From positions 1,674,001-1,738,000 of the forward strand of contig NZ_CP134500.1 of NCBI RefSeq assembly GCF_031760065.1: a stretch of 64,000 nt of DNA. The letters are read 5' to 3'. Shown in pieces: positions 1 through 64,000 of this stretch. The position numbers were made by a program, and so were the translations under genes. The notes below the pieces were generated by a model. It was not told where the DNA came from and did no database searches. It worked only from the letters and a program-made list of their open reading frames with translations. The stretch's first letter is position 1; each line of letters starts with the position of its first letter. This DNA is from Streptomyces durocortorensis (GTDB lineage Bacteria > Actinomycetota > Actinomycetes > Streptomycetales > Streptomycetaceae).

Positions 1-437
1 TTGCGGTAGAGGGCCAGGGAGGCGTCGTTGAAGGCGTAGACCTCCACCTCGCACTTGTGGCAGCGCTGTTCGGCGAACATGTAGGTGAGGACCAGTTCGG
101 TGGCCTCGGCCGCGTAGCCCCGTCTGCGGTGTTCGCGGGTGATCTGGATGCCCGTACGGAAACGTCCGGCCCGGGCGTCGGTCTCGCCGACCGACACCGC
201 GCCGGCGAAGGCGTGCTCGGAGCGGGTCTCGATGACCAGGTGGTACGCGGTGGGGTTCGGGGTGCGGCCGGCGCGTTCGGCGGTCCAGGCGCGGAAGCCC
301 TCGTCCGAGCGCGGCGGCTCGACCATGTCGGCGTTCCGGGCGTCCACGGTGTGCTGGGCCAGGGCCCGGAAGCCCTCCCAGTCGTCCGGTTCGATGCCTC
401 GAAGGCGGACCTTCTCGCCGGTCCACAGGTCGCTCAT
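1..437 (-). CDS. GNAT-family N-acetyltransferase, C-terminus cut by the window edge
   Basis: Translating the minus strand from the ATG at 437 gives [20 protein letters not shown] and continues open to base 1. The start resembles RimJ/RimL-type acetyltransferases, which move an acetyl group from acetyl-CoA to an amine. The acetyl-CoA loop is visible as [11 protein letters not shown], followed by the usual NxxSxxLY-type ending ([11 protein letters not shown]). The ATG overlaps the TGA of the upstream phosphotransferase gene by 4 bases (ATGA), so the two are probably translated together. Substrate unknown. About 145 residues are inside the window; only the extreme C-terminus should be missing. 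Confidence 0.85.
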
Positions 438-1003
438 GGTGTTCCAGCCTGATGCGCGGGGGCCGGTCGGCAGGCTACGCGGGCCGCGATGGTCCTTGCG
501 CAGTCCAGGGACTCCGTGTGCGTGGTGTCCACCTCCAGGTCGTACACCACGCCCCGGTGCACCGTCTCGGCCTGGGACTCGGCCATGCCCCGGGGGCGGT
601 CCCCGCGGGCGGTCTCGCGGGCCGCGGCGGCCTCGGCCTCGCACCTGACGCCGACCCACAGCACGTCCAGGCCCGTCAGGGCCTTCCGCCACGGTTCCTG
701 GGAGGCCGGGCCGCCGAGGAACACGTCGTCGACGATGACCCGGGCGCCCGCCCGTACCATCGCGGCGACCCCCTCGCGCCAGGCCGCCTCCAGCCTCCGG
801 AACTCCGGTCCGACGGTTACGTCGCCGTCCGCGCCGAACCCGATGCCCTTGTCCGACGTCAGCAGGGAGGCGGGCATCGCGTCGACCAGCGTGTCGATCG
901 CGGCGGCCAGCCATGGGTCCGGCAGTTCCGCCTGGAGGCAGCGGACGATGCCGGACTTACCGGAGCTGGACCCGCCGTTCAGCACGATCACTTGAGTCGT
1001 CAC
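434..1003 (-). CDS. Chloramphenicol 3-O-phosphotransferase-like kinase
   Basis: A 189-residue P-loop kinase. Walker A is GGSSSGKS at residues 10-17, and Asp37 (in [11 protein letters not shown]) sits where the catalytic Asp37 of the S. venezuelae chloramphenicol phosphotransferase lies. The stretches [15 protein letters not shown] and [13 protein letters not shown] are also typical of that family, whose members phosphorylate the 3-hydroxyl of chloramphenicol using ATP. Length matches the known enzyme (about 178 residues). It is followed with a 4-base overlap by an acetyltransferase gene. No chloramphenicol biosynthesis genes are visible, so it is either a stand-alone resistance gene or a related small-molecule kinase. 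Family is certain; the natural substrate is inferred. Confidence 0.85.
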
Positions 1004-1130
1004 CGGGTCACGGTAGAGGCAACCGGTACGGGCCCCCAGCGATTTTCGGTGCGGCCGCCGTACCGCCGTGCCCCCGGCATCACGCGGACCTCACGGGACG
1101 AGGTCCTGCGCGGTACGGACCCGGCCGCAC

Positions 1131-1165
1131 CTGCGCCCCCGGGCCGGTGAGGTCCGGGGGCGCAG
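1131..1165 (-). terminator. Rho-independent-type hairpin downstream of the 1215-1520 gene
   Basis: A perfect 12-bp inverted repeat, CTGCGCCCCCGG at 1131-1142 and CCGGGGGCGCAG at 1154-1165, with an 11-base loop. It lies just after the stop of the minus-strand gene at 1215. As usual in Streptomyces there is no clear U-tract. Confidence 0.6.
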
Positions 1166-1214
1166 GGCGATCGGCGTTGCGGGGTAAGGCGGGCGGGGTC
1201 GGTGGGGTTGGTCG

Positions 1215-1520
1215 TCAGCGGCCGTAGCGGATCAGCGCGCGGACCATGCGGCAGGTGGTGTCGGACGGCGGGTGGATGCCCAGGCGCTCGGCGGTGATCC
1301 GTATCCGGTGGTTTCCGGCGCTGGAGGGCTGGTAGACCCCGCTGTCGAGCAGGGCGATCGCCAGGCGCATGGCCTTGAGGCGCCGGTTGTGGGAGACATA
1401 CCACTCGCGGGGGCGGCCCGCGGGCAGTCGCTTCTTCGGCATCGGGGTGGGAAGCGGCGGGTGGAAGGGCATCGGGAGCTGTCGGTCGAGCGGCTCGGAC
1501 GTGACTGCGGCAACGGCCAT
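1215..1520 (-). CDS. Small conserved actinomycete protein of unknown function
   Basis: I do not recognise a named family. The product is about 101 residues: a proline-rich N-terminus (MPFHPPLPTPMPKKRLPAGRP) followed by a basic, probably helical part (SHNRRLKAMRLAIALLDSG) and the ending DTTCRMVRALIRYGR. The start at 1520 is preferred because AGGAGG sits 6 bases before it; an in-frame ATG two codons earlier directly abuts AGGAGG. The gene stands alone, divergent from the ArsC-family gene, with a strong hairpin downstream. The length, composition and basic C-terminal half would suit a small nucleic-acid-associated protein, but that is only a guess. Confidence 0.6.
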   Translation of the reverse strand: MAVAAVTSEPLDRQLPMPFHPPLPTPMPKKRLPAGRPREWYVSHNRRLKAMRLAIALLDSGVYQPSSAGNHRIRITAERLGIHPPSDTTCRMVRALIRYGR

Positions 1521-1639
1521 CGGCATCCTCCTGGCAGGGTGATGGAACCCTTGTGAACTCCCTCCATTTTACTGCCCCCCACTGACAATCGCCCCTGGCC
1601 AGAGGCTATTTCGGCAGTCCCTCGCGTACCCTTGGCCCC

Positions 1640-1999
1640 ATGGAGATCTGGATCAATCCGGCCTGTTCCAAGTGCCGCAGCGCGCTGACTCTGCTCGATG
1701 CGGAAGGCGCCGACTACACCGTCCGCCGCTACCTGGAGGACGTGCCGTCGCCCGAGGAGATCCGGGCCGTCCTCGACCGGCTCGGTCTCGAACCGTGGGA
1801 GATCACACGGACCCAGGAAGCTGCGGCCAAGGAGCTCGGGCTCAAGGAGTGGCCCCGGGACGCCGGTTCGCGCGAGCGGTGGATCGCCGCCCTGTCCGAG
1901 CACCCCAAGCTGATCCAGCGGCCCATCATCACCGCCGACGACGGCAGCGCCGTGGTGGCGCGCACCGATGACGCGGTTCGGGACGCGCTGGGGCGGTAG
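1640..1999 (+). CDS. ArsC/Spx-family arsenate reductase-like protein
   Basis: A 119-residue thioredoxin-fold protein of the glutaredoxin-type ArsC family. It starts MEIWINPACSKCRSAL, so the active-site cysteines are Cys9 and Cys12. Family members use the first cysteine to reduce arsenate with glutathione- or mycothiol/redoxin-type partners. The conserved C-terminal region HPKLIQRPII carries the substrate-binding arginine after the proline-rich turn. No arsB, arsR or acr3 gene is nearby, so a general thiol-redox role is as likely as arsenic resistance. The ATG at 1640 begins directly at the family's conserved N-terminus. Confidence 0.85.
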   Translation: MEIWINPACSKCRSALTLLDAEGADYTVRRYLEDVPSPEEIRAVLDRLGLEPWEITRTQEAAAKELGLKEWPRDAGSRERWIAALSEHPKLIQRPIITADDGSAVVARTDDAVRDALGR

Positions 2000-2011
2000 A
2001 CGGCCGAGCCG

Positions 2012-2941
2012 TCAATCTCCCGGGATCGCGGCCAGGAACGCGTCCAGGCGGCGGTTGATCTCGGCCGCCGCCGGTGCGTCCAGCGGCAGCGTGTGGTGGG
2101 TCGCGCCGGGAATCGTGTACGTCGACGCGTCCGGCAGCATGCGGTCGACCGCCTGTGCGGTACGGACGGGATCGAGCGCGCGGCCCTGCTCGGCGAGCAG
2201 GACGAGCGTCGGTACGGCGAGTCCACGCAGAGCCGGCGGACGCGGACGTGGGCCGGTGACCGGGCTCGCGGACGGAAGGCGGACGCCTTCCTCGTACAGG
2301 CGCAGCCAGTCAGGGTCCAGCCCGGCCCCGGCCGTCTCCCAGGTCAGGAACGCGCGCGCCCGCCGCGGTGTCGGACGCAGCAGGAGCGGGACGGCGCGCA
2401 GGAGATACCCGGGGCGGAAGCCCGTGAAGCACTGCGTGGGGTCCACGAGCACCAGTCCGGCCAGCTGCCGGGGGCCCGCGTGGAGGGCGTGGTGGAGCGC
2501 GATCCACGCGCCGTAGGAGTGGCCGGCGAGCACGGGCCGGCCACCGTCCGCCTCGGGGCACAGCGCCGCCAGCACCGCGTCCAGCCACCCCGTCAGGTCC
2601 GCCACCGTACGGATCGGGCGCTCCCCCGGCGTACTGCGTCCCGGCTCGCCGATCAGGTCGAGCGCGTGCACACGGCGCGTGCGGCCGAGGTGGGCCGCCT
2701 GGGCGTGCCAGACGGCGGAGGTCGCTCCGCCACCGGGCAGCAGCACCACGGACGGAGCGGTGGCGTCGGCGGGGCCGTGGCTGGTGACGTGCGTGGCGCC
2801 GTACCGGGTCGGGATGCGCGCGGTCGTCGTGCCCGGAGGCCAGCGCTCGGCCAGGAACCCGTCGTAAGCGGCGAGGAAGGAGGCGGACGGCGACGGGGCG
2901 TCCGGAGCGGCTGCGGATCCGGGGCTGCGGGACGACGGCAT
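2012..2941 (-). CDS. Alpha/beta hydrolase
   Basis: A 309-residue alpha/beta hydrolase. The oxyanion-hole strand is VVLLPGGGATSAVW, the nucleophile elbow is AGHSYGAW (GxSxG), the probable acid is in QGRALDPVRT and the catalytic histidine is in IPGATHHTLPLD. Family members hydrolyse esters, lactones or epoxides; the substrate cannot be told. The reading frame is open farther upstream, but the ATG at 2941 is preferred because the longer version would run through the divergent MarR gene. It is divergent from the MarR regulator at 3017 with a palindrome between them, so MarR control is likely. Confidence 0.85.
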   Translation of the reverse strand: MPSSRSPGSAAAPDAPSPSASFLAAYDGFLAERWPPGTTTARIPTRYGATHVTSHGPADATAPSVVLLPGGGATSAVWHAQAAHLGRTRRVHALDLIGEPGRSTPGERPIRTVADLTGWLDAVLAALCPEADGGRPVLAGHSYGAWIALHHALHAGPRQLAGLVLVDPTQCFTGFRPGYLLRAVPLLLRPTPRRARAFLTWETAGAGLDPDWLRLYEEGVRLPSASPVTGPRPRPPALRGLAVPTLVLLAEQGRALDPVRTAQAVDRMLPDASTYTIPGATHHTLPLDAPAAAEINRRLDAFLAAIPGD

Positions 2942-2989
2942 GGCACGGCCTCTCGTGGGCGTCTCCGGCTGACTCTCCGAAGATATTAT

Positions 2990-3002
2990 CTCGCTGAGCG
3001 AG
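2990..3002. promoter_or_regulatory. Probable MarR operator in the hydrolase/marR divergent region
   Basis: CTCGCTGAGCGAG is a 13-base palindrome, perfect around a central base, preceded by the AT-rich stretch ATATTAT. It lies 14 bases before the marR start and 49 bases before the hydrolase start, where a dimeric MarR protein would repress both genes. Inferred from symmetry and position. Confidence 0.6.
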
Positions 3003-3016
3003 GGAATGGAGGAGCG

Positions 3017-3514
3017 ATGGGCACGACCGACGTGCCGGACGGCGGACCGGAAGCACGTACCGGGCTGATCCATCTGCTGCGCAAGGTATCCGTCGAATTC
3101 GGCTTGCGGCAGGCGGAGTTCGCTGCCCACAACGGGATGCACCCCACTGACGTACGGGCTCTGATCTGCCTGCTCGACGCCGGACGGGCGGGCACCGACG
3201 CGACCGCCGGTTGGCTCGGGGCGCAGCTCGGACTGCATTCCGCGGGCACAACGGCGGTGGTCGACCGGCTGGTGCGGCTCGGCCATGTGACGCGCACGCG
3301 CGACCCGCGCGACGGGCGGCGCGTGCTCCTGGCGGTGGAGGAGCGGGCGGAGGAGCTGGGGCAGGCGTTCTTCGGTCCGTTCATCGGGGCCACCGACGCG
3401 GTGCTGCGCGAGCTCGACTCCCGGGAGACGGACGCCGTACGGCGGTTCCTGACGGCGGCGCACGAGGCGGTGAGGGCTGCGCCGGGGTCCGGCCGCGCCC
3501 CCGAACCACCTTGA
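3017..3514 (+). CDS. MarR-family transcriptional regulator
   Basis: A 165-residue winged-helix regulator. The dimerisation helices flank a DNA-binding core: GTDATAGWLGAQLGLHSAGTTAVVDRL is the recognition helix region and VTRTRDPRDGRRVLLAV is the wing, with the DxRDGR signature of MarR proteins. The ATG at 3017 is preceded by GGAGGAG at good spacing; the frame is open much farther upstream but that part is antisense to the hydrolase. MarR proteins usually repress their own gene and a divergent neighbour until a small ligand binds. Here the neighbour is the alpha/beta hydrolase, so its substrate may also be the ligand. Confidence 0.9.
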   Translation: MGTTDVPDGGPEARTGLIHLLRKVSVEFGLRQAEFAAHNGMHPTDVRALICLLDAGRAGTDATAGWLGAQLGLHSAGTTAVVDRLVRLGHVTRTRDPRDGRRVLLAVEERAEELGQAFFGPFIGATDAVLRELDSRETDAVRRFLTAAHEAVRAAPGSGRAPEPP

Positions 3515-3551
3515 TGTACACCCCCCGGGCACGGCGCGGGCCGGGCCGCCT

Positions 3552-4049
3552 TCAGCGCTCGTCCGTGCCCGCCCGCTTGGACGTGGCGAGGGCGATGCGG
3601 TTCCAGGTGTTGATGGTGAGGATCAGGGCCAGCAGCCGGGCCAGCTCCTCCTCGTCGAAGTGCGCCGCCGCACGGCCGTAGACCGCGTCCGGAACCCCGG
3701 CGTCCGCGACTCGGGTGACCGCGTCGGTCAGGGCCAGGGCTGCCTGTTCCTTCTCCGTGAAGAAGTGGGTCGCCTCCTGCCACACCGCGACCATGTGCAG
3801 CCGCTCCTCGCTCTCCCCCGCCTTGCGCGCGTCCGTGGTGTGCATGTGCAGGCAGTACGCGCAGTTGTTCAGGTGCGAGGAGCGGATCTGGACCAGCTCG
3901 ACCAGGGTCGGGTCCAGACCCTCGCGGGCCGCCGCGTCCAGACCGATCACGGCCCGGAAGACCTTCGGGGCGGTCTTCGCGAAGTTGAGCCGAGCGGTGG
4001 GGGCGGTAGTCGTGGCTCGGTTGTTCGTCTTGATCTCTGTCGTCGTCAT
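3552..4049 (-). CDS. AhpD-like carboxymuconolactone decarboxylase-family protein
   Basis: A 165-residue all-helical protein of the AhpD/CMD family. The redox motif is NNCAYCLHMH with Cys63, Cys66 and His70, the CxxCxxxH arrangement of alkylhydroperoxidase AhpD-type enzymes. The downstream helix ATHFFTEKEQAALALTDAVTRV is also typical. Such proteins reduce peroxides through the cysteine pair or serve as redox relays. The gene is divergent, only 47 bp away, from a MocR/GntR-type regulator. Peroxidase-like CMD genes are often paired in this way, which suggests local regulation. The exact substrate is unknown. Confidence 0.88.
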   Translation of the reverse strand: MTTTEIKTNNRATTTAPTARLNFAKTAPKVFRAVIGLDAAAREGLDPTLVELVQIRSSHLNNCAYCLHMHTTDARKAGESEERLHMVAVWQEATHFFTEKEQAALALTDAVTRVADAGVPDAVYGRAAAHFDEEELARLLALILTINTWNRIALATSKRAGTDER

Positions 4050-4096
4050 GGGTACGAATCTAGGACGACGGGCGACCGGTTACGGGGTGCATTTCG

Positions 4097-5602
4097 ATGA
4101 CGGATTCATGGGTCAATTCTGCGGAGGTCCTGGGCAGTGATCTGCCACTGGAGCTCTCCGGTGCGGGCAACCGCCGGGCGGTCCTGATGGCCGCGCTGCG
4201 CGAGGCCGTCCGCAGCGGGCGGCTCGCCCCCGGTACCCGGCTGCCGCCCTACCGTTCCCTCGCCGCCGACCTGGGCCTGGCCCGCAACACCGTCGCCGAC
4301 GCCTACGCGGAGCTGGTCGCGGAGGGGTGGCTGGCGGCCCGCCAGGGCTCGGGCACCCGGGTCGCCGAGCGGGCCGCCCCCGTCACCCCCGTCCACCGGC
4401 CGCGCACCCCCGAGCGCGCCGCCCGCCCGGTCCACGACCTGGTCCAGGGGCAGCCGGACCCCTCGGTCTTCCCGCGCACCGCCTGGCTGGCCTCCGCGCG
4501 CCGGGCCATCGCGGCCGCCCCCAGCGACGCGTTCGGGCCCGGCGATCCGCACGGGCGGCCCGAGCTGCGGCGGGCCCTGGCCGGTTATCTGGCCCGGGTA
4601 CGCGGGGTGCGGGCCTCGCCGGAGCGCATCGTCCTCTGCTCGGGCGCCGCGCACGGGCTGCGGCTGCTGGCGGACGTGCTCGGCGGTCCGTGGGCGGCGG
4701 AGGAGTACGGTCTGCCCTTCCACCGCGGGCTCCTCGCCGCTCACGGCGCCGGGACGCGGCCGCTGGGCGTGGACGGGGACGGGGCACGGGTCGACGGGCT
4801 GACCCGCCGGGACCGTGCCGTACTGCTCACGCCCGCCCACCAGTTCCCGACCGGCGGACCGCTGCACCCCGCGCGGCGGGCCGCCGTGGTCGACTGGGCC
4901 CGGTCCACCGGCGGGCTCGTCGTCGAGGACGACTACGACGGGGAGTTCCGCTACGACCGGCAGCCCGTGGGGGCCGTCCAGGGGCTCGATCCCGAGCATG
5001 TGGTGCTGCTCGGATCGGTCAGCAAAAGCCTCTCCCCCGGCCTGCGGATCGGCTGGATGGTACTGCCCCAGCGGCTGGTCGCGCCCGTCGTGGCGGCGAA
5101 GGGCGAGCGTGAGCAGTGGTCGAGCGCCACCGAACAGCTGACGCTCGCGGACTTCGTCGAGTCGGGCGCGTACGACCGGCAGGTACGGCGGATGCGGCAG
5201 CGCCACCGCCGCCGCCGGGACCAGCTGGTGGCCGCCCTGGAGCGGCGGGCGCCGCACGTCCGGGTCACCGGGATCGCGGCGGGCCTGCACGCGGTGCTTG
5301 AGCTGCCGCCCGGCACCGAGCGTTCGGTGGTCCGGGCGGCGGCCTGGCAGGGGCTTGCGGTGGAGGGTCTGGCCGACTACCGGCACCCGGGGGCGACTCC
5401 GTGTCCGGTCGCGGACGTGACTCCGTACGCGGGCGGCTCCGGCACCCGCCCGCACCCGGGCCCTGGCCCTGACCCGGCAAAGGACGCCTCGGACGCCGGT
5501 GCCGGCGCCCGTGACGGGCTCGTCGTCGGCTATGCCACCCCCGCCGAACACGCCTACCCGGAGGCGTTGGAGGCCCTGTGCCGGGCCCTCCCGCCGGGGT
5601 GA
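4097..5602 (+). CDS. MocR/PdxR-type GntR regulator with aminotransferase-like domain
   Basis: A 501-residue fusion typical of the MocR subfamily. Residues about 20-90 form a GntR winged helix (ALREAVRSGRLAPGTRLPPYRSLAADLGLARNTVADAYAELVAEGW). Residues about 120-500 form a fold-type I aminotransferase domain with VVEDDYDGEFRYDRQP and the pyridoxal-phosphate lysine Lys310 in SVSKSLSPGLRIGW. These proteins sense PLP or PLP-amine adducts and control a neighbouring gene, here probably the divergent AhpD-like gene. A low-complexity Gly/Pro/Asp insertion near residues 445-475 is unusual for the family. Its stop abuts the stop of the convergent oxidoreductase gene with no spacer. Confidence 0.9.
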   Translation: MTDSWVNSAEVLGSDLPLELSGAGNRRAVLMAALREAVRSGRLAPGTRLPPYRSLAADLGLARNTVADAYAELVAEGWLAARQGSGTRVAERAAPVTPVHRPRTPERAARPVHDLVQGQPDPSVFPRTAWLASARRAIAAAPSDAFGPGDPHGRPELRRALAGYLARVRGVRASPERIVLCSGAAHGLRLLADVLGGPWAAEEYGLPFHRGLLAAHGAGTRPLGVDGDGARVDGLTRRDRAVLLTPAHQFPTGGPLHPARRAAVVDWARSTGGLVVEDDYDGEFRYDRQPVGAVQGLDPEHVVLLGSVSKSLSPGLRIGWMVLPQRLVAPVVAAKGEREQWSSATEQLTLADFVESGAYDRQVRRMRQRHRRRRDQLVAALERRAPHVRVTGIAAGLHAVLELPPGTERSVVRAAAWQGLAVEGLADYRHPGATPCPVADVTPYAGGSGTRPHPGPGPDPAKDASDAGAGARDGLVVGYATPAEHAYPEALEALCRALPPG

Positions 5603-6511
5603 TCAGGCCGCCTGCGACTCCGCCTGCGCCAGCAGCTCCGTGAGGTGGAGGCCGAAGCGGGCGTCGCAGGCGTGTGGCACTCCCGTGCGTACCGCTTCGG
5701 CCAGCGCGTCCACCGCTCCCCTGAACGCGGTCCGCGCGCCGTCCCAGCCCGGCATCTCGGCCGTCCCCCGCTCGCCCCGGAGCTCGATCTGCACGCCCGC
5801 CGCGCCGGGCGGGGCGCTCAGGCCGAGGGTCACCGTGCTGGAGGCGCCGGAAGCGTGGCGCAGGATTAGGTGGGTGGTGTCGGCGGGGCCGCGGGCGGCG
5901 GTAACCTCCGTGACCTCGCCCAGGACCGGGATGAGCACCGAGAGCGCGTGCGGGCCGACGTCCCACAGGCCGCCCTTTTCGCGCCGCCACGGGGACTCCG
6001 CGTACTCGCTGGTGGAGCCGGACGCGTAGAGCGAGCCGAGCCACTGCGCGCGGGCGGTGAACCAGCCGCCCGCCGCTGTCTGTTCGGCGATCCAGGCCGA
6101 CGTCTCCGGGGCGAAGCGCAGGGTGCAGAAGACCACCGAGGCGACCTCCGCCTCCGCCGCCGCCTCGGCCACCGCGCGGGCCCCCTCGACCGTCGTGGCC
6201 ACCGGCTTGTCCATCAGCAGGTGGCAGCCCGCCTCCGCCGCCCGGACGGCCAGCGGGGCCTGGACGTCCGGCGGCAGCGCGAAGGCGATCGCGTCGCTCG
6301 CCTCCAGCAGCGCGTCGATCCCCTCCTCACCCGTGTACGCCCGCGTCCCGTGGGCGGCCGCGAGGCCCTCCGCCGCCTCGGCCCGGCGGCCCCACATCCC
6401 GCTCAGCTCGACGCCGGGGTGGGCGGCGAGCGCGGGGGCCTGGGTGTTGCGCGCCCAGGGGCCGGTGCCGAGGAGACCGATACGCAGAGGAGTGGTGCCC
6501 GCAGTCGTCAT
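5603..6511 (-). CDS. Gfo/Idh/MocA-family NAD(P)-dependent oxidoreductase
   Basis: A 302-residue dehydrogenase. The N-terminal Rossmann fold has LRIGLLGTGPWARN (GxG) and the conserved MDKPVATT loop (EKP variant) that contacts nicotinamide. The C-terminal beta-sheet domain begins near residue 125, and GGLWDVGPHALSVLI carries the conserved Asp/His pair. Members oxidise or reduce sugars, inositols or related alcohols. No sugar transporter is adjacent, so the substrate is unknown. The ATG at 6511 starts two residues before the fold. A 13-bp G-rich tandem repeat begins 35 bp upstream, which is an unusual promoter context. Confidence 0.88.
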   Translation of the reverse strand: MTTAGTTPLRIGLLGTGPWARNTQAPALAAHPGVELSGMWGRRAEAAEGLAAAHGTRAYTGEEGIDALLEASDAIAFALPPDVQAPLAVRAAEAGCHLLMDKPVATTVEGARAVAEAAAEAEVASVVFCTLRFAPETSAWIAEQTAAGGWFTARAQWLGSLYASGSTSEYAESPWRREKGGLWDVGPHALSVLIPVLGEVTEVTAARGPADTTHLILRHASGASSTVTLGLSAPPGAAGVQIELRGERGTAEMPGWDGARTAFRGAVDALAEAVRTGVPHACDARFGLHLTELLAQAESQAA

Positions 6512-6545
6512 GGGTGCCAGTGTGCCGGGTGCGCGAAGGAGTCCT

Positions 6546-6658
6546 GGAAAGGAGCCCCGGAAAGGGGCCTGGAGCAGGGGCTTGAAGCGGGGCCTTGGAA
6601 CGGGGGCTTGGGGCGGGGGCTTGGGGCGGGGGCTTGGAACCGGGGCGCCTGGAAGTGG
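6546..6658. repeat. 13-bp G-rich tandem repeat with G-quadruplex potential
   Basis: About eight and a half copies of a degenerate 13-mer, GGRRCRGGGGCTT, start at 6546, 6559, 6571, 6584, 6597, 6610, 6623, 6636 and 6651. Copies at 6610 and 6623 are identical. The runs of four and five G on the plus strand could fold into G-quadruplexes. It fills the 305-bp divergent region between the oxidoreductase and the TROVE-like gene. Outside the repeat I see no clear -35/-10 pair in this gap. Confidence 0.75.
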
Positions 6659-6816
6659 TCGCGAATGCGGTGGCGCGGCACCCTCGTGTCCGGTTACGTT
6701 TCCCGGGCCGGCCGCGGGACTCCGGCTGCGACTTCCGAGATGTGCCTGTAAAGCGATGATTTCGTTGTTCGCGCCCCCATTCCCCGGCCGGCATCCACGT
6801 CCACCGGGGGAAGACC

Positions 6817-8364
6817 ATGCCTGCGTCCGAGACCTTCGCCGACCTCGTCGCCGCCGAGGACGTCCTGCTCTTCGTGAACGCGGCGATCACCGCGACCGGG
6901 CAGCGCGAGTTCCGCTCCGACGCCGTCGGCCAGCAGCTGTCGTTGGACTTCCTCCACACTTACGTACGGGTCAACTACCGGCGTGTCTATGCCTCTTCGC
7001 TGGCCCTGGACATCAACGACCACAACGCCGCCCGCATCGTACGCGAGCTCCTGGAGACGGCGGGCGAGGCGAGTGCGGAGGAGCGGCGCACCGAGGGGCG
7101 GCTCATCGCCGCCCGGCTGGCGCTGCTGCCGCCGCCGCGCGTCTACCGGCTCTTCGGCGAGCTGCGCCGGGCCGGGGTCAACAACCGGCGCACCCGGGCG
7201 ATCATGCGCGACTGGCTGGCGGCCCGGCCGGACCTGGGGCACGACGCGGTGAAGTACCGCAGCGGGCTGAAGTCGGCCGCCCGGCACATCCATCTGCGCT
7301 GCCCCGAAGGGACGGAGCCGCTCCCCGAAGTCGGGGCGTTCCTGTTCCGGCCCGGGCGGCTGCCGCGCTACGAGCACCGGCTGCTGGACGCCTGGCGGCG
7401 CGCCCACTACGAGCAGGGGGCCGTGGCCGAGCTGCCGTTCACCGTCGCGGAGGGGTTCGCGGACCGGCACGGGATGAAGCGCGAGGTGTTCCTGAAGCGG
7501 GCCGCGCCCCGGATGACCCGGCTGGAGCGCCTGCGCACGCAGGAGCAGCGGGTGGAGGGCGACCAGCAGCCGGACGTCGATCTGACCGTCATGCCGCTGA
7601 CCCGCCTGGCCCTGTACGTGCTCGCGCTCCCCTTCGAGCGGCGCGCCGCCCGGCGCGCGGAGCTGTCCGGTGCCCTGCGCACGGCCGCCCGCCGGGCCGC
7701 GGGCGGGCACGCGGGGACCTGGGGGCGTGTACACGCGGTGCTGGACGACAGCTTCTCCTCGTCCGGTTCGGGGCAGAAGCGGCGGCGGCCGCTGGCCGTC
7801 GCGCTGGCCTCCCACTACCTGCTGGAGGCGCTCGCGGCTCCCGGCGCCTACCGCGCGCTGTGGACCTCGGGCCGGGACGACGCCCTGCTCGTACGCCCAT
7901 GGGGGCCGACCCCGCTCGGGATGCGGATCCTGGACGCGCTGGAGCCCGGGCCGGGCGGCGGCGGTGCGGGCCGGCCCGCGAGCGCTGGTGCGGACCGGCC
8001 GGTCGATGCCGTTCCGGACCGGCTGGTCGACGCCGCTCCGGACCGGCTGGTGATCGTCTCGGACGGCTGGGACAACGCTCCGGCGGGCCTTGCGGGCGAG
8101 GTGCTGCGCGTGTGGCGGAGCCGGCTGGACCCGGCGCGCCGGACGGCCGTCGTGCACCTCAACCCCGTATACGACGCGGCCGGTTTCGACGTCCGGCGGC
8201 TCGCGGCGGGGGTTCCGACGGCCGGCATCCGGGATGCGGAGGATCTGCCCGCCCTGGTGGAGATCGCCCGGTTCACGGAGGGGCGGACCGGGGCGGCGGA
8301 GCTGCACGCCTATCTGGGCCGCCGGGTGGCCCGGTTCCTGGGAGAGAAGGAGACCGCGTCGTGA
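6817..8364 (+). CDS. Ro60/TROVE-like protein with C-terminal von Willebrand A domain
   Basis: A 515-residue protein. Residues 1-300 are alpha-helical with repeated short helices, including NNRRTRAIMRDWLAARP and KYRSGLKSAARH. Residues about 300-515 form a vWA domain with all MIDAS residues: D310-x-S312-x-S314, T365 in GPTPLG and D416-G417 in LVIVSDGWDN. Total length and order match bacterial Ro60 (Rsr), an RNA-binding ring that works with small Y RNAs and exoribonucleases in RNA quality control. The likeness of the helical half to TROVE is my reading, not a database match. A short repeat (PVDAVPDRLVDAAPDRL) lies before the last MIDAS strand. GGGGGAAGA precedes the ATG. The TGA overlaps the GTG of the next gene, so the two products probably act together. 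Confidence 0.65.
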   Translation: MPASETFADLVAAEDVLLFVNAAITATGQREFRSDAVGQQLSLDFLHTYVRVNYRRVYASSLALDINDHNAARIVRELLETAGEASAEERRTEGRLIAARLALLPPPRVYRLFGELRRAGVNNRRTRAIMRDWLAARPDLGHDAVKYRSGLKSAARHIHLRCPEGTEPLPEVGAFLFRPGRLPRYEHRLLDAWRRAHYEQGAVAELPFTVAEGFADRHGMKREVFLKRAAPRMTRLERLRTQEQRVEGDQQPDVDLTVMPLTRLALYVLALPFERRAARRAELSGALRTAARRAAGGHAGTWGRVHAVLDDSFSSSGSGQKRRRPLAVALASHYLLEALAAPGAYRALWTSGRDDALLVRPWGPTPLGMRILDALEPGPGGGGAGRPASAGADRPVDAVPDRLVDAAPDRLVIVSDGWDNAPAGLAGEVLRVWRSRLDPARRTAVVHLNPVYDAAGFDVRRLAAGVPTAGIRDAEDLPALVEIARFTEGRTGAAELHAYLGRRVARFLGEKETAS

Positions 8365-9500
8365 ACCGGCTGGAATTCACCGGGCTCACCACCCGGCCCT
8401 CCCAGGTGTGGGGAGGCGTCCGGCTCGTCCCGCTGGTGCGCGAGGCACCGGTGGAGGGGCTGCGGCTGCACCGGGAGGTGTACGAGGGGCTCGGCGCGGG
8501 GATCGTCGAGCTCGGACCCCGCAGCCACGACGTCTCGTACATTCCCCACGGGTTCGTCGCCGACTGGTCGGGCACCGATACCGCCGCGCCGGAGCCGGGC
8601 GGGCAGTCCGCCACGTACGGGACGCAGTTCGGCGGCCGGGACGCGCCGACGACCGTCCGCCTTCCCTCGCTCCCCCGCCACCGCATGGCCAAGCGGCGCC
8701 CCGGCGACCGGCTGCGGTTCCTGCCGCTCCACCTGGCTCTGGAGGGCTACCTCGCGCTGCACTTCGGCGGTCCGTCGACGGCCTGGGAGGAGTGGTCGCG
8801 GGCGGCCCTGCGCGACGGGCTCTCGCCGCGCGCCGAGGACGCGTACCTCGGGCGGTCGGTGCGCGGGCTCGGGGAAGCGCTGCGGATCTTCGAGATCCAC
8901 CCGGACCAGTGCGGGGTGATGGTGTACGCCTCCGACGCGCTCGCCGCCGCGTTCGTGGTGCCGCACCCGGAGGACTACCGGCTGCTCCACGCCTCGCTGG
9001 TGGAGGACCTGTACGGGGAAGTGGTGCACCAGTACGCGCTCTACGGGGCGCCCGTCCCGGAGTTCGGGGCGCGGCTCGGGGGCGGGGAGCACATCCGTAC
9101 GCTCGCCGATCTGCGGGCGGCCGCGCGGGGGCAGGAGCGCGCGTGGGAGGAGGCGCACGACAGCCTGTTCGCGCGGGAACTGCTGAACTCCTCGTACGGG
9201 TTCGACCGGGTCTACCGGATGGGGTCGTTCACGCTGTGGCGGTTCCTGCCGCCGTTCGTCCGGGACGGGAGCGGGCAGCACATCGGGGAGACGATCACCG
9301 ATCACCAGGGGCAGGTCGCCTACCTCAAGACGTTCCGGCTCTCCGACGCCCAGATCCGGCGCGGCCATCTGCTGCACACCCTGGCGGGCGCGGACTGGGA
9401 GCTGTCGCGGGCGGCCGCCGCGCTGGGGTCGAGCCGGGAGGAACTGGTGCGGCGAATCCGGGCGGCCGGAGTCGGGAACCTGCTCAAGGGCGACGTGTGA
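8361..9500 (+). CDS. Partner of the TROVE-like protein: unknown domain plus Fis-type helix-turn-helix
   Basis: A 379-residue protein starting at a GTG that overlaps the previous TGA by 4 bases, with GAGAAGGAG eight bases before it. The first 330 residues contain no motif I can name with confidence; they have features such as VRLVPLVREAP, a repeated aromatic/charged pattern and DQCGVMVYASDALAAAFVVPHPEDY. I suspect an ARPP-type domain (a family name I recall from Streptomyces annotations), but cannot verify it. The last 45 residues (RGHLLHTLAGADWELSRAAAALGSSREELVRRIRAAGV) match the Fis/NtrC C-terminal helix-turn-helix, with alanines and LG at the expected places. No AAA+ domain is present. It may bind DNA or structured RNA next to the vWA protein. 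Confidence 0.6.
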   Translation: MNRLEFTGLTTRPSQVWGGVRLVPLVREAPVEGLRLHREVYEGLGAGIVELGPRSHDVSYIPHGFVADWSGTDTAAPEPGGQSATYGTQFGGRDAPTTVRLPSLPRHRMAKRRPGDRLRFLPLHLALEGYLALHFGGPSTAWEEWSRAALRDGLSPRAEDAYLGRSVRGLGEALRIFEIHPDQCGVMVYASDALAAAFVVPHPEDYRLLHASLVEDLYGEVVHQYALYGAPVPEFGARLGGGEHIRTLADLRAAARGQERAWEEAHDSLFARELLNSSYGFDRVYRMGSFTLWRFLPPFVRDGSGQHIGETITDHQGQVAYLKTFRLSDAQIRRGHLLHTLAGADWELSRAAAALGSSREELVRRIRAAGVGNLLKGDV

Positions 9501-9561
9501 CCCCTGCCCGGGCAGCGTACGACCGGTCCGGACCAGGCACCCTTTAACGCAGGGATCCTCG

Positions 9562-9599
9562 GTAACACGGGGTTCACACTCGGGCAACGGACGGGAAAT
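9562..9599 (+). promoter_or_regulatory. Double GlnR box upstream of glnII
   Basis: Four half-sites with exact 11-bp spacing: GTAAC at 9562, TTCAC at 9573, GCAAC at 9584 and GAAAT at 9595, each separated by 6 bases. This fits the actinomycete GlnR consensus gTnAc-n6-GaAAc repeated twice. It ends 56 bp before the GTG start. GlnR is known to control glnII in S. coelicolor. Confidence 0.8.
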
Positions 9600-9654
9600 C
9601 GCGTCTTGCCAAGCTGCGCGGCATAGACCGCTGCACCCGCAAAGGATGGCGTCC

Positions 9655-10689
9655 GTGACGTTCAAGGCTGAGTACATCTGGATAGACGGCACCGAGCCGA
9701 CCGCCAAGCTTCGTTCCAAGACGAAGATCATGGACGGCACGCCGTCGCAGGACGTGGCGGACCTCCCGATCTGGGGCTTCGACGGCTCCAGCACCAACCA
9801 GGCCGAGGGTCACGCCTCCGACCGGGTGCTGAAGCCCGTCTTCACCTGTCCGGACCCGATCCGCGGCGGTGACGACGTCCTCGTCCTGTGCGAGGTCTTC
9901 AACATCGACATGACGCCGCACGAGTCCAACACCCGGGCCGCGCTGCGTCCGGTGGCCGAGCGGTTCGCGGGCCAGGCCCCGGTCTTCGGCATCGAGCAGG
10001 AGTACACCTTCTTCGACGGCCACCGGCCGCTCGGCTTCCCCGAGGGCGGCTTCCCGGCCGCGCAGGGCGGCTACTACTGCGGCGTCGGCGCCGACGAGAT
10101 CTTCGGCCGTCAGATCGTGGAGAAGCACCTCGACAACTGCCTCAAGGCGGGGCTCGGCATCTCCGGCATCAACGCCGAGGTCATGCCCGGCCAGTGGGAG
10201 TTCCAGGTGGGCCCGCTGTCCCCGCTGGAGGTCTCCGACCAGCTGTGGGTGGCCCGTTGGCTGCTCTACCGCACCGCCGAGGACTTCAACGTCTCCGCGA
10301 CCCTGGACCCCAAGCCGGTCAAGGGCGACTGGAACGGCGCGGGCGCGCACACCAACTTCTCCACGAAGGCGATGCGCGAGGGCTACGACGCGATCATCAC
10401 CGCGTGCGAGTCGCTGGGCGAGGGCTCCAAGCCGATGGACCATGTCAAGAACTACGGCGCGGGCATCGACGACCGGCTCACCGGCCTGCACGAGACGGCC
10501 CCCTGGAACGAGTACAGCTACGGCGTCTCCGACCGCGGCGCCTCGGTCCGTATCCCGTGGCAGGTCGAGCAGGACCAGAAGGGGTACATCGAGGACCGTC
10601 GCCCCAACGCCAACGTCGACCCGTACGTCGTCACACGGCTGATCGTCGACACCTGCTGCACCGCGCTGGAGAAGGCCGACCAGGTCTGA
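9655..10689 (+). CDS. glnII: Glutamine synthetase type II, eukaryote-like
   Basis: A 344-residue GSII enzyme that makes glutamine from glutamate, ammonia and ATP. Diagnostic stretches are KAEYIWIDGTEPTAKLRSKTK at the N-terminus, IWGFDGSSTNQAEG, GIEQEYTFF (metal-binding glutamates), NAEVMPGQWEFQVGP, and NGAGAHTNFSTKAMR. Type II lacks the adenylylation loop of GSI and is not a GlnE target. I choose GTG at 9655 because AAAGG lies 9 bases ahead; an ATG at 9646 abuts that sequence and is too close. Length then agrees with the known S. coelicolor GlnII (about 343 residues). A double GlnR box lies upstream and a strong terminator downstream, so it is a single-gene unit under nitrogen control. Confidence 0.97.
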   Translation: MTFKAEYIWIDGTEPTAKLRSKTKIMDGTPSQDVADLPIWGFDGSSTNQAEGHASDRVLKPVFTCPDPIRGGDDVLVLCEVFNIDMTPHESNTRAALRPVAERFAGQAPVFGIEQEYTFFDGHRPLGFPEGGFPAAQGGYYCGVGADEIFGRQIVEKHLDNCLKAGLGISGINAEVMPGQWEFQVGPLSPLEVSDQLWVARWLLYRTAEDFNVSATLDPKPVKGDWNGAGAHTNFSTKAMREGYDAIITACESLGEGSKPMDHVKNYGAGIDDRLTGLHETAPWNEYSYGVSDRGASVRIPWQVEQDQKGYIEDRRPNANVDPYVVTRLIVDTCCTALEKADQV

Positions 10690-10716
10690 TCCGTCCCGCC
10701 GCAGCCGTGTACGCAT

Positions 10717-10753
10717 GAGGGGCCCGCCGGTTCTGTTCTCCGGCGGGCCCCTC
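10717..10753 (+). terminator. glnII terminator
   Basis: A perfect 14-bp stem, GAGGGGCCCGCCGG at 10717-10730 and CCGGCGGGCCCCTC at 10740-10753, with loop TTCTGTTCT. It begins 28 bases after the glnII stop. Confidence 0.9.
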
Positions 10754-10968
10754 GTGCGTGATCACGCAGCAGGTCGAAGCCCTCGGCGGACCGGGCCGAT
10801 GGGTCGACGCCGTGCGGGGCGAGGCGGATCAGAGTGCGTCGGCCCGAGAGCTGAGGACCCGGACGGTTTTCCGGCTGGAGGTTCCCACGAATCGGCCCGG
10901 GCTCTGAACGGACCGCTCGGCCCGTCCGTATGGGACGTCACGCTTCTCCCTCGAAGCAGAGGAGTCCC

Positions 10969-12516
10969 ATGCGACGCACATCCCACAAGAAACGTTCCAC
11001 GCTGGCGAACCGGGCCATTGCCGCCTCCGCCGCCCTGATCCTGGGGGGAGGTGGGCTGGTCGCGGTCAATGTCTACGCCTCCGCGGGGGAAGGACCGTCT
11101 GGTTCTCCGCCCACCCGGACGCAGAACGCAGGCCGCCAGCTGTCCACCATCGTCTGCCCCGAAGCCGTGAACGGACTGGCCGAGGTGCCGGACCGGGTCC
11201 GGAGCGAGGTCGACCGTGAACTCGCGGCGATGGATACCCAGATCACCGATGCCTACCGGCAGTTCGCCGACCGGAAGGAGCAGATAGCCCGCGATCCCGG
11301 GCTGGCCGAGAACGCCGTGCTCGGGCCGTTGCGCAGCAAGCGGGCCGCGAGCCTCGACCGCATCGGCACCGCGATCGGGCGCGTCGCGGAGCGGCCTGGC
11401 GGGCTGGACAGCCTCGCCGGATGCAGCCTGCGCGCCGACGACAGCCGCCCCGGAGGCGGGGGCGGCAACGGCGGTAGCGGTGGCGATGACGACGGCCAGG
11501 GGCAGGACCAGGGCCAGAATCAGGGGCAGAACGCCGGGCAAGGACAGTACGGAGGACAAGGGCAGGACCCCGGCCAGGACCCGGGCCGGGATCCCGGCCA
11601 AGGGGAAGGTTCCGGGCAGGGGCAGGGCGGCAACGGTCCCGTGGCCGCCGATTTCGTCGATATCCAGTCCGTCCAGCCCAATGTCGAGCGGCCCCGCAAG
11701 CGCCGCAACGCCTCCCGGGGCACCTTCACCACCGACTGCGGCCGTAATGAGAACGGGAAGTTCAACCCTGACAACGTCATCGTCGCGCCCGGCGTGAGCA
11801 ACGGCGCGCACCATATGCACGATTACGTCGGCAACCAGGCCAACGACGCGTTCGCCAGCGACGACGATCTGGCGAACGGCGCCACCACCTGCCGCAACCA
11901 GGGCGACCGTTCCACCTACTACTGGCCCGTCCTGCGGCTCCAGAACGGGCAGGACGAGAACGACGTGAACGCCGACGGCGGCGGCCGGGACCAGAACGTC
12001 GGGGAGATCCAGACGCCCTCCGAGGTCACGCTGAAGTTCGTCGGCTCACCCGTCGGGAAGGTCACCGCGATGCCGCGCTTCCTGCGGATCATCACCGGGG
12101 ACGCGAAGGCGTTCACCAACGGCGACGCCAATGCCAACGCCTCGTGGAGCTGCACCGGATTCGAGGACCGTCAGCTCAAGGACAAGTATCCGATCTGCCC
12201 CGAAGGCAGTCAGGTGGTGCGCACGTTCGCCTTCCAGAGCTGCTGGGACGGACAGAACACCGACAGCGCCAACCATCGCACCCATGTGGCGTTCGCCCAG
12301 GACAACGGGCGCTGCCCGAGCGGCTTCCGGGCCGTGCCGCAGCTGGTGCAGCGCGTTGTCTACGACGTCCCGCCCGGTCCCGGCTTCGCCGTCGACTCCT
12401 TTCCCGAGCAGCTGCACAAGCCCATCACCGATCACGGTGACTTCATCAACGTCTTCGACGACCGGCTGATGAAGAAGATGGTGCGGTGCATCAACGACGG
12501 CCGCCGCTGCCGCTGA
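10969..12516 (+). CDS. Secreted DUF1996-domain protein with Gly/Gln-rich linker
   Basis: A 515-residue exported protein. A basic N-terminus ([15 protein letters not shown]) and hydrophobic stretch to about residue 40 form the signal peptide. Residues 45-150 are a helical Cys-bearing segment, 155-235 a low-complexity linker rich in GQ and DPGQ repeats, and 240-515 the DUF1996 domain, with the family's conserved pieces [28 protein letters not shown] and [23 protein letters not shown]. The HHMHD and NHRTH histidines suggest a metal or hydrolytic site, but the function of DUF1996 is not established. ATG at 10969 is chosen for AGAGGAG upstream; an in-frame ATG at 10930 has no ribosome site. Confidence 0.85.
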
Positions 12517-12549
12517 CGCGGCGCGTACGGCCCCCGTGAACCTGCGCGG

Positions 12550-13050
12550 TCAGCTCCCGTGGTGACCGGAGTGCCCGTCCTCGCTCCCCCCTCCGCCACT
12601 GTTCCCCGAGTGGTGAGGCGAGGCGGTCTCCACCGTCCCCCCGAGCCGGCCGCGCAGCGCTGCGACCACCTTCGGATCGCCGACGGCCACCCACTGCCGT
12701 CCTACGAGGTAGGAGCCGCCGTAGTCCTTGGCCTCGTTGATCCACTCCCGCTGGCCGCGGTCGGTGGCGAACGTGGTCAGTACGTAACGCCCGTCGCCCG
12801 TAGTGCAGTTGGCCTGGCGGAGCTCCTCGGCGTCGGTCTGTACGTTCGGGTCGCAGCCCGCCTTCTTCGCCAGCTCCTCCAGGGTGCCCGCCGCGGCGGG
12901 CGGCGGCGTGGGCCGCTCCCGGCCGCCGCTGCCGTCGCCGTCGTCGGCGGATTCCGTGCTGCACCCGGCCAGGACCAGAAGCCCCGCCAGAGCCACCACG
13001 GCGGCCCCGGCTCGCGGTCCGCCCCGCCCGTCCGATCGTGTCGTCGCCAT
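12550..13050 (-). CDS. Small lipoprotein, function unknown
   Basis: About 166 residues. After a basic N-terminus, AAVVALAGLLVLAGCS ends in a lipobox (LAGC), so the mature protein should be lipid-anchored on the outer face of the membrane. The mature part has two further cysteines (AGCDPNVQ and ANCTTGDG) about 20 residues apart that could form a disulfide, and a His/Ser/Gly-rich tail. I do not know the family. ATG at 13050 has AGGA seven bases ahead. It converges on the DUF1996 gene with only 33 bp between stops. Confidence 0.8.
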   Translation of the reverse strand: MATTRSDGRGGPRAGAAVVALAGLLVLAGCSTESADDGDGSGGRERPTPPPAAAGTLEELAKKAGCDPNVQTDAEELRQANCTTGDGRYVLTTFATDRGQREWINEAKDYGGSYLVGRQWVAVGDPKVVAALRGRLGGTVETASPHHSGNSGGGGSEDGHSGHHGS

Positions 13051-13077
13051 CGGCCCATCCTGCACCCGAAAGCAGGC

Positions 13078-13866
13078 TCAGGGGTGAGCTACGGCGAGAC
13101 TCACGACATACGCCTCCTCGACCTCGCCGTCGGGGAACAGGGCGGCCAGCAGGGCCCGTTCGCGGTCGAAGTAGTCGCGGACCGCCGCCGGTTCACGGAT
13201 CAGGAAGTCGGAGAGGGTGGCCAGGTTGCCGAGATGGACCTCCAGCGGCACACGGCGGCTCCACGCCACCTGCCGGGTGCGGAAACCAATCCCGTCGGGC
13301 AGCGCGGCCCGGAAGCGGGCCCGGTCGTCCGGGGCGGCCGGTATCTCCGCCCCGAAGAACGTGCGCAGCCGCCGTTCCTGGTCGAGGAGCCACCGCGCGG
13401 ACGGGTCGGCGTCGTTCCACCACAGGGCGAGCGCCCCGCCCGGCCGCAGCACCCGGCGCGCCTCGGGGACGGACCGGGCCGGGTCGGTCCAGTGCCAGGC
13501 CTGGGCGTACGTGATCAGGTCCACGGAGCCGGTCCGCAGCGGCAGGCTGTTCCCGTCGCCCCGGACCACGGGGACGTCCGGCAGGCTCCGGCGGAACTGC
13601 TCGGCCATCCCGTCGCCCGGCTCCACCGCGGTGACCCGGGCCCCGCGCTCGCACAGCCGTGCCGTACCGAGCCCCGTACCGGCCCCGACGTCGGCGACCC
13701 GGGCTCCGGCGAGCGGCAGTCCGGCCAGGTCCTCGATGGCGTCGAACAGGGCGGGCGGGTAGGAGGGACGGTTCGCGTCATAGGCGGCGGCCACGGCGTC
13801 GAAGGATCGCGCCTGCACGGGTTTCGGCACCCGCCCCGTCACTGGTTTCGTCACTGGTTTCGTCAT
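13078..13866 (-). CDS. Class I SAM-dependent methyltransferase
   Basis: A methyltransferase of about 262 residues. Motif I is RVADVGAGTGLGTARL, motif II is VTAVEPGDGM and the post-motif region is VPVVRGDGNSLPL, followed by LITYAQAWHWTDP, typical of the UbiE/Methyltransf_11 group. SAM is the donor; the acceptor is unknown. The start is uncertain: the frame is open to 13917, with candidate ATGs at 13866 and 13878 and no clear ribosome site. The N-terminus contains a short repeat (TKPVTKPVT) from a duplicated GTTTCGTCACTG. It runs opposite to the diiron gene at 13958 and may share its promoter region. Confidence 0.85.
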   Translation of the reverse strand: MTKPVTKPVTGRVPKPVQARSFDAVAAAYDANRPSYPPALFDAIEDLAGLPLAGARVADVGAGTGLGTARLCERGARVTAVEPGDGMAEQFRRSLPDVPVVRGDGNSLPLRTGSVDLITYAQAWHWTDPARSVPEARRVLRPGGALALWWNDADPSARWLLDQERRLRTFFGAEIPAAPDDRARFRAALPDGIGFRTRQVAWSRRVPLEVHLGNLATLSDFLIREPAAVRDYFDRERALLAALFPDGEVEEAYVVSLAVAHP

Positions 13867-13957
13867 ACGGGCGATCATCGCGCGGCCCCCCGCGTCCGTG
13901 CGGGGAATTCCGTGCACGCCTCTGGTCCCCCCGGGTACCCGTCAGTACATTGACACC

Positions 13958-14863
13958 ATGTCTAACACGCAGCCAGCGGCGGTCGCGTCGGAGCGGACGC
14001 CCCTCAAGGCCCGCAAGGTGTCCTTCGCCTGGGAGCAGACCCCCCTGCACTGGGTGCCGGGCGACCCCTTCACCACGCACACCATCAACGTGCTCCACCT
14101 GCTGCTCCCGGCCGGAGAACGCTGGTTCATCCACGTCTACCGGCAGATCCTCCCGTACATCCGCGACGACCGGCTCCGCGAGGACGTCATCGGGTTCATC
14201 GGGCAGGAGGCCGTACATTCGCAGGCGCACGACGATGTGCTGCCGCATCTGCGGGAGTTGGGCCTCGACCCGACCCCGTACACCGCGCAGGTCGACTGGT
14301 TCTTCGAGAAGCTGCTCGGGGACCGGACCCTGCCGCCGGGGCGGGCGTCCAAGTGGTGGCTGATGGAGCGCGTGGCGATGATCGCGGCGATCGAGCACTA
14401 CACCGCCTTCCTCGGCGACTGGATCCTCAACGCCGAGGCGCTCGACCGGCGGGGCGCGGACCCGACCATGCTGGACCTGCTGCGCTGGCACGGCGCGGAG
14501 GAGGTGGAGCACCGGTCGGTGGCCTTCGACGTCTTCATGCACGTCGACGGCGGCTACCGGCGGCGGGTGCGGACCTGGGCTGCGGCCTTCTCCGCGCTGG
14601 TGTTCCTCTGGCAGCGCGGGACCCGGTTCTTCATGGAGAACGACCCGAGCCTGCTGGACGGCAAAGCGACGTTCAAGGCGTTCCACGCGAGCGGGAGGCA
14701 GGGCACGCTGCCGAGCACCGGAGCGATCCTGCGGTCCGTGCCGAGCTATCTCAGCCGCTCCTACCACCCATCGCAGGAAGGCAGTACGGCCCAGGCCGTC
14801 GACTACCTCGCCCACTCGCCCGCGGCGCTCGCCGCCGAGGCCCGTACGACGGGAAGCTCCTGA
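13958..14863 (+). CDS. Ferritin-like diiron protein of the predicted metal-dependent hydrolase family (PF10118)
   Basis: A 301-residue helical protein of the COG3687/PF10118 type, usually labelled predicted metal-dependent hydrolase. The residues form a full carboxylate-bridged diiron pattern: E54, E84xxH87 (IGQEAVHSQAH), E146 (AIEHYTAF) and E182xxH185 (GAEEVEHRS). That is the E-ExxH-E-ExxH order of ferritin-like oxygenases and oxidases. The next gene, 3 bp away, is a flavin/2Fe-2S reductase, the natural electron donor for a diiron oxygenase; a TetR regulator follows. I infer an oxygenase or desaturase-like activity rather than hydrolysis. The ATG at 13958 begins the conserved region; an upstream ATG at 13898 lacks support. 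Confidence 0.8.
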   Translation: MSNTQPAAVASERTPLKARKVSFAWEQTPLHWVPGDPFTTHTINVLHLLLPAGERWFIHVYRQILPYIRDDRLREDVIGFIGQEAVHSQAHDDVLPHLRELGLDPTPYTAQVDWFFEKLLGDRTLPPGRASKWWLMERVAMIAAIEHYTAFLGDWILNAEALDRRGADPTMLDLLRWHGAEEVEHRSVAFDVFMHVDGGYRRRVRTWAAAFSALVFLWQRGTRFFMENDPSLLDGKATFKAFHASGRQGTLPSTGAILRSVPSYLSRSYHPSQEGSTAQAVDYLAHSPAALAAEARTTGSS

Positions 14864-14866
14864 CCC

Positions 14867-15940
14867 ATGGCTCTGCCCCGTCTGCGTACCGTCGCTCTCG
14901 TCACCGGCGCCGCCCTGCTCACCCGGCGGGCTCTGAAACGCCGGATCGCCCGGTCTCCGCTGTGGCCGCTGCCCGCCCTGCCCGAGCCGGTGTCGGGCCA
15001 TTCCCAGCGGCGGTCGACGACGATCCGCCGGCTGCTGATCACCGGACGGACGGTGATCGCCGAGGACGTCGTCCAACTCCGACTGGAGGGGTCCGGCCTG
15101 GCGCGCTGGCAGCCCGGCGCGCATCTGGACCTGGTGCTGCCGTCCGGTCTGGTACGGCAGTACTCACTGTGCGGCGACCCGGACGACACCGTTGGGTACA
15201 CGGTGGCGACCCGGCTGATGGCGGACGGCCGGGGCGGTTCGCGGGAGGTGCACGAACAGCTCCAGGAGGGCCTGGAGATCGAGGTGCGCGGGCCGCGCAA
15301 CCGCTTCCCGCTGACCGATGCCCCCGCCTACGTCTTCGTCGTCGGCGGCATCGGGATCACCCCGGTCCTGCCGATGCTGCGGTCGCTGGCCGCGTCGGGG
15401 GCCGACTGGCGGCTGCTGTACGGGGGACGGTCGCGGGCCTCCATGCCGTTCCTGGAGGAGATCGAGAAGCTCGGCGGGGGCCGGGTCACGGTCGTCGCCC
15501 AGGACGAGGCGGGCCACCCGGACGTCACCGCGGCGCTGACCGGGCTCGCCCCGGGCACGGCGGTCTACTGCTGCGGGCCCGAGCCCCTGATGGAGGCCGT
15601 CACCGCCGCGCTCCCCGAGGGCTGCACGCTGCACCTGGAGCGGTTCTCGGCGACGACGGGCGGGGACCCTGTGGACTCGTCGGCCTTCGAGGTGGAGCTG
15701 CGGCGCAGCGGGCGAACCGTGCCGGTCGCGGCCGGGCAGTCGGTGCTGGCCGCCGTCCGCGCGGAGCTGCCCCATGTCCCGTACTCCTGCGAGCAGGGCT
15801 TCTGCGGAACCTGCCAACAGCGCGTACTGGAGGGCGAGGTCGAGCACCGGGACGAGCTGCTGACCGACGACGAGCGGGGCGACTCGATGCTGATCTGCGT
15901 CTCGCGCTGCCGGGGCGAGCGCCTGGTGCTGGACCTCTAG
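14867..15940 (+). CDS. Ferredoxin-NAD(P) reductase-type electron transfer protein (PDR/VanB-like)
   Basis: A 357-residue three-domain reductase. A short hydrophobic N-terminus comes first. The flavin domain follows (residues 55-150, RQYSLCGDPDD as the RxYS flavin motif), then the NAD(P) domain (VFVVGGIGITPVLPML and VYCCGPEPLM), then a C-terminal plant-type 2Fe-2S domain with YSCEQGFCGTCQQRV and a fourth cysteine in MLICVSR. Such proteins pass electrons from NAD(P)H through FMN to an oxygenase. It starts 3 bp after the diiron gene and the two are almost certainly co-transcribed, which makes them a likely two-component oxygenase. Confidence 0.92.
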   Translation: MALPRLRTVALVTGAALLTRRALKRRIARSPLWPLPALPEPVSGHSQRRSTTIRRLLITGRTVIAEDVVQLRLEGSGLARWQPGAHLDLVLPSGLVRQYSLCGDPDDTVGYTVATRLMADGRGGSREVHEQLQEGLEIEVRGPRNRFPLTDAPAYVFVVGGIGITPVLPMLRSLAASGADWRLLYGGRSRASMPFLEEIEKLGGGRVTVVAQDEAGHPDVTAALTGLAPGTAVYCCGPEPLMEAVTAALPEGCTLHLERFSATTGGDPVDSSAFEVELRRSGRTVPVAAGQSVLAAVRAELPHVPYSCEQGFCGTCQQRVLEGEVEHRDELLTDDERGDSMLICVSRCRGERLVLDL

Positions 15941-15975
15941 GGCCTGTGCTGCCGCGCCCCGGATAGGCTGTTCGC

Positions 15976-16719
15976 ATGACGACCGGGGTGCGGCGCAGGA
16001 TGGGCGTCGACGAGCGCAGGCAGCAATTGATCGGCGTCGCGCTGGACTTGTTCAGCCGCCGCTCGCCCGAGGACGTGTCGATCGACGAGATCGCCGCCGC
16101 CGCGGGGATCTCACGGCCGCTGGTCTACCACTACTTCCCCGGGAAGCAGAGCCTGTACGAAGCGGCGCTGCGGCGCGCCGCCGACGAGCTGGCGGCCCGC
16201 TTCCTTGAGCCCCTCGAAGGCCCCCTCGGCGCACGGCTGTCGCGGGTGATGGGGCGGTTCTTCGACTTCGTCGACGAGCACGGCCCCGGGTTCTCGGCGC
16301 TGATGCGCGGCGGGCCCGCGGTCGGCTCCTCGACGGCGAACGCCATGATCGACGAGGTGCGGCAGGCCGCGTACGAGCAGATCGTCACGCATCTCGGGGT
16401 GGCCGAACCGCCCGCACGGCTGGAGCTGGTGGTCCGCTCCTGGGTCTCGCTGGCCGAGTCCACGGCGCTGATCTGGCTGGACGGGCGGCGCATCCCGCGC
16501 GCCGAGCTGGAGATGCAGCTGGTGCACGACTTCGCCGCGCTGGCCGCCGTCAGCGCCGCGTACGACCAGGAGATGGCGGGCATCGTGCTGCGGGTGCTGG
16601 CCCAGGAGCCGGTGGACGGTCCGTTCGGGGATCTGCTGGCCCGGCTCTCCGCTCTCGCCCCGGATGTACCCGCGGTCCCGGCGCAGCGCCTGCCGCCCCC
16701 CGACGACACCACCCGCTAG
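15976..16719 (+). CDS. TetR-family transcriptional regulator
   Basis: A 247-residue regulator. The helix-turn-helix is at residues 15-60: RRQQLIGVALDLFSRRSPEDVSIDEIAAAAGISRPLVYHYFPGK, the standard TetR signature. The rest is a helical ligand-binding domain, with a proline-rich tail. It lies 35 bp after the reductase gene in the same direction and probably controls the diiron protein/reductase operon and itself. Related regulators in actinomycetes often respond to fatty acyl or hydrophobic ligands; the ligand here is unknown. Its stop overlaps the stop of the convergent DUF2470 gene by 4 bases. Confidence 0.92.
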   Translation: MTTGVRRRMGVDERRQQLIGVALDLFSRRSPEDVSIDEIAAAAGISRPLVYHYFPGKQSLYEAALRRAADELAARFLEPLEGPLGARLSRVMGRFFDFVDEHGPGFSALMRGGPAVGSSTANAMIDEVRQAAYEQIVTHLGVAEPPARLELVVRSWVSLAESTALIWLDGRRIPRAELEMQLVHDFAALAAVSAAYDQEMAGIVLRVLAQEPVDGPFGDLLARLSALAPDVPAVPAQRLPPPDDTTR

Positions 16720-17420
16720 GCGGGCAGCCCGTTGCGGTGGGAGACGCGGCGGGCGGCGGCCAGCAGGGCGTGGATCTGCGGGCCCGCCTGGTCGATCTCG
16801 GCGACCGGGCGGGGGAACGGCAGCCGGACGTCCTGGTGGGTGCTCGGGTATTCGAGGCGCAGGGTCACCCCGTAACGGTCCATCGCCAGCGGCACGGCCC
16901 GGGTCATGCCGCGCTCCGGGCGGGGGCGGACGAGGCGCAGCAGGAGCGGGACGAGCTCGGCGTGGTCGTCCACCAGATGGGTGAGCATCCCCGCCTCGCA
17001 GGCGGCGATCGGGTCGGTCTCCGCCTCCTCCAGCTCCTCCAGGGTGACGAAGGTGCGCCCCTCGGCGTCCTCCAGGACCGCCTGGCCGAACTCCATGCAG
17101 GTGGACTGCTCGGTGTCGTTGCCGTACGGGGCGGACAGCAGCCCGGTGACCGTGACGCGGGCGCGCAGCCGGTCGCGTACGGGTGCGGGGGCGATGTCCG
17201 TGAACTCCAGGCGGGCCGGGACCCGTTCGGCGGACGGCGCGTGACCGCCGTCGTTCGGGGCGTGCAGGTGGATGTGGCCCATCGCCCCCGTGCCGTCGAG
17301 GCGGCGGACTTCGGTGTGCAGGCCGTCGCTGACCACCGTCATGGAGTGGGCGACGGTCAGGATCGACCGGACGCGCTCGGCGCGGGTCGGCTGCGTGGCG
17401 CGCGGGCTGAAGGGACGCAT
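16716..17420 (-). CDS. Iron-regulated DUF2470-domain protein
   Basis: About 234 residues. The fold resembles the split-barrel/DUF2470 proteins related to HugZ-type heme utilisation proteins: ERVRSILTVAHSMTVVSDG at the start and a C-terminal DUF2470 part (CEAGMLTHLVDDHAELVPLLLRLV ... MDRYGVTLRLEY). HugZ relatives bind or degrade heme, and the upstream iron box (17462-17480) fits an iron or heme role. The start is placed at the ATG at 17420 (MRPFSPRATQP); an in-frame ATG at 17453 is possible but lies closer to the iron box. Heme handling is inferred. Confidence 0.75.
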   Translation of the reverse strand: MRPFSPRATQPTRAERVRSILTVAHSMTVVSDGLHTEVRRLDGTGAMGHIHLHAPNDGGHAPSAERVPARLEFTDIAPAPVRDRLRARVTVTGLLSAPYGNDTEQSTCMEFGQAVLEDAEGRTFVTLEELEEAETDPIAACEAGMLTHLVDDHAELVPLLLRLVRPRPERGMTRAVPLAMDRYGVTLRLEYPSTHQDVRLPFPRPVAEIDQAGPQIHALLAAARRVSHRNGLPA

Positions 17421-17461
17421 CCGAGTTCTCCAGGGGCAGTCAACGAGACCCAAGTGGATAC

Positions 17462-17480
17462 TTAGGTATGCCTAACCTTA
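17462..17480 (-). promoter_or_regulatory. Iron box (DmdR/IdeR-type operator)
   Basis: TTAGGTATGCCTAACCTTA matches 15 of 19 positions of the actinomycete iron-box consensus (TTAGGTTAGGCTAACCTAA) and has dyad symmetry. It lies 41-60 bp before the DUF2470 gene. DmdR1-type repressors bind such sites with Fe(II), so the gene should be induced under iron starvation. Confidence 0.8.
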
Positions 17481-17536
17481 CCCACAATGCCGAGAGGGCG
17501 GGTAGTCCGGGGACACCGGACACCCCCACAGCCGGG

Positions 17537-19657
17537 TCAGAGCTGGAGCTCGGTGCGCAGGGCGGCCGCGAGTCCGACCTCCGCGTTGTCCGACTGACCG
17601 CGTTCGAAGGCGCGTTGGTAGGCCTCGTCGCCGACGGCCGCCCGCGCCTGGCGTTCGCACCTCTCGCGGACCGGCCCCAGCTCGGGCGTGCCGCGCTGGG
17701 GGTGGCCGACCATCCGCCAGTACGCCTGTCCCGTGCCGTAGACCCGGGCGGCCTGCGCCCCCGCCCCCTGGGCGGCGATCGCGGCGGCCAGGATGTCCAG
17801 GCCCAGCGCGATGCCGAAGCTGTCGCGGAGCCGGTGCTTGCCCGCGAGCATCGCCCGGGCGTGCGCGGCGGAGGCCTCGGGGTCGCCCCGGAGCAGGGCG
17901 ATCAGGGCGAGCTGGTAGTCGGCGTAGGAGCGGGTCCAGAACTCGCCACCGCGTTCGCAGGACCTGCGCAGCGCGGTGGCGGCCGCCTCGGACTCGGCCA
18001 GCCGCCCCAGGGCGGTGAGCGCGAAGACGGTGATCAGGTGGCAGCGCAGCCGGTGGGCGGAGTCCGCGGGGACGTTCCCGGTCATCCGCAGGACACGTTC
18101 GGCCGCCTCCAGGGCCGCCTCGGGCTGCCCGGTCATCAGCTGGGTGAGACCGGAGAGGTAGGTGGCGCCGAGCATGCCCTCCTCGTCCCGGTCGTACAGG
18201 GCGATCGCCGTGCAGAGCGCACCGTACTTCTCGGCGGTCGCGAAGTCGCCCTGGAGCAGCGCCGCGACGCCGAGCACCCAGTGCAGCCGGGTCCGGTGGG
18301 GACCGTCGACGGGGCCCGCGTCCAGGGCGCGCTGGGTGTAGTGGCGCGCCTCGGACAGATGGCCGCAGCAGGCCCAGAAGAAGCCGACCCGGCCCGCCAT
18401 CTCCTGGGCCCCGGCGACGTCGTGGGCGAGCAGGTGCTCCAGAGCGGCGCACAGGTCGAGGTGGGTGTCGGACACCTTGTGGTACCAGGACACCTGGTCC
18501 GGGCCGCTCCAGCCCTCGTGGGCACGGCGGGCGAGGCCGAGGAAGCTGGCGGCGTGCCGTTCGGCCGCCGCGTGCTCCTCGCCCAGTTCGACGAGCCACA
18601 TCCGGCCGTACTCGCGCAGGGTGTCGAGCATCCGGTAGCGGCGGCCGTCGCGCTGGACGACGGACTGGGCGACCAGGCCCTGGAGCGCCCGGTCCACGTC
18701 CTCGGGCGTGAGCGGGCCGCCCGCGCAGACCTCGCGGGCGACCTCCTCGTCGAAGTCGGTCCGCAGGGGGGTGAGGCGGGCCCAGAGGAGGCGTTCGAGC
18801 GGGGAGCACAGCTCGTGGGACCAGCCGATGGCGGTACGCAGGGTGCGGTGCCGACGGGGCCAGACCGACTCGTCGGCGAGGAGGTCGAGCCGGGAGGCTC
18901 CGAGGCCGGGGACGGCCCCGATGCCGCCGGACACTCCGGGGCCGCCCCGGCCGGGTCCCGGTACGCCGAAGCGGGAGCCGATGCGGTCGGCGAGCTGGGC
19001 CACGGTGTGGCGGCCGATGCCCGCCGCGGCCAGTTCGATGGCGAGCGGGATGCCTTCGAGGCGGCGGCAGATCTCGGCGGCGGCCGCCTCGTCCCCGGGG
19101 CCGTCGAGACCCGCGCGGGGGTCGGCGGCGCGCAGCCGGTCGGCGAAGAGCTGGAGCGCGTCCGGGGCGCCGTCGACCGGGAGCGGCGGCACCTCGACGA
19201 CGTACTCACCCCGGGTGCCCAGCGGTTGCCTGCTGGTGACCAGGACCGTCAGCGCGGGCGAGGTGGTGAGGACCTCGGCCAGCAGGTGGGAGCAGGGGCC
19301 CCGGAGGTGTTCGGCGGAGTCGAGGACCAGCAGGAGCCGCTTGTCACTGAGCCATTCGCAGAGCGCCTCGACGGGCATCCGCAGGGTGTGGTCGGCGAGC
19401 CCGACGGCGTCCGAGACGGTGGGGAGCAGCAGCCCGTCGCCGTAGAGCGGGGAGAGGTCGGCCCACCAGGCGCCGTCCGGGTAGCCGTCGGCGACGGCGC
19501 GGGCGGCCCGCAGCGCGAGCCGGGTCTTGCCGACGCCGCCGGGGCCGATCAGGGTGGTCATCCGCCGGGTGGTCAACGCGGTGTGCAGCCGGGCCAGTTC
19601 GGACCGCCTCCCGACGAAGCTGCTCATCTCCTCGGGAAGGTATCCCACCTTGGTCAT
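17537..19657 (-). CDS. STAND-type NTPase with TPR-like repeats, no DNA-binding domain visible
   Basis: About 706 residues. The N-terminus reads FVGRRSELARLHTAL and then Walker A (LIGPGGVGKTRLAL), sensor/Walker B (RLLLVLDSAEHL) and the arginine-bearing LTVLVTSRQPLG, the hallmark order of AfsR/LuxR-type STAND ATPases. A winged-helix segment follows near LDLLADESVWPRRHRTLRTAIGWSHELC, then helical TPR-like repeats to the end. Typical relatives add a SARP domain in front or a LuxR helix-turn-helix at the end; this protein has neither, so it may act through a partner protein. Start uncertain: tandem ATGs at 19660 and 19657 follow GGACGG. TPR regions usually bind proteins or ligands. Confidence 0.8.
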   Translation of the reverse strand: MTKVGYLPEEMSSFVGRRSELARLHTALTTRRMTTLIGPGGVGKTRLALRAARAVADGYPDGAWWADLSPLYGDGLLLPTVSDAVGLADHTLRMPVEALCEWLSDKRLLLVLDSAEHLRGPCSHLLAEVLTTSPALTVLVTSRQPLGTRGEYVVEVPPLPVDGAPDALQLFADRLRAADPRAGLDGPGDEAAAAEICRRLEGIPLAIELAAAGIGRHTVAQLADRIGSRFGVPGPGRGGPGVSGGIGAVPGLGASRLDLLADESVWPRRHRTLRTAIGWSHELCSPLERLLWARLTPLRTDFDEEVAREVCAGGPLTPEDVDRALQGLVAQSVVQRDGRRYRMLDTLREYGRMWLVELGEEHAAAERHAASFLGLARRAHEGWSGPDQVSWYHKVSDTHLDLCAALEHLLAHDVAGAQEMAGRVGFFWACCGHLSEARHYTQRALDAGPVDGPHRTRLHWVLGVAALLQGDFATAEKYGALCTAIALYDRDEEGMLGATYLSGLTQLMTGQPEAALEAAERVLRMTGNVPADSAHRLRCHLITVFALTALGRLAESEAAATALRRSCERGGEFWTRSYADYQLALIALLRGDPEASAAHARAMLAGKHRLRDSFGIALGLDILAAAIAAQGAGAQAARVYGTGQAYWRMVGHPQRGTPELGPVRERCERQARAAVGDEAYQRAFERGQSDNAEVGLAAALRTELQL

Positions 19658-19736
19658 CATCACCGTCCGCACGCTGGGGCAGGGGGCGTCGGTGGGCCGA
19701 CCGCCCCGGTCGGGGCTCCTGCCGCGCGAACCGGCA

Positions 19737-19770
19737 CGGTCCCGCCTCCCCCGACGGGAGAGCGGGACCG
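19737..19770 (-). terminator. Terminator of the amylopullulanase gene
   Basis: CGGTCCCGCCTCCC (19737-19750) pairs with GGGAG-A-GCGGGACCG (19756-19770), a 14-bp stem with one bulged A and loop CCGAC. It lies 70 bp after the pullulanase stop in the otherwise empty gap before the STAND gene. Confidence 0.75.
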
Positions 19771-19840
19771 GCCGGGCGGACCGGGACGGCTGTCGCGGCT
19801 CCTTCGCCGACGTCTGCCGTCACCGTAGTGCCGTCGGAGG

Positions 19841-25168
<5,328 letters not shown>

Positions 25169-25216
25169 GGGAGGGTGCTCCTCGGCTGGTGTCAGGAGGG
25201 CTTGCGGAGGGTGGAC

Positions 25217-25248
25217 CGCGGGCCGGTGACGTCGGTCACCGGCCCGCG
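25217..25248 (-). terminator. Terminator of the alpha-amylase gene
   Basis: A perfect 14-bp stem, CGCGGGCCGGTGAC (25217-25230) and GTCACCGGCCCGCG (25235-25248), with a GTCG loop. It lies 15 bp after the amylase stop and before the pullulanase start. Confidence 0.9.
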
Positions 25249-25262
25249 CGTTCGTCAGGAGG

Positions 25263-26990
25263 TCAGCCGCGCCAGACGTCGGCGGTCAGCGTGACCTTCC
25301 CGGAGGCCGGGACGGTGGCGGTGCGGTTGGCGCCGCTCTCCCAGGTGACGTTGCCGTCGCCGTCCTTGCGGACGTACTTGTACGCGAACGAGGTCCCGGC
25401 GGGCAGGTTCACGTCCAGCTTCCAGACGGGGTACGCGGCCGGGTCGAGCTTCGGCGCGAGGGCCGGGTTCCAGTTGCCGAGGGCTGCCTGGTCGCCGGTG
25501 ACGTGGATGTTCTGGCCGGGCTGGGTGGTGGCGCTGACGCCGAAGGAGGCGCCGGACGGGCCGTCGCCGGGGTCCGGGTCAAAGCCCCCTCCCCCGCAGG
25601 TCCGGGCGTTGACGTGCAGGGCTACGGCGGTTCCGGCCGGGACGGTGGCGGTGAACCGGCCGGAGCCGTCGACGCTCACCCCGTTGCCGGACTGCACATC
25701 GCAGTAGTCCCCGGCGGGCAGTGAGGTCTGGAAGGTCCGGGTGAGCTCCGAGCCCTCGTGGTTGATGGCGACGTACGCCTTGTCGCCCCGGCCGAAGGCG
25801 ATCCGGTCGCCGCCGTCGTCCCACCAGTCGGTGACGGCCCGGCCGCGTGCGGCGTTGCGGAGGCCGACCATGGAGGAGATCTCGCGCCAGTCGTGCTGGC
25901 ACTTCCAGCCGTCGCTGTAGCAGGCGTTCACCTGGCCGCCGTTCGGCGGTCCGGCGGCGTGGTCGCTGAACTCGTAGCCGGAGTGGACGTCCGGGGAGCC
26001 GTAGGGCCAGGCCAGCATGAAGACGTTGGCGAGGGTGTAGGCGGAGCCGTTCTTGTAGTTGAGGGTGTCGCCGACGCGCTCGGTGTCGTGGTTGTCGACG
26101 AAGACGGCGGACTTGCCGGACTCCATGAAGCCCCAGCCCTCGCCGAAGTTCTTCAGGTGGGCCAGGTTCTCGTGGAGGAAGACCTGCTTGAGGCTCCGCC
26201 CGTACCGGAACTCCTGGACGTCACCGGTGCCGAGGTACTCGGACGGCGATACGGCCTCGCCCGCTCCGAAGATCGCCTCCTGCTTCCAGTAGACGTTCGG
26301 ATCGCTCAGCCGGGACTTGATGTTCGCGAGGTCGGCGGCGGGCATGTGCTTGGCCGCGTCGATCCGGAAGCCGTCGACGCCGAGGGAGAGCAGGTCGTTG
26401 AGGTAACCGGCGATCCTCCCGCGTACGTAGTCCTCGCCGGTGTCCAGGTCGGCGAGGCCGACCAGTTCGCAGTTCTGGACGTTGGCGCGGTCGTTGTAGT
26501 CGGTGATCTCCGCCCGGCAGTCGTCGAGGTCGCTGCCGGAGTAGAGGCCCGGGTAGTCGTACTTCGTGTACGCGGAGCCTCCGGTGCCGGTGCCGTCGCC
26601 CGCCGCCATGTGATTGATGACGGCGTCCGCGACGACCTTCACGCCCGCCGAGTGACACGTGTTCACCATGGCGCTGAAAGCGGCCCGGTCGCCGAGGCGA
26701 CCGGCGATCCTGTAGCTCACGGGCTGGTAGGAGGTCCACCACTGGCCGCCCTGGATGTGCTCCTGGGGCGGCGAGACCTGGACGTAGCCGTAGCCCGCCG
26801 GACCGAGGGTGTCCGTGCAGGCCTTGGCTATGGAGGCGAACTTCCACTCGAACATCACGGCCGTGACGTCCCTGTCGCCCGGAGCGGCGGCCTGCGCGGC
26901 GGGTGCGGTGCCGAATCCGGTGGGGATGACGAGGGCGGCAGCGGCGCCGGCCACGAAGGCGAGGGCGGCGGACAGGGGTCTGCGTGCCAT
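25263..26990 (-). CDS. Secreted alpha-amylase with C-terminal CBM20 starch-binding domain
   Basis: A 575-residue extracellular endo-alpha-1,4-glucanase. The signal peptide is [20 protein letters not shown] with cleavage after AQA-A. The GH13 domain has [17 protein letters not shown] with the nucleophile Asp, the acid region YWKQEAIF and [11 protein letters not shown] Gly/Asp/Pro linker leads to CBM20 (residues about 475-575) with [13 protein letters not shown] and [18 protein letters not shown] stands 9 bases before the ATG at 26990; an in-frame upstream ATG lacks one. Streptomyces amylases of this kind are induced by maltotriose and repressed by a LacI-type MalR/Reg1 protein. The operator-rich region upstream agrees. 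Confidence 0.95.
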
Positions 26991-27077
26991 GTCTTTTCCT
27001 CCTGCGGGTGGGGGAAACGCGGGGGACGGTGCAGCCTCAGCCGGCAACGCGCCATGCCCTCAAGGCTCCTGAAGGTT

Positions 27078-27228
27078 CTTGCTGCAAGAATGCAAACCTT
27101 GCCGCGGACCAGACCGTACGAGGCCGCCAGGCACCGGTCAACCCTTTGGACATCTCCCGCTCACACCGGCGAAACAAGCCAGTTTCCTTCGCGATTTCTT
27201 GCTGCAAGGCCTTTCGCAAGATATTGCG
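27078..27228 (-). promoter_or_regulatory. Cluster of LacI/MalR-type operators upstream of the amylase gene
   Basis: The 361-bp gap between the amylase start and the LacI stop holds four inverted repeats. CTTGCTGCAAG occurs identically at 27078-27088 and 27198-27208; the first lies in the larger palindrome TTCTTGCTGCAAGAA. GCAA-n3-TTGC is at 27092-27102 and CGCAA-GATA-TTGCG at 27215-27228. The same TTGC/GCAA pattern recurs between malE and malR. No other gene is seen in this gap. Confidence 0.75.
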
Positions 27229-27351
27229 GGCCTGTTACGTTGCATGCGACTCCGGTCACGACAAGGAGAGGCGCCCGGAGTCGCTGAAACTCCCCGCCGG
27301 CCCTCCCTGGGCCGACTCCTGGTGCCTCTCCTGTACGTGTCGGTGTTCCGG

Positions 27352-28398
27352 TCAGCCGCCGCGTACCGCCGCCGTCGAGCCGCGTACCACCAGCTCCGGC
27401 TGGAAGACGTACTCGGTGCGCTGCACCGGGCTCCCGCCGATCTCCTCCAGCAGCGCGCCCACCGCGGCCGATGCCATCGCCTGCACGGGCTGGCGGACCG
27501 TGGTCAGCGGCGGGTCGGTGAAGGCGATGAACGGCGAGTCGTCGAAGCCGACGACCGAGACGTCGCGCGGCACCTCAAGGCCTCTCCCCCGGGCGGCGCG
27601 GACCACGCCGAGGGCCATCAGGTCGCTGCCGCAGACGATGCCGGTGCAGCCCGCGTCCAGCAGGGCGCCCGCCGCCACCTGGCCGCCCTCGACGCTGAAC
27701 AGCGTGGAGCAGACGAGCAGTTCGGCCTCGGAGCGGTCCATGCCGAGCACGGAGACGGCCGCCTCCACGAACCCGTCGCGCTTGCGGCGCGAGGGGACGT
27801 AGCGCTGCGGGCCTATGGCCAGGCCGATCCGGCGGTGGCCGAGATCGGCGAGGTGCCCGAGGGCCATCCGCACGGCAGCGTTGTCATCGGGCGAGACGAA
27901 CGGGGCGCTGATGCGCTCGTTGTAGCCGTTGATCAGGACGAACGGTACGCCGCGCTCAGTGAGCGCGGCGTACCGCCCCGGGTCGGCGGAGGTGTCCGCG
28001 TGCAGCCCGGACAGGAAGACGATGCCGCCGACGCCCCGCTCCACGAGCTGCTCGACGAGCTCGTCCTCGGTGGCCCCGCCGGGCACCTGGGTGCAGAGCA
28101 CGGGGGTGTAGCCGTGCCCGGCCAGCACCTGTTCGACGGACTGGGCGAACGCCGGGAAGATCGGGTTGGTGAGTTCGGGCGTCACCAGGCCGATCAGCCC
28201 GGCGCTGCGCTGCCGCAGCCGTACGGGCCGTTCGTAGCCCAGGATGTCGAGCGCCGCGAGCACCCGCTGACGCGTGGAGTCCGCGACGCCCTGCTTCCCG
28301 TTCAGGACCCGGCTGACCGTGGCCTCGCTGACCGCCGCCTGTCCGGCGATGTCGGAGAGGCGGGGTCCGGCGGTGGCCCTGGCCGCGGGCAGTGTCAC
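27352..28398 (-). CDS. LacI-family regulator, MalR paralogue coupled to aglA
   Basis: A 348-residue LacI repressor. The helix-turn-helix is RLSDIAGQAAVSEATVSRVLNGKQGVADSTRQRVLAALDILGYERP, then a periplasmic-binding-type sensor domain (VGGIVFLSGLHADTSAD, FVLINGYNERISAPFVSPDD, GIVCGSDLMALGVV). The GTG start at 28398 overlaps the aglA stop as GTGA, so it is translated after aglA; the longer open frame upstream is antisense shadow. It is closely similar to MalR at 33761 and shares the recognition helix SEATVSRVLNGK, so the two may bind the same operators. It probably regulates the amylase gene just downstream and perhaps the whole block. Confidence 0.9.
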   Translation of the reverse strand: MTLPAARATAGPRLSDIAGQAAVSEATVSRVLNGKQGVADSTRQRVLAALDILGYERPVRLRQRSAGLIGLVTPELTNPIFPAFAQSVEQVLAGHGYTPVLCTQVPGGATEDELVEQLVERGVGGIVFLSGLHADTSADPGRYAALTERGVPFVLINGYNERISAPFVSPDDNAAVRMALGHLADLGHRRIGLAIGPQRYVPSRRKRDGFVEAAVSVLGMDRSEAELLVCSTLFSVEGGQVAAGALLDAGCTGIVCGSDLMALGVVRAARGRGLEVPRDVSVVGFDDSPFIAFTDPPLTTVRQPVQAMASAAVGALLEEIGGSPVQRTEYVFQPELVVRGSTAAVRGG

Positions 28399-30119
28399 AC
28401 CGTCCACCACACCGTGGTGTCGGCGGGCAGCTCGGCCTCGGCGCCGTCCACGGTGACCGGGGAGCTGGCGAGCAGCACCCGGCCACGGGCGGCGATACGG
28501 ACGGGCGTGCCGGTGGTGTTGACGGTGCAGACGAAGCCGGGGCGGGCGAAGACGAGGACGCCTTCGGGGGCCTGGAGCCATTCGACATCGGTGCCCGCGC
28601 CGAGGCCCGGGTGCTCCCGGCGGGCGGCGATGGCGGCCCGGTACAGCTCCAGGGTGGAGCCCTCGACGCCGGTCTGCGCCTCGACGGACAGCTCACCCCA
28701 GCCTGCGGGCTGCGGGAGCCAGCTGCCGCCGTCGCCGAAGCCGTACGAACTGCCCTCGCGGGTCCACGGGATCGGGACGCGGCAGCCGTCGCGGAAGCCG
28801 TCCTGGCCCTCGGCACGGAAGAACGAGGGGTCCTGGCGGGCGTCGTCGGGCAGGTCGGTGACGTCGGGCAGGCCGAGCTCCTCGCCCTGGTAGACGTAGG
28901 CGGAGCCGGGCAGGGCGAGCATCAGCAGGCTGGCGGCGCGGGCCCGGCGCAGGCCCAGTTCGCGGTCGCCGGGGGTGCGGATCTGGGTGCCCAGGCCCGC
29001 CGGGTTGGCGAAGCGGGTGGCGTGCCGGGTGACGTCGTGGTTGGAGAGCACCCAGGTGGTGGGCGCGCCGACGGGGCGCATCGCGTCGAGCGAGACGTCG
29101 ATGACCTTGCGGAGTTCCTCGGCGTCCCAGGCGGTCGCCAGGTACTGGAAGTTGAAGGCCTGGTGCATCTCGTCGGGGCGCACGTAGTTGGCGGTGCGCT
29201 CGACGGTGGGGGTCCACGCCTCGGCGACGGCGATCCGCCCGCCCGTCACCCGCCGCCCCTCCGAGGAAGGCCCTGGGGCCCCCATCGTGTCCGGGTACTC
29301 GTCCAGGATGGTGCGCCAGCTGCGGTAGATCTCGTGGACGCCGTCCTGGTCGAAGAAGGGCATGACCTCGTTGCCGAGCAGCTTGAGCTGGTCGTGGGCC
29401 CCGAGGTCGGGCAGGCCCTCGGCCTTGACGAGGCCGTGGGCGACGTCGACCCGGAAGCCGTCGACGCCCATGTCGAGCCAGAAGCGCAGGATGGAGCGGA
29501 ACTCGTCGGCGACGGCCGGGTGCTCCCAGTTGAAGTCGGGCTGTTCGGGGGCGAAGAGGTGGAGGTACCAGTCGCCGGGGGTGCCGTCCGGGTTGGCCGT
29601 GCGGGTCCAGGCGGGGCCGCCGAAGATGGACTCCCAGTCGTTGGGCGGGAGTTCGCCGTTGGCGCCCTTGCCCGGGCGGAAGTGGTAGCGCTCGCGCAGG
29701 GCGGAGCCTGGGCCCTCGGCCAGGGCGCGCTTGAACCACTCGTGCTGGTCGGAGGAGTGGTTGGGGACCAGGTCGACGATGATGCGCAGGCCCAGGCCGT
29801 GGGCCTCGCGGATCAGCGCGTCGGCGTCCAGCAGGTTGCCGAACATCGGGTCGATGGCCCGGTAGTCGGAGACGTCGTAGCCCGCGTCGGCCTGCGGGGA
29901 GGCGTAGAAGGGGGAGAGCCAGACCGCGTCGACGCCCAGGTCCTTCAGGTGGGGCAGGCGGGCGGTGACGCCGGCGAGGTCGCCCATGCCGTCGCCGTTG
30001 CCGTCGGCGAAGCTCCGTGGATAGACCTGGTAGATCACCGCGTCCTGCCACCAGCCGGTGCGGTGGCCCGGGGCGTCGTCGGACGTGCCGGTGGAGGGGG
30101 CAGCGAGGTGCTGGGTCAT
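28395..30119 (-). CDS. aglA: Intracellular alpha-glucosidase (GH13)
   Basis: A 574-residue cytoplasmic oligo-alpha-glucosidase that releases glucose from imported maltose and maltodextrins. GH13 motifs are DLVPNHSS, GFRVDVAHG (nucleophile Asp), VAEAWT (acid Glu) and LSNHDVTRH. WWQDAVIYQVYPRSFAD at the start and GYDVSDYRAIDP are typical of the oligo-1,6-glucosidase/alpha-glucosidase subfamily. There is no signal peptide. It follows malG by 112 bp and leads with a 4-base overlap into the LacI paralogue, placing it at the end of the malEFG unit. From memory, S. coelicolor has aglA at the same place. Confidence 0.93.
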   Translation of the reverse strand: MTQHLAAPSTGTSDDAPGHRTGWWQDAVIYQVYPRSFADGNGDGMGDLAGVTARLPHLKDLGVDAVWLSPFYASPQADAGYDVSDYRAIDPMFGNLLDADALIREAHGLGLRIIVDLVPNHSSDQHEWFKRALAEGPGSALRERYHFRPGKGANGELPPNDWESIFGGPAWTRTANPDGTPGDWYLHLFAPEQPDFNWEHPAVADEFRSILRFWLDMGVDGFRVDVAHGLVKAEGLPDLGAHDQLKLLGNEVMPFFDQDGVHEIYRSWRTILDEYPDTMGAPGPSSEGRRVTGGRIAVAEAWTPTVERTANYVRPDEMHQAFNFQYLATAWDAEELRKVIDVSLDAMRPVGAPTTWVLSNHDVTRHATRFANPAGLGTQIRTPGDRELGLRRARAASLLMLALPGSAYVYQGEELGLPDVTDLPDDARQDPSFFRAEGQDGFRDGCRVPIPWTREGSSYGFGDGGSWLPQPAGWGELSVEAQTGVEGSTLELYRAAIAARREHPGLGAGTDVEWLQAPEGVLVFARPGFVCTVNTTGTPVRIAARGRVLLASSPVTVDGAEAELPADTTVWWTV

Positions 30120-30231
30120 GTCGTCCCTGGGGTGTCGGGGTGGGGGGCGGCGCAGGGTGACCGGGTCGGGGTTCCCACGCCGCCGTGACGGGTGCGGTGG
30201 TGCGTGCGGGTACTGGTGTCCAGGAGGTTCC

Positions 30232-31110
30232 TCAGCCCTTGACGGCTCCGGCGGACACGCCGGTGACCAGGTGCTTCTGCGCGAACAGGAAGACCAGGGC
30301 GGCCGGGACGGCGATGAGGACGGAGGCTGCGGTCATCGGGCCCCACTGGGCTCCGTACTGGTTGACGAACTTCTGGAGTCCGCCGGCCAGCGTGAGGTTC
30401 TCGTCGCCGACCAGGAACGCGGAGGCGTAGGCCACCTCGCCCCAGGCGGTGATGAAGCAGTAGAACGCGGTGACCGCGAGGCCCGGCTTGGCCAGCGGCA
30501 GGACGAGCCGCCAGAAGGTGCCGAACGGGGTGAGGCCGTCGACCTCGCCCGACTCATCGATCTCGCGCGGGATGGTGTCGAAGAAGCCCTTCATCATCCA
30601 GGAGCAGAACGGCACCGCGATGGTGAGGTAGGTGATGACGAGCCCGGCGGGCTGATTGAGCAGTCCGAGCTTCGACATGATCGTGTAGATCGGCACGATG
30701 AGGACGGCGACCGGGAACATCTGGGTGATCAGCAGCGTCCACATCAGCCCGCGCTTGCCGGGGAAGCGGAAGCGGCTGACGGCGTAGCCGGTGGTGGCGG
30801 AGACGAAGACGCCGATCGCGGTGGAGAGCCCGGCGACGATCACGGAGTTGGCGAACCAGTTGAGGAACTCGGTGTCGCGGATCAGGTTCGTGTAGTTGAC
30901 GAACGTCGTCTCGCGGAAGAAGTCCGTGGTGGTCGCGTACTTGGCGGGCTTGAGCGAGGTCAGCAGGACCCACAGCACCGGGAAGACCGCGATCACCGAG
31001 GCGACGATCAGGGTGAGGTGCAGCCCGACCGAGGCGAGGGCCGAACGCTCGCCGCGGAGCCGGACCTTGGGCACGGCGTGGCGCGCGGAGGTGTCGGTAG
31101 CGGTGCTCAC
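30232..31110 (-). CDS. malG: Maltose/maltodextrin ABC transporter permease MalG
   Basis: A 292-residue membrane protein with about six helices (LHLTLIVASVIAVFPVLWVLLTSL first). The EAA loop that docks the ATPase is EIDESGEVDGLTPFGTFWRLVLPLAKP. It forms the channel with MalF and passes maltodextrins delivered by MalE. The GTG start at 31110 overlaps the malF stop as GTGA; the longer open frame has no support. No ATPase gene follows, so the pair probably uses a shared MsiK-type ATPase encoded elsewhere, as known for Streptomyces sugar importers. Confidence 0.93.
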   Translation of the reverse strand: MSTATDTSARHAVPKVRLRGERSALASVGLHLTLIVASVIAVFPVLWVLLTSLKPAKYATTTDFFRETTFVNYTNLIRDTEFLNWFANSVIVAGLSTAIGVFVSATTGYAVSRFRFPGKRGLMWTLLITQMFPVAVLIVPIYTIMSKLGLLNQPAGLVITYLTIAVPFCSWMMKGFFDTIPREIDESGEVDGLTPFGTFWRLVLPLAKPGLAVTAFYCFITAWGEVAYASAFLVGDENLTLAGGLQKFVNQYGAQWGPMTAASVLIAVPAALVFLFAQKHLVTGVSAGAVKG

Positions 31111-32126
31111 CAGTTGTCTCCCTGGGTGCGCAGGACTCGCCGGTAGATCACGGCGAAGATCATCAGCAGGACGAGGATCAGCACGCCCCACGTGGAGGAC
31201 TGGGCGTAGTCGCGCGGGCTGATCTCGAAGGAGAACTTGTACGCCTGGGTCACCAGGATCTGGGTCGCATCACCGGGTCCGCCGCGGGTCAGCAGGAAGA
31301 TCACCGGGAACATGTTGAAGGTCCAGATGGTGGAGAGCAGGATCACCGTGGTGGAGACCGGGCGCAGTCCGGGCAGTGTGATGTGGCGGAAGCGCTGCCA
31401 GGCGGTCGCGCCGTCCATCTCGGCCGCCTCGTACTGCTCGGAGGGGATGGACTGGAGGCCGCCGAGGAGGGCGACCATCATGAACGGGATGCCGAGCCAC
31501 ACGTTCACGGCGATCACGGAGAACTTCGCCCAGGTGGGGTCGTTCAGCCACGGGATGCCGTCGATCCCGGCCCCGCCGAGGATCTGGTTGAGCATCCCGC
31601 GGTCCTCGTTGTAGAGGAAGCGCCAGGCGAACACCGAGACGAAGCCGGGGATGGCCCAGGGCAGGATGAGCGCCATGCGGTAGGCGGAGCGCCCGACGAT
31701 GCGGCGGTTGAGGATGTTGGCGAGGCCCATGCCGAGCACGAACGTGATGCTCACGCAGGAGACCGTCCACACCAGTGTCCAGCCGAGCGTACCGAGGAAC
31801 TGCGAGCCGGACAGCGCGTCGACGTAGTTGTCCATGCCGACGAACTCGTAGGTGGCGGGCACTTCGTTGACGCCGATGGAGCGGGCGACATTGCGCTCGG
31901 TGGCGTCGGTCATCGACAGGTAGATACCGCGGACCAGCGGGTAGCCGATGATCACGCCGATCACGATGACGACCGGGGCGACCATGGCCCAGGCGTACCA
32001 GTGGACCGACAGGGCCCGCCGGAAACGGCCGGGCTTCGGTGGTGGGGTGCCAGTACCGCGGCTCCGGCCGCGGGCGGTGTTCCCGCCCGCGGCCTTCACC
32101 ACCGACCGGCTGGTGTGGACAGCCAT
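31107..32126 (-). CDS. malF: Maltose/maltodextrin ABC transporter permease MalF
   Basis: A 339-residue permease. A basic cytoplasmic N-terminus is followed by six or seven membrane helices (WAMVAPVVIVIGVIIGYPLV first). The EAA loop is EQYEAAEMDGATAWQRFRHITLPGLRP. It pairs with MalG in the inner-membrane channel. It starts 19 bp after malE and overlaps malG by 4 bases, so malE-malF-malG form one operon. Confidence 0.94.
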   Translation of the reverse strand: MAVHTSRSVVKAAGGNTARGRSRGTGTPPPKPGRFRRALSVHWYAWAMVAPVVIVIGVIIGYPLVRGIYLSMTDATERNVARSIGVNEVPATYEFVGMDNYVDALSGSQFLGTLGWTLVWTVSCVSITFVLGMGLANILNRRIVGRSAYRMALILPWAIPGFVSVFAWRFLYNEDRGMLNQILGGAGIDGIPWLNDPTWAKFSVIAVNVWLGIPFMMVALLGGLQSIPSEQYEAAEMDGATAWQRFRHITLPGLRPVSTTVILLSTIWTFNMFPVIFLLTRGGPGDATQILVTQAYKFSFEISPRDYAQSSTWGVLILVLLMIFAVIYRRVLRTQGDNW

Positions 32127-32145
32127 CAGTCGGCCAACCTTCCTG

Positions 32146-33414
32146 TTACTTCCAGTCCTTCAGGAGCTTGCGGTACGCGTCGCCGGTGGCCTTGGCGGCC
32201 TTCTCCGGCGTCGTCTGGCCGGTGAGGACCTTGGTGTACTCGACCCGGAGCGGCTCGAAGAGGCTGCCGCCCTCGGGAATCCAGGGGCGCTCGACGGCGG
32301 TCTCGACGATCGGCTTGAAGAAGCCGACGATCTCGCTGTTGACGGCCTGCTTCTTGGCGTACGCGGAGTGGCGCGTCGGCAGCAGGTTCAGCTCACCGGC
32401 GACGGTGGCCTGGGCATCCACGGACGTCATGTACTCGACGAAGGCATAGGAGGCGTCGAGGTTCTTGGAGCCCGCGTAGACGGCGAGGTTGTGGCCGCCC
32501 TGCGGGGCGCCCTGGGCGGCGGAGCCGGCCGGGACCGGGGCGATGCCCAGGTTGTCCTTGTCCGTGAACTCCTCGCCGGTCAGGGTGTCGGCGACGGCCC
32601 AGGGGCCGTTGATCATCATCGCGACGTCGCCGTTCTTGAACGACTGCATCATGTTCTCCCAGCCGTCCGAGGCGTCCGTCTTCGCGGTGCCGTCGTCGAC
32701 CAGTTCCTTGACCGCCTTGAAGGCCTTGACACCCTCGGGCTTGTCCACGGTGACGGTCCTGGACCCGGCGTCGACCAGGTCGCCGCCCTCGCCGTAGAGG
32801 AAGGAGAGGAAGAAGTACGGGTCGTCGCCGCGCAGGTAGAGGCCGGTCTTGCCGGTCTTCTCCTTGATCTTCTTGGCGGCGCTCTTCAGCTCGTCCAGGT
32901 TGGCCGGGGCCTCGACGCCCGCCTTCTCCAGCAGCTTCTTGTTGTAGAAGATGCCCATGGAGTCGATGACCTGCGGGACGGCGTAGGTCTTGCCCTCGTA
33001 CTTGGTGGACGCGACGGCCTGGTCCAGGAAGTCGTCCTGGTTCTTCAGGGCGGGGGTGCCGTCCAGCGGGGCCAGGTAGCTGAGGCTGGCGAAGTCCGGC
33101 GTCCAGGCGACCTCGGAGCGGATGACGTCGGGGGCGTCGCCCGTCTCGGCGGCGTTCTTGAAATTGTTCTGCGCTTCGCCGAAGGGCACGTTGACGTACT
33201 TGACGTCGACCTTCGGGTGCTTCTTCTCGAAGCCTTCGGCCAGCTTCTTGAAGACCTTGTCCTCGCTGCCGGGGCTGGAGGTGTCCCACCAGGTCACCGT
33301 GCCGGAGAGCTCGCCCGAGCTCTTGCCGCCGCCGGACTCGCCGTCGCTGCCGCAGGCGGTCGCCGCGAGCGCCAGGGCCGCGACCAGGGCGGTGGCCGTT
33401 ATGCCACGTCGCAT
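32146..33414 (-). CDS. malE: Maltose/maltodextrin-binding lipoprotein MalE
   Basis: A 422-residue extracellular solute-binding protein. MRRGITATALVAALALAATACGS carries a lipobox (ATAC), so it is membrane-anchored by lipid. The mature part is of the SBP_1 family: TVTWWDTSSPGSE, DAPDVIRSEVAWTPDFA, YAVPQVIDSMGIFYNKKLLEKAG and MMINGPWAVAD are typical of maltodextrin-binding proteins. AAGGAG lies 7 bases before the ATG at 33414; the open frame upstream is not coding. It is the first gene of the malEFG operon, divergent from malR across an operator-rich region. Confidence 0.95.
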   Translation of the reverse strand: MRRGITATALVAALALAATACGSDGESGGGKSSGELSGTVTWWDTSSPGSEDKVFKKLAEGFEKKHPKVDVKYVNVPFGEAQNNFKNAAETGDAPDVIRSEVAWTPDFASLSYLAPLDGTPALKNQDDFLDQAVASTKYEGKTYAVPQVIDSMGIFYNKKLLEKAGVEAPANLDELKSAAKKIKEKTGKTGLYLRGDDPYFFLSFLYGEGGDLVDAGSRTVTVDKPEGVKAFKAVKELVDDGTAKTDASDGWENMMQSFKNGDVAMMINGPWAVADTLTGEEFTDKDNLGIAPVPAGSAAQGAPQGGHNLAVYAGSKNLDASYAFVEYMTSVDAQATVAGELNLLPTRHSAYAKKQAVNSEIVGFFKPIVETAVERPWIPEGGSLFEPLRVEYTKVLTGQTTPEKAAKATGDAYRKLLKDWK

Positions 33415-33497
33415 CTGAACTCCTTCAACTGCCGTACCGCTCCGTCGCGGCGCCGGGTCGACGTGAACGTAACAAGGATGAAAGACCACCGAAAGAC

Positions 33498-33679
33498 CTT
33501 GCGGAAGTTTTCTGCAAGCGCTGGTGATCGTTACATTCGCGTGTCCGCAAGGTTGCCGTCAAGCCCCTTGACGAGGGTCCGCCGACCCTGGCAGGGGCAG
33601 GCCAGGCATGACGTATCCGCAGTGCGACGATCCGACCGCAGGGTGCAGCCCAGGGCCGCAAGACCTTGCAAGATGTTGC
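33498..33679. promoter_or_regulatory. MalR-type operators between malE and malR
   Basis: The 346-bp divergent gap holds CTTGC-N11-GCAAG (33498-33518), GCAAGGTTGC (33547-33556), the perfect GTCAAG-CCC-CTTGAC (33558-33572), GCAAG-AC-CTTGC (33658-33669) and, overlapping it, GCAA-GATG-TTGC (33668-33679). Two groups, one 85-160 bp before malE and one 80-105 bp before malR, suggest repression of both genes. No reading frame here looks real. Confidence 0.75.
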
Positions 33680-33760
33680 CGGGGAGGCCCCCGGGAGGCC
33701 TGCCGGTGGCACATCGCGCACGGTGGGCAATCGGACACGGGCCCGGTACAGTCCCATCCC

Positions 33761-34804
33761 ATGACCGCACGGCTTGCCGATATCGCAACTCAGGCGGGGG
33801 TCAGCGAAGCGACGGTCAGCCGAGTCCTGAACGGCAAGCCCGGAGTCGCCGCGACCACCCGCGAATCCGTCCTCGCGGCGCTCGACGTCCTCGGCTACGA
33901 ACGCCCCGTACGGCTGCGCAGGCGCAGCGCGGGACTGGTCGGCCTGATCACCCCGGAGCTGGAGAACCCGATCTTCCCGGCGCTGGCGCAGGTGATCGGC
34001 CAGGCGCTGACCCGGCAGGGCTACACCCCGGTGCTGGCCACCCAGACCCCCGGCGGTTCCACCGAGGACGAACTCACCGAAATGCTGGTGGACCGGGGCG
34101 TTTCCGGCATCATCTTCGTCTCCGGGCTGCACGCCGACACCTCGGCAGACATGCAGCGCTACGAGCAACTGCGCGGCCAGGGCGTCCCCTTCGTCCTGGT
34201 CAACGGCTTCTCCGCCAAGGTGCAGGCGCCGTTCATCTCACCCGACGACCGGGCGGCGATGCGGCTGGCGGTGACGCACCTGGTGGCGCTGGGCCACACC
34301 CGCATCGGACTCGCGGTGGGCCCCAAGCGCTTCGTGCCGGTGCTCCGCAAGATCGAGGGCTTTCACTCCACGATGCGGGAGCAGCTGGACCTCGCCCCCG
34401 ACGACGTGGAGGAGTTGATCCAGCACTCTCTGTACACGCTGGAGGGCGGTCAGGCCGCCGCGTCCGCTCTGATGGAGCGCGGCTGCACGGCCGTCGTGTG
34501 CGCGAGCGACATGATGGCGCTCGGGGCGATCCGGGCGGCCCGCAGGCTGTCCAGGGAGGTCCCCCGGGACCTCTCCGTGGTCGGCTACGACGACTCACCC
34601 CTCATAGCGTTCACGGACCCGCCGCTGACCACGATCCGGCAGCCGGTGACGGCGATGGGCCAGGCCGCCGTGCGCACGCTCCTGGAGGAGATCGGCGGAA
34701 CCCCCGCCCCGCACAGCGAATTCGTCTTCATGCCTGAGCTGGTGGTTCGCGGTTCGACGGCGTCGGGACCCGGACTTCCCTCAGGGGCCCACGCTCATCC
34801 TTGA
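33761..34804 (+). CDS. malR: LacI-family maltose regulator MalR
   Basis: A 347-residue LacI repressor. The helix-turn-helix is RLADIATQAGVSEATVSRVLNGKPGVAATTRESVLAALDVLGYERP, then the hinge and sugar-sensing domain (IFVSGLHADTSAD, FVLVNGFSAKVQAPFISPDD, AVVCASDMMALGAI). Position opposite malE and content match S. coelicolor MalR, which represses malE and is relieved by maltose. The ATG at 33761 begins the helix-turn-helix directly; the open frame to 33608 runs through the operators and is not coding. A close paralogue lies at 27352. Confidence 0.95.
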   Translation: MTARLADIATQAGVSEATVSRVLNGKPGVAATTRESVLAALDVLGYERPVRLRRRSAGLVGLITPELENPIFPALAQVIGQALTRQGYTPVLATQTPGGSTEDELTEMLVDRGVSGIIFVSGLHADTSADMQRYEQLRGQGVPFVLVNGFSAKVQAPFISPDDRAAMRLAVTHLVALGHTRIGLAVGPKRFVPVLRKIEGFHSTMREQLDLAPDDVEELIQHSLYTLEGGQAAASALMERGCTAVVCASDMMALGAIRAARRLSREVPRDLSVVGYDDSPLIAFTDPPLTTIRQPVTAMGQAAVRTLLEEIGGTPAPHSEFVFMPELVVRGSTASGPGLPSGAHAHP

Positions 34805-34880
34805 GGCGCAGGACGTGCGCCCCGGACCCGACCGGAGGATGATCGAGCGCAGGGGGACGTATCTGGCAGACTCTGTGCCT

Positions 34881-35876
34881 ATGGGTGAAACACACGTGAC
34901 AGCACACGAAGGCCGGTCGGCGACCAGCCCGTCACCCATCGTGGACGAGGCGGCCCCCGAGGCCCGGCGCAGGAACCGCGCCCTGACGCGCCTTCGCTCG
35001 CTGCGCTCGCCGCGCCGTCCGCGCCTCTGGTTCGAGATCCTGCTCATCGCGGTGAGTTACTGGCTGTACTCCCTCGTGCGCAACGCCGTCCCGGAGCAGA
35101 AGGCCGCCGCCCTCGCCAACGCCGACTGGATCTGGTCGGCGGAGCAGTCCATCGGCCTCGCCTTCGAGGAAACGGTCAATCACGCGGTCAATTCCGTGAC
35201 ATGGCTGATCGTGTCGATGAACTACTACTACGCGACCCTGCACTTCATCGTGACCATCGGTGTGCTCGTGTGGCTGTACCGCAGCCACCCCGGCCGGTAC
35301 GCCGCGACCCGCCTGGTCCTCTTCTCGACGACGGCGGTCGCCCTCCTCGGCTACTACCTCTACCCGCTCGCCCCGCCCCGCCTGATGAACGGGGCGAACT
35401 TCATCGACACGGTCCTCGTCCACGAGACCTGGGGCTCGATGGCCTCGGGCGACTTCAAGAACATGTCCAACCAGTACGCGGCGATGCCCTCGATGCACAT
35501 CGGCTGGTCGCTCTGGTGCGGGCTGACGATCTTCGCCCTGGCCAAGGCACCCTGGGCGCGCATCCTGGGCCTGCTCTACCCGATGGCCACCCTCGTCGTG
35601 ATCGTGGCCACCGCCAACCACTTCTGGCTGGACGCGGTGGGCGGCATGGCCTGTCTGGCCTTCGGTTACGCGCTGTCCCGCGCCTGGTACGGATCGCTGC
35701 CTCACCGGCTGCCGAAGTGGGTGCCGACGGGGAAGAGCCGACTGACCGGGGTGCGCACGGCCCGGCTGCCACGACCGGGCCCGGCGGCGGACGCGCTGGC
35801 CCGCGAGGACGCCCCGGCGACGGCGGACACCCCTGTCCGCGAGGACGCCCCGGCGACGGCGGTCCGCCACCCGTAG
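34881..35876 (+). CDS. PAP2/Aur1-like membrane phosphatase or phosphotransferase
   Basis: About 331 residues with five or six membrane helices. The phosphatase motifs are YAAMPSMHIGWS (PSxH) and ATANHFWLDAVGG (H-x3-D), like inositol phosphorylceramide synthase/Aur1-type PAP2 proteins, which cleave or transfer phosphate esters of lipids at the outer membrane face. The first PAP2 motif (KxxxxxxRP) is not obvious, as in Aur1-type proteins. The C-terminus is a Pro/Ala/Asp tail with a duplicated AREDAPATAD/VREDAPATAV segment. Start uncertain: ATG at 34881 keeps the conserved MGETHVTAHEG; ATG at 34839 directly abuts GGAGG. It follows malR by 76 bp. Confidence 0.85.
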   Translation: MGETHVTAHEGRSATSPSPIVDEAAPEARRRNRALTRLRSLRSPRRPRLWFEILLIAVSYWLYSLVRNAVPEQKAAALANADWIWSAEQSIGLAFEETVNHAVNSVTWLIVSMNYYYATLHFIVTIGVLVWLYRSHPGRYAATRLVLFSTTAVALLGYYLYPLAPPRLMNGANFIDTVLVHETWGSMASGDFKNMSNQYAAMPSMHIGWSLWCGLTIFALAKAPWARILGLLYPMATLVVIVATANHFWLDAVGGMACLAFGYALSRAWYGSLPHRLPKWVPTGKSRLTGVRTARLPRPGPAADALAREDAPATADTPVREDAPATAVRHP

Positions 35877-35931
35877 CGCGTACGGCGCTTGAGGGGCGGG
35901 GCCTCGGCGGCGCCCCGGTAGTTCCGAAGGC

Positions 35932-38925
35932 TCACCCCGCCCCGTAGAACCGCTCCTCCACCACCGCCCGAGCCCGCCGCGTGATCCGCCGGTAGTCGTC
36001 CAACATGTCCCCGACATGCCCCGGCTCGTACCCCAGGTACCGCCCCACCGCCGTCATCTCCCGCGACTCCGACGGGAACGTGTCGCCCGGCCGTCCCCGC
36101 ACCAGCATCACCGCGTTGCGCACCCGGGTGGCCAGCACCCACGCCTCGTCCAGTGTCTGCGCGTCCTCGGCCGGAATCAGCCCCGCCGCGCACGCCGCGG
36201 CCAGCGCCTCGCGCGTACCGGTCGTCCGCAGGCCCGGCTCCGCCCACCCGTGCTGCATCTGCATCAGCTGCACGGTCCACTCGACGTCGCTCAGCCCGCC
36301 CCGCCCCAGCTTCGCGTGGAGCGTGGGGTCCGCACCGCGCGGCATCCGCTCGGACTCCATGCGCGCCTTGAGCCGGCGGATCTCGCGTACGGCGTCCTCG
36401 CCGAGGCCCTCCATCGGATACCGCAACGGGTCGACCAGCTCGATGAAGTCGCGGCCCAGCTCCTCGTCGCCCGCCATCGGTTCGGCCCGCAGTAGCGCCT
36501 GGCTCTCCCACACGAGGGACCAGCGCCGGTAGTAGGCCTCGTACGACTTCAGAGTGCGCACCATCGGCCCGGTCTTGCCCTCCGGGCGCAGATCGGCGTC
36601 GATCAGCAGCGGCGGATCGGCGGTGGGCAGCTGGAGCAGCCGGCGCATCTCGGAGATGACCGTGTTGGCGGCCCGGCTCGCTTCCTCGTCGCTGACTCCC
36701 TCGCGCGGCCGGTGGACGAAGAGCACGTCGGCGTCGGAGCCGTAGCTCAGCTCGTGCCCGCCGAAGCGGCCCATGCCGATGACGGCGAACCGGGTCGGCA
36801 GGGTGTCGCCCCACCGCTCCCGTACGGCGGCCCGCAAGGCGCCCGCGATGGTCGCGGCGTTGAGGTCGGTGACGGCCGAGCCGACCCGGTCGACGAGGGC
36901 CCCGTGGTCCTGCTCGGCGGGGCTGTCCTCGGTGCCGTACGAGCCGATGAGGTCGGCGGCCGCCGTACGGAACAGCTCGCGCCGCCGCACCCCGCGCACC
37001 ACCGCGATCGCAGCCTCCGCGCCGTCCGCACGCCCCACCGCGGCCACCACCTCCTGCTCCAGGTGGTCCCGGGTGCGCGGCCGCAGCCCCTCCGGGTCGC
37101 CGAGGATCGCCACCGCCTCCGGGGCCCGCAGCAGCAGGTCCGGGGCGAGGCGGCCCGCGGAGAGGACCCGGGCGAGGTTCTCCGCGGCCGCTCCCTCGTC
37201 GCGCAGCAGCCGCAGGTACCACGGGGTCTTGCCGAGCGCGTCGGACACCTTGCGGAAGCCGAGGAGCCCGGCGTCCGGGTCGGCGGAGTCCGCGAACCAG
37301 CCGAGCAGCACCGGCAGCAGCGTGCGCTGGATCGCCGCCTTGCGGGACACCCCGGAGGACAGGGCCTCCAGATGCCGCAGGGCGGCCGCCGGGTCCGCGT
37401 ACCCCAGCGCCTCCAGCCGGATCGCGGCGGCCTTCGCGCTGAGCCGGGACTCGGCGGGGGCCAGCTGGGCGACGGCGTCCAGCAGCGGCCGGTAGAAGAT
37501 CTTCTCGTGCAGCCGCCGTACGACGGAGGCGTGCCGCCGCCACGCCTTGTTGAGTTCGGCGACCGGATCGGTGCGCATCCCGAGCGACCGCCCGAGCCGC
37601 CGCAGGTCCGCCTCGCCCTCGGGGACCAGGTGGGTGCGGCGCAGCCGGTAGAGCTGGATGCGGTGCTCCATGGAGCGCAGGAAGCGGTACGCCTCGTCCA
37701 GCTGGGCGGCGTCCGCGCGCCCCACGTATCCGCCCTCGGCGAGCGCCCGCAGGGCCTCCAGCGTGGTGCCGCTGCGCAGCGAGCCGTCGCTGCGCCCGTG
37801 CACCAGCTGGAGGAGCTGGACGGCGAACTCCACGTCCCGCAGCCCTCCGGGCCCCAGCTTCAGCTCACGCTCGATCCGGTCGGCGGGGATGTTGTCGACG
37901 ACGCGGCGGCGCATCTGCTGGACGTCGGGGACGAAGTTCTCCCGGTCGGCGGCCTGCCAGACGAGCGGGGAGACCGCCTCGACGTACTCCGCGCCCAGCT
38001 CGGGGTCCCCGGCCACCGCACGCGCTTTCAGCAGCGCCTGGAACTCCCAGGTCTTGGCCCACCGCTGGTAGTAGGCGAGGTGGGAGCTGAGCGTGCGCAC
38101 CAGCGGCCCGTTGCGACCCTCGGGGCGGAGGTTGGCGTCGACCTCCCAGATCGTGCCCTCGACGGTGTTCTCAGAGCAGATCCGCATCATGTGGGCGGCC
38201 AGCCGGGTGGCGGCCTGTATGGCCCTGGTCTCGTCGACCCCGTCCCGGGCCTCCCCGACGAAGATCACGTCGACGTCCGAGACGTAGTTCAGCTCCTGGC
38301 CGCCGCACTTGCCCATCGCGATGACGGCGAGCCGGCACCGCGCGGCGTCCTCGGGCGCGGACGTCCGGGCGATGGCGAGGGCGGCGCGCAGGGTGGCGGT
38401 GGCGAGGTCGGCCAGTTCGGCGGCGGTCTGGGCGAGGCCGGTGGTCCCGCAGACGTCGCGGGCGGCGAGGGTCAGCAGGCACCGGCGGTAGGCGACCCGC
38501 AGCGAGTCCGGGTCGACGGCGTCGGCGAGCCCGCGCTCGAACTCGGCGACCCCCGGATGCAGGTCGACCGCCTCGTACGTGACGAGCGCCTGCCAGTCGC
38601 GCGGATGCCGGGCCAGGTGGTCCCCGAGCGCCTCGGACGCCCCGAGGACCCCGAGGAGCCGGTCGCGCAGCGGCTTGGCGGTGACGAGGGTGTCGAGCAG
38701 CACCTGCCGCCCGTCCTCCGTCTCGGCCTCCACGAGCCGGACGAGGCCGCGCAGGGCCAGATCCGGGTCGGCGGTGGCACCGAGCGCCTCCAGGAGGACG
38801 GGGTCGGACCGTACGGAGGCGAGGTCGTCCACCTCCAGGAGCCGTTCGGCGGCGGACGGGTCGGTGAATCCGTGCCGCAGCAGCCTGGTGAACGTACTGC
38901 TTCTGCGCCCCGGCACCGTCGTCAT
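35932..38925 (-). CDS. glnE: Bifunctional glutamine synthetase adenylyltransferase/deadenylylase GlnE
   Basis: A 997-residue enzyme that attaches and removes AMP on type I glutamine synthetase in response to nitrogen state. Two nucleotidyltransferase domains are present, with GQELNYVSDVDVIFVGEA in the N-terminal half (deadenylylase) and GHELSYGSDADVLFVHRP in the C-terminal half (adenylylase), each followed by its helical domain (GGLRDVEFAVQLLQL and GGLSDVEWTVQLMQM). Length is normal for the family. AGGAG lies upstream of the ATG at 38925; 21 further in-frame residues are possible but unsupported. GlnII at 9655 should not be a target; GlnA2 at 45296 lacks the usual tyrosine. Confidence 0.96.
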   Translation of the reverse strand: MTTVPGRRSSTFTRLLRHGFTDPSAAERLLEVDDLASVRSDPVLLEALGATADPDLALRGLVRLVEAETEDGRQVLLDTLVTAKPLRDRLLGVLGASEALGDHLARHPRDWQALVTYEAVDLHPGVAEFERGLADAVDPDSLRVAYRRCLLTLAARDVCGTTGLAQTAAELADLATATLRAALAIARTSAPEDAARCRLAVIAMGKCGGQELNYVSDVDVIFVGEARDGVDETRAIQAATRLAAHMMRICSENTVEGTIWEVDANLRPEGRNGPLVRTLSSHLAYYQRWAKTWEFQALLKARAVAGDPELGAEYVEAVSPLVWQAADRENFVPDVQQMRRRVVDNIPADRIERELKLGPGGLRDVEFAVQLLQLVHGRSDGSLRSGTTLEALRALAEGGYVGRADAAQLDEAYRFLRSMEHRIQLYRLRRTHLVPEGEADLRRLGRSLGMRTDPVAELNKAWRRHASVVRRLHEKIFYRPLLDAVAQLAPAESRLSAKAAAIRLEALGYADPAAALRHLEALSSGVSRKAAIQRTLLPVLLGWFADSADPDAGLLGFRKVSDALGKTPWYLRLLRDEGAAAENLARVLSAGRLAPDLLLRAPEAVAILGDPEGLRPRTRDHLEQEVVAAVGRADGAEAAIAVVRGVRRRELFRTAAADLIGSYGTEDSPAEQDHGALVDRVGSAVTDLNAATIAGALRAAVRERWGDTLPTRFAVIGMGRFGGHELSYGSDADVLFVHRPREGVSDEEASRAANTVISEMRRLLQLPTADPPLLIDADLRPEGKTGPMVRTLKSYEAYYRRWSLVWESQALLRAEPMAGDEELGRDFIELVDPLRYPMEGLGEDAVREIRRLKARMESERMPRGADPTLHAKLGRGGLSDVEWTVQLMQMQHGWAEPGLRTTGTREALAAACAAGLIPAEDAQTLDEAWVLATRVRNAVMLVRGRPGDTFPSESREMTAVGRYLGYEPGHVGDMLDDYRRITRRARAVVEERFYGAG

Positions 38926-39050
38926 TGCACGCTCTCCTGCCGCCCGAACCGATCTGCGAAACTGCTCGCCGCCCGTTGGCCGCGCCACAGCGCTTCGAGC
39001 CTAAGGGCTGTGCGGGCGGATTCGGGACGCGGCCACGGCCCGGCTGACGA

Positions 39051-39836
39051 CTACTGCGCTGCGGTGCCGATGACGACGGTGGCGTACAGCTCCTCGCAGA
39101 CCACCACGCGCGGGACCAGTCCGGCGCTGCCGACGACCTCCACCGCCGCGTCCCGCTGCCGCTCACTCGTCTCCACCAGCAGGCTCGCGCCGGGCGCGAG
39201 CCACCCGGGCGCTTCGGCGGCGACCCGGCGCATCACGTCGAGCCCGTCGCCACCCCCGTCCAGGGCGACGCGCGGTTCGTGGACGCGGGCCTCGGCGGGA
39301 AGGAGTTCGACGTCGTCGGTCGGTACGTACGGAACATTGGCCAGCAGCACATCGACGCGGCCGCGCAGGGTGGCGGGCAGGGGGCCGAACAGGTCGCCCT
39401 CGTAGACCTGCCCGAGGGCGCCGACGTTGCGCCGGGCGCAGCGCACGGCGGCGGGCTCGACGTCGCAGGCGTGCAGTTCGGCCGCCGAGGCTTCGGTGGC
39501 GAGGGCGACGCCGAGCGCGCCGGAGCCGCAGCAGAGGTCGACGACGACGGCGCGCCGGGGTGCGAGGGCGACGGCCTGCGCGACCAGGAATTCCGTACGG
39601 CGGCGGGGTACGAAGACGCCGGTGTCGACGCCGAAGCGGCGGCCGCGGAACTCGGCCCAGCCCACGACGTGTTCGAGCGGGAGCCCGGCGGCGCGGCGTT
39701 CGACGAGGGCGGTGAGTTCCTGCGGGGACCGGGCCGCCTCGTTCAGGAGCGCGGCCTCGTCCTCGGCGAAGACGCAGCCGGCGTGGCGCAGGGTGGCAAC
39801 AGTGGTGGAGAGGGAACTCACGGGGTGAACGGACAT
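39051..39836 (-). CDS. HemK/PrmC-like protein N5-glutamine methyltransferase
   Basis: A 261-residue methyltransferase. It has an N-terminal helical domain (ARSPQELTALVERRAAGLPLEHVVGWAEF, resembling the PrmC substrate-docking region), then motif I (VVDLCCGSGALGVALA) and the catalytic NVPYVP, a variant of the NPPY motif used to methylate glutamine or adenine side groups. The Pro to Val change in NPPY sets it apart from true PrmC, which methylates release-factor GGQ glutamine. Actinomycetes often carry such a second copy labelled putative protein N(5)-glutamine methyltransferase. A long 5-prime region with a stable hairpin (39928-39971) precedes it. Confidence 0.85.
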   Translation of the reverse strand: MSVHPVSSLSTTVATLRHAGCVFAEDEAALLNEAARSPQELTALVERRAAGLPLEHVVGWAEFRGRRFGVDTGVFVPRRRTEFLVAQAVALAPRRAVVVDLCCGSGALGVALATEASAAELHACDVEPAAVRCARRNVGALGQVYEGDLFGPLPATLRGRVDVLLANVPYVPTDDVELLPAEARVHEPRVALDGGGDGLDVMRRVAAEAPGWLAPGASLLVETSERQRDAAVEVVGSAGLVPRVVVCEELYATVVIGTAAQ

Positions 39837-39927
39837 ACGAGCGAAGCCTTTCGGGAGTACCGATGGGCGCTCCGCGATCGGCTAAGCCGTCCGTCCGACG
39901 TCTGCCGTCCGTTCGACGCGATCGTGC

Positions 39928-39971
39928 GAGGTGAGCACCCAGCCTGATCCAGCGGTAATGGGTCTCACCTC
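39928..39971 (-). other. Long structured hairpin in the gap upstream of the PrmC-like gene
   Basis: GAGGTGAGCACCCA on the plus strand (39928-39941) pairs with TGGGTCTCACCTC (39959-39971): a 13-bp stem with one bulged base and a 17-base loop. It lies 92-135 bp before the PrmC-like start and 153 bp after the stop of the 40124 gene, all on the minus strand. It may be a terminator of the latter or a leader element of the former. Elsewhere in the 287-bp gap I see nothing. Confidence 0.5.
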
Positions 39972-40123
39972 CTCGGTCCGTCCCCGTGCCGGTGCACGGG
40001 GGGCGTAGCACTGGGTCGTAACCCTACAACAGCGGGTGGTTCACAGGTCCACGCTGTCGCGCGGCTCCGTAGGCGTCAGGAACAGCGCGGCGATCACACC
40101 GGTCACCGGCCGGGGACCCCCGC

Positions 40124-40702
40124 CTACCGGGGCGCAACGGCCGCGACCACACCCCTAGCGGCCGTTCCGTCCGGCCAGACCCACCCGGCGACCAGGTATC
40201 CGGACGGCGTCCTGGCGGCCTCCTCCGCCCGCAGGACCCGGTTGACCCGGACGTCGAGCCCGCCCTCGGCTTCAGCCCCGTGCACAGTGACGGTCGGGTC
40301 GGGGGTGTCGCTCTCGTCCTGGTGCTGCGGCACCGCCTCGCCGCGCATGAGCGCGCGCAACTGGGCCATCACCACCGGGTCGTGGACGCCGTCGTAGATC
40401 CACCGGGTGCCGAGCACCCCGTGCTCGGACGTCCCGATCAACGCCTCGCCGGGAACGTCCTCCAGCGCCGCGCCGCGATAGCCCAGCGGCACCGCGTACG
40501 CCACCGGCTCCCGCTCGGTGGCGTGCGCCACGATCATGAACTCGATCCCGACCTCGCCGTCCGGATCGTCCAGCCGGAAGCCACCGGCCTTGACCGGTTC
40601 CGGTGTTTCCGCGTCGCCCGCATACCAGCTCTGCTTCGGAAGCCAGTCGGCGAGCAGTTCCAGCTTGGTGGGCGACATCGTGGTGCGATGAACGGCGGCC
40701 AT
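40124..40702 (-). CDS. Stand-alone maltokinase N-terminal cap-like protein
   Basis: A 192-residue protein similar to the N-terminal cap domain of actinobacterial maltokinase (Pep2/Mak): LADWLPKQSWYAGDAETPEPVKAGGFRLDDPDGEVGIEFMIVAHA, followed by YAVPLGYRGA and the helix VVMAQLRALMRG. In maltokinase the cap precedes a kinase domain that phosphorylates maltose for the GlgE alpha-glucan pathway. Here the protein stops after the cap and has no kinase motifs, so it cannot phosphorylate sugar alone. It may modulate another kinase or have a separate role. It is 55 bp downstream of a GntR regulator gene in the same direction and may be controlled by it. Confidence 0.75.
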   Translation of the reverse strand: MAAVHRTTMSPTKLELLADWLPKQSWYAGDAETPEPVKAGGFRLDDPDGEVGIEFMIVAHATEREPVAYAVPLGYRGAALEDVPGEALIGTSEHGVLGTRWIYDGVHDPVVMAQLRALMRGEAVPQHQDESDTPDPTVTVHGAEAEGGLDVRVNRVLRAEEAARTPSGYLVAGWVWPDGTAARGVVAAVAPR

Positions 40703-40757
40703 GCGAACTCCTTTGTCAGGCCCAGGAACCGGGACCGGGACCGTCAGTACGGGACCA

Positions 40758-41522
40758 TCAGAACCGGGACCGGTCGACGTCGATCTCGTACGCGATCTCC
40801 CAGCGGATGTCCGGGACGATGATGTCGGCGGTCTCCACCGGGCGTCCCTCGTTGTCGTAGTACGTACGCTCCAGCTGGGTGACCAGGTCGCCCACGGAGA
40901 TCCCGAGCAGGTTGGCGTGCTCGCGGGTGGCGCGGGCCGGGCGCGGCACTTCGAGGGCGGTGACGATGTGCACGCCGATGGAGTTCATGCGCTCGACGAC
41001 TCCGGCCTTGCCCTTGGGGCCCATCTCGGGGAGCAGGACGGGCGTGCCGCCGGTGATGGCCATCGGCTCCCAGCTCTTGGCGAGCTGGACCGGCTGCCCG
41101 TCCGCGAGGAACTCGTAGTCGGTCACGACGCACAGGTCACCGGGCTCGATCGCCAGCCGCTCGGCGATGTCCTCGGTGGCCGGGACCCGGGCGGCGCTGT
41201 TGCACTCCCAGACGCCCGCGGCTCCCTGGTCCCGCATGTTGGCGCGGAACGGGCTTCCGTTGCGCTGCTCGCGGTGGCGTGAGCGGACCATCCTGCGGCG
41301 CTCGCGGGCCTTGCGGACGTACGTGCCCGAACCGGCGCGGCCTTCGAGGATGCCCTCGATGATCAGGCGCTCCATCGCGCGCTGGGCGACGGACTGGCCG
41401 ACGCCGTACTCCTCGGCGAACCGGGCCCGGGAGGGCAGCTTGTCACCCACCGCCCATTCGCCCGCCTGCACCCGGGCACGGAGAGCGTCGGCCACCTGCA
41501 AGTACGGCGTATCGCGAGGCAT
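40758..41522 (-). CDS. GntR-family (HutC/UTRA-type) transcriptional regulator
   Basis: About 254 residues. The N-terminal winged helix is YLQVADALRARVQAGEWAVGDKLPSRARFAEEYGVGQSVAQRAMERLIIEGILEGRAGSGTYV. The C-terminal UTRA-type effector domain begins about residue 95 (CVVTDYEFLADGQPVQLAKSWEPMAITGGTPVL). The ATG at 41522 has GGAG 8 bases upstream; in-frame starts at 41564 and 41630 would overlap the operator region. Such proteins sense small metabolites; in Streptomyces elements the KorSA-type relatives control transfer genes. It is divergent from the small gene at 41643, with nested inverted repeats between them. Confidence 0.88.
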   Translation of the reverse strand: MPRDTPYLQVADALRARVQAGEWAVGDKLPSRARFAEEYGVGQSVAQRAMERLIIEGILEGRAGSGTYVRKARERRRMVRSRHREQRNGSPFRANMRDQGAAGVWECNSAARVPATEDIAERLAIEPGDLCVVTDYEFLADGQPVQLAKSWEPMAITGGTPVLLPEMGPKGKAGVVERMNSIGVHIVTALEVPRPARATREHANLLGISVGDLVTQLERTYYDNEGRPVETADIIVPDIRWEIAYEIDVDRSRF

Positions 41523-41586
41523 TTCAGCGGCTCCGTGAGGGGTGCGGCGTTCCGGGCTCGACATTGACAAAGCTAACCCATCAGGT

Positions 41587-41629
41587 TGAAGCTGAATACT
41601 CAGCATTACATGGAGTGACATCAGCTTCA
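41587..41629. promoter_or_regulatory. Nested inverted repeats, probable GntR operator
   Basis: TGAAGCTGA (41587-41595) and TCAGCTTCA (41621-41629) form a 9-bp inverted repeat, and within it GCTGA-ATAC-TCAGC (41591-41604) is a second palindrome sharing GCTGA. The AT-rich region also contains TTGACA at 41564. It lies between the divergent GntR and small-protein genes, where autoregulation is expected. Confidence 0.65.
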
Positions 41630-41642
41630 CCAGGGGAGAAGT

Positions 41643-42020
41643 GTGCGCTCAGCTCAAGCGCGGGCAGTGGCCCTGACCGGCATGCTCACCGCCGCCATCG
41701 GCGCCGGGCCGCGCGTCGCCGACACCGCGGCCGGTATCCGCATCGAGGCGGACCTCCCCGCCGAGCTCACCGAAGCCGAACACGCGGCGGTCCTCGCCGC
41801 CCTCGCCACGGCCGACCGCTTCGGGCACACCCTCACCCGCACCAGCGAGTTCGTCTGGGCCGAGATCAGCAGAGAGGCGACCATGACCACGACCGACTCC
41901 CCCGACGCGGCCTACCGCGCCCTGCTCGGCCACACGACGACGTGCGACGCCTGCCGCGCGGGGGCCATCTGCCCCGACGCCACGAAGCTCGTCCGCGTGT
42001 GGCGGGAGACCCGCGGATGA
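41643..42020 (+). CDS. Small protein with C-terminal Cys motif, function unknown
   Basis: A 125-residue protein from a GTG at 41643 with GGGGAGAA just ahead. The first half is acidic and Ala-rich (GIRIEADLPAELTEAEHAAVLAALATADRFGHT), and the C-terminus carries TTCDACRAGAICPDATKLVRVWRETRG, a compact CxxC-x5-C group that could bind zinc. I do not recognise the family with certainty; short Cys-containing proteins of this kind are common next to GntR or XRE regulators in Streptomyces. Shared operators suggest control by the divergent GntR protein. Confidence 0.6.
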   Translation: MRSAQARAVALTGMLTAAIGAGPRVADTAAGIRIEADLPAELTEAEHAAVLAALATADRFGHTLTRTSEFVWAEISREATMTTTDSPDAAYRALLGHTTTCDACRAGAICPDATKLVRVWRETRG

Positions 42021-42063
42021 GAGGGAAACCCGCGGACGAGAAGCGGTACGACGTCCGGCAGGG

Positions 42064-42182
42064 CCTCCTGAACCGGCAAGGACCTCCTGAGCCCCGGCCG
42101 GACCCCTCTGGACCGGCAGGACTCCCTGAAACCCGGCGGGACTTCCCGAACCCCGGCCGGACCCCCTGAACCCCCGCCCCGG
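42064..42182. repeat. Degenerate C-rich tandem repeat of about 20 bp
   Basis: Six imperfect units with the pattern CTCCCTGAACCCCGGCCGGA run from 42064 to about 42182. They fill most of the 286-bp gap between two small genes. A reading frame (42017-42169) crosses them but is low-complexity and is not accepted as a gene. Confidence 0.55.
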
Positions 42183-42306
42183 CCGCTCGTTCCTCGGCAG
42201 GGCAGCGCGGCCGGGCCGGGTTCACCACCCATCCGCTCCACGAGCGACGGAGGCACCTCATGCGTACCACCCGCCGGGCCTTGCCCGCACCGCCCGGGAG
42301 GCCCCG

Positions 42307-42603
42307 ATGATCACCCTCTCCGCGACGGACGTCCGTGTCTGCGAGGCGTGCTGGAACGCCCCGGTCACCGCCGCCCGGCACACGCCCACCGGCCGTGACC
42401 TGCTCTGCGAGGAGTGCGCGGAGGGCGACTACCCCCGCCGCGTCGACCTCTTCCCGCCGTACGGCATCTACGGCCTGACGGCGCGCAGGGTCATGGACGA
42501 CGGCAGACACGGCAGCGGCCCCCCGAAGCTCCCGCCCAACCCGGGCCCTCCCCTGCCCAACCCGCCTCCGGCCCCGTCACCGCCGGGGACACCCCCGGTG
42601 TAG
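42307..42603 (+). CDS. Small zinc-ribbon-like protein with proline-rich tail
   Basis: A 98-residue protein from ATG at 42307, with GGGAGG five bases ahead. Residues 13-42 hold two CxxC pairs (VCEACW and LCEECA) about 20 residues apart, which could form a zinc ribbon. The second half is almost entirely Pro/Gly (PPKLPPNPGPPLPNPPPAP). No family recognised. It is convergent with the XRE-DUF2690 gene, whose stop is 22 bp away. Confidence 0.6.
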   Translation: MITLSATDVRVCEACWNAPVTAARHTPTGRDLLCEECAEGDYPRRVDLFPPYGIYGLTARRVMDDGRHGSGPPKLPPNPGPPLPNPPPAPSPPGTPPV

Positions 42604-42625
42604 GACCGGGCGCGGGCCCTCGGGA

Positions 42626-43585
42626 CTACCGGCCGCTCGCCCCTGCCACCTCCCCGCTGCCCGTCGGCGCGGCCTTCCGGGCCGGTTCGCGTTCGTCGGT
42701 GATCGCGGGCGGCAGGGGCGAGGACCCGCCCGACGGGGTGCAGACCTCCTTGCCGCCCACCACCGCACAGGCCCGCGCGGCAGCGGGGTAGGGCGCCTCG
42801 ACCATGGGCGAGTAGACGTCGTTCTCGTAGGTCACCGCGCGCTGGCTGCGCACCCCCCTGGGGCCCTCCACCCTGGCGGTGTCACCGACTTCGGCCTCCG
42901 TGATACGGGCCCATGCGGCCCGGCACCGCGGGCTGTAGCGCAGTTCGACATAGGTACGGCCCGACCAGGTGGCCGCGGCGGTCCATGCCCCCAAGTGACA
43001 CCCCACGCGTTGTGAGTCCTTGTTACGGCATTCGAACTCAATACATCCGGGATCAATTCCAGCGTTTTGCCGGCCCGTCCGCTCCGCGTCATTCCCGCCG
43101 AACATCCAGGCGCCGAGCAGTATTCCGGCGACCAGCGCCAGGAATGCGGAAGCGATGGACACCAGCGTCGTTCTCCGCCGATGTCCACGACCGGGTGAAT
43201 CCACCTCTTCCGGTACGGCCGGCACTTCGGCGGGATTTCCGTCGCCGTTGGGTGGCGGGGCCGCACCCGGACTTTCGCCCGCCGCTGACTCACGGTGCGG
43301 GGGACCGTCCCGGGACCCGGATCTCCAAGAACGCTTTTCCTCTTCTCTCAGCTGCTGGAGAGGGGGCGCGGCGACCCCGACAGCCGCCGCGAACTCGTTG
43401 AGCGCCGCCCGGGGCGGCACGGCCTTGCCGTTGAGGTACCGCTCCCAGGAGGACCGGCTGTAGGAGGTGCGCTCGGCCAGACCGTTGAGGGTCAGACCAC
43501 TGCGTGTGCGCAGGAAGCGCATTTGCTCCGCCAGCGCACCTTGCCTCTTTCGTTGGATTTTGCCTAACTCATGCCTATCTGTCAT
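42626..43585 (-). CDS. Membrane-bound XRE regulator with DUF2690 extracellular domain and a TTA codon
   Basis: A 319-residue one-component receptor. Residues 20-80 are an XRE helix-turn-helix (ALAEQMRFLRTRSGLTLNGLAERTSYSRSSWERYLNGKAVPPRAAL). A charged linker follows, then a single membrane helix near residue 145 (LVSIASAFLALVAGILLGAWMF) and a DUF2690 domain with CIEFECRNKDSQRVGCHL. Topology suggests that the outside domain senses a signal and the helix-turn-helix acts inside. Leu7 is encoded by TTA (43565-43567), the rarest Streptomyces codon, which makes translation depend on the bldA tRNA. The first 20 codons are unusually AT-rich (ACA, GAT, AGG, AAA). It is divergent from a secreted I36-like gene. 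Confidence 0.88.
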   Translation of the reverse strand: MTDRHELGKIQRKRQGALAEQMRFLRTRSGLTLNGLAERTSYSRSSWERYLNGKAVPPRAALNEFAAAVGVAAPPLQQLREEEKRSWRSGSRDGPPHRESAAGESPGAAPPPNGDGNPAEVPAVPEEVDSPGRGHRRRTTLVSIASAFLALVAGILLGAWMFGGNDAERTGRQNAGIDPGCIEFECRNKDSQRVGCHLGAWTAAATWSGRTYVELRYSPRCRAAWARITEAEVGDTARVEGPRGVRSQRAVTYENDVYSPMVEAPYPAAARACAVVGGKEVCTPSGGSSPLPPAITDEREPARKAAPTGSGEVAGASGR

Positions 43586-43694
43586 CAAATCCGGCTTCCC
43601 TTGCGCGGAGTTGGTGCGGGACAGGGGATCCCATTCTTTCCCAACCCGGCCACCGCTCCAACAGGTCCCCCAAGTCGTCGCGCTGCGCGTCTCC

Positions 43695-43730
43695 GGGACG
43701 TCCTGTCCCTGCCCTGGGACCTGCTGGGAC
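43695..43730. promoter_or_regulatory. Clustered GGGAC repeats in the XRE/I36 divergent region
   Basis: GGGAC occurs at 43695, 43716 and 43726, and its complement GTCCC at 43705, giving two inverted pairs (GGGAC-n5-GTCCC and GTCCC-n6-GGGAC). The site lies about midway in the 243-bp gap, a plausible binding site for the divergent XRE protein. Confidence 0.45.
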
Positions 43731-43828
43731 ACTTCCACGTCCGGTTCGGCGACCCATACTCGTGCCGAGCCGCCGGTCGACCGGCCCGGCGGATTTCCCG
43801 AACGCGGGGAACCAGAAAGGGATTTCAC

Positions 43829-44194
43829 ATGCGTTTCACCCGGATCGCCGTCGTTGCCTCCACACTCGCCCTCGCAGGGGGCGGAATGGTGGCCACGGCG
43901 GGCTCGGCGCAAGCCGCCAAGTCGGACTGTCCCAAGACCTACCTGTGCTCGTGGGCCGTCCCGAGCTTCGTGGGCACTCCCGGAAAGGTGGCGGGCAACA
44001 ACAGCAACCTGCGCCAGTACACCAAGTTCGCCAATTCCCGCTCGATGTACAACAACGGCACGAGCTGCAGCGTGCGCGTCTGGTCGGGGACCTACCAGAC
44101 CGGCTCCTCCGTCGTGTTCAAGATCGGCTACCAGCTGAGCGAGACCAAGAACAGCGTGCTCAAGAACGGCGCGGGGTCGAACCGCTGGTGCTGA
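43829..44194 (+). CDS. Secreted peptidase-inhibitor-family I36-like small protein
   Basis: A 121-residue exported protein. A signal peptide (MRFTRIAVVASTLALAGGGMVATAGSAQA, with cleavage at AQA-A) is followed by about 92 residues with four cysteines (DCPKTYLCSW, SCSVRVWSG and the terminal WC), likely two disulfides. The pattern CPxxxxCxW, NNSNLRQYTKF and the final NRWC resemble the crystallin-like I36 inhibitor and Streptomyces small secreted protein families. AAAGGGA stands ahead of the ATG at 43829. It is probably controlled by the divergent TTA-containing receptor, giving developmental timing. A strong terminator follows. Confidence 0.75.
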   Translation: MRFTRIAVVASTLALAGGGMVATAGSAQAAKSDCPKTYLCSWAVPSFVGTPGKVAGNNSNLRQYTKFANSRSMYNNGTSCSVRVWSGTYQTGSSVVFKIGYQLSETKNSVLKNGAGSNRWC

Positions 44195-44217
44195 CCGGCC
44201 GCATCCGCTGACCAGGT

Positions 44218-44263
44218 GGCGCCCGTCCCGGCCGCACGACGAAGGACTGCCGGGACGGGCGCC
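44218..44263 (+). terminator. Terminator after the I36-like gene
   Basis: A perfect 15-bp stem, GGCGCCCGTCCCGGC (44218-44232) with GCCGGGACGGGCGCC (44249-44263), and a 16-base loop. Confidence 0.85.
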
Positions 44264-44307
44264 ACCGCACCACCGCACCACCGCACCCAGCATCCCGAGG
44301 AGACGGC

Positions 44308-45237
44308 TTGAAGACCCGGATCAGCGCGGCCGTGCTGCTGCTCGTCCTGACCGGCGCCACGACCACGGCCTGCGGCACGCCCGCCCGAACTCCCGCATCC
44401 GGCGCACAGACGGACGCCCTGGTTCCCTTCGGGCGGTCCGTACCGAACCTGACGGACGGCCAGCAGCGGCGGCTGGACCGGCTGGAGCGTCGGATCGTGG
44501 ACGACTGCCTGGCGGACAGGGGCGTCGAGGCCGAGCCGGTGGACCTTCCGCCACCGGCCGCCGTCAGCGACGAGATGCCCGCCTGGAATCCGTACGGCTT
44601 GCTCACCGAGGACTTCGCCGCCAAGGAGGGCTACGGCGTCACCGGTCCCGTACTGCGTGGTGAGCCATCCCTCCGGGAGGAGCCCGCTCGGGACACGGGC
44701 GACGACGAGGAGGCGTACGACAAGGCGCTGACCGGTACCGAGGCGCACGAGAGGACGGTCCGGCTGCCGACGGGCGAATCCTTCACCGTCAACACCGACG
44801 GATGCCAGTTCCGGGCCGGGGAGGAACTGTACGGCCGGGGCTGGGACCGGCTGATGTACACGTACCAGTTCCTCGCGAACCACGTGGTCGAGGACGTGGA
44901 GCGGGCCGCGGAGGTCAAGCGGGCCAGGAGCCGGTGGGCCTCGTGCATGGCGGATGCCGGTCACCCCGTCCCCGCCGGCTCCTCCGCCCGGGAACCGGTC
45001 GAGAAGAGGACGGAGACCGCGAAGGGCGAGGGCACCGGCGAAACCGAAGCGCTGCGGGCGGCGGCCCGGTACGAACTCGCCGTGGCGCGGAACGACGCCC
45101 GCTGCCAGCAGGAGAACGGCCTGCGGAAGGCGGTCTCCGACGCCCAGCGCACGGTCGAACAGCCCCTCGCCGACAAGCATCGCGAGTCGCTGGCCGACTA
45201 CGCCAGGGCCTTGGACAAAGCCGTGCGACGACTCTGA
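44308..45237 (+). CDS. Secreted lipoprotein, function unknown
   Basis: A 309-residue protein starting at a TTG (44308) with GAGGAGACGGC upstream. MKTRISAAVLLLVLTGATTTACGT carries a lipobox (TTAC). The mature part is Glu/Arg-rich and helical, with single cysteines in VDDCLADRG, NTDGCQFRAG, WASCMADAGHP and NDARCQQENG. WASCMADAGHP resembles a repeated pattern in actinomycete lipoproteins of unknown function (MxxxGYxxxP type). The spacing suggests two disulfides. No partner is evident; it follows the I36-like gene's terminator, so has its own promoter. Confidence 0.75.
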   Translation: MKTRISAAVLLLVLTGATTTACGTPARTPASGAQTDALVPFGRSVPNLTDGQQRRLDRLERRIVDDCLADRGVEAEPVDLPPPAAVSDEMPAWNPYGLLTEDFAAKEGYGVTGPVLRGEPSLREEPARDTGDDEEAYDKALTGTEAHERTVRLPTGESFTVNTDGCQFRAGEELYGRGWDRLMYTYQFLANHVVEDVERAAEVKRARSRWASCMADAGHPVPAGSSAREPVEKRTETAKGEGTGETEALRAAARYELAVARNDARCQQENGLRKAVSDAQRTVEQPLADKHRESLADYARALDKAVRRL

Positions 45238-45295
45238 GCCGCCGGGACCCGGCAGCCGCCCGCACGGCGCCTTCCAGGCCGCCGCCGACCTGCTC

Positions 45296-46657
45296 CTACA
45301 GCACCGGCAGCAGGTTCTTCAGCTCGAACGCGGTGACCTCGCTGCGGTACTCCTCCCACTCCTGCTTCTTGTTGCGGAGGAAGAAGTCGAAGACGTGCTC
45401 GCCCAGCGTCTCGGCGACCAGTTCGCTCTTCTCCATCAGCGAGATCGCCTCGCCCAGGTTCTGCGGGAGCGGCTCGATGCCCATCGCGCGGCGTTCGGCG
45501 TCGGAGAGGGCCCAGACGTCGTCGTCGGCACCGGCGGGGAGTTCGTAGCCCTCCTCGATGCCCTTGAGGCCCGCGGCCAGGAGGACCGCGTAGGTGAGGT
45601 ACGGGTTGGCGCCGGAGTCGATGGAGCGGACCTCCACGCGGGCCGAGCCGGTCTTGCCGGGCTTGTACATCGGGACGCGGATGAGGGCGGAGCGGTTGTT
45701 GTGGCCCCAGCAGATGTACGAGGGGGCCTCACCGCCCGCGCCGGCCGCTCGGGAGGAGCCGCCCCAGATGCGCTTGTAGGAGTTGACCCACTGGTTGGTG
45801 ACGGCCGAGATCTCCGCGGCGTGCGTCAGCAGGCCCGCGATGAACGAGCGGCCGACCTTGGAGAGCTGGTACTCCGCGCCCGACTCGTAGAACGCGTTGC
45901 GGTCGCCCTCGAAGAGGGAGAGGTGGGTGTGCATGCCCGAACCGGGGTACTCCGAGAACGGCTTCGGCATGAACGTGGCCTGCACGCCCTGCTCCAGCGC
46001 CACCTGCTTCATCACCAGACGGAACGTCATGATGTTGTCCGCCGTGGAGAGCGCGTCCGCGTAGCGCAGGTCGATCTCCTGCTGGCCGGGGGCGCCCTCG
46101 TGGTGGCTGAACTCCACCGAGATGCCCATGGATTCGAGCATCGTGATCGCCTGGCGGCGGAAGTCCATGCCGACGTTCTGCGGGGTGTGGTCGAAGTAGC
46201 CGGAGCTGTCCGCCGGGGTCGGGCGGGTGCCGTCGACCGGCTTGTTCTTCAGCAGGAAGAACTCGATCTCGGGGTGGGTGTAGAACGTGAAGCCGAGGTC
46301 CGAGGTCTTGGCGAGGATGCGCTTCAGTACGTAGCGGGGGTCAGCGAAGGACGGTGAGCCGTCCGGCATCAGGATGTCGCAGAACATCCGCGCCGTGCCC
46401 GGGGCTTCCGCGCGCCAGGGAAGGATCTGGAAAGTGGCCGGGTCCGGCTTGGCGATCATGTCCGACTCGTAGACGCGGGCGAAGCCCTCGATCGCCGAGC
46501 CGTCGAAGCCGATGCCCTCGTCGAAGGCCTGCTCCAGCTCGGCCGGGGCGACGGCGACGGACTTGAGGAACCCGAGGACGTCGGTGAACCACAGTCGCAC
46601 GAAGCGGATGTCGCGCTCCTCAAGGGTCCTGAGGACGAATTCCTGCTGCTTGTCCAT
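45296..46657 (-). CDS. glnA2: Glutamine synthetase-like gamma-glutamylpolyamine synthetase GlnA2
   Basis: A 453-residue type I glutamine synthetase homologue. Conserved pieces include FVRLWFTDVLG, GIGFDGSAIEGFARV, HPEIEFFLL (metal ligands), NVGMDFRRQ, SGMHTHLSLFEG and ARVEVRSIDSGANPYL. The adenylylation region reads DDDVWALSDAER, without the tyrosine of GlnA (NLYELPPE type), so GlnE should not regulate it. From memory, the S. coelicolor homologue at this locus (SCO2241) joins glutamate to polyamines rather than to ammonia. The ATG at 46657 has AAGGA seven bases before it; a GTG two codons upstream is too close. A GlnR-like box lies upstream. Confidence 0.88.
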   Translation of the reverse strand: MDKQQEFVLRTLEERDIRFVRLWFTDVLGFLKSVAVAPAELEQAFDEGIGFDGSAIEGFARVYESDMIAKPDPATFQILPWRAEAPGTARMFCDILMPDGSPSFADPRYVLKRILAKTSDLGFTFYTHPEIEFFLLKNKPVDGTRPTPADSSGYFDHTPQNVGMDFRRQAITMLESMGISVEFSHHEGAPGQQEIDLRYADALSTADNIMTFRLVMKQVALEQGVQATFMPKPFSEYPGSGMHTHLSLFEGDRNAFYESGAEYQLSKVGRSFIAGLLTHAAEISAVTNQWVNSYKRIWGGSSRAAGAGGEAPSYICWGHNNRSALIRVPMYKPGKTGSARVEVRSIDSGANPYLTYAVLLAAGLKGIEEGYELPAGADDDVWALSDAERRAMGIEPLPQNLGEAISLMEKSELVAETLGEHVFDFFLRNKKQEWEEYRSEVTAFELKNLLPVL

Positions 46658-46735
46658 TGCCACATCCTTGCAGTTCAGACGGTCTGTGCACCACCGCCCG
46701 GGGTAGGGGGGACACTGCCAGTATCACGACCCGGG

Positions 46736-46751
46736 ATTTCACCCACATTAC
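46736..46751 (-). promoter_or_regulatory. Possible GlnR box upstream of glnA2
   Basis: On the minus strand GTAAT-GTGGGT-GAAAT matches GlnR gTnAc-n6-GaAAc in 8 of 9 defined positions, 78-94 bp before glnA2. Only one a/b pair is seen, unlike the double box at glnII. Confidence 0.45.
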
Positions 46752-46926
46752 GCACTCGGTGTGAGAGAGAGCACTCGGCCACCCACTACGATCGGCGACC
46801 GTGGCGCACGGCGGCGGTGGCCGAGCGGTGACCGGCTTTCCGCCCGTCGTTACCGCCCCTCCGCGCGCGTCGGTCCACGGACCGTTCTCCCGCCATCCCG
46901 GCCCCTTCGCAGAAGGACTCCACGAC

Positions 46927-47628
46927 ATGAGCTTCGACCCCCGCCACCCCCAGCCGCAGGCCCCCGACACCCGTGCGCGCGGCACCCGCAACCGGGCCAT
47001 CGCCATAGGGGTGAGCGCCGCCGTCGTGGCCGGTCTGGTCACCTTCGGCTCGTATCTGCTGCTGGAGAACTCCGAGGCCAACGACAAGAACGAGAAGTCC
47101 GACGGCACCGCCGCGGCCCAGGACGGCAAGCACCCCGGCGGGCACGGCGACTCCCAGGGCGACCACGCCGGCGGGACCATCGACGGGCTGAAGTCCTGGG
47201 ACGCCGCGAAGCTGGGCCGTAACCACGTGGCGGGGGCGGTCGACTATCCGATGAGGCCTCCGGTCGGCGGCGACCACAACCAGACCTGGATGAACTGCGA
47301 CGGCGACGTATACGAAAAGGCCCTCCCCGACGTCAACGCGGTGCACTCCCTGGAGCACGGCGCGGTCTGGGTCACGTACAACGGCAAGGCCGCCGACGCG
47401 GACGTCGCCGAGCTCGCCGAGCGCGTCAGGAGGACCCCGTTCACGCTGATGAGCCCGTACGCCGAGCAGGAGGGCACGATCGTGCTCAGCGCCTGGGGCA
47501 AGCAGGTCACCGTGGACTCCGCCGACGACAAGCGGGTGGACCAGTTCCTCACCCAGTACGTCCAGGGCGCGCAGACGCCCGAGCCCGGCGCCCCCTGCAC
47601 CGGCGGGCTGGCGGCGGTGCCGCGGTGA
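46927..47628 (+). CDS. Membrane-anchored DUF3105 protein
   Basis: A 233-residue protein with a cytoplasmic N-terminus, one membrane helix (AIAIGVSAAVVAGLVTFGSYLLL, residues 25-47), a charged His/Gly/Asp linker and a DUF3105 domain. The domain has NHVAGAVDYPMRPPVGGDHNQTWMNCDGDVYEKALPDVNAVHSLEHGAVWVTY, whose histidines and cysteine may bind a metal. GAAGGA precedes the ATG at 46927; the longer frame upstream is not coding. It overlaps the DUF305 gene by 4 bases, so both products are made together. DUF3105 and DUF305 proteins occur together in many actinomycetes, sometimes with copper genes; function remains unproven. Confidence 0.85.
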   Translation: MSFDPRHPQPQAPDTRARGTRNRAIAIGVSAAVVAGLVTFGSYLLLENSEANDKNEKSDGTAAAQDGKHPGGHGDSQGDHAGGTIDGLKSWDAAKLGRNHVAGAVDYPMRPPVGGDHNQTWMNCDGDVYEKALPDVNAVHSLEHGAVWVTYNGKAADADVAELAERVRRTPFTLMSPYAEQEGTIVLSAWGKQVTVDSADDKRVDQFLTQYVQGAQTPEPGAPCTGGLAAVPR

Positions 47629-48368
47629 CGGCGGAGCGCACGGCGGAGGACGGGGGCGAAGACTCCCATGCCCTCGCCGAGCGGCAGAAGACCGCGCGCG
47701 TGCGGTGGGCGGCCGGGGCCGCCGTGGCCCTCGCCCTGCTCTTCGCGGGGGCGGCCACCGTCGCCTCCGCGCGCGGCGACGGGGAGCCCGGTGCGCCCGG
47801 CGTGCCGAGTTCGCCCGCCGCGGACTCCGCCGACGCCGGGTTCGCCCGGGACATGGCCGTCCACCATCAGCAGGCCGTCGAGATGTCGTTCATCGTCCGC
47901 GACCGCACCGACGACGAGGACGTACGGCGTCTCGCCTACGACATCGCCAACACCCAGGCCAACCAGCGCGGCATGCTGCTCGGCTGGCTCGATCTGTGGG
48001 AGCTGCCGAAGGTCGCGCCCGGCGACGGGAAACCCATGGCGTGGATGGGGGACGGCGGCGGGGACGGACACGCACACGGCGGGCACGGTCTGGACGGTGG
48101 CGACGACGGTGTGCTCATGCCCGGCATGGTCCGGCGCTCCGAGCTGGAACGGCTGGGGCGTCTCGACGGCGAGCGGGCCGAGGTCCTCTTCCTCCAGTTG
48201 ATGACGGATCACCACAAGGGAGGCGTCGCCATGGCCGAGGGCTGTGTGTCGCGGTGCTCGGTCCCGGCCGAGCGGCGGCTCGCCCGGGGCATGGTCGAGG
48301 GGCAGCAGTCCGAGCTGGGGCTCATGCGCGACATGCTCGCCGAGCGCGGGGCGAAGCCGCGCCCCTGA
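47625..48368 (+). CDS. Secreted or membrane-anchored DUF305 protein
   Basis: A 247-residue protein starting with GTG overlapped with the DUF3105 stop (GTGA). One membrane helix (VRWAAGAAVALALLFAGAATVAS) is followed by a DUF305 domain: a ferritin-like helical bundle with DAGFARDMAVHHQQAVEMSF, ANTQANQRGMLLGWLDLW and LMTDHHKGGVAMAEGC. The MAVHHQQAVEM and MTDHHKGGVAM repeats give two His-His pairs likely to bind a metal, possibly copper. The linker GGDGHAHGGHGLDGG is His-rich. It forms a two-gene unit with DUF3105. Confidence 0.88.
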   Translation: MTAERTAEDGGEDSHALAERQKTARVRWAAGAAVALALLFAGAATVASARGDGEPGAPGVPSSPAADSADAGFARDMAVHHQQAVEMSFIVRDRTDDEDVRRLAYDIANTQANQRGMLLGWLDLWELPKVAPGDGKPMAWMGDGGGDGHAHGGHGLDGGDDGVLMPGMVRRSELERLGRLDGERAEVLFLQLMTDHHKGGVAMAEGCVSRCSVPAERRLARGMVEGQQSELGLMRDMLAERGAKPRP

Positions 48369-48520
48369 GCGTCGGTCCCGGGCCACCGTGAGTCAGCCCG
48401 CGTCCCCGCACCGGCGCACCCGAACGGGTGATTGCGGTCGCGCGCGGCCGCCCGGCCGATGACGATGGGTGCGCTCGGGGCCGTACGGCAGTGCCATCGG
48501 CACGCAGGAGGAAATCCCCC

Positions 48521-48946
48521 ATGACGACCGCCAAAGACATCATGCACAGCGGGGCCCACTGGATTCCGGCCCACGAGACCCTTGACCGTGCGGCGCAGCT
48601 GATGCGTGAGCACAACGTCGGTGCCCTGCCCGTCTCCGCCAACGGTGGTCAGGACCGCATGGTCGGGATCATCACGGACCGCGACATCGTGGTCGGCTGT
48701 GTGGCGAAGGGGCACGATCCGTCGAAGGTCACGGCGGGCGACCTCGCCCAGGGGACCCCGCGCTGGATCGAGGCGGAGGCGGATGTGAACGCGGTCCTGG
48801 AGGAGATGCAGACCCACCGCATCCGTCGGCTGCCCGTCGTCGAGAACAAGAAGCTGGTCGGCATGATCAGCGAGGCCGACCTCGCGCAGCACCTCACCGA
48901 GGAGCAGATCGCGGGCTGGGCGGAGAAGGTGTACGCCCGCGGCTGA
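48521..48946 (+). CDS. CBS-domain-pair protein
   Basis: A 141-residue protein of two CBS domains: residues 1-65 (TTAKDIMHSGAHWIPAHETLDRAAQLMREHNVGALPVS ... MVGIITDRDIVVGCVAKG) and 68-135 (VTAGDLAQ ... VLEEMQTHRIRRLPVVENKKLVGMISEADLAQHL). Such pairs bind adenosine nucleotides and usually regulate another protein. It has AGGAGGAAA upstream of the ATG at 48521. Stand-alone CBS pairs in Streptomyces are common; no target is adjacent. Separated from the DUF305 gene by 152 bp. Confidence 0.92.
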   Translation: MTTAKDIMHSGAHWIPAHETLDRAAQLMREHNVGALPVSANGGQDRMVGIITDRDIVVGCVAKGHDPSKVTAGDLAQGTPRWIEAEADVNAVLEEMQTHRIRRLPVVENKKLVGMISEADLAQHLTEEQIAGWAEKVYARG

Positions 48947-48985
48947 CCACCGCGCGCCCCCGTGCCCGACGGCCCGTTGCACCGC

Positions 48986-49034
48986 GGCCCGGCACCCCGG
49001 ACCGCTCCGGCGACGGCTCCCGGGGCGCCGGGCC
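48986..49034 (+). terminator. Terminator after the CBS gene
   Basis: GGCCCGGCACCCCGG (48986-49000) pairs with CCGGGGCGCCGGGCC (49020-49034), 14 of 15 bases, with a 19-base loop. Confidence 0.65.
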
Positions 49035-49074
49035 GCCGTCCGTCCGGATACCCGCCGGGGGTAGGGTGGCCGGT

Positions 49075-49524
49075 ATGGCGGCCAAGGCGCGGAGCGGGAG
49101 CGGAAAGGGAGCCGGGAGCGGTTCCTGCCGGCGGTTCCTGCTGTTCGCCGCCCTGCTGTTCGGCATCTTCACCATGCATACGGTCGGCCATCCGGCGGAA
49201 CACAGCACTCCACCGTCAGCCGCCGAGGCTGCCGGGGCCACCACGACGGCCGAGGCCGCCGAGGCGGCTGCGAACGCGGCCCGCACGGCCCCCTCCGGCC
49301 ACCACCCCGACGCCCCCATGAGCGGCATGGATCCGCTCTCCGTCTGCCTCGCCGTTCTCGGCGTCTGGGGGCTCGCCCTCGCCGGTTCCTGGCTGCTGCT
49401 CCGGGCGCGTGCCGACGGGCGGCCCGCGGGTACGCATGCCGGGGCCGGGTTGCCGCGGGTCCTGCGGGCGAATCCGCCGCCCCGCATATCGGTGCTCGCC
49501 AGCGTCTCGGTGCTGCGTATTTAG
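49075..49524 (+). CDS. Small two-helix membrane protein, DUF6153-like
   Basis: About 149 residues. The first membrane helix (RRFLLFAALLFGIFTMHTVGHP) ends in a HTVGH histidine pair. An Ala/Thr-rich stretch follows, then the second helix (PLSVCLAVLGVWGLALAGSWLLL), with GHHPDAPMSGMDPLSVC before it, and a basic tail. Met/His clusters (MHTVGHP, HHPDAPMSGM) suggest a metal, possibly copper, ligand role. It lies 70 bp before the multicopper oxidase gene, in the same orientation. The family name is from memory. The ATG at 49075 is preferred to a GTG at 49066. Confidence 0.7.
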   Translation: MAAKARSGSGKGAGSGSCRRFLLFAALLFGIFTMHTVGHPAEHSTPPSAAEAAGATTTAEAAEAAANAARTAPSGHHPDAPMSGMDPLSVCLAVLGVWGLALAGSWLLLRARADGRPAGTHAGAGLPRVLRANPPPRISVLASVSVLRI

Positions 49525-49594
49525 GAGTGGGCGTCTCACCTCCGCCCCTCAGAGATCCACCGGACCAACACAGTTCTTCAGAGGTGTATTCAGC

Positions 49595-51172
49595 ATGCCC
49601 ACCCAACCCACTCGACGCGCCCTGCTCGGCGCCGCTCTCGCCGTCGCCGGTACGGGAGCCCTCGCCGCCTGTTCCGACGGCGGCGGCCACGGCGGCACGC
49701 ACTCCGCCGCTGGGGCCCAGGACTCCGGTACGTACGTCTCCCCCGACGGCAAGGAGGTCCGGGCGGCCGAGGCGGCGCGCGGCTCCGGGCCCGTACGCAA
49801 GGTCTCCCTCACCGCCACCCGTACCCGGCTCGATCTGGGCGGCGGCATCACCGTCCCCTCCTGGGCCTACGGGGACCGGCTGCCCGGGCGCGAGGTGCGG
49901 GTGACGGCCGGGGACACGCTCGACCTCACCCTCGCCAACCACCTTCCGCGGTCCACCTCGATGCACTGGCACGGCCTCGCCCTGCGCAACGACATGGACG
50001 GGGTCCCGGGGCTGACCCAGCGGGAGATCGCGCCCGGGGCCGCCTTCGGCTACCGGTTCGCCGTGCCGCACCCGGGCACGTACTGGTTCCATCCGCACTC
50101 CGGCGTCCAGCAGGACCGGGGGCTGTACGCGCCGCTGATCGTCGAGGACCCGAAGGAGCCCCTGGCGTACGACAAGGAGTGGGTGATCGTCCTCGACGAC
50201 TGGGTCGACGGGGTGGCGGGGTCCACGCCGGACGCCGTGCTCAAGGAGCTGTCCGGGGGCATGGGCGGCGGGATGGATCACGGCGCGCACACCATGTCCG
50301 GCGAGGGTGAGGGCAAGGACGAGCCGGACGGCGGCGGGCCCTCGCGGATGATGATGGGGGCCACCAGTGAGCTGCTCGGCGGGGACGCCGGTGATGTGGC
50401 CTACCCGCACTACCTGGTCAACGGACGCGTGGCGCGGGATCCGGAGACGTTCCGCGCCCGGCCCGGTGAGCGTGTCCGGCTGCGGATCATCAACGCCGGT
50501 GGCGACACCGCCTTCCGGGTGGCGCTCGGCGGGCACCGGATGACCGTGACGCACACCGACGGCTTCCCGGTCCGGCACACCACCGGCGACGCGCTGCTGC
50601 TGGGGATGGGCGAACGGTACGACGTTCTCGTCACCGCCGGGGACGGGGTCTTCCCGCTCACCGCGGTGGCCGAGGGGAAGAAGGCGTCGGCCCTCGCCCT
50701 GCTGCGGACCGGGAGCGGTGCGGCGCCCGCCGCCTCCGTACGGCCGAAGGAGCTGGACGGGAAGCTGGTGGAGGCCGGGCGGCTGGTCCCGGACGAGGCG
50801 GTGGCGCTCGCGGGCCGGGCGCCGGACCGGACGATCCGGATGCGGCTCACCGGCGGAATGGCGAAGTACGACTGGGCCTTCGACGGGCAGCCGTACTCCG
50901 CGAAGCAGCGGCGGCCCGTGGAGGCGGGCGAGCGGGTGCGGATCGTCTTCGACAACGGGACGGCCATGTGGCACCCGCTGCATCTGCACGGGCACACGTT
51001 CGCGCTGGCGGGGAACGCCGCCGGGGCCCGTAAGGACACCGCGATCGTGCTGCCGCACCGGTCGCTGACCGTGGAGTTCGACGCCGACAACCCGGGGCTG
51101 TGGATGGTCCACTGCCACAACGTCTACCACGCGGAGGCGGGGATGATGACGGTCCTGGGCTACCGGGGCTGA
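49595..51172 (+). CDS. Multicopper oxidase, Tat-exported lipoprotein
   Basis: A 525-residue laccase-like oxidase. The leader MPTQPTRRALLGAALAVAGTGALAAC has a twin-arginine RR and a lipobox (LAAC), so it should be exported folded and lipid-anchored. Copper motifs are SMHWHGLAL, FHPHSGVQQD, HPLHLHGHTF and the final HCHNVYHAEAGM, giving type 1, 2 and 3 copper sites (ten His, one Cys, and a Met as axial ligand). An MSGEGEG and GGMGGGMDH stretch is Met/His-rich. Such enzymes oxidise Cu(I) or phenols with O2 to water. GAGGTGT precedes the ATG; the longer frame is not coding. It ends with a terminator. Confidence 0.95.
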   Translation: MPTQPTRRALLGAALAVAGTGALAACSDGGGHGGTHSAAGAQDSGTYVSPDGKEVRAAEAARGSGPVRKVSLTATRTRLDLGGGITVPSWAYGDRLPGREVRVTAGDTLDLTLANHLPRSTSMHWHGLALRNDMDGVPGLTQREIAPGAAFGYRFAVPHPGTYWFHPHSGVQQDRGLYAPLIVEDPKEPLAYDKEWVIVLDDWVDGVAGSTPDAVLKELSGGMGGGMDHGAHTMSGEGEGKDEPDGGGPSRMMMGATSELLGGDAGDVAYPHYLVNGRVARDPETFRARPGERVRLRIINAGGDTAFRVALGGHRMTVTHTDGFPVRHTTGDALLLGMGERYDVLVTAGDGVFPLTAVAEGKKASALALLRTGSGAAPAASVRPKELDGKLVEAGRLVPDEAVALAGRAPDRTIRMRLTGGMAKYDWAFDGQPYSAKQRRPVEAGERVRIVFDNGTAMWHPLHLHGHTFALAGNAAGARKDTAIVLPHRSLTVEFDADNPGLWMVHCHNVYHAEAGMMTVLGYRG

Positions 51173-51181
51173 CCTGCGGTT

Positions 51182-51217
51182 CCGGCGGGCCCGGGAGGAT
51201 TCTGCCCGGCCCGCCGG
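51182..51217 (+). terminator. Terminator of the multicopper oxidase gene
   Basis: CCGGCGGGCC (51182-51191) pairs with GGCCCGCCGG (51208-51217), a 10-bp perfect stem with a 16-base loop, nine bases after the stop. Confidence 0.8.
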
Positions 51218-51239
51218 GACATCGCGTCAGAAAGACGAT

Positions 51240-51252
51240 TACACTGGCCGAC
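51240..51252 (+). promoter_or_regulatory. Probable -10 element immediately upstream of nadE, leaderless start
   Basis: TACACT (51240-51245) resembles the TANNNT -10 box and ends 7 bases before the GTG of nadE. No purine-rich ribosome site lies between. The start of transcription would fall at or next to the start codon. Confidence 0.5.
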
Positions 51253-53007
51253 GTGCCTCAACTACGCCTCGCACTGAATCAGATCGACTCGACCGTCGGC
51301 GACCTCGCCGGCAACTCCGAGGCGATCGTCCACTGGACCCGGCACGCCGCCGAGCAGGGCGCCCACCTGGTGGCGTTCCCCGAGATGGTGCTGACCGGAT
51401 ATCCCGTCGAGGACCTGGCCCTGCGGTCGTCCTTCGTCGAGGCCTCGCGTCAGGCGCTGCGTGCGCTCGCCGCCCGGCTCGACGCGGAGGGCTTCGGCGA
51501 GCTGCCGGTCGTCGTCGGCTACCTGGACCGCTCCGAACACGCCGCGGCGTGTTACGGGCAGCCGGCCGGTTCCCCGCGCAACGCGGCGGCTGTGCTGCAC
51601 CGCGGCCGGATCGCGCTGAACTTCGCCAAGCACCACCTGCCGAACTACGGGGTGTTCGACGAGTTCCGGTACTTCGTGCCGGGCGACTCGATGCCCGTCG
51701 TCCGCGTCCACGGCATCGACGTGGCCCTCGCGATCTGCGAGGACCTGTGGCAGGACGGCGGGCGCGTCCCGGCCGCCCGGTCCGCCGGGGCCGGGCTGCT
51801 GCTGTCGATCAACGCCTCGCCGTACGAGCGGGACAAGGACGACACCCGGCTGGAGCTGGTCCGCAAGCGGGCCCAGGAGGCCGGTTGCACGACGGCCTAT
51901 CTGGCGATGATCGGCGGGCAGGACGAGCTGGTCTTCGACGGTGACTCGATCGTCGTCGACAAGGAGGGCGAGGTCATCGCGCGCGCCCCGCAGTTCGCCG
52001 AGGGCAGCGTGATCCTGGATCTGGAGCTGCCCGCCGCCGAAGCCGCGGCGCCCTCGGGGGTCGTGGCCGACGGTCTGCGCATCGACCATGTCGTGCTGTC
52101 CGACCGGCCTGTCGACACCTACGAACCCGAGCTCGCGGGCGGGTACGCGGAGCGGCTGGACGACGATGAGGAGATCTACTCCGCGCTGGTCGTCGGGCTC
52201 CGTGCGTACGCCGCGAAGAACGGTTTCAGCAGTGTGCTGATCGGGCTCTCGGGCGGGATCGACTCCGCCCTCTGCGCGGCCATCGCGTGCGACGCGCTCG
52301 GCGCGCAGAACGTGTACGGCGTGTCCATGCCGTCGAAGTACTCCTCGGAGCACTCCAAGGACGACGCGGCGGAGCTGGCCCGGCGGACCGGGCTCAACTT
52401 CCGTACGGTGCCGATCGCGCCGATGTTCGACGCGTACATGGGGTCACTGGAGCTCACCGGGCTCGCGGAGGAGAACCTCCAGGCGCGGCTGCGCGGCACG
52501 ACGCTGATGGCCATCTCCAACCAGGAGGGGCAGATCGTGCTCGCACCCGGCAACAAGTCGGAGCTGGCGGTCGGTTACTCCACGCTGTACGGGGACGCGG
52601 TCGGCGCGTACGGGCCGATCAAGGACGTCTACAAGTCGTCGGTCTTCCGGCTGGCGAAGTGGCGCAACCGGGCCGCGGAGGAACGGGGCCAGACCCCGCC
52701 GATCCCGGAGGCCTCGATCACCAAGCCGCCGAGCGCGGAGCTGCGGCCGGGCCAGGTCGACACGGACTCGCTGCCGGACTACGACGTGCTCGACGCGATC
52801 CTGGAGCTGTACGTGGACCGGGACCAGGGCATGGACGCGATCGTGGCGGCCGGGTTCGACGCGGAGCTGGTGGCGAAGACGCTGCGGATGGTGGACACGG
52901 CGGAGTACAAGCGGCGGCAGTACCCGCCGGGGACGAAGATCTCGCCCAAGGGATTCGGGAAGGACCGGCGGCTGCCGATCACGAACCGGTGGCGCGAGTC
53001 GTCCTGA
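51253..53007 (+). CDS. nadE: Glutamine-dependent NAD synthetase NadE
   Basis: A 584-residue two-domain enzyme making NAD from nicotinic acid adenine dinucleotide. Residues 1-270 are a nitrilase-like glutaminase with the triad Glu in FPEMVLTGYP, Lys in NFAKHHLPNYGVFDE and Cys in ALAICEDLW. Residues 300-584 are the synthetase, with the PP-loop IGLSGGIDSALC, the nucleotide region GVSMPSKYSSEHSKDDA and SELAVGYSTLYGDAVGAYGPIKDV. Ammonia is channelled between domains. GTG at 51253 (PQLRLALNQID) begins the conserved fold; a longer open frame is unsupported. Expression probably starts from its own close promoter. Confidence 0.96.
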   Translation: MPQLRLALNQIDSTVGDLAGNSEAIVHWTRHAAEQGAHLVAFPEMVLTGYPVEDLALRSSFVEASRQALRALAARLDAEGFGELPVVVGYLDRSEHAAACYGQPAGSPRNAAAVLHRGRIALNFAKHHLPNYGVFDEFRYFVPGDSMPVVRVHGIDVALAICEDLWQDGGRVPAARSAGAGLLLSINASPYERDKDDTRLELVRKRAQEAGCTTAYLAMIGGQDELVFDGDSIVVDKEGEVIARAPQFAEGSVILDLELPAAEAAAPSGVVADGLRIDHVVLSDRPVDTYEPELAGGYAERLDDDEEIYSALVVGLRAYAAKNGFSSVLIGLSGGIDSALCAAIACDALGAQNVYGVSMPSKYSSEHSKDDAAELARRTGLNFRTVPIAPMFDAYMGSLELTGLAEENLQARLRGTTLMAISNQEGQIVLAPGNKSELAVGYSTLYGDAVGAYGPIKDVYKSSVFRLAKWRNRAAEERGQTPPIPEASITKPPSAELRPGQVDTDSLPDYDVLDAILELYVDRDQGMDAIVAAGFDAELVAKTLRMVDTAEYKRRQYPPGTKISPKGFGKDRRLPITNRWRESS

Positions 53008-53041
53008 GGGCTGCCCGCGGGTCAGCCCTCAGGGGTGCCCG

Positions 53042-53087
53042 CCCGCCGGGGTCGTCCGGACACCCACCAGCGGGTCGCCCCGGCGGG
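53042..53087. terminator. Shared hairpin between convergent nadE and MFS genes
   Basis: CCCGCCGGGG (53042-53051) pairs with CCCCGGCGGG (53078-53087), with a 26-base loop, in the short gap between two converging stops. Confidence 0.5.
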
Positions 53088-53094
53088 TCGGCGG

Positions 53095-54339
53095 TCACCG
53101 GGGGCGCTCGGTGACCGCCTTGTCCCCATGCGCCGGACGGGCCTGAGGTGCCGGACCGGTCTCACGGGCTCCCGCGACCACCCGGGACGCCTTCCCCGGG
53201 CCGCGGTCCAGGAGGCCCGCCGTCGCCGCTATCGCCAGGCCCGCCAGCGCCAGCACCGCGCCCACGAGTGCCGGGGACGTCCAGCCCCAGCCCGCCGCGA
53301 TGGCCATGCCGCCGAGCCAGGCGCCGCCCGCGTTGGCCAGGTTGAACGCGGAGTGGTTGGAGGCGGAGGCCAGGGTCGGGGCATCCTTCGCCTTGTTCAT
53401 CACCAGCATCTGGAGCGGGGTCGTCGTCATGAACCCGACTCCGCCCAGCAGCACCACCATCACCAGCGCCGCCCACTGCACGTGCACCGTGAACGGGAAC
53501 ACCGCCAGGACCACCGCGAGCGCGCCGAGCGAGCCGTACAGGGTCGGGCGCAGGGCCCGGTCCGTGAGGGGGCCCGCGGCCAGGGCTCCCAGGGTCATGC
53601 CGGTGCCGAAGAGGGCCAGGACGACGGTGACGGAGGATTCGCCGAAGCCCATCGCCTTCGTGGTCATCGCCGAGAGGTAGGAGTACACCGCGAAGACCCC
53701 GGCGAAGCCGAAGACCGCGGTGAGCAGGCCCAGGAGCACCTGGCGGTTACCGAGGGCGCGCAGTTCGCGGCGGACGTCCTGGTGTGACTCGACCGGGATG
53801 CGCGGCACCAGGCGGGCCAGCGCGGCCATCGCGGCGAGGCCGATCGCGGCGACGACGAGGAAGGTCGCCCGCCAGCCGAGGTGCTGGCCGAGCAGGGTGG
53901 CCGCGGGGACGCCGACGATGTTGGCGACCGTCAGGCCGAGGAACATCGTCGCGACGGCCCGCGCCTGACGGCCCTCGGAGACCAGCCGGGCGGCGACCAC
54001 CGCGCCGACGCCGAAGAACGCGCCGTGCGGGAGCCCGGCGAGGAAGCGCCCCGCGACCAGCCAGCCGAAGTCGGGGGCGAGCGCCGAGGCCAGGTTGCCC
54101 ACGGTGAACAGCGCCATCAGGAGCAGCAGCATCCGCTTGCGCGGGACCCGGGAGCCGAGTCCGGTGAGCAGGGGCGCGCCCAGGACGACACCGATCGCGT
54201 ACGCCGACACGAGGTGCCCGGCGGTGGGCACGGACGTGCCGAGGTCGTCCGCCACATTGGGCAGCAGCCCCATCATGACGAACTCCGTCGTGCCTATGCC
54301 GAAGGCGCTCACGGCCAGGGCGAGCAGGGCCAGAGGCAT
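53095..54339 (-). CDS. DHA1-family MFS exporter (AraJ/CmlA-like)
   Basis: A 414-residue 12-helix transporter. MPLALLALAVSAFGIGTTEFVMMGLLPNVADDL is the classic N-terminus of DHA1 drug or sugar efflux proteins, with the motif A-like loop GLGSRVPRKRMLLLL and the central SHQDVRRELRALGNRQVLLGL loop. Members export hydrophobic drugs or arabinose-like sugars by proton antiport. GAAAGG precedes the ATG. No regulator is adjacent, but a GTAAGTTAC palindrome lies about 150 bp upstream. The substrate is unknown. Confidence 0.9.
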   Translation of the reverse strand: MPLALLALAVSAFGIGTTEFVMMGLLPNVADDLGTSVPTAGHLVSAYAIGVVLGAPLLTGLGSRVPRKRMLLLLMALFTVGNLASALAPDFGWLVAGRFLAGLPHGAFFGVGAVVAARLVSEGRQARAVATMFLGLTVANIVGVPAATLLGQHLGWRATFLVVAAIGLAAMAALARLVPRIPVESHQDVRRELRALGNRQVLLGLLTAVFGFAGVFAVYSYLSAMTTKAMGFGESSVTVVLALFGTGMTLGALAAGPLTDRALRPTLYGSLGALAVVLAVFPFTVHVQWAALVMVVLLGGVGFMTTTPLQMLVMNKAKDAPTLASASNHSAFNLANAGGAWLGGMAIAAGWGWTSPALVGAVLALAGLAIAATAGLLDRGPGKASRVVAGARETGPAPQARPAHGDKAVTERPR

Positions 54340-54489
54340 GGGGAGGACCTTTCACGGTGGAGCGGTGAGCGGTGCGGCCGGAAGCGGTGCGGCGGAGCCC
54401 GTGCGGCGGGAACGGGGAAGGCGCCACGCGCCGAACAGCGAGCCGCCGCCTCGGTGAGGGTCACCGGGCGACGGCTGGCACCGCTATAT

Positions 54490-54498
54490 GTAAGTTAC
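54490..54498 (-). promoter_or_regulatory. Possible HxlR/MarR-type operator upstream of the MFS gene
   Basis: GTAAGTTAC, a palindrome around a central base, in an AT-rich island (CTATATGTAAGTTACTGG) of otherwise GC-rich DNA, about 150 bp before the MFS start and just past the stop of the EEP gene. No cognate regulator is in this window. Confidence 0.4.
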
Positions 54499-54535
54499 TG
54501 GAACAAATTCTCGCAGACGTTCGGCGGGGGGTGCG

Positions 54536-55561
54536 TCACAGCTCCACGCGGGCCGCGATCGGCAGATGGTCGCTGTCGGTCGCCGCCAGGGTCCAGGATG
54601 CCTGCGGCTCGACGCCCTTGACCATGATCTGGTCGATCCGGGCCATCGGGAACGAGGCGGGCCAGCTGAACCCGAAGCCGTCGCCCGCCGCGCCCTGGGT
54701 GGAGCGCATCTGCGAGGTGACCGCGTTCAGTGAGCGGTCGTTCATCGTGCCGTTCAGGTCGCCGAGCAGGACGACGCGCCTGACGGGTTCGTCGGCGATG
54801 GCCTCGCCGAGCGCGTCGGCGCTGTCGTCGCGCTGGTTGGCGGTGAACCCGGCGTGCAGCTTCACGCGGACGGACGGCAGGTGGGCCACGTACACCGCGA
54901 CCTCTCCCTGCGGGGCCTTGACCGTGGAGCGCATGGCCCGGGTCCAGCCCATCTTGATGTCGACCGGCCTGGTGTCGGCGAGGGGGTACTTGCTCCACAG
55001 CCCGACGGTGCCCTGGACCGAGTGGTACGGGTAGCGGTCGGCCAGTGACTTCTCGTACGTGGAGACCTGCCCGCCCGGGAGCTCCTGGAGGGCCACGACG
55101 TCCGCCCCGGAACCGGCGACCTGCTCGGCGGTGCCGCCGGGGTCGGGGTTGTCGGCGTTGACGTTGTGGGTGGCGACGGTGAGGTCGCCGCCCGCGCCGG
55201 ACTTGTCGGTGAGGAGGCCGCCGAACACGTTGAGCCAGACCACGGCGGGCAGCAGCAGCGCGACGATCGCGGTGGCGGAGCGCCGCAACAGGGCCAGGAC
55301 CAGCAGGACCGGGATGAAGAGGGCGATCCACGGCAGGAAGGTCTCGGTGAGGCTGCCGAGGTTGCCGAACCGGTTCGGGATCCGCGCGTGGACGACCATC
55401 GGCAGGGTCAGCAGCACCGAGCAGAGGGCCAGGACGATCCCCCGCCGCCAGACGCCGCGGTCCTGCTTCAGTCTGTTCCACAGGCCCCCGAAGCGGGATT
55501 CCCCGGCCTGCGGCTGCTCCGCGCTGCCGTTGCCCGTGTCCGCTCCGTACGCCTGCACCAT
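54536..55561 (-). CDS. Membrane-anchored endonuclease/exonuclease/phosphatase-family protein
   Basis: A 341-residue protein. Three membrane helices in the first 110 residues (IVLALCSVLLTLPMVV, LPWIALFIPVLLVLALL, ATAIVALLLPAVVWLNVFGG) are followed by an EEP domain: LTVATHNVNADN, VVALQELPGG (metal Glu), VYVAHLP, VLLGDLNGTMND (catalytic Asp/Asn) and TDSDHLPIAARVEL. EEP domains cleave phosphodiesters of nucleic acids or lipids with Mg. Facing the outside in Streptomyces, a phospholipase or nuclease role is possible. The topology is typical of Streptomyces paralogues; substrate unknown. Confidence 0.9.
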   Translation of the reverse strand: MVQAYGADTGNGSAEQPQAGESRFGGLWNRLKQDRGVWRRGIVLALCSVLLTLPMVVHARIPNRFGNLGSLTETFLPWIALFIPVLLVLALLRRSATAIVALLLPAVVWLNVFGGLLTDKSGAGGDLTVATHNVNADNPDPGGTAEQVAGSGADVVALQELPGGQVSTYEKSLADRYPYHSVQGTVGLWSKYPLADTRPVDIKMGWTRAMRSTVKAPQGEVAVYVAHLPSVRVKLHAGFTANQRDDSADALGEAIADEPVRRVVLLGDLNGTMNDRSLNAVTSQMRSTQGAAGDGFGFSWPASFPMARIDQIMVKGVEPQASWTLAATDSDHLPIAARVEL

Positions 55562-55792
55562 CGCGCTGTCCTCACTGCCTTGCCCTACACATCGCCGCGC
55601 TCCCGACCCTAGGTGATGGGCGGCTTCTTTCCCGCCGCCGACGTCCCGGGCGACCGGCGACCGTACGCAGAGCAGGACGACGAACCGGCGACCGCGGGTT
55701 CCCGGTCCGGGCCGGGCGGACGGGCCTGTGACAGAACGATCACACTCGCCCGGAGCGGGGGCTGGCGGGGGGGGCGGCGGAGTGCCGGGCCG

Positions 55793-56464
55793 TCAGCCGC
55801 GGGCGCCCGCCGGCGCCAGGCCTTGGAGCAGGGCGCAGATGATGCGGTCCGCGAGGTCGTCGGGGAGCGGTGCGTCGGGGCGGTGCACCGTGCGCACCAG
55901 CATGGGGCCGACGAAGAGGTCGTCGATCAGCTCCACGTCGAGGTCGTCGCGCAGCTCCCCCGCCGCGACCGCGCGCCGCACCGCCGCCAGCATCGCGACG
56001 CGCCGGGGGGCGATCACCGTGCCGAAGTACTCGTCCCACAGCTTCGGGTGGCTCTTCATCTGGGCGAACATGTTGTGCAGCAGCACCGAGGAGCGCTGGG
56101 CGAGGCCCCGGGTGCGCAGGGATTCCAGCATGACGCGCAGATCGGCGAGGCCTGCGGTGCCGGAGACGGGCGGGTCGTCGGGTTCCATGTCCCGTACGAC
56201 GTCGACGAAGAGCTCCTCCTTGCCGGACCAGCGCCGGTAGATGGTGGCCTTGCCGACGCCCGCCGTACGGGCGATGCGCTCGATGGAGAGGCCCGCCAGG
56301 GGTTCGCCCGCCTCCAGGAGGGCGATGACGGCGTCCAGGATCGCGCGTTCCGCCGCGGCGGAACGCGGGCGGCCGCGGCGGGGTTCCGGGTCGGCCGCCC
56401 CGGCCGGCGGCTCGCCCCCGTCCCGCGGCGCGCCCCGGTCCTGCCCGTCGCCCTGGTCCCGCAC
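55793..56464 (-). CDS. TetR/AcrR-family regulator of the DHA2 exporter
   Basis: About 223 residues. The helix-turn-helix is at residues 30-75: SAAAERAILDAVIALLEAGEPLAGLSIERIARTAGVGKATIYRRWSGKEELF, then a TetR C-terminal domain. The start is the GTG at 56464, supported by AGAGAGGCGG; the reading frame is open to 56587 but no ATG there has a ribosome site. It follows the DHA2 exporter gene by 141 bp in the same direction. A 19-bp palindrome before the exporter (58253-58271) is the probable operator. Confidence 0.9.
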   Translation of the reverse strand: MRDQGDGQDRGAPRDGGEPPAGAADPEPRRGRPRSAAAERAILDAVIALLEAGEPLAGLSIERIARTAGVGKATIYRRWSGKEELFVDVVRDMEPDDPPVSGTAGLADLRVMLESLRTRGLAQRSSVLLHNMFAQMKSHPKLWDEYFGTVIAPRRVAMLAAVRRAVAAGELRDDLDVELIDDLFVGPMLVRTVHRPDAPLPDDLADRIICALLQGLAPAGARG

Positions 56465-56484
56465 CTGAAAACCGCCTCTCTCCG

Positions 56485-56536
56485 TGCTGTCGTACGCGTA
56501 CGCCCTTCGGCGCTGTCGTACGGCTCCGCCCTTCGG
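56485..56536. repeat. Two direct 26-bp repeats in the tetR promoter
   Basis: Units at 56485-56510 and 56511-56536 share GCTGTCGTACG at the start and CGCCCTTCGG at the end and differ by a few bases between. The first contains GTACGCGTAC, a palindrome. They lie 21-72 bp before the GTG, where they may bind the TetR protein. Confidence 0.55.
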
Positions 56537-56605
56537 CCCGATTCTCGCCGACCGGGGAGGCGGTGGATGACGACCCGCGCGCGGCACGGCGGATCTGCCC
56601 GGCGG

Positions 56606-58228
56606 TCAGCGGCCCACCGGTTCCTCCGCGGCGCGGGGCGCCGGCTCCGCCGCGGCCGCGGGGGTCCGCCCCGGCAGGTACAGGCCGACGACCACCGCGC
56701 CGATCAGGGCGACGGCCGCCGAGCCGAGCGCGGTCACATGCATGGCGTTGATGAACGCGTCGTGGGCGGCGGCGACCAGAGGCTTTCCGGCCACCGGGCC
56801 GAGCTTCTCGGCGGCCCCGAGCGTGGCCTCGATGGACTCACCGGCCACCGCCCTGGCCCCGGCCGGGACCGCGCCGAGGTGGCCCTCGATGTCGCCCCGG
56901 TAGACGGTGGAGAGGACCGAGCCGAGGACGGCGATGCCGAGGGCTCCGCCGACCTGGCGGAAGGTGTTGTTGACGGCCGAACCGGAACCGGCCTTCTCGC
57001 GGGGCAGCGCCTGCATCACGGCCACGGTGACGGGCGGCATGATGTGCGCCATCCCGGCGCCCTGGACGAAGAAGACGAGGCACAGCACCCACACCGGCGT
57101 ACCGGCGTCGAACAGGGCGAACGACGCGAGTCCGGCGGCGACGAGCAGCATGCCCGCCGTGCAGACGGCACGGGCGCCGAAGCGGTCGACGACCAGCCGG
57201 GCCCGGGGCGCGAAGATCATCTGTGCGGCCGCGAGCGGAACGATCAGCAGGCCCGACTGGAGGGCGCTGTAGCCGCGCACGCTCTGGAGGTAGAACGCCG
57301 AGAAGAAGGTCACGCCCATCAGCGCGAAGAAGACCAGCGCTATGGCGGCGACCGCGGCGGAGAACGCGGGCTCGCGGAAGTACGTGATGTCGATGGCCGG
57401 GTGGCTGCTGCGCTTCTCGTGCCAGATGAATCCGGCCAGCACCAGCAGCCCGCCGACGATCGCGAGGAGCGCTGTGGCGTCGGTGAAGTCGGCCAGCTCG
57501 CCGCCCCGGATGATCCCGTACACCAGCAGGACCAGGCCGACGATGGAGAGCACGACGCCCAGCGGGTCGACCTTGCCGGGGTCCGGGTCGCGGGAGTCGG
57601 GGACCAGGACCGCCATCGCGACGAGGGCGATCACCACCACGGGGACGTTCACCAGGAAGATCGAGCCCCACCAGAAGTGCTCCAGGAGCAGCCCCCCGGT
57701 GATCGGGCCGATGGCGATGCCGAGGCCCACGCTGCCCGCCCAGATGCCGATGGCCTTGGGCTGTTCGTCGCGTTCGAAGACGTTCATCAGGACGGCGAGG
57801 GTGGCGGGCATCACGAAGGCCGCGCCGAAGCCCATCAGGGCGCGCCAGGTGATGAGTTCGCCGGGCGAGGCGGAGAGCGCGGCCAGCGCGGAGCCGATGC
57901 CGAAGACCAGGATGCCCGCGAGGAGGACCTTCTTGCGGCCGATGCGGTCGCCGAGCAGACCCGCGGTGAACAGGAGCCCGGCGAAGACGAGCGTGTAGGA
58001 GTTGATCGCCCACTCCAGCTCGCTCTGGGTGGCGCCGATGCCGGTGGGTGCGGGGCTGGCGATCGTCTTGACAGCGACGTTCAGGATCGAGTTGTCCAGC
58101 ACCACGATGAGCAGGCTGAACATGAGGACGGTGAGAATCCACCAGCGGCGGCGGTGGATCGCCTCGGGTATGCGGGGCGCGGCGGGCGCGGAAGGGGGCG
58201 GCGAGGAGGCGGGAGACGGTCGGGACAT
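56606..58228 (-). CDS. DHA2-family (EmrB/QacA-type) 14-helix MFS exporter
   Basis: A 540-residue drug-proton antiporter. [22 protein letters not shown] is the conserved DHA2 first helix (motif D1), [16 protein letters not shown] is motif A, and [27 protein letters not shown] is the conserved helix-5 region. Fourteen helices are expected. Such proteins export antibiotics and cationic dyes. The ATG at 58228 directly begins a proline-rich N-terminus. A palindrome 25 bp upstream and a TetR gene downstream indicate drug-inducible expression. No biosynthetic cluster is adjacent. Confidence 0.93.
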
Positions 58229-58252
58229 GCGGACGAGCCTAACCTCATTTCG

Positions 58253-58271
58253 ATACGAGACCGTCTCGTAT
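58253..58271. promoter_or_regulatory. TetR operator palindrome before the DHA2 exporter
   Basis: ATACGAGACCGTCTCGTAT is a 19-bp palindrome, perfect around its central base, 25 bp before the exporter start. This pattern is typical of TetR-type exporter regulators (ATACGAGACGGTCTCGTAT type). Confidence 0.85.
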
Positions 58272-58406
58272 TGTTAAAACTTTGCCGAACGGCCGTCGGA
58301 CGGACGTGTGCGGGCCCACTTCCCGTTCGCCCGGGCGGGATGCCACCATGGAAGGGATCCGGGGACGCCGTCAGGGTGCCTCGAGATGACGAAGGAGCCG
58401 TTGGCC

Positions 58407-59288
58407 ATGTCGCTTCAGGCTGCGCAGAATCAGCCCTCCCGTGCAGGTGCGTCACCCGACAGCAGCAAGGCGCTGTACGGAGGAAAGTCCACCCGCCGCA
58501 TCACCGTCCACGACATCGCCGCCGCCACCGAGCGCGGCGAGAAGTGGCCCATGCTCACCGCCTACGACGCGATGACCGCGTCCGTCTTCGACGAGGCCGG
58601 AATCCCGGTCATGCTCGTCGGGGACTCCATGGGCAACTGTCACCTCGGCTACGAGACCACCGTGCCCGTCACGATGGACGAGATCGCCATGCTGTCCGCC
58701 GCCGTCGTACGGGGCACCAAGCGCGCCCTCATCGTCGGCGACCTGCCCTTCGGCTCGTATCAGGAGGGCCCCGTCCAGGCGCTGCGCAACGCCACCCGGC
58801 TGATCAAGGAGTCGGGCGTCGGCGCGGTCAAGCTGGAGGGCGGCGAGCGGTCCCACGAGCAGATCCGCCTGCTGGTCGAGGCGGGCATCCCGGTCATGGG
58901 CCACATCGGCCTGACCCCGCAGTCGGTCAACGCGATGGGCTACCGGGTCCAGGGCCGCGGCGAGGAGGCCGCCCAGCAGCTGCTGCGCGACGCGAAGGCG
59001 GTCCAGGACGCGGGCGCGTTCGCCGTCGTGCTGGAGCTCGTACCCGCCGAGCTGGCCGCCGAGGTCACCCGTACGCTGCACATCCCGACCGTCGGCATCG
59101 GCGCCGGCTCCGGGACCGACGCGCAGGTGCTGGTCTACACCGACATGGTCGGGCTGACCGGCGGCAAGGTGCCGCGCTTCACCAAGCAGTACGCCAATCT
59201 GCGCCAGGTCCTCGGGGACGCGGCGAAGGAGTTCGCCGACGAGGTCGTCGGCGGCACGTTCCCGGCGCCGGAGCACACCTTCCACTGA
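58407..59288 (+). CDS. panB: 3-methyl-2-oxobutanoate hydroxymethyltransferase PanB
   Basis: A 293-residue enzyme, the first committed step of pantothenate and coenzyme A synthesis: it adds a hydroxymethyl group from 5,10-methylene-tetrahydrofolate to alpha-ketoisovalerate to give ketopantoate. Conserved PanB motifs are MLTAYDAMTASVFDEAG, VGDSMGNCHLGYETTVPVTMDEI, VGDLPFGSYQ, AVKLEGGE and GHIGLTPQSVNAMGYRVQG (binding site). ATG at 58407 has AAGGAG nine bases before it; ATG at 58386 is upstream of that site and unlikely. PanC and PanD are not in the window. A terminator follows. Confidence 0.96.
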   Translation: MSLQAAQNQPSRAGASPDSSKALYGGKSTRRITVHDIAAATERGEKWPMLTAYDAMTASVFDEAGIPVMLVGDSMGNCHLGYETTVPVTMDEIAMLSAAVVRGTKRALIVGDLPFGSYQEGPVQALRNATRLIKESGVGAVKLEGGERSHEQIRLLVEAGIPVMGHIGLTPQSVNAMGYRVQGRGEEAAQQLLRDAKAVQDAGAFAVVLELVPAELAAEVTRTLHIPTVGIGAGSGTDAQVLVYTDMVGLTGGKVPRFTKQYANLRQVLGDAAKEFADEVVGGTFPAPEHTFH

Positions 59289-59380
59289 GGTGCCGAGGTG
59301 CCCGAGGCGCTCGGGCACGCCTCCCTCTGACGGGCCGAGGTGCCCCGCCGGCCCGCGCTGAACCGTTTCCCGCACCACCG

Positions 59381-59413
59381 ACAGCCCGCCGACATCCCCC
59401 ATCGGCGGGCTGT
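59381..59413 (+). terminator. panB terminator
   Basis: ACAGCCCGCCGA (59381-59392) pairs perfectly with TCGGCGGGCTGT (59402-59413), loop CATCCCCCA. Confidence 0.85.
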
Positions 59414-59491
59414 CGCGCGTTCTCCGGCCCGTCCGCCCCCTGTCGGCGGCCTGTCGGTGAGCTGTCGGTGAGCCCTGGTCCCATGGTGGGC

Positions 59492-60505
59492 ATGGAACGA
59501 ATCGACAAGAACCCCGATCACGGCCGGAACGCCGTCGAGGTACGGGGGCTGGTCAAGCACTACGGCGAGACCAAGGCGCTGGACGGTGTGGACCTCGATG
59601 TCCGCGCGGGCACCGTGCTCGGTGTGCTCGGCCCCAACGGCGCGGGCAAGACCACCCTCGTACGCTGCCTGTCCACGCTGGTCACCCCCGACGCCGGTCA
59701 CGCCCTCGTCGCGGGCTACGACGTGGTCAAGCAGCCCCGCCAGCTGCGCCGCACCATCGGCCTGACCGGGCAGTACGCCTCGGTCGACGAGAAGCTGTCC
59801 GGCTGGGAGAACCTCTACATGATCGGGCGGCTGCTCGATCTGCCCCGCAGGCAGGCGCGGGCCCGGGCCGACGAGCTCCTTGAGCGGTTCTCGCTCACCG
59901 AGGCCGCCAGGCGGGCCTGCATGGAGTACAGCGGTGGCATGCGGCGGCGGCTCGACCTGGCCGCCTCGATGATCGGCAGCCCCGCCGTGCTCTACCTGGA
60001 CGAGCCGACGACCGGGCTCGACCCCCGGACCCGCAACGAGGTCTGGGACGAGGTGCGGCGGATGGTCGCCGAAGGCGCGACCGTACTGCTGACGACCCAG
60101 TACATGGAGGAGGCCGAGCAGCTCGCCGAGGAGCTGACGGTCATCGACAAGGGGAGGATCATCGCCCGGGGCGGGGTGGACGAGCTGAAGGCGAGGGTCG
60201 GCGGCCGCACGCTGCACATCCGGCCCTCGGACCCGGCGGAGCTGCCCGCGATGGCCCAGGCGATCCGGGAGGCCGGCCTCGACGGGATCGCCGGTGCGCA
60301 GGCCGTACCGGACGAGGGGCTGCTGTACGTGCCCATCCTCAGCGACGAGCAGCTGACCGCCGTGATCGGGCTGCTGGGCACCCGGGGCTTCTCCCTCGCC
60401 CATGTCGCGACCGCCCTGCCCAGCCTGGACGAGGTGTTCCTCGCGATCACCGGCGACAAGGCATCCACCTTCTCCGACGCCGCTCCCCAGGAGGTCGCCG
60501 TATGA
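59492..60505 (+). CDS. DrrA-type ABC transporter ATP-binding protein
   Basis: A 337-residue ATPase. Walker A is GVLGPNGAGKTTLVRCL, the signature is YSGGMRRRLDLAAS, Walker B is VLYLDEPTTGLDPRTRNEVWD and the H-loop follows in LLTTQYMEEAEQL. The extended C-terminal domain (AQAVPDEGLLYVPILSDEQ, DEVFLAITG) is typical of DrrA-like drug and antibiotic exporters. It overlaps the permease gene by 4 bases (ATGA). The start is ambiguous: ATGs at 59483 and 59492 are both in frame and neither has a clear ribosome site. Substrate unknown. Confidence 0.93.
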   Translation: MERIDKNPDHGRNAVEVRGLVKHYGETKALDGVDLDVRAGTVLGVLGPNGAGKTTLVRCLSTLVTPDAGHALVAGYDVVKQPRQLRRTIGLTGQYASVDEKLSGWENLYMIGRLLDLPRRQARARADELLERFSLTEAARRACMEYSGGMRRRLDLAASMIGSPAVLYLDEPTTGLDPRTRNEVWDEVRRMVAEGATVLLTTQYMEEAEQLAEELTVIDKGRIIARGGVDELKARVGGRTLHIRPSDPAELPAMAQAIREAGLDGIAGAQAVPDEGLLYVPILSDEQLTAVIGLLGTRGFSLAHVATALPSLDEVFLAITGDKASTFSDAAPQEVAV

Positions 60506-61368
60506 GCAGCACCACCACGACCCTGCCCCCCGCACCCGCCGGGCCCACGGGCCCCGCACCGTCGAAGGCGGCGGTGGCCGGGGAGGGCCGGATCGGGCTG
60601 CGGGCCAACCTGCGGCACGTCGGAGCGCTGGTCCGGCGCAATCTCCTCCAGATCAAGAAGGACCCGGAGTCGATGTTCGACGTCCTTCTGATGCCGGTCG
60701 TCTTCACGCTGCTGTTCGTGTACGTCTTCGGCGGCTCGGTCGGCGCCAGCCTCGGCGGGGGCAGGCAGGACTATCTGAACTACCTGGTCCCGGGACTGAT
60801 GGCGATGATGGGCGTGAACATCGCCATGGCCGTCGGCACCGGCGTCAACGACGACTTCCGCAAGGGCGTCATGGACCGGTTCCGGACGATGCCGATCGCG
60901 CGCTCCTCGGTACTCATCGCCAAGATCGTGGTCGAGCTGGGCCGGATGATGGTCGCCATCCTCATCCTGCTCGCCATGGGCTTCGCCCTCGGCATGGAGC
61001 TGAAGGGCTCGGTGTACGGACTCCTCGGAGCGGTCGCGCTGACCGGGGCGTTCGGCGCCGCCATCATGTGGATCTTCATCCTGCTCGGGCTGAGCATGAA
61101 GACGGCCCAGGCCGTCCAGGGGATGGGAATGCTGGTGCTGATGCCGCTTCAGTTCGGTTCCTCGATCTTCGCGCCGACGCAGACCATGCCGGGCTGGCTC
61201 CAGGCGTTCACCGACTACAACCCGCTGTCCAACCTCGCGGACGCGGCGCGCGGGCTCGTGATGGGCGGCCCGACCGGGAACTCGGTCTGGTGGACGCTCG
61301 CCTGGGCCGCCGGGATCACGGTGGTGATGGCGCCGCTGGCGGTGGCCAGGTTCCGCAGGAAGGCCTGA
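60502..61368 (+). CDS. DrrB-type ABC-2 transporter permease
   Basis: A 288-residue membrane protein with six helices (MFDVLLMPVVFTLLFVYVFGG, LNYLVPGLMAMMGVNIAMAVG, VVELGRMMVAILILLAMGFAL, LLGAVALTGAFGAAIMWIFILLG and others), an ABC-2 permease partner for the preceding ATPase. The N-terminal cytoplasmic RRNLLQIKKDPESMFD loop is the DrrB EAA-like coupling helix. Together they should export a hydrophobic small molecule. Confidence 0.93.
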   Translation: MSSTTTTLPPAPAGPTGPAPSKAAVAGEGRIGLRANLRHVGALVRRNLLQIKKDPESMFDVLLMPVVFTLLFVYVFGGSVGASLGGGRQDYLNYLVPGLMAMMGVNIAMAVGTGVNDDFRKGVMDRFRTMPIARSSVLIAKIVVELGRMMVAILILLAMGFALGMELKGSVYGLLGAVALTGAFGAAIMWIFILLGLSMKTAQAVQGMGMLVLMPLQFGSSIFAPTQTMPGWLQAFTDYNPLSNLADAARGLVMGGPTGNSVWWTLAWAAGITVVMAPLAVARFRRKA

Positions 61369-61370
61369 AG

Positions 61371-61412
61371 CAGGGGCGGGCGCGCCGCCCGGGCAGGGCA
61401 CCTGCGCCCCTG
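61371..61412. terminator. Weak hairpin between the DrrB-type permease and the AfsR-like gene
   Basis: CAGGGGCG (61371-61378) pairs with CGCCCCTG (61405-61412), with an internal GGCGCGCC in the loop. It sits between two converging stops. Confidence 0.4.
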
Positions 61413-61422
61413 GCCCGGGGCG

Positions 61423-64000
61423 TTACGCCGGCGGGTCCCTCCGGTACGTCTCCGCCAGGGCGGTGGCCTCCTCGATCGTGAGGCCACCGCCCTGCTCGTA
61501 CGCCGCCGTGTAGGCGTCGTCGTCGAGCCGGGCCCGCACGGCTTCCTCGGCCTCGATGAGGCCCTGGCACTCCAGGGCGGTCGGTACGTGCCCGGCCGGC
61601 ACCAGGGTCGCCCGGAGGCCGAGCAGCCGGGCCGCGGCGGCCGGGGCACCGGGGGCGTCGAGTCCGGCGACGGCGCGGGCGATGGTCATCAGCTGTCCGG
61701 ACGCCAACTGCGGGGCCATCATCCTGGAGAGCCGGTCCTGGGCGCGGGCCAGCGCGTCCAGCCCGGTGGCGAGTGCGGAGGCATGATCACCCACCAGGTT
61801 GTCCAGCCATGCCAGCACCCCGAGCACGAACCCGTCGAAGACCCCGATCGTGCGGGAGCTGAACTCATCACGCAGCAGGACGATCTGCTCCCGTGCCTCG
61901 GCCACCCGGCCCACGCGGCCGTACAGGAACCCCAGATGCAGCCGGGCGGTCGGCATCGCCTGGTGCCCGGCGAACCGGCCGCTGTCGACGACATCGCGCA
62001 GGACGGCCTCGGCCTCGTCGAAGCGGTCGAGTTCGGCGAGGGCCCCGGCGTACCGGGCTCGCAACACGGCCACCTGGGCGTGGGCGCCGAGCGCCCGTGC
62101 GTAGTCGATCGCGGCCAGATAGTCGGCGGCGGCCTCGGCGAACCGGCCCTTGCGCTCGTTCGCCTCCCCCCGGGAGGACAGCGATTCGGCCGCACCCCAG
62201 TCGTCGCCGAGCCGGACGAAGATCTCCAGGCTCTCGTCGGCGTCGGCCAGCGCCTCGCCCGCCCAGTCGGGGCGGTTGGCCAGTACCTTGGCGCGGATGT
62301 CCAGCGCGGCGCCCAGCTCCCATTCGTAGGCGAACTCACGGGAGGACCGGACCGTCTCGTCCATCACCTCCCGCATCTCGTCGGCCTCGCCGGTGAGCAG
62401 GACCGCGAACATCCAGAGCGAACCGGGTGTACGGCAGGCCTGGGGCTGCCCGGCCCGGTAGGTGCGGGCGATGATCCGCATCCGCTCCTGGCCCTGCGGG
62501 GTGAGCCACTCGTCCATCGCGCGGTCCATGCTGACCATCCGGATCAGCCCCGCCCCGCGCCGCGCCTCCTCGACCTGCTCCGGTTCCCAGGGCGGCGGCC
62601 GGTCGGTGGTCCGCTCCAGCAGGGAGGGGGCCCGGACGCCGGGCGGGGCGAACGGGTCAGGGCCGAGAGCGGTCACCGCCCCGGACCACTGGCGGGCGTC
62701 GGCGTTCAGTTCGTGCATCAGCCAGTACCAGGCCATCGAGAGGACGATGCAGAGTCCTTCCTCCTCCTCGCGGGCCGCGACCGCGTGCCGGAGGGCGGTG
62801 CGCAGGTTCTCGTACTCGCGACGGAAGAGCCCGGTGGCCTCCCGCTGGCCGGTGCCGCGCAGCTTCGGCCCGGTGGTGCGGGCGAACTCCCGGTAGTGGA
62901 CCAGGTGGCGCCGCTCGACGGCGTCCCGCTCGCCCGCCTCCGCCAGCCGCTCGGCGGCGTACTCCCCGACGGTCTCCAGCAGCCGGTAGCGCATCTCCGC
63001 GTCATCGCCGGGCGCGGCGACGACGAGGGACTTGTCGACCAGGGAGCCGAGCAGGGCGGCGACGTCGAGGAGGCCGACGGCGACACCGTCGTCCGGGGCG
63101 GGCAGGGAGCAGACCTCCTCGGCGGCGGCGAGCGAGCAGCCGCCCGCGAAGACGGCGAGGCGGCGCAGGACGGCCCGTTCGGCCCCGTCCAGCAGCTCCC
63201 AGGACCAGTCGACGACCGCGCGCAGGGTCTGCTGGCGGGGCAGCACGGTCCGGCTGCCGTTGGTGAGGAGGCGGAAGCGGTCGTCCAGCCGGTCGGCGAT
63301 CTGGCGCGGGGTAAGCATCCGCAGGCGGGCCGCGGCCAGTTCGATGGCGAGCGGCAGCCCGTCGAGCCGACGGCAGATCTCGGCGCAGGCGGCCGCGGTC
63401 GCCTCGTCCGCGTCGGTACGGAAGCCGGGGCGGGCGGCGGCCCCGCGCTCGGCGAGCAGCCGCAGCGCCATCGGGCCGGGCAGCGGTTCGACGGGACGGA
63501 CGGACTCACCCGGTACGCCGAGGGGTTCGCGGCTGGTCGCGAGGACGGTGAGCCGGGGGCAGTGGGCCAGCAGATGGTCGGCGAGGGCGGCCGCCGCGCC
63601 GATGACGTGCTCACAGTTGTCCAGGAGCAGCAGCATCCGGCGCGGGGCGCAGTGTTCGGTGAGGCGTACGAGGGGGTCGTCGCCGGTGCGGTCGACGGCG
63701 CGCAGCTCCCCGGCCCCGGCCCCGCGCAGCACGGTCTCGCGGGCCCCGAGCGCGCCGAGTACGGCCTCGGGCACGGCGTCCGGATCGTCTACGGGGGCCA
63801 GCTCCGCGAGCCAGACACCGTCGGGCCAGGCCTCGGCGGCCGCCTCCGCGGTCTCCTGGGACAGCCGGGTCTTGCCCGCGCCGCCGGGGCCGAGGAGGGT
63901 GACGAGCCGGGTGCGGGTGAGGTCCTCGCGGAGGGCGGCGATGTCGGGGTCGCGTCCGACGAAGCTGGTGAGCCGGGCGCGGAGGTTCCCGTGCGGGGGC
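61423..64000 (-). CDS. AfsR/SARP-type STAND regulator, N-terminus cut by the window edge
   Basis: The frame is open from 61423 to the window end (over 855 residues). The part reading from the end is NLRARLTSFVGRDPDIAALREDL, then Walker A (LLGPGGAGKTRL), VWLAELAPVDDPDAVPEAVL, RRMLLLLDNCEHVIGAAAAL and LTVLATSREPLGVPGESVRPVEPLPG, the STAND ATPase core. A winged-helix section and long TPR-like helical repeats follow. NLRARLTSFVGR directly before the ATPase is typical of proteins with an N-terminal SARP/BTAD DNA-binding domain, which should lie beyond the window. Such proteins activate antibiotic or other pathway genes. It converges on the DrrB-type gene. Confidence 0.88.
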   Translation of the reverse strand, partial: PPHGNLRARLTSFVGRDPDIAALREDLTRTRLVTLLGPGGAGKTRLSQETAEAAAEAWPDGVWLAELAPVDDPDAVPEAVLGALGARETVLRGAGAGELRAVDRTGDDPLVRLTEHCAPRRMLLLLDNCEHVIGAAAALADHLLAHCPRLTVLATSREPLGVPGESVRPVEPLPGPMALRLLAERGAAARPGFRTDADEATAAACAEICRRLDGLPLAIELAAARLRMLTPRQIADRLDDRFRLLTNGSRTVLPRQQTLRAVVDWSWELLDGAERAVLRRLAVFAGGCSLAAAEEVCSLPAPDDGVAVGLLDVAALLGSLVDKSLVVAAPGDDAEMRYRLLETVGEYAAERLAEAGERDAVERRHLVHYREFARTTGPKLRGTGQREATGLFRREYENLRTALRHAVAAREEEEGLCIVLSMAWYWLMHELNADARQWSGAVTALGPDPFAPPGVRAPSLLERTTDRPPPWEPEQVEEARRGAGLIRMVSMDRAMDEWLTPQGQERMRIIARTYRAGQPQACRTPGSLWMFAVLLTGEADEMREVMDETVRSSREFAYEWELGAALDIRAKVLANRPDWAGEALADADESLEIFVRLGDDWGAAESLSSRGEANERKGRFAEAAADYLAAIDYARALGAHAQVAVLRARYAGALAELDRFDEAEAVLRDVVDSGRFAGHQAMPTARLHLGFLYGRVGRVAEAREQIVLLRDEFSSRTIGVFDGFVLGVLAWLDNLVGDHASALATGLDALARAQDRLSRMMAPQLASGQLMTIARAVAGLDAPGAPAAAARLLGLRATLVPAGHVPTALECQGLIEAEEAVRARLDDDAYTAAYEQGGGLTIEEATALAETYRRDPPA

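Follow-up and report, generated by a model that had tools for sequence, protein, structure and literature searches.

We analysed a window of 64,000 nucleotides of Streptomyces durocortorensis DNA (contig NZ_CP134500.1, positions 1,674,001 to 1,738,000), and all coordinates given here are counted from its first letter. The forward strand of the window carries two genes: gene 1 (6817-8364, ATG start, 515 aa), whose product we call V, and gene 2 (8361-9500, GTG start, 379 aa). The two overlap by GTGA, just as the original prediction, made from the letters of the sequence, had it. A ribosome-binding-site-like sequence of gene 1, GGGGGAAG, can be read by eye at 6806-6813. In its predicted structure, V consists of a helical domain of TROVE/Ro60 fold (residues ~7-298) followed by a vWA domain with a MIDAS (~303-507), and the product of gene 2 of an ARPP-2 domain (residues 4-288) with a C-terminal helix-turn-helix (HTH) of Fis type (~329-368). 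The span originally given for the cassette, 6817-9500, was right for both genes but left outside a third part, a Y-RNA-like structured RNA element of 86 nt on the same strand (6707-6792), which is defined by covariance and conservation and ends 24 nt 5' of gene 1.

Had the two genes failed to stay together in related genomes, the idea of a coupled cassette would have had to be given up. When gene 1 was used as the query, 80 loci were retrieved. In every one of them an ARPP-2 match lay directly 3' of gene 1, and the exact 4-base overlap was kept in 69, several of the remaining 11 being failed automatic start calls. Because of this constancy of order and overlap, the coupling of the pair is not due to chance. 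The distance matrices of V and ARPP-2 were correlated with an r of 0.89 over 74 of the 80 pairs, a value that includes shared species ancestry; the best of 500 permutations reached 0.10. Left out of the correlation were L012, L029, L033, L037, L071, and L081, for which automatic start calling had failed.

The assignment of gene 1 to Ro60/TROVE had originally been made from length and domain order; the fold backs it, but sequence profiles miss it. The AF2 model of V (pLDDT 81.6, pTM 0.81) resembles Ro60/TROVE across ~400 residues, with the helical TROVE domain preceding the vWA domain as in the overall Ro60 fold. Ring closure aside, the predicted model is also compatible with the N-terminal ring of helical repeats on which the assignment had been staked. 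Just three PDB entries matched the model at a Foldseek E ≤ 0.001, all of them Rsr or Ro60, in superpositions that are loose (TM 0.42-0.49) and owe part of their score to the vWA domain. With a second aligner (VIA), the top 8 rows were all TROVE/Ro60 with 398-405 residues aligned, and the next three rows were vWA-only, with 183-189 residues aligned. Viral matches at E ≤ 0.001 numbered six and included a phage 'Ro-like RNA binding protein'. It could be argued that gene 1 encodes some other vWA scaffold, whose helical part is merely TROVE-like, and that the RNA has nothing to do with Ro60 biology. We regard this as quite improbable, given that TROVE/Ro60 entries are the sole PDB matches at the threshold used, that they align over a far longer region than the vWA-only rows, and that a Ro-like protein appears among the viral matches.

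The MIDAS of V is complete (DxSxS...T...D), with residues D310, S312, S314, T365, and D416 at the places originally predicted and invariant in 47 aligned sequences; the DxSxS is also kept in two Nostoc proteins. Reading by eye, we saw a KY...H motif in both V and canonical TROVE, to which we give no weight.

Searches at the level of sequence gave a different picture from the fold. Pfam, NCBIfam, and PADLOC returned no match to V at E ≤ 1, and Pfam TROVE (PF05731) matched none of the 47 V family members above its cut-off and nothing in the S. durocortorensis genome at E ≤ 10. When V was searched against the sequences in the PDB, by phmmer and by profile, only IWS1 came up, at E 0.5. An hhalign comparison of the V helical domain with canonical TROVE, made with low-diversity alignments, gave a probability of 0.2%, which is not significant. 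UniRef labels at least two close relatives of V (P0016 and P0025) 'TROVE domain-containing'. By its predicted fold, then, V is a TROVE-vWA protein and a distant, sequence-divergent relative of Ro60.

The partner encoded by gene 2 had been described as unrecognised. It is instead a clear member of Pfam ARPP-2 (PF22549; E 4e-118, 393.9 bits against a cut-off of 27, profile positions 1-278 of 278), and its Fis-type HTH lies C-terminal to, and outside, the Pfam domain. ARPP-1 (PF20208) and ARPP-2 are homologous, since 29 of 45 ARPP-2 members also match ARPP-1 (best E 3e-4), and both carry the Pfam name 'ARG and Rhodanese-Phosphatase-superfamily-associated Protein domain'. The ARPP names reportedly come from Burroughs and Aravind in 2023. 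The model of ARPP-2 is weak (pLDDT 65). As for the Fis-like HTH predicted at the end of the protein, the fold supports it: Foldseek matched the tail to NtrC4, NtrX, and Fis domains with a probability of 0.96-0.99 over 41-42 residues at 0.8-1.1 A, and with E-values of only 0.7-1.4, so that the tail has the fold of a Fis/NtrC DNA-binding domain. Sequence support is weaker, however, with Pfam HTH_8 at residues 336-367 remaining below its cut-off (14.8 vs 22 bits) and matching 13 of the 45 ARPP-2 members at E ≤ 0.1.

A look for Y-RNA-like transcripts near 6.5-9.6 kb had been suggested, and a conserved structured element does lie there, at 6707-6792. Our covariance model of the element, R1, scores 106 bits at 6694-6797, and the element is present in all 80 loci (L003-L082). 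The two ends of the element come together in a lower, closing stem of 8 bp (6707-6714/6785-6792), after which a single pyrimidine, C6715, is bulged with nothing opposite (C in 70 and U in 5 of 75 copies). Beyond the bulge the element continues with a helix of 4 bp (6716-6719/6781-6784), internal loops, and another two helices, and it is capped by an apical hairpin. The vertebrate Ro60 site consists of a 7-bp helix, a single bulged C, and a 3-nt bulge on the opposite strand; the element has its 8-bp helix and the bulged pyrimidine, with an internal loop in place of the 3-nt bulge.

The alignment used for covariation (A4) holds 75 RNA copies, 70 of 145 having been dropped as near-duplicates. Pairing is kept in 97.9% of its 1950 cells. 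Compensatory changes occur at 13 of 26 pairs and in 66 cells changed on both sides; the corresponding shuffled values are 5.6 and 17.2, and none of the 500 shuffles reached the observed ones. Helix 1 is paired in 99.6% of cells, and 6 of its 12 pairs are changed on both sides. When the analysis was repeated on 25 diverse copies that included Nostoc, we counted 10 pairs (shuffled 5.8, reached by 1 of 500) and 46 cells (shuffled 11.3, reached by none of 500).

Were the conserved block an operator in DNA, bound by ARPP-2 through its Fis-type HTH, one would expect the operon to code for an HTH protein and the closing stem to have arms in inverted repeat, and both are the case. We consider this reading highly improbable: the arms are ~70 nt apart, the stem letters co-vary so as to keep the pairs while the loops are fixed, and G-U, which pairs in RNA and is not Watson-Crick in DNA, occurs in 210 cells. 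The opposite strand would pair in just 1700 of the 1950 cells, compared with 1909.

No Rfam 15 family, Y_RNA and YrlA included, matched the element above cut-off, and a tRNA-like module was not detected in it. Low-threshold Rfam matches near the locus (D12-methyl, MIMT1, GlsR17, and MH_s36 with E 9.8) were below cut-off and were taken as chance. Three matches to YrlA in the S. durocortorensis genome were also rejected; all are below cut-off and overlap tRNA genes, and 13 of 14 control genomes match too.

A -10-like box, TACGTT (6695-6700), precedes the closing stem by 6 nt. Of the 75 copies, 69 have a TANNNT upstream of the stem at a spacing of 5-9 nt, exactly 6 nt in 52 of them (shuffled mean 2.1, maximum 8). 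Neither a two-hexamer sigma-70 promoter nor an intrinsic terminator was found by scanning 6500-6900. Because the element ends so shortly before the V start and no intrinsic terminator was found, the RNA may exist solely as a 5' leader. This leads to the main rival explanation, a cis-acting leader that is bound by V, ARPP-2, or a ligand, tunes its own operon at the level of transcription or translation, and is never a free Y RNA. It would account for an element that is co-oriented with the genes, single-copy, and followed directly by the ribosome-binding site, and that in 68 of 80 loci leaves a gap of 4-56 nt to the start codon of V (counted from ~5 nt beyond the stem, with L037 and L081 giving no valid distance). 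It sits poorly with L065, where 1419 nt holding a same-strand open frame of ~1.1 kb (GC3 0.92) separate the element from V, and with L050, where the distance is 232 nt. Furthermore, the two ends of the element pair with each other and the -10-like box would put the start of transcription at the first base of the stem, as in Y RNAs. We therefore think it somewhat unlikely that the element is a leader and nothing more; Y-like binding and autoregulation could also both hold.

In a genus sample of 150 Streptomyces genomes, V was present over most of its length in 19, and all 19 carry exactly one copy of the RNA (in one of them, G120, V is in two frames). The other 131 genomes hold a single RNA copy, in G117, beside an ARPP-2 remnant, and decayed copies of the module are present in the sample. 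Among 394 genomes of the class, the RNA was found in the 18 with subtype-I V and in 0 of the 376 others. G117 aside, we saw no RNA copy away from V in either set, in a search that used stricter filters and scored 26 (the 150 genomes) and 10 (the 394 genomes) candidates per genome. That the RNA is only ever single-copy in both samples counts against a Y RNA. One match, in G686, was histidine-kinase-like by eye and was rejected as false.

Outside the Actinomycetota, three Nostoc plasmids hold all three parts, with protein identities of 43-45% for V and 42-43% for ARPP-2. R1 scores the RNA on each of the three at 56-59 bits (E 4e-13 to 1.5e-12). All 8 pairs of the closing stem are kept there, 4 of them changed on both sides, and 3 of the 26 pairs of the whole element are lost. 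Like a Y RNA, then, the element has a Ro60-type gene as its neighbour in all 80 loci and on all 3 plasmids. The two genes are coupled, the RNA covaries, and all three parts are conserved across two phyla.

We also considered an anti-phage or conflict system, in which the ribonucleoprotein would sense cleaved or modified RNA during infection with ARPP-2 as the effector. Its appeal lies in the patchy distribution (the 19 of 150 Streptomyces genomes), in the decayed copies, in the typing of two of the Nostoc plasmids as conjugative, and in the absence of the oxidoreductase/glnII neighbours from 39 of the 80 loci, which places the pair at several genomic locations. However, PADLOC models match neither protein at E ≤ 1, a search of 50,697 phage records gave no match, and in the 39 loci outside the glnII context no conserved third gene was found beside the pair. 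Gene clusters other than the pair occurred in at most 6 of these loci, setting aside some low-scoring clusters (65-123 bits, 9-24 loci); most of these coincide in part with the pair or with the RNA, and we treated them as probable frame shadows. A defence role is accordingly improbable in our estimate. One viral contig (L261) had the loop pattern with neither an RNA model match nor V, and was set aside as chance.

Because a Y-like RNA accompanies the pair and the same set recurs on cyanobacterial plasmids, the locus appears to hold a novel version of the RNA-protein machine built on Ro60. Our preferred reading, in which we have reasonable confidence, is a self-contained Ro60-type ribonucleoprotein module of three parts: a divergent TROVE-vWA protein, its own Y-like RNA, and an ARPP-2-HTH partner. 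Its role is probably RNA surveillance or RNA-end processing. The confidences that we attach to the rival explanations are not mutually exclusive.

Judging from the sequence, transcription directed by the -10-like box would begin with the RNA's first base and read on through both overlapping genes. The 86-nt stem-bulge RNA would then serve as the Y RNA of V. By analogy with vertebrate Y RNA, its closing stem with the bulged pyrimidine may dock on the outside of the ring, whose hole, if it works as in Ro60, would admit single-stranded ends of damaged or misfolded RNA. The conserved inner loops might hold or present the ARPP-2 protein. The name ARPP points to ARG and rhodanese-phosphatase partners, and on this basis ARPP-2 could process or sense an RNA end or an ADP-ribose-type group. 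The Fis-type HTH may bind nucleic acid, either to regulate the operon by feedback or as a component of the ribonucleoprotein.

By title and start of abstract, we recognised no paper that deals with TROVE-ARPP-2 systems or with Y RNAs in Streptomyces; our search lay mostly outside the subscription literature, and an earlier mention is possible. Term look-ups in the main text available for two surveys of Streptomyces small RNAs found no glnII or Ro60 in one (PMC3765725) and none of the terms in the other (PMC11678152). Ro60 and Y RNAs have puzzled researchers for a long time. A Ro60-type system missed by the protein models of Pfam and NCBIfam and the RNA models of Rfam would widen the known range of the fold, and ARPP proteins, for which we found no assigned function, gain a concrete candidate RNA partner. 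The compact three-part system is available in Streptomyces, which grow easily, as well as on plasmids of Nostoc, and sequence records named S. griseus and S. venezuelae contain one or both of the proteins.

A sister pair, consisting of a related vWA protein and ARPP-1, occurs in Nonomuraea, Actinomadura, and Nocardia. Its gene order is alike, with ARPP-1 directly 3' in 5 of 5 intact loci, and its vWA protein is homologous to V along the whole length by profile (hhalign 97.9% over 380 columns in local and 99.1% over 431 in global mode, with subtype profiles built, after redundancy filtering, from 22 of 85 and 23 of 120 sequences). Compared with canonical TROVE, the sister subtype reaches 92%, in the vWA region only. 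Neither a copy of our RNA nor another conserved RNA was seen upstream of it in the five intact loci. The ARPP-1 of the sister pair has no HTH, and the DNA-binding-type tail is thus not general to such pairs. Canonical Streptomyces TROVE loci have an upstream closing-stem element in 18 of 30 cases, by a pattern drawn from the same loci; it differs in sequence from the element described here (best R1 score 17.9 bits, E 0.08), and no ARPP match lies near these genes in 30 windows of ~3.2 kb each.

A 2020 paper describes Y RNAs as having a lower stem formed by their paired ends, places Ro60 and Y RNA genes of some bacteria in shared operons, and states that the functions of bacterial Rsr and Y RNAs had until then been studied in Deinococcus only (PMC7790460). 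Bacterial Y RNAs are highly divergent from those of vertebrates, according to another paper (PMC4726728). More tentatively than the three-part module itself, we propose a third class of Ro60 ribonucleoprotein in Actinomycetota and Cyanobacteriota, in which a new stem-bulge RNA family might tie a sequence-divergent TROVE ring to ARPP-2-HTH, rather than to PNPase or RtcB, as an RNA-scaffolded machine for recognising abnormal RNA ends and processing them chemically. Like the known systems of Ro60/Rsr with Y RNA (RYPER and the rsr-yrlBA-rtcBA operons), the module has, by predicted fold, a TROVE ring and a vWA domain with a MIDAS, and beside it an RNA with paired ends and a single bulged pyrimidine in the lower stem. 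Unlike them, it has no sequence-level match to TROVE, its RNA fits no Rfam family above cut-off, and its partner is ARPP-2-HTH in place of PNPase, RtcB, or RtcR.

The window holds the gene for V (6817-8364, 515 aa), a protein with a predicted TROVE/Ro60-fold helical domain and a vWA domain, and a second gene (8361-9500, 379 aa) that shares a GTGA overlap with it, both at the coordinates of the original prediction. The MIDAS residues assigned there (D310, S312, S314, T365, and D416) are present and are invariant in 47 aligned sequences. The product of the second gene, previously described as unrecognised, is an ARPP-2 protein, with residues 4-288 matching PF22549 (E 4e-118). Its proposed C-terminal Fis-like helix-turn-helix (HTH) is of the Fis/NtrC type by fold but falls below the Pfam cut-off by sequence; the rest of the ARPP-2 structure was predicted with low confidence (pLDDT 65). 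In its own genome, a single 7.3-Mb contig, one match was found for V and one for ARPP-2. Within the vWA domain, V residues about 383-407 (7963-8037) form an in-frame tandem repeat of PDRLVDAA-type units, immediately before the last MIDAS aspartate. The repeat is absent from the relatives displayed in the V alignment (every second row); a 98% relative (L011), whose V equals that of the window in length, lies outside that alignment.

The two genes stay together: in the best 80 of 141 V loci, taken from named genomes, an ARPP-2 match followed V in 80/80, and the exact 4-base overlap was found in 69. Distances between V proteins and between their ARPP-2 partners were correlated (r 0.89 for 74 of the 80 pairs, a value that includes shared species ancestry). 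Among 150 Streptomyces genomes, V was present in 22, ARPP-2 in 21, and both in 20, the unshared matches being short remnants (V alone in G025 and G057, ARPP-2 alone in G117); in G115, both matches are short remnants. The same oxidoreductase gene was a neighbour in 41/80 loci, and glnII matched within the fetched flank in 38/80. Because no widely common gene other than V and ARPP-2 was found in the other 39 loci, which lie outside this usual neighbourhood, the unit is portable. In one Streptomyces MAG (Bin5.20), the module occurs on two contigs (L053 and L059), as either two copies or an assembly duplicate.

Alignment of the DNA upstream of V revealed a conserved block common to both types of location. 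In the window, this RNA element occupies 86 nt at 6707-6792 (+), and nhmmer detected it in 80/80 loci. The distance from the RNA to V was 4-56 nt in 68 loci and 65-111 nt in eight (two were not measurable), the longest being 232 nt (L050) and 1419 nt (L065, where a same-strand open frame of some 1.1 kb separates the RNA from V). We suggest from sequence that the element is a Y-like RNA: it has a stem-bulge shape and invariable loops, follows a -10-like box, and consistently accompanies a Ro60-fold protein. The leading alternative, a cis-acting leader, is plausible because the element usually ends just ahead of the ribosome-binding site; the arrangement in L065, however, favours a Y-like RNA, as do the pairing between both RNA ends and a likely transcription start at the stem.

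To describe the structure, 75 non-redundant copies were aligned out of 145 extracted. RNAalifold gave a long stem-loop of 23 pairs, and one 3-pair helix was added by eye, so that 26 pairs in four helices were tested. The copies were aligned on sequence only, yet this alignment also supplied the structure, and it counts related copies many times; within it, 97.9% of 1950 cells were paired (94.9 in shuffled alignments), both sides had changed in 13 pairs (shuffle mean 5.6) and in 66 cells (17.2), and 0/500 shuffles reached either value. Sliding the structure by 1 to 3 columns left 2-8 pairs with both-side changes. There were 210 G-U cells. Since the opposite strand pairs 1700 cells instead of 1909, we assign the RNA to the V strand. 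From the outside in, the RNA consists of a closing stem of 8 bp, a single bulged pyrimidine (C in 70 copies, U in 5), a 4-bp helix, an internal loop, a second helix, another internal loop, a third helix, and an apical hairpin. The hairpin is closed on its outer side by U-A or C-G, and in Nostoc by A-U. The window's copy folded alone gave a z of -2.1, and Rfam 15 returned nothing above cut-off for the element. Transcription may start at the closing stem, because a TANNNT box lies 5-9 nt ahead of the first stem base in 69/75 copies (a mean of 2.1 after shuffling), with a spacing of exactly 6 nt in 52 of these; a scan of 6500-6900 found no full sigma-70 promoter or terminator.

The covariance model of the RNA (R1) found a single copy in each of 20/150 Streptomyces genomes: 19 in which the match to V covers most of the protein (in G120, in two frames) and G117, which has only an ARPP-2 remnant. 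In G025, a degraded RNA copy (27 bits) lies beside the V remnant. Within the class, R1 detected the RNA in 18/394 genomes, and a V search of a sample of the same size gave 20 genomes, 18 of them the RNA-bearing ones (V is in two pieces in G782); the remaining two were a carrier of the sister subtype (G641) and a false hit (G686), which was rejected as a V carrier. R1 also gave one match in each of 98/98 loci, many of which had been used in building it. V of G120 (L100) switches partway into a second frame beside an RNA of lower score (74 bits); in G782 (C7:204370-206834), the V pieces are about 1.4 kb apart with the RNA retained, which could reflect an insertion into the gene; and in G117 (L137), V is not matched at all, and a full-score RNA adjoins only an ARPP-2 match of 42 positions.

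Among 72,556 plasmid records, three from Nostoc (L258-L260) contain V (43-45% identity) and ARPP-2 (42-43% identity; the HTH tail, read by eye, is retained), and the RNA precedes V in all three (56-59 bits with R1), in surroundings of lower G+C. Relative to the L003 copy, 23/26 pairs are retained, 5 with both sides changed; the closing stem retains 8/8 pairs, including 4 in which both bases differ, and long loop stretches are identical. In 25 diverse copies including Nostoc, both-side changes occurred in 10 pairs (5.8 in shuffles; 1/500 reaches) and 46 cells (11.3; 0/500). Two of the three plasmids were typed conjugative. In L258 and L260, XisH and XisI genes separate V from ARPP-2, and V of L260, which is unannotated, is interrupted by an in-frame stop.

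A canonical TROVE gene was matched in 80/150 Streptomyces genomes, with no match in the window's own genome. Upstream of such genes, simple inspection of the kind applied to V showed that 18/30 loci (L138-L167; e.g., L156:428-498, oriented strand) have a closing-stem element of a different kind, CCTCCCGGTGCG...TGATCTCGGGAGG, a pattern drawn from the same loci. Nothing in Rfam matched it at the Rfam cut-offs in 20 canonical loci, and several of the canonical genes have tRNA-like stretches nearby. These elements are candidate Y RNAs of ordinary Ro60, and their presence in 18/30 loci indicates that an RNA adjoining a Ro60-type gene is expected of a working Ro60 system.

ARPP-1 was matched by 29/45 ARPP-2 relatives, at best with E 3e-4, and ARPP-2 was weakly matched by two ARPP-1 proteins, so the two domains are homologous. 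The Pfam title of ARPP-1 links the domains with ARG and rhodanese-phosphatase superfamily genes. ARPP-1 genes also occur in small-genome Actinomycetota (L115 and L117). A sister system in Nonomuraea, Actinomadura, and Nocardia (L189:323-2592:-; L192-L196) pairs a divergent vWA protein with ARPP-1, which directly follows in 5/5 intact loci and is missing from two truncated ones. Most of the sister protein aligns with V (hhalign probability 97.9% in local and 99.1% in global mode; 58% for the helical parts alone). The RNA element was not found at these loci. The one sister ARPP-1 protein examined with Pfam lacks an HTH, so that coupling of this protein type to ARPP domains is independent of the HTH. 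In Deinococcus, Rsr is linked to PNPase by a Y RNA (PMC7790460). In the V module, by contrast, presuming expression, binding, and activity, the Y-like RNA would recruit ARPP-2-HTH as the partner in place of PNPase or RtcB.
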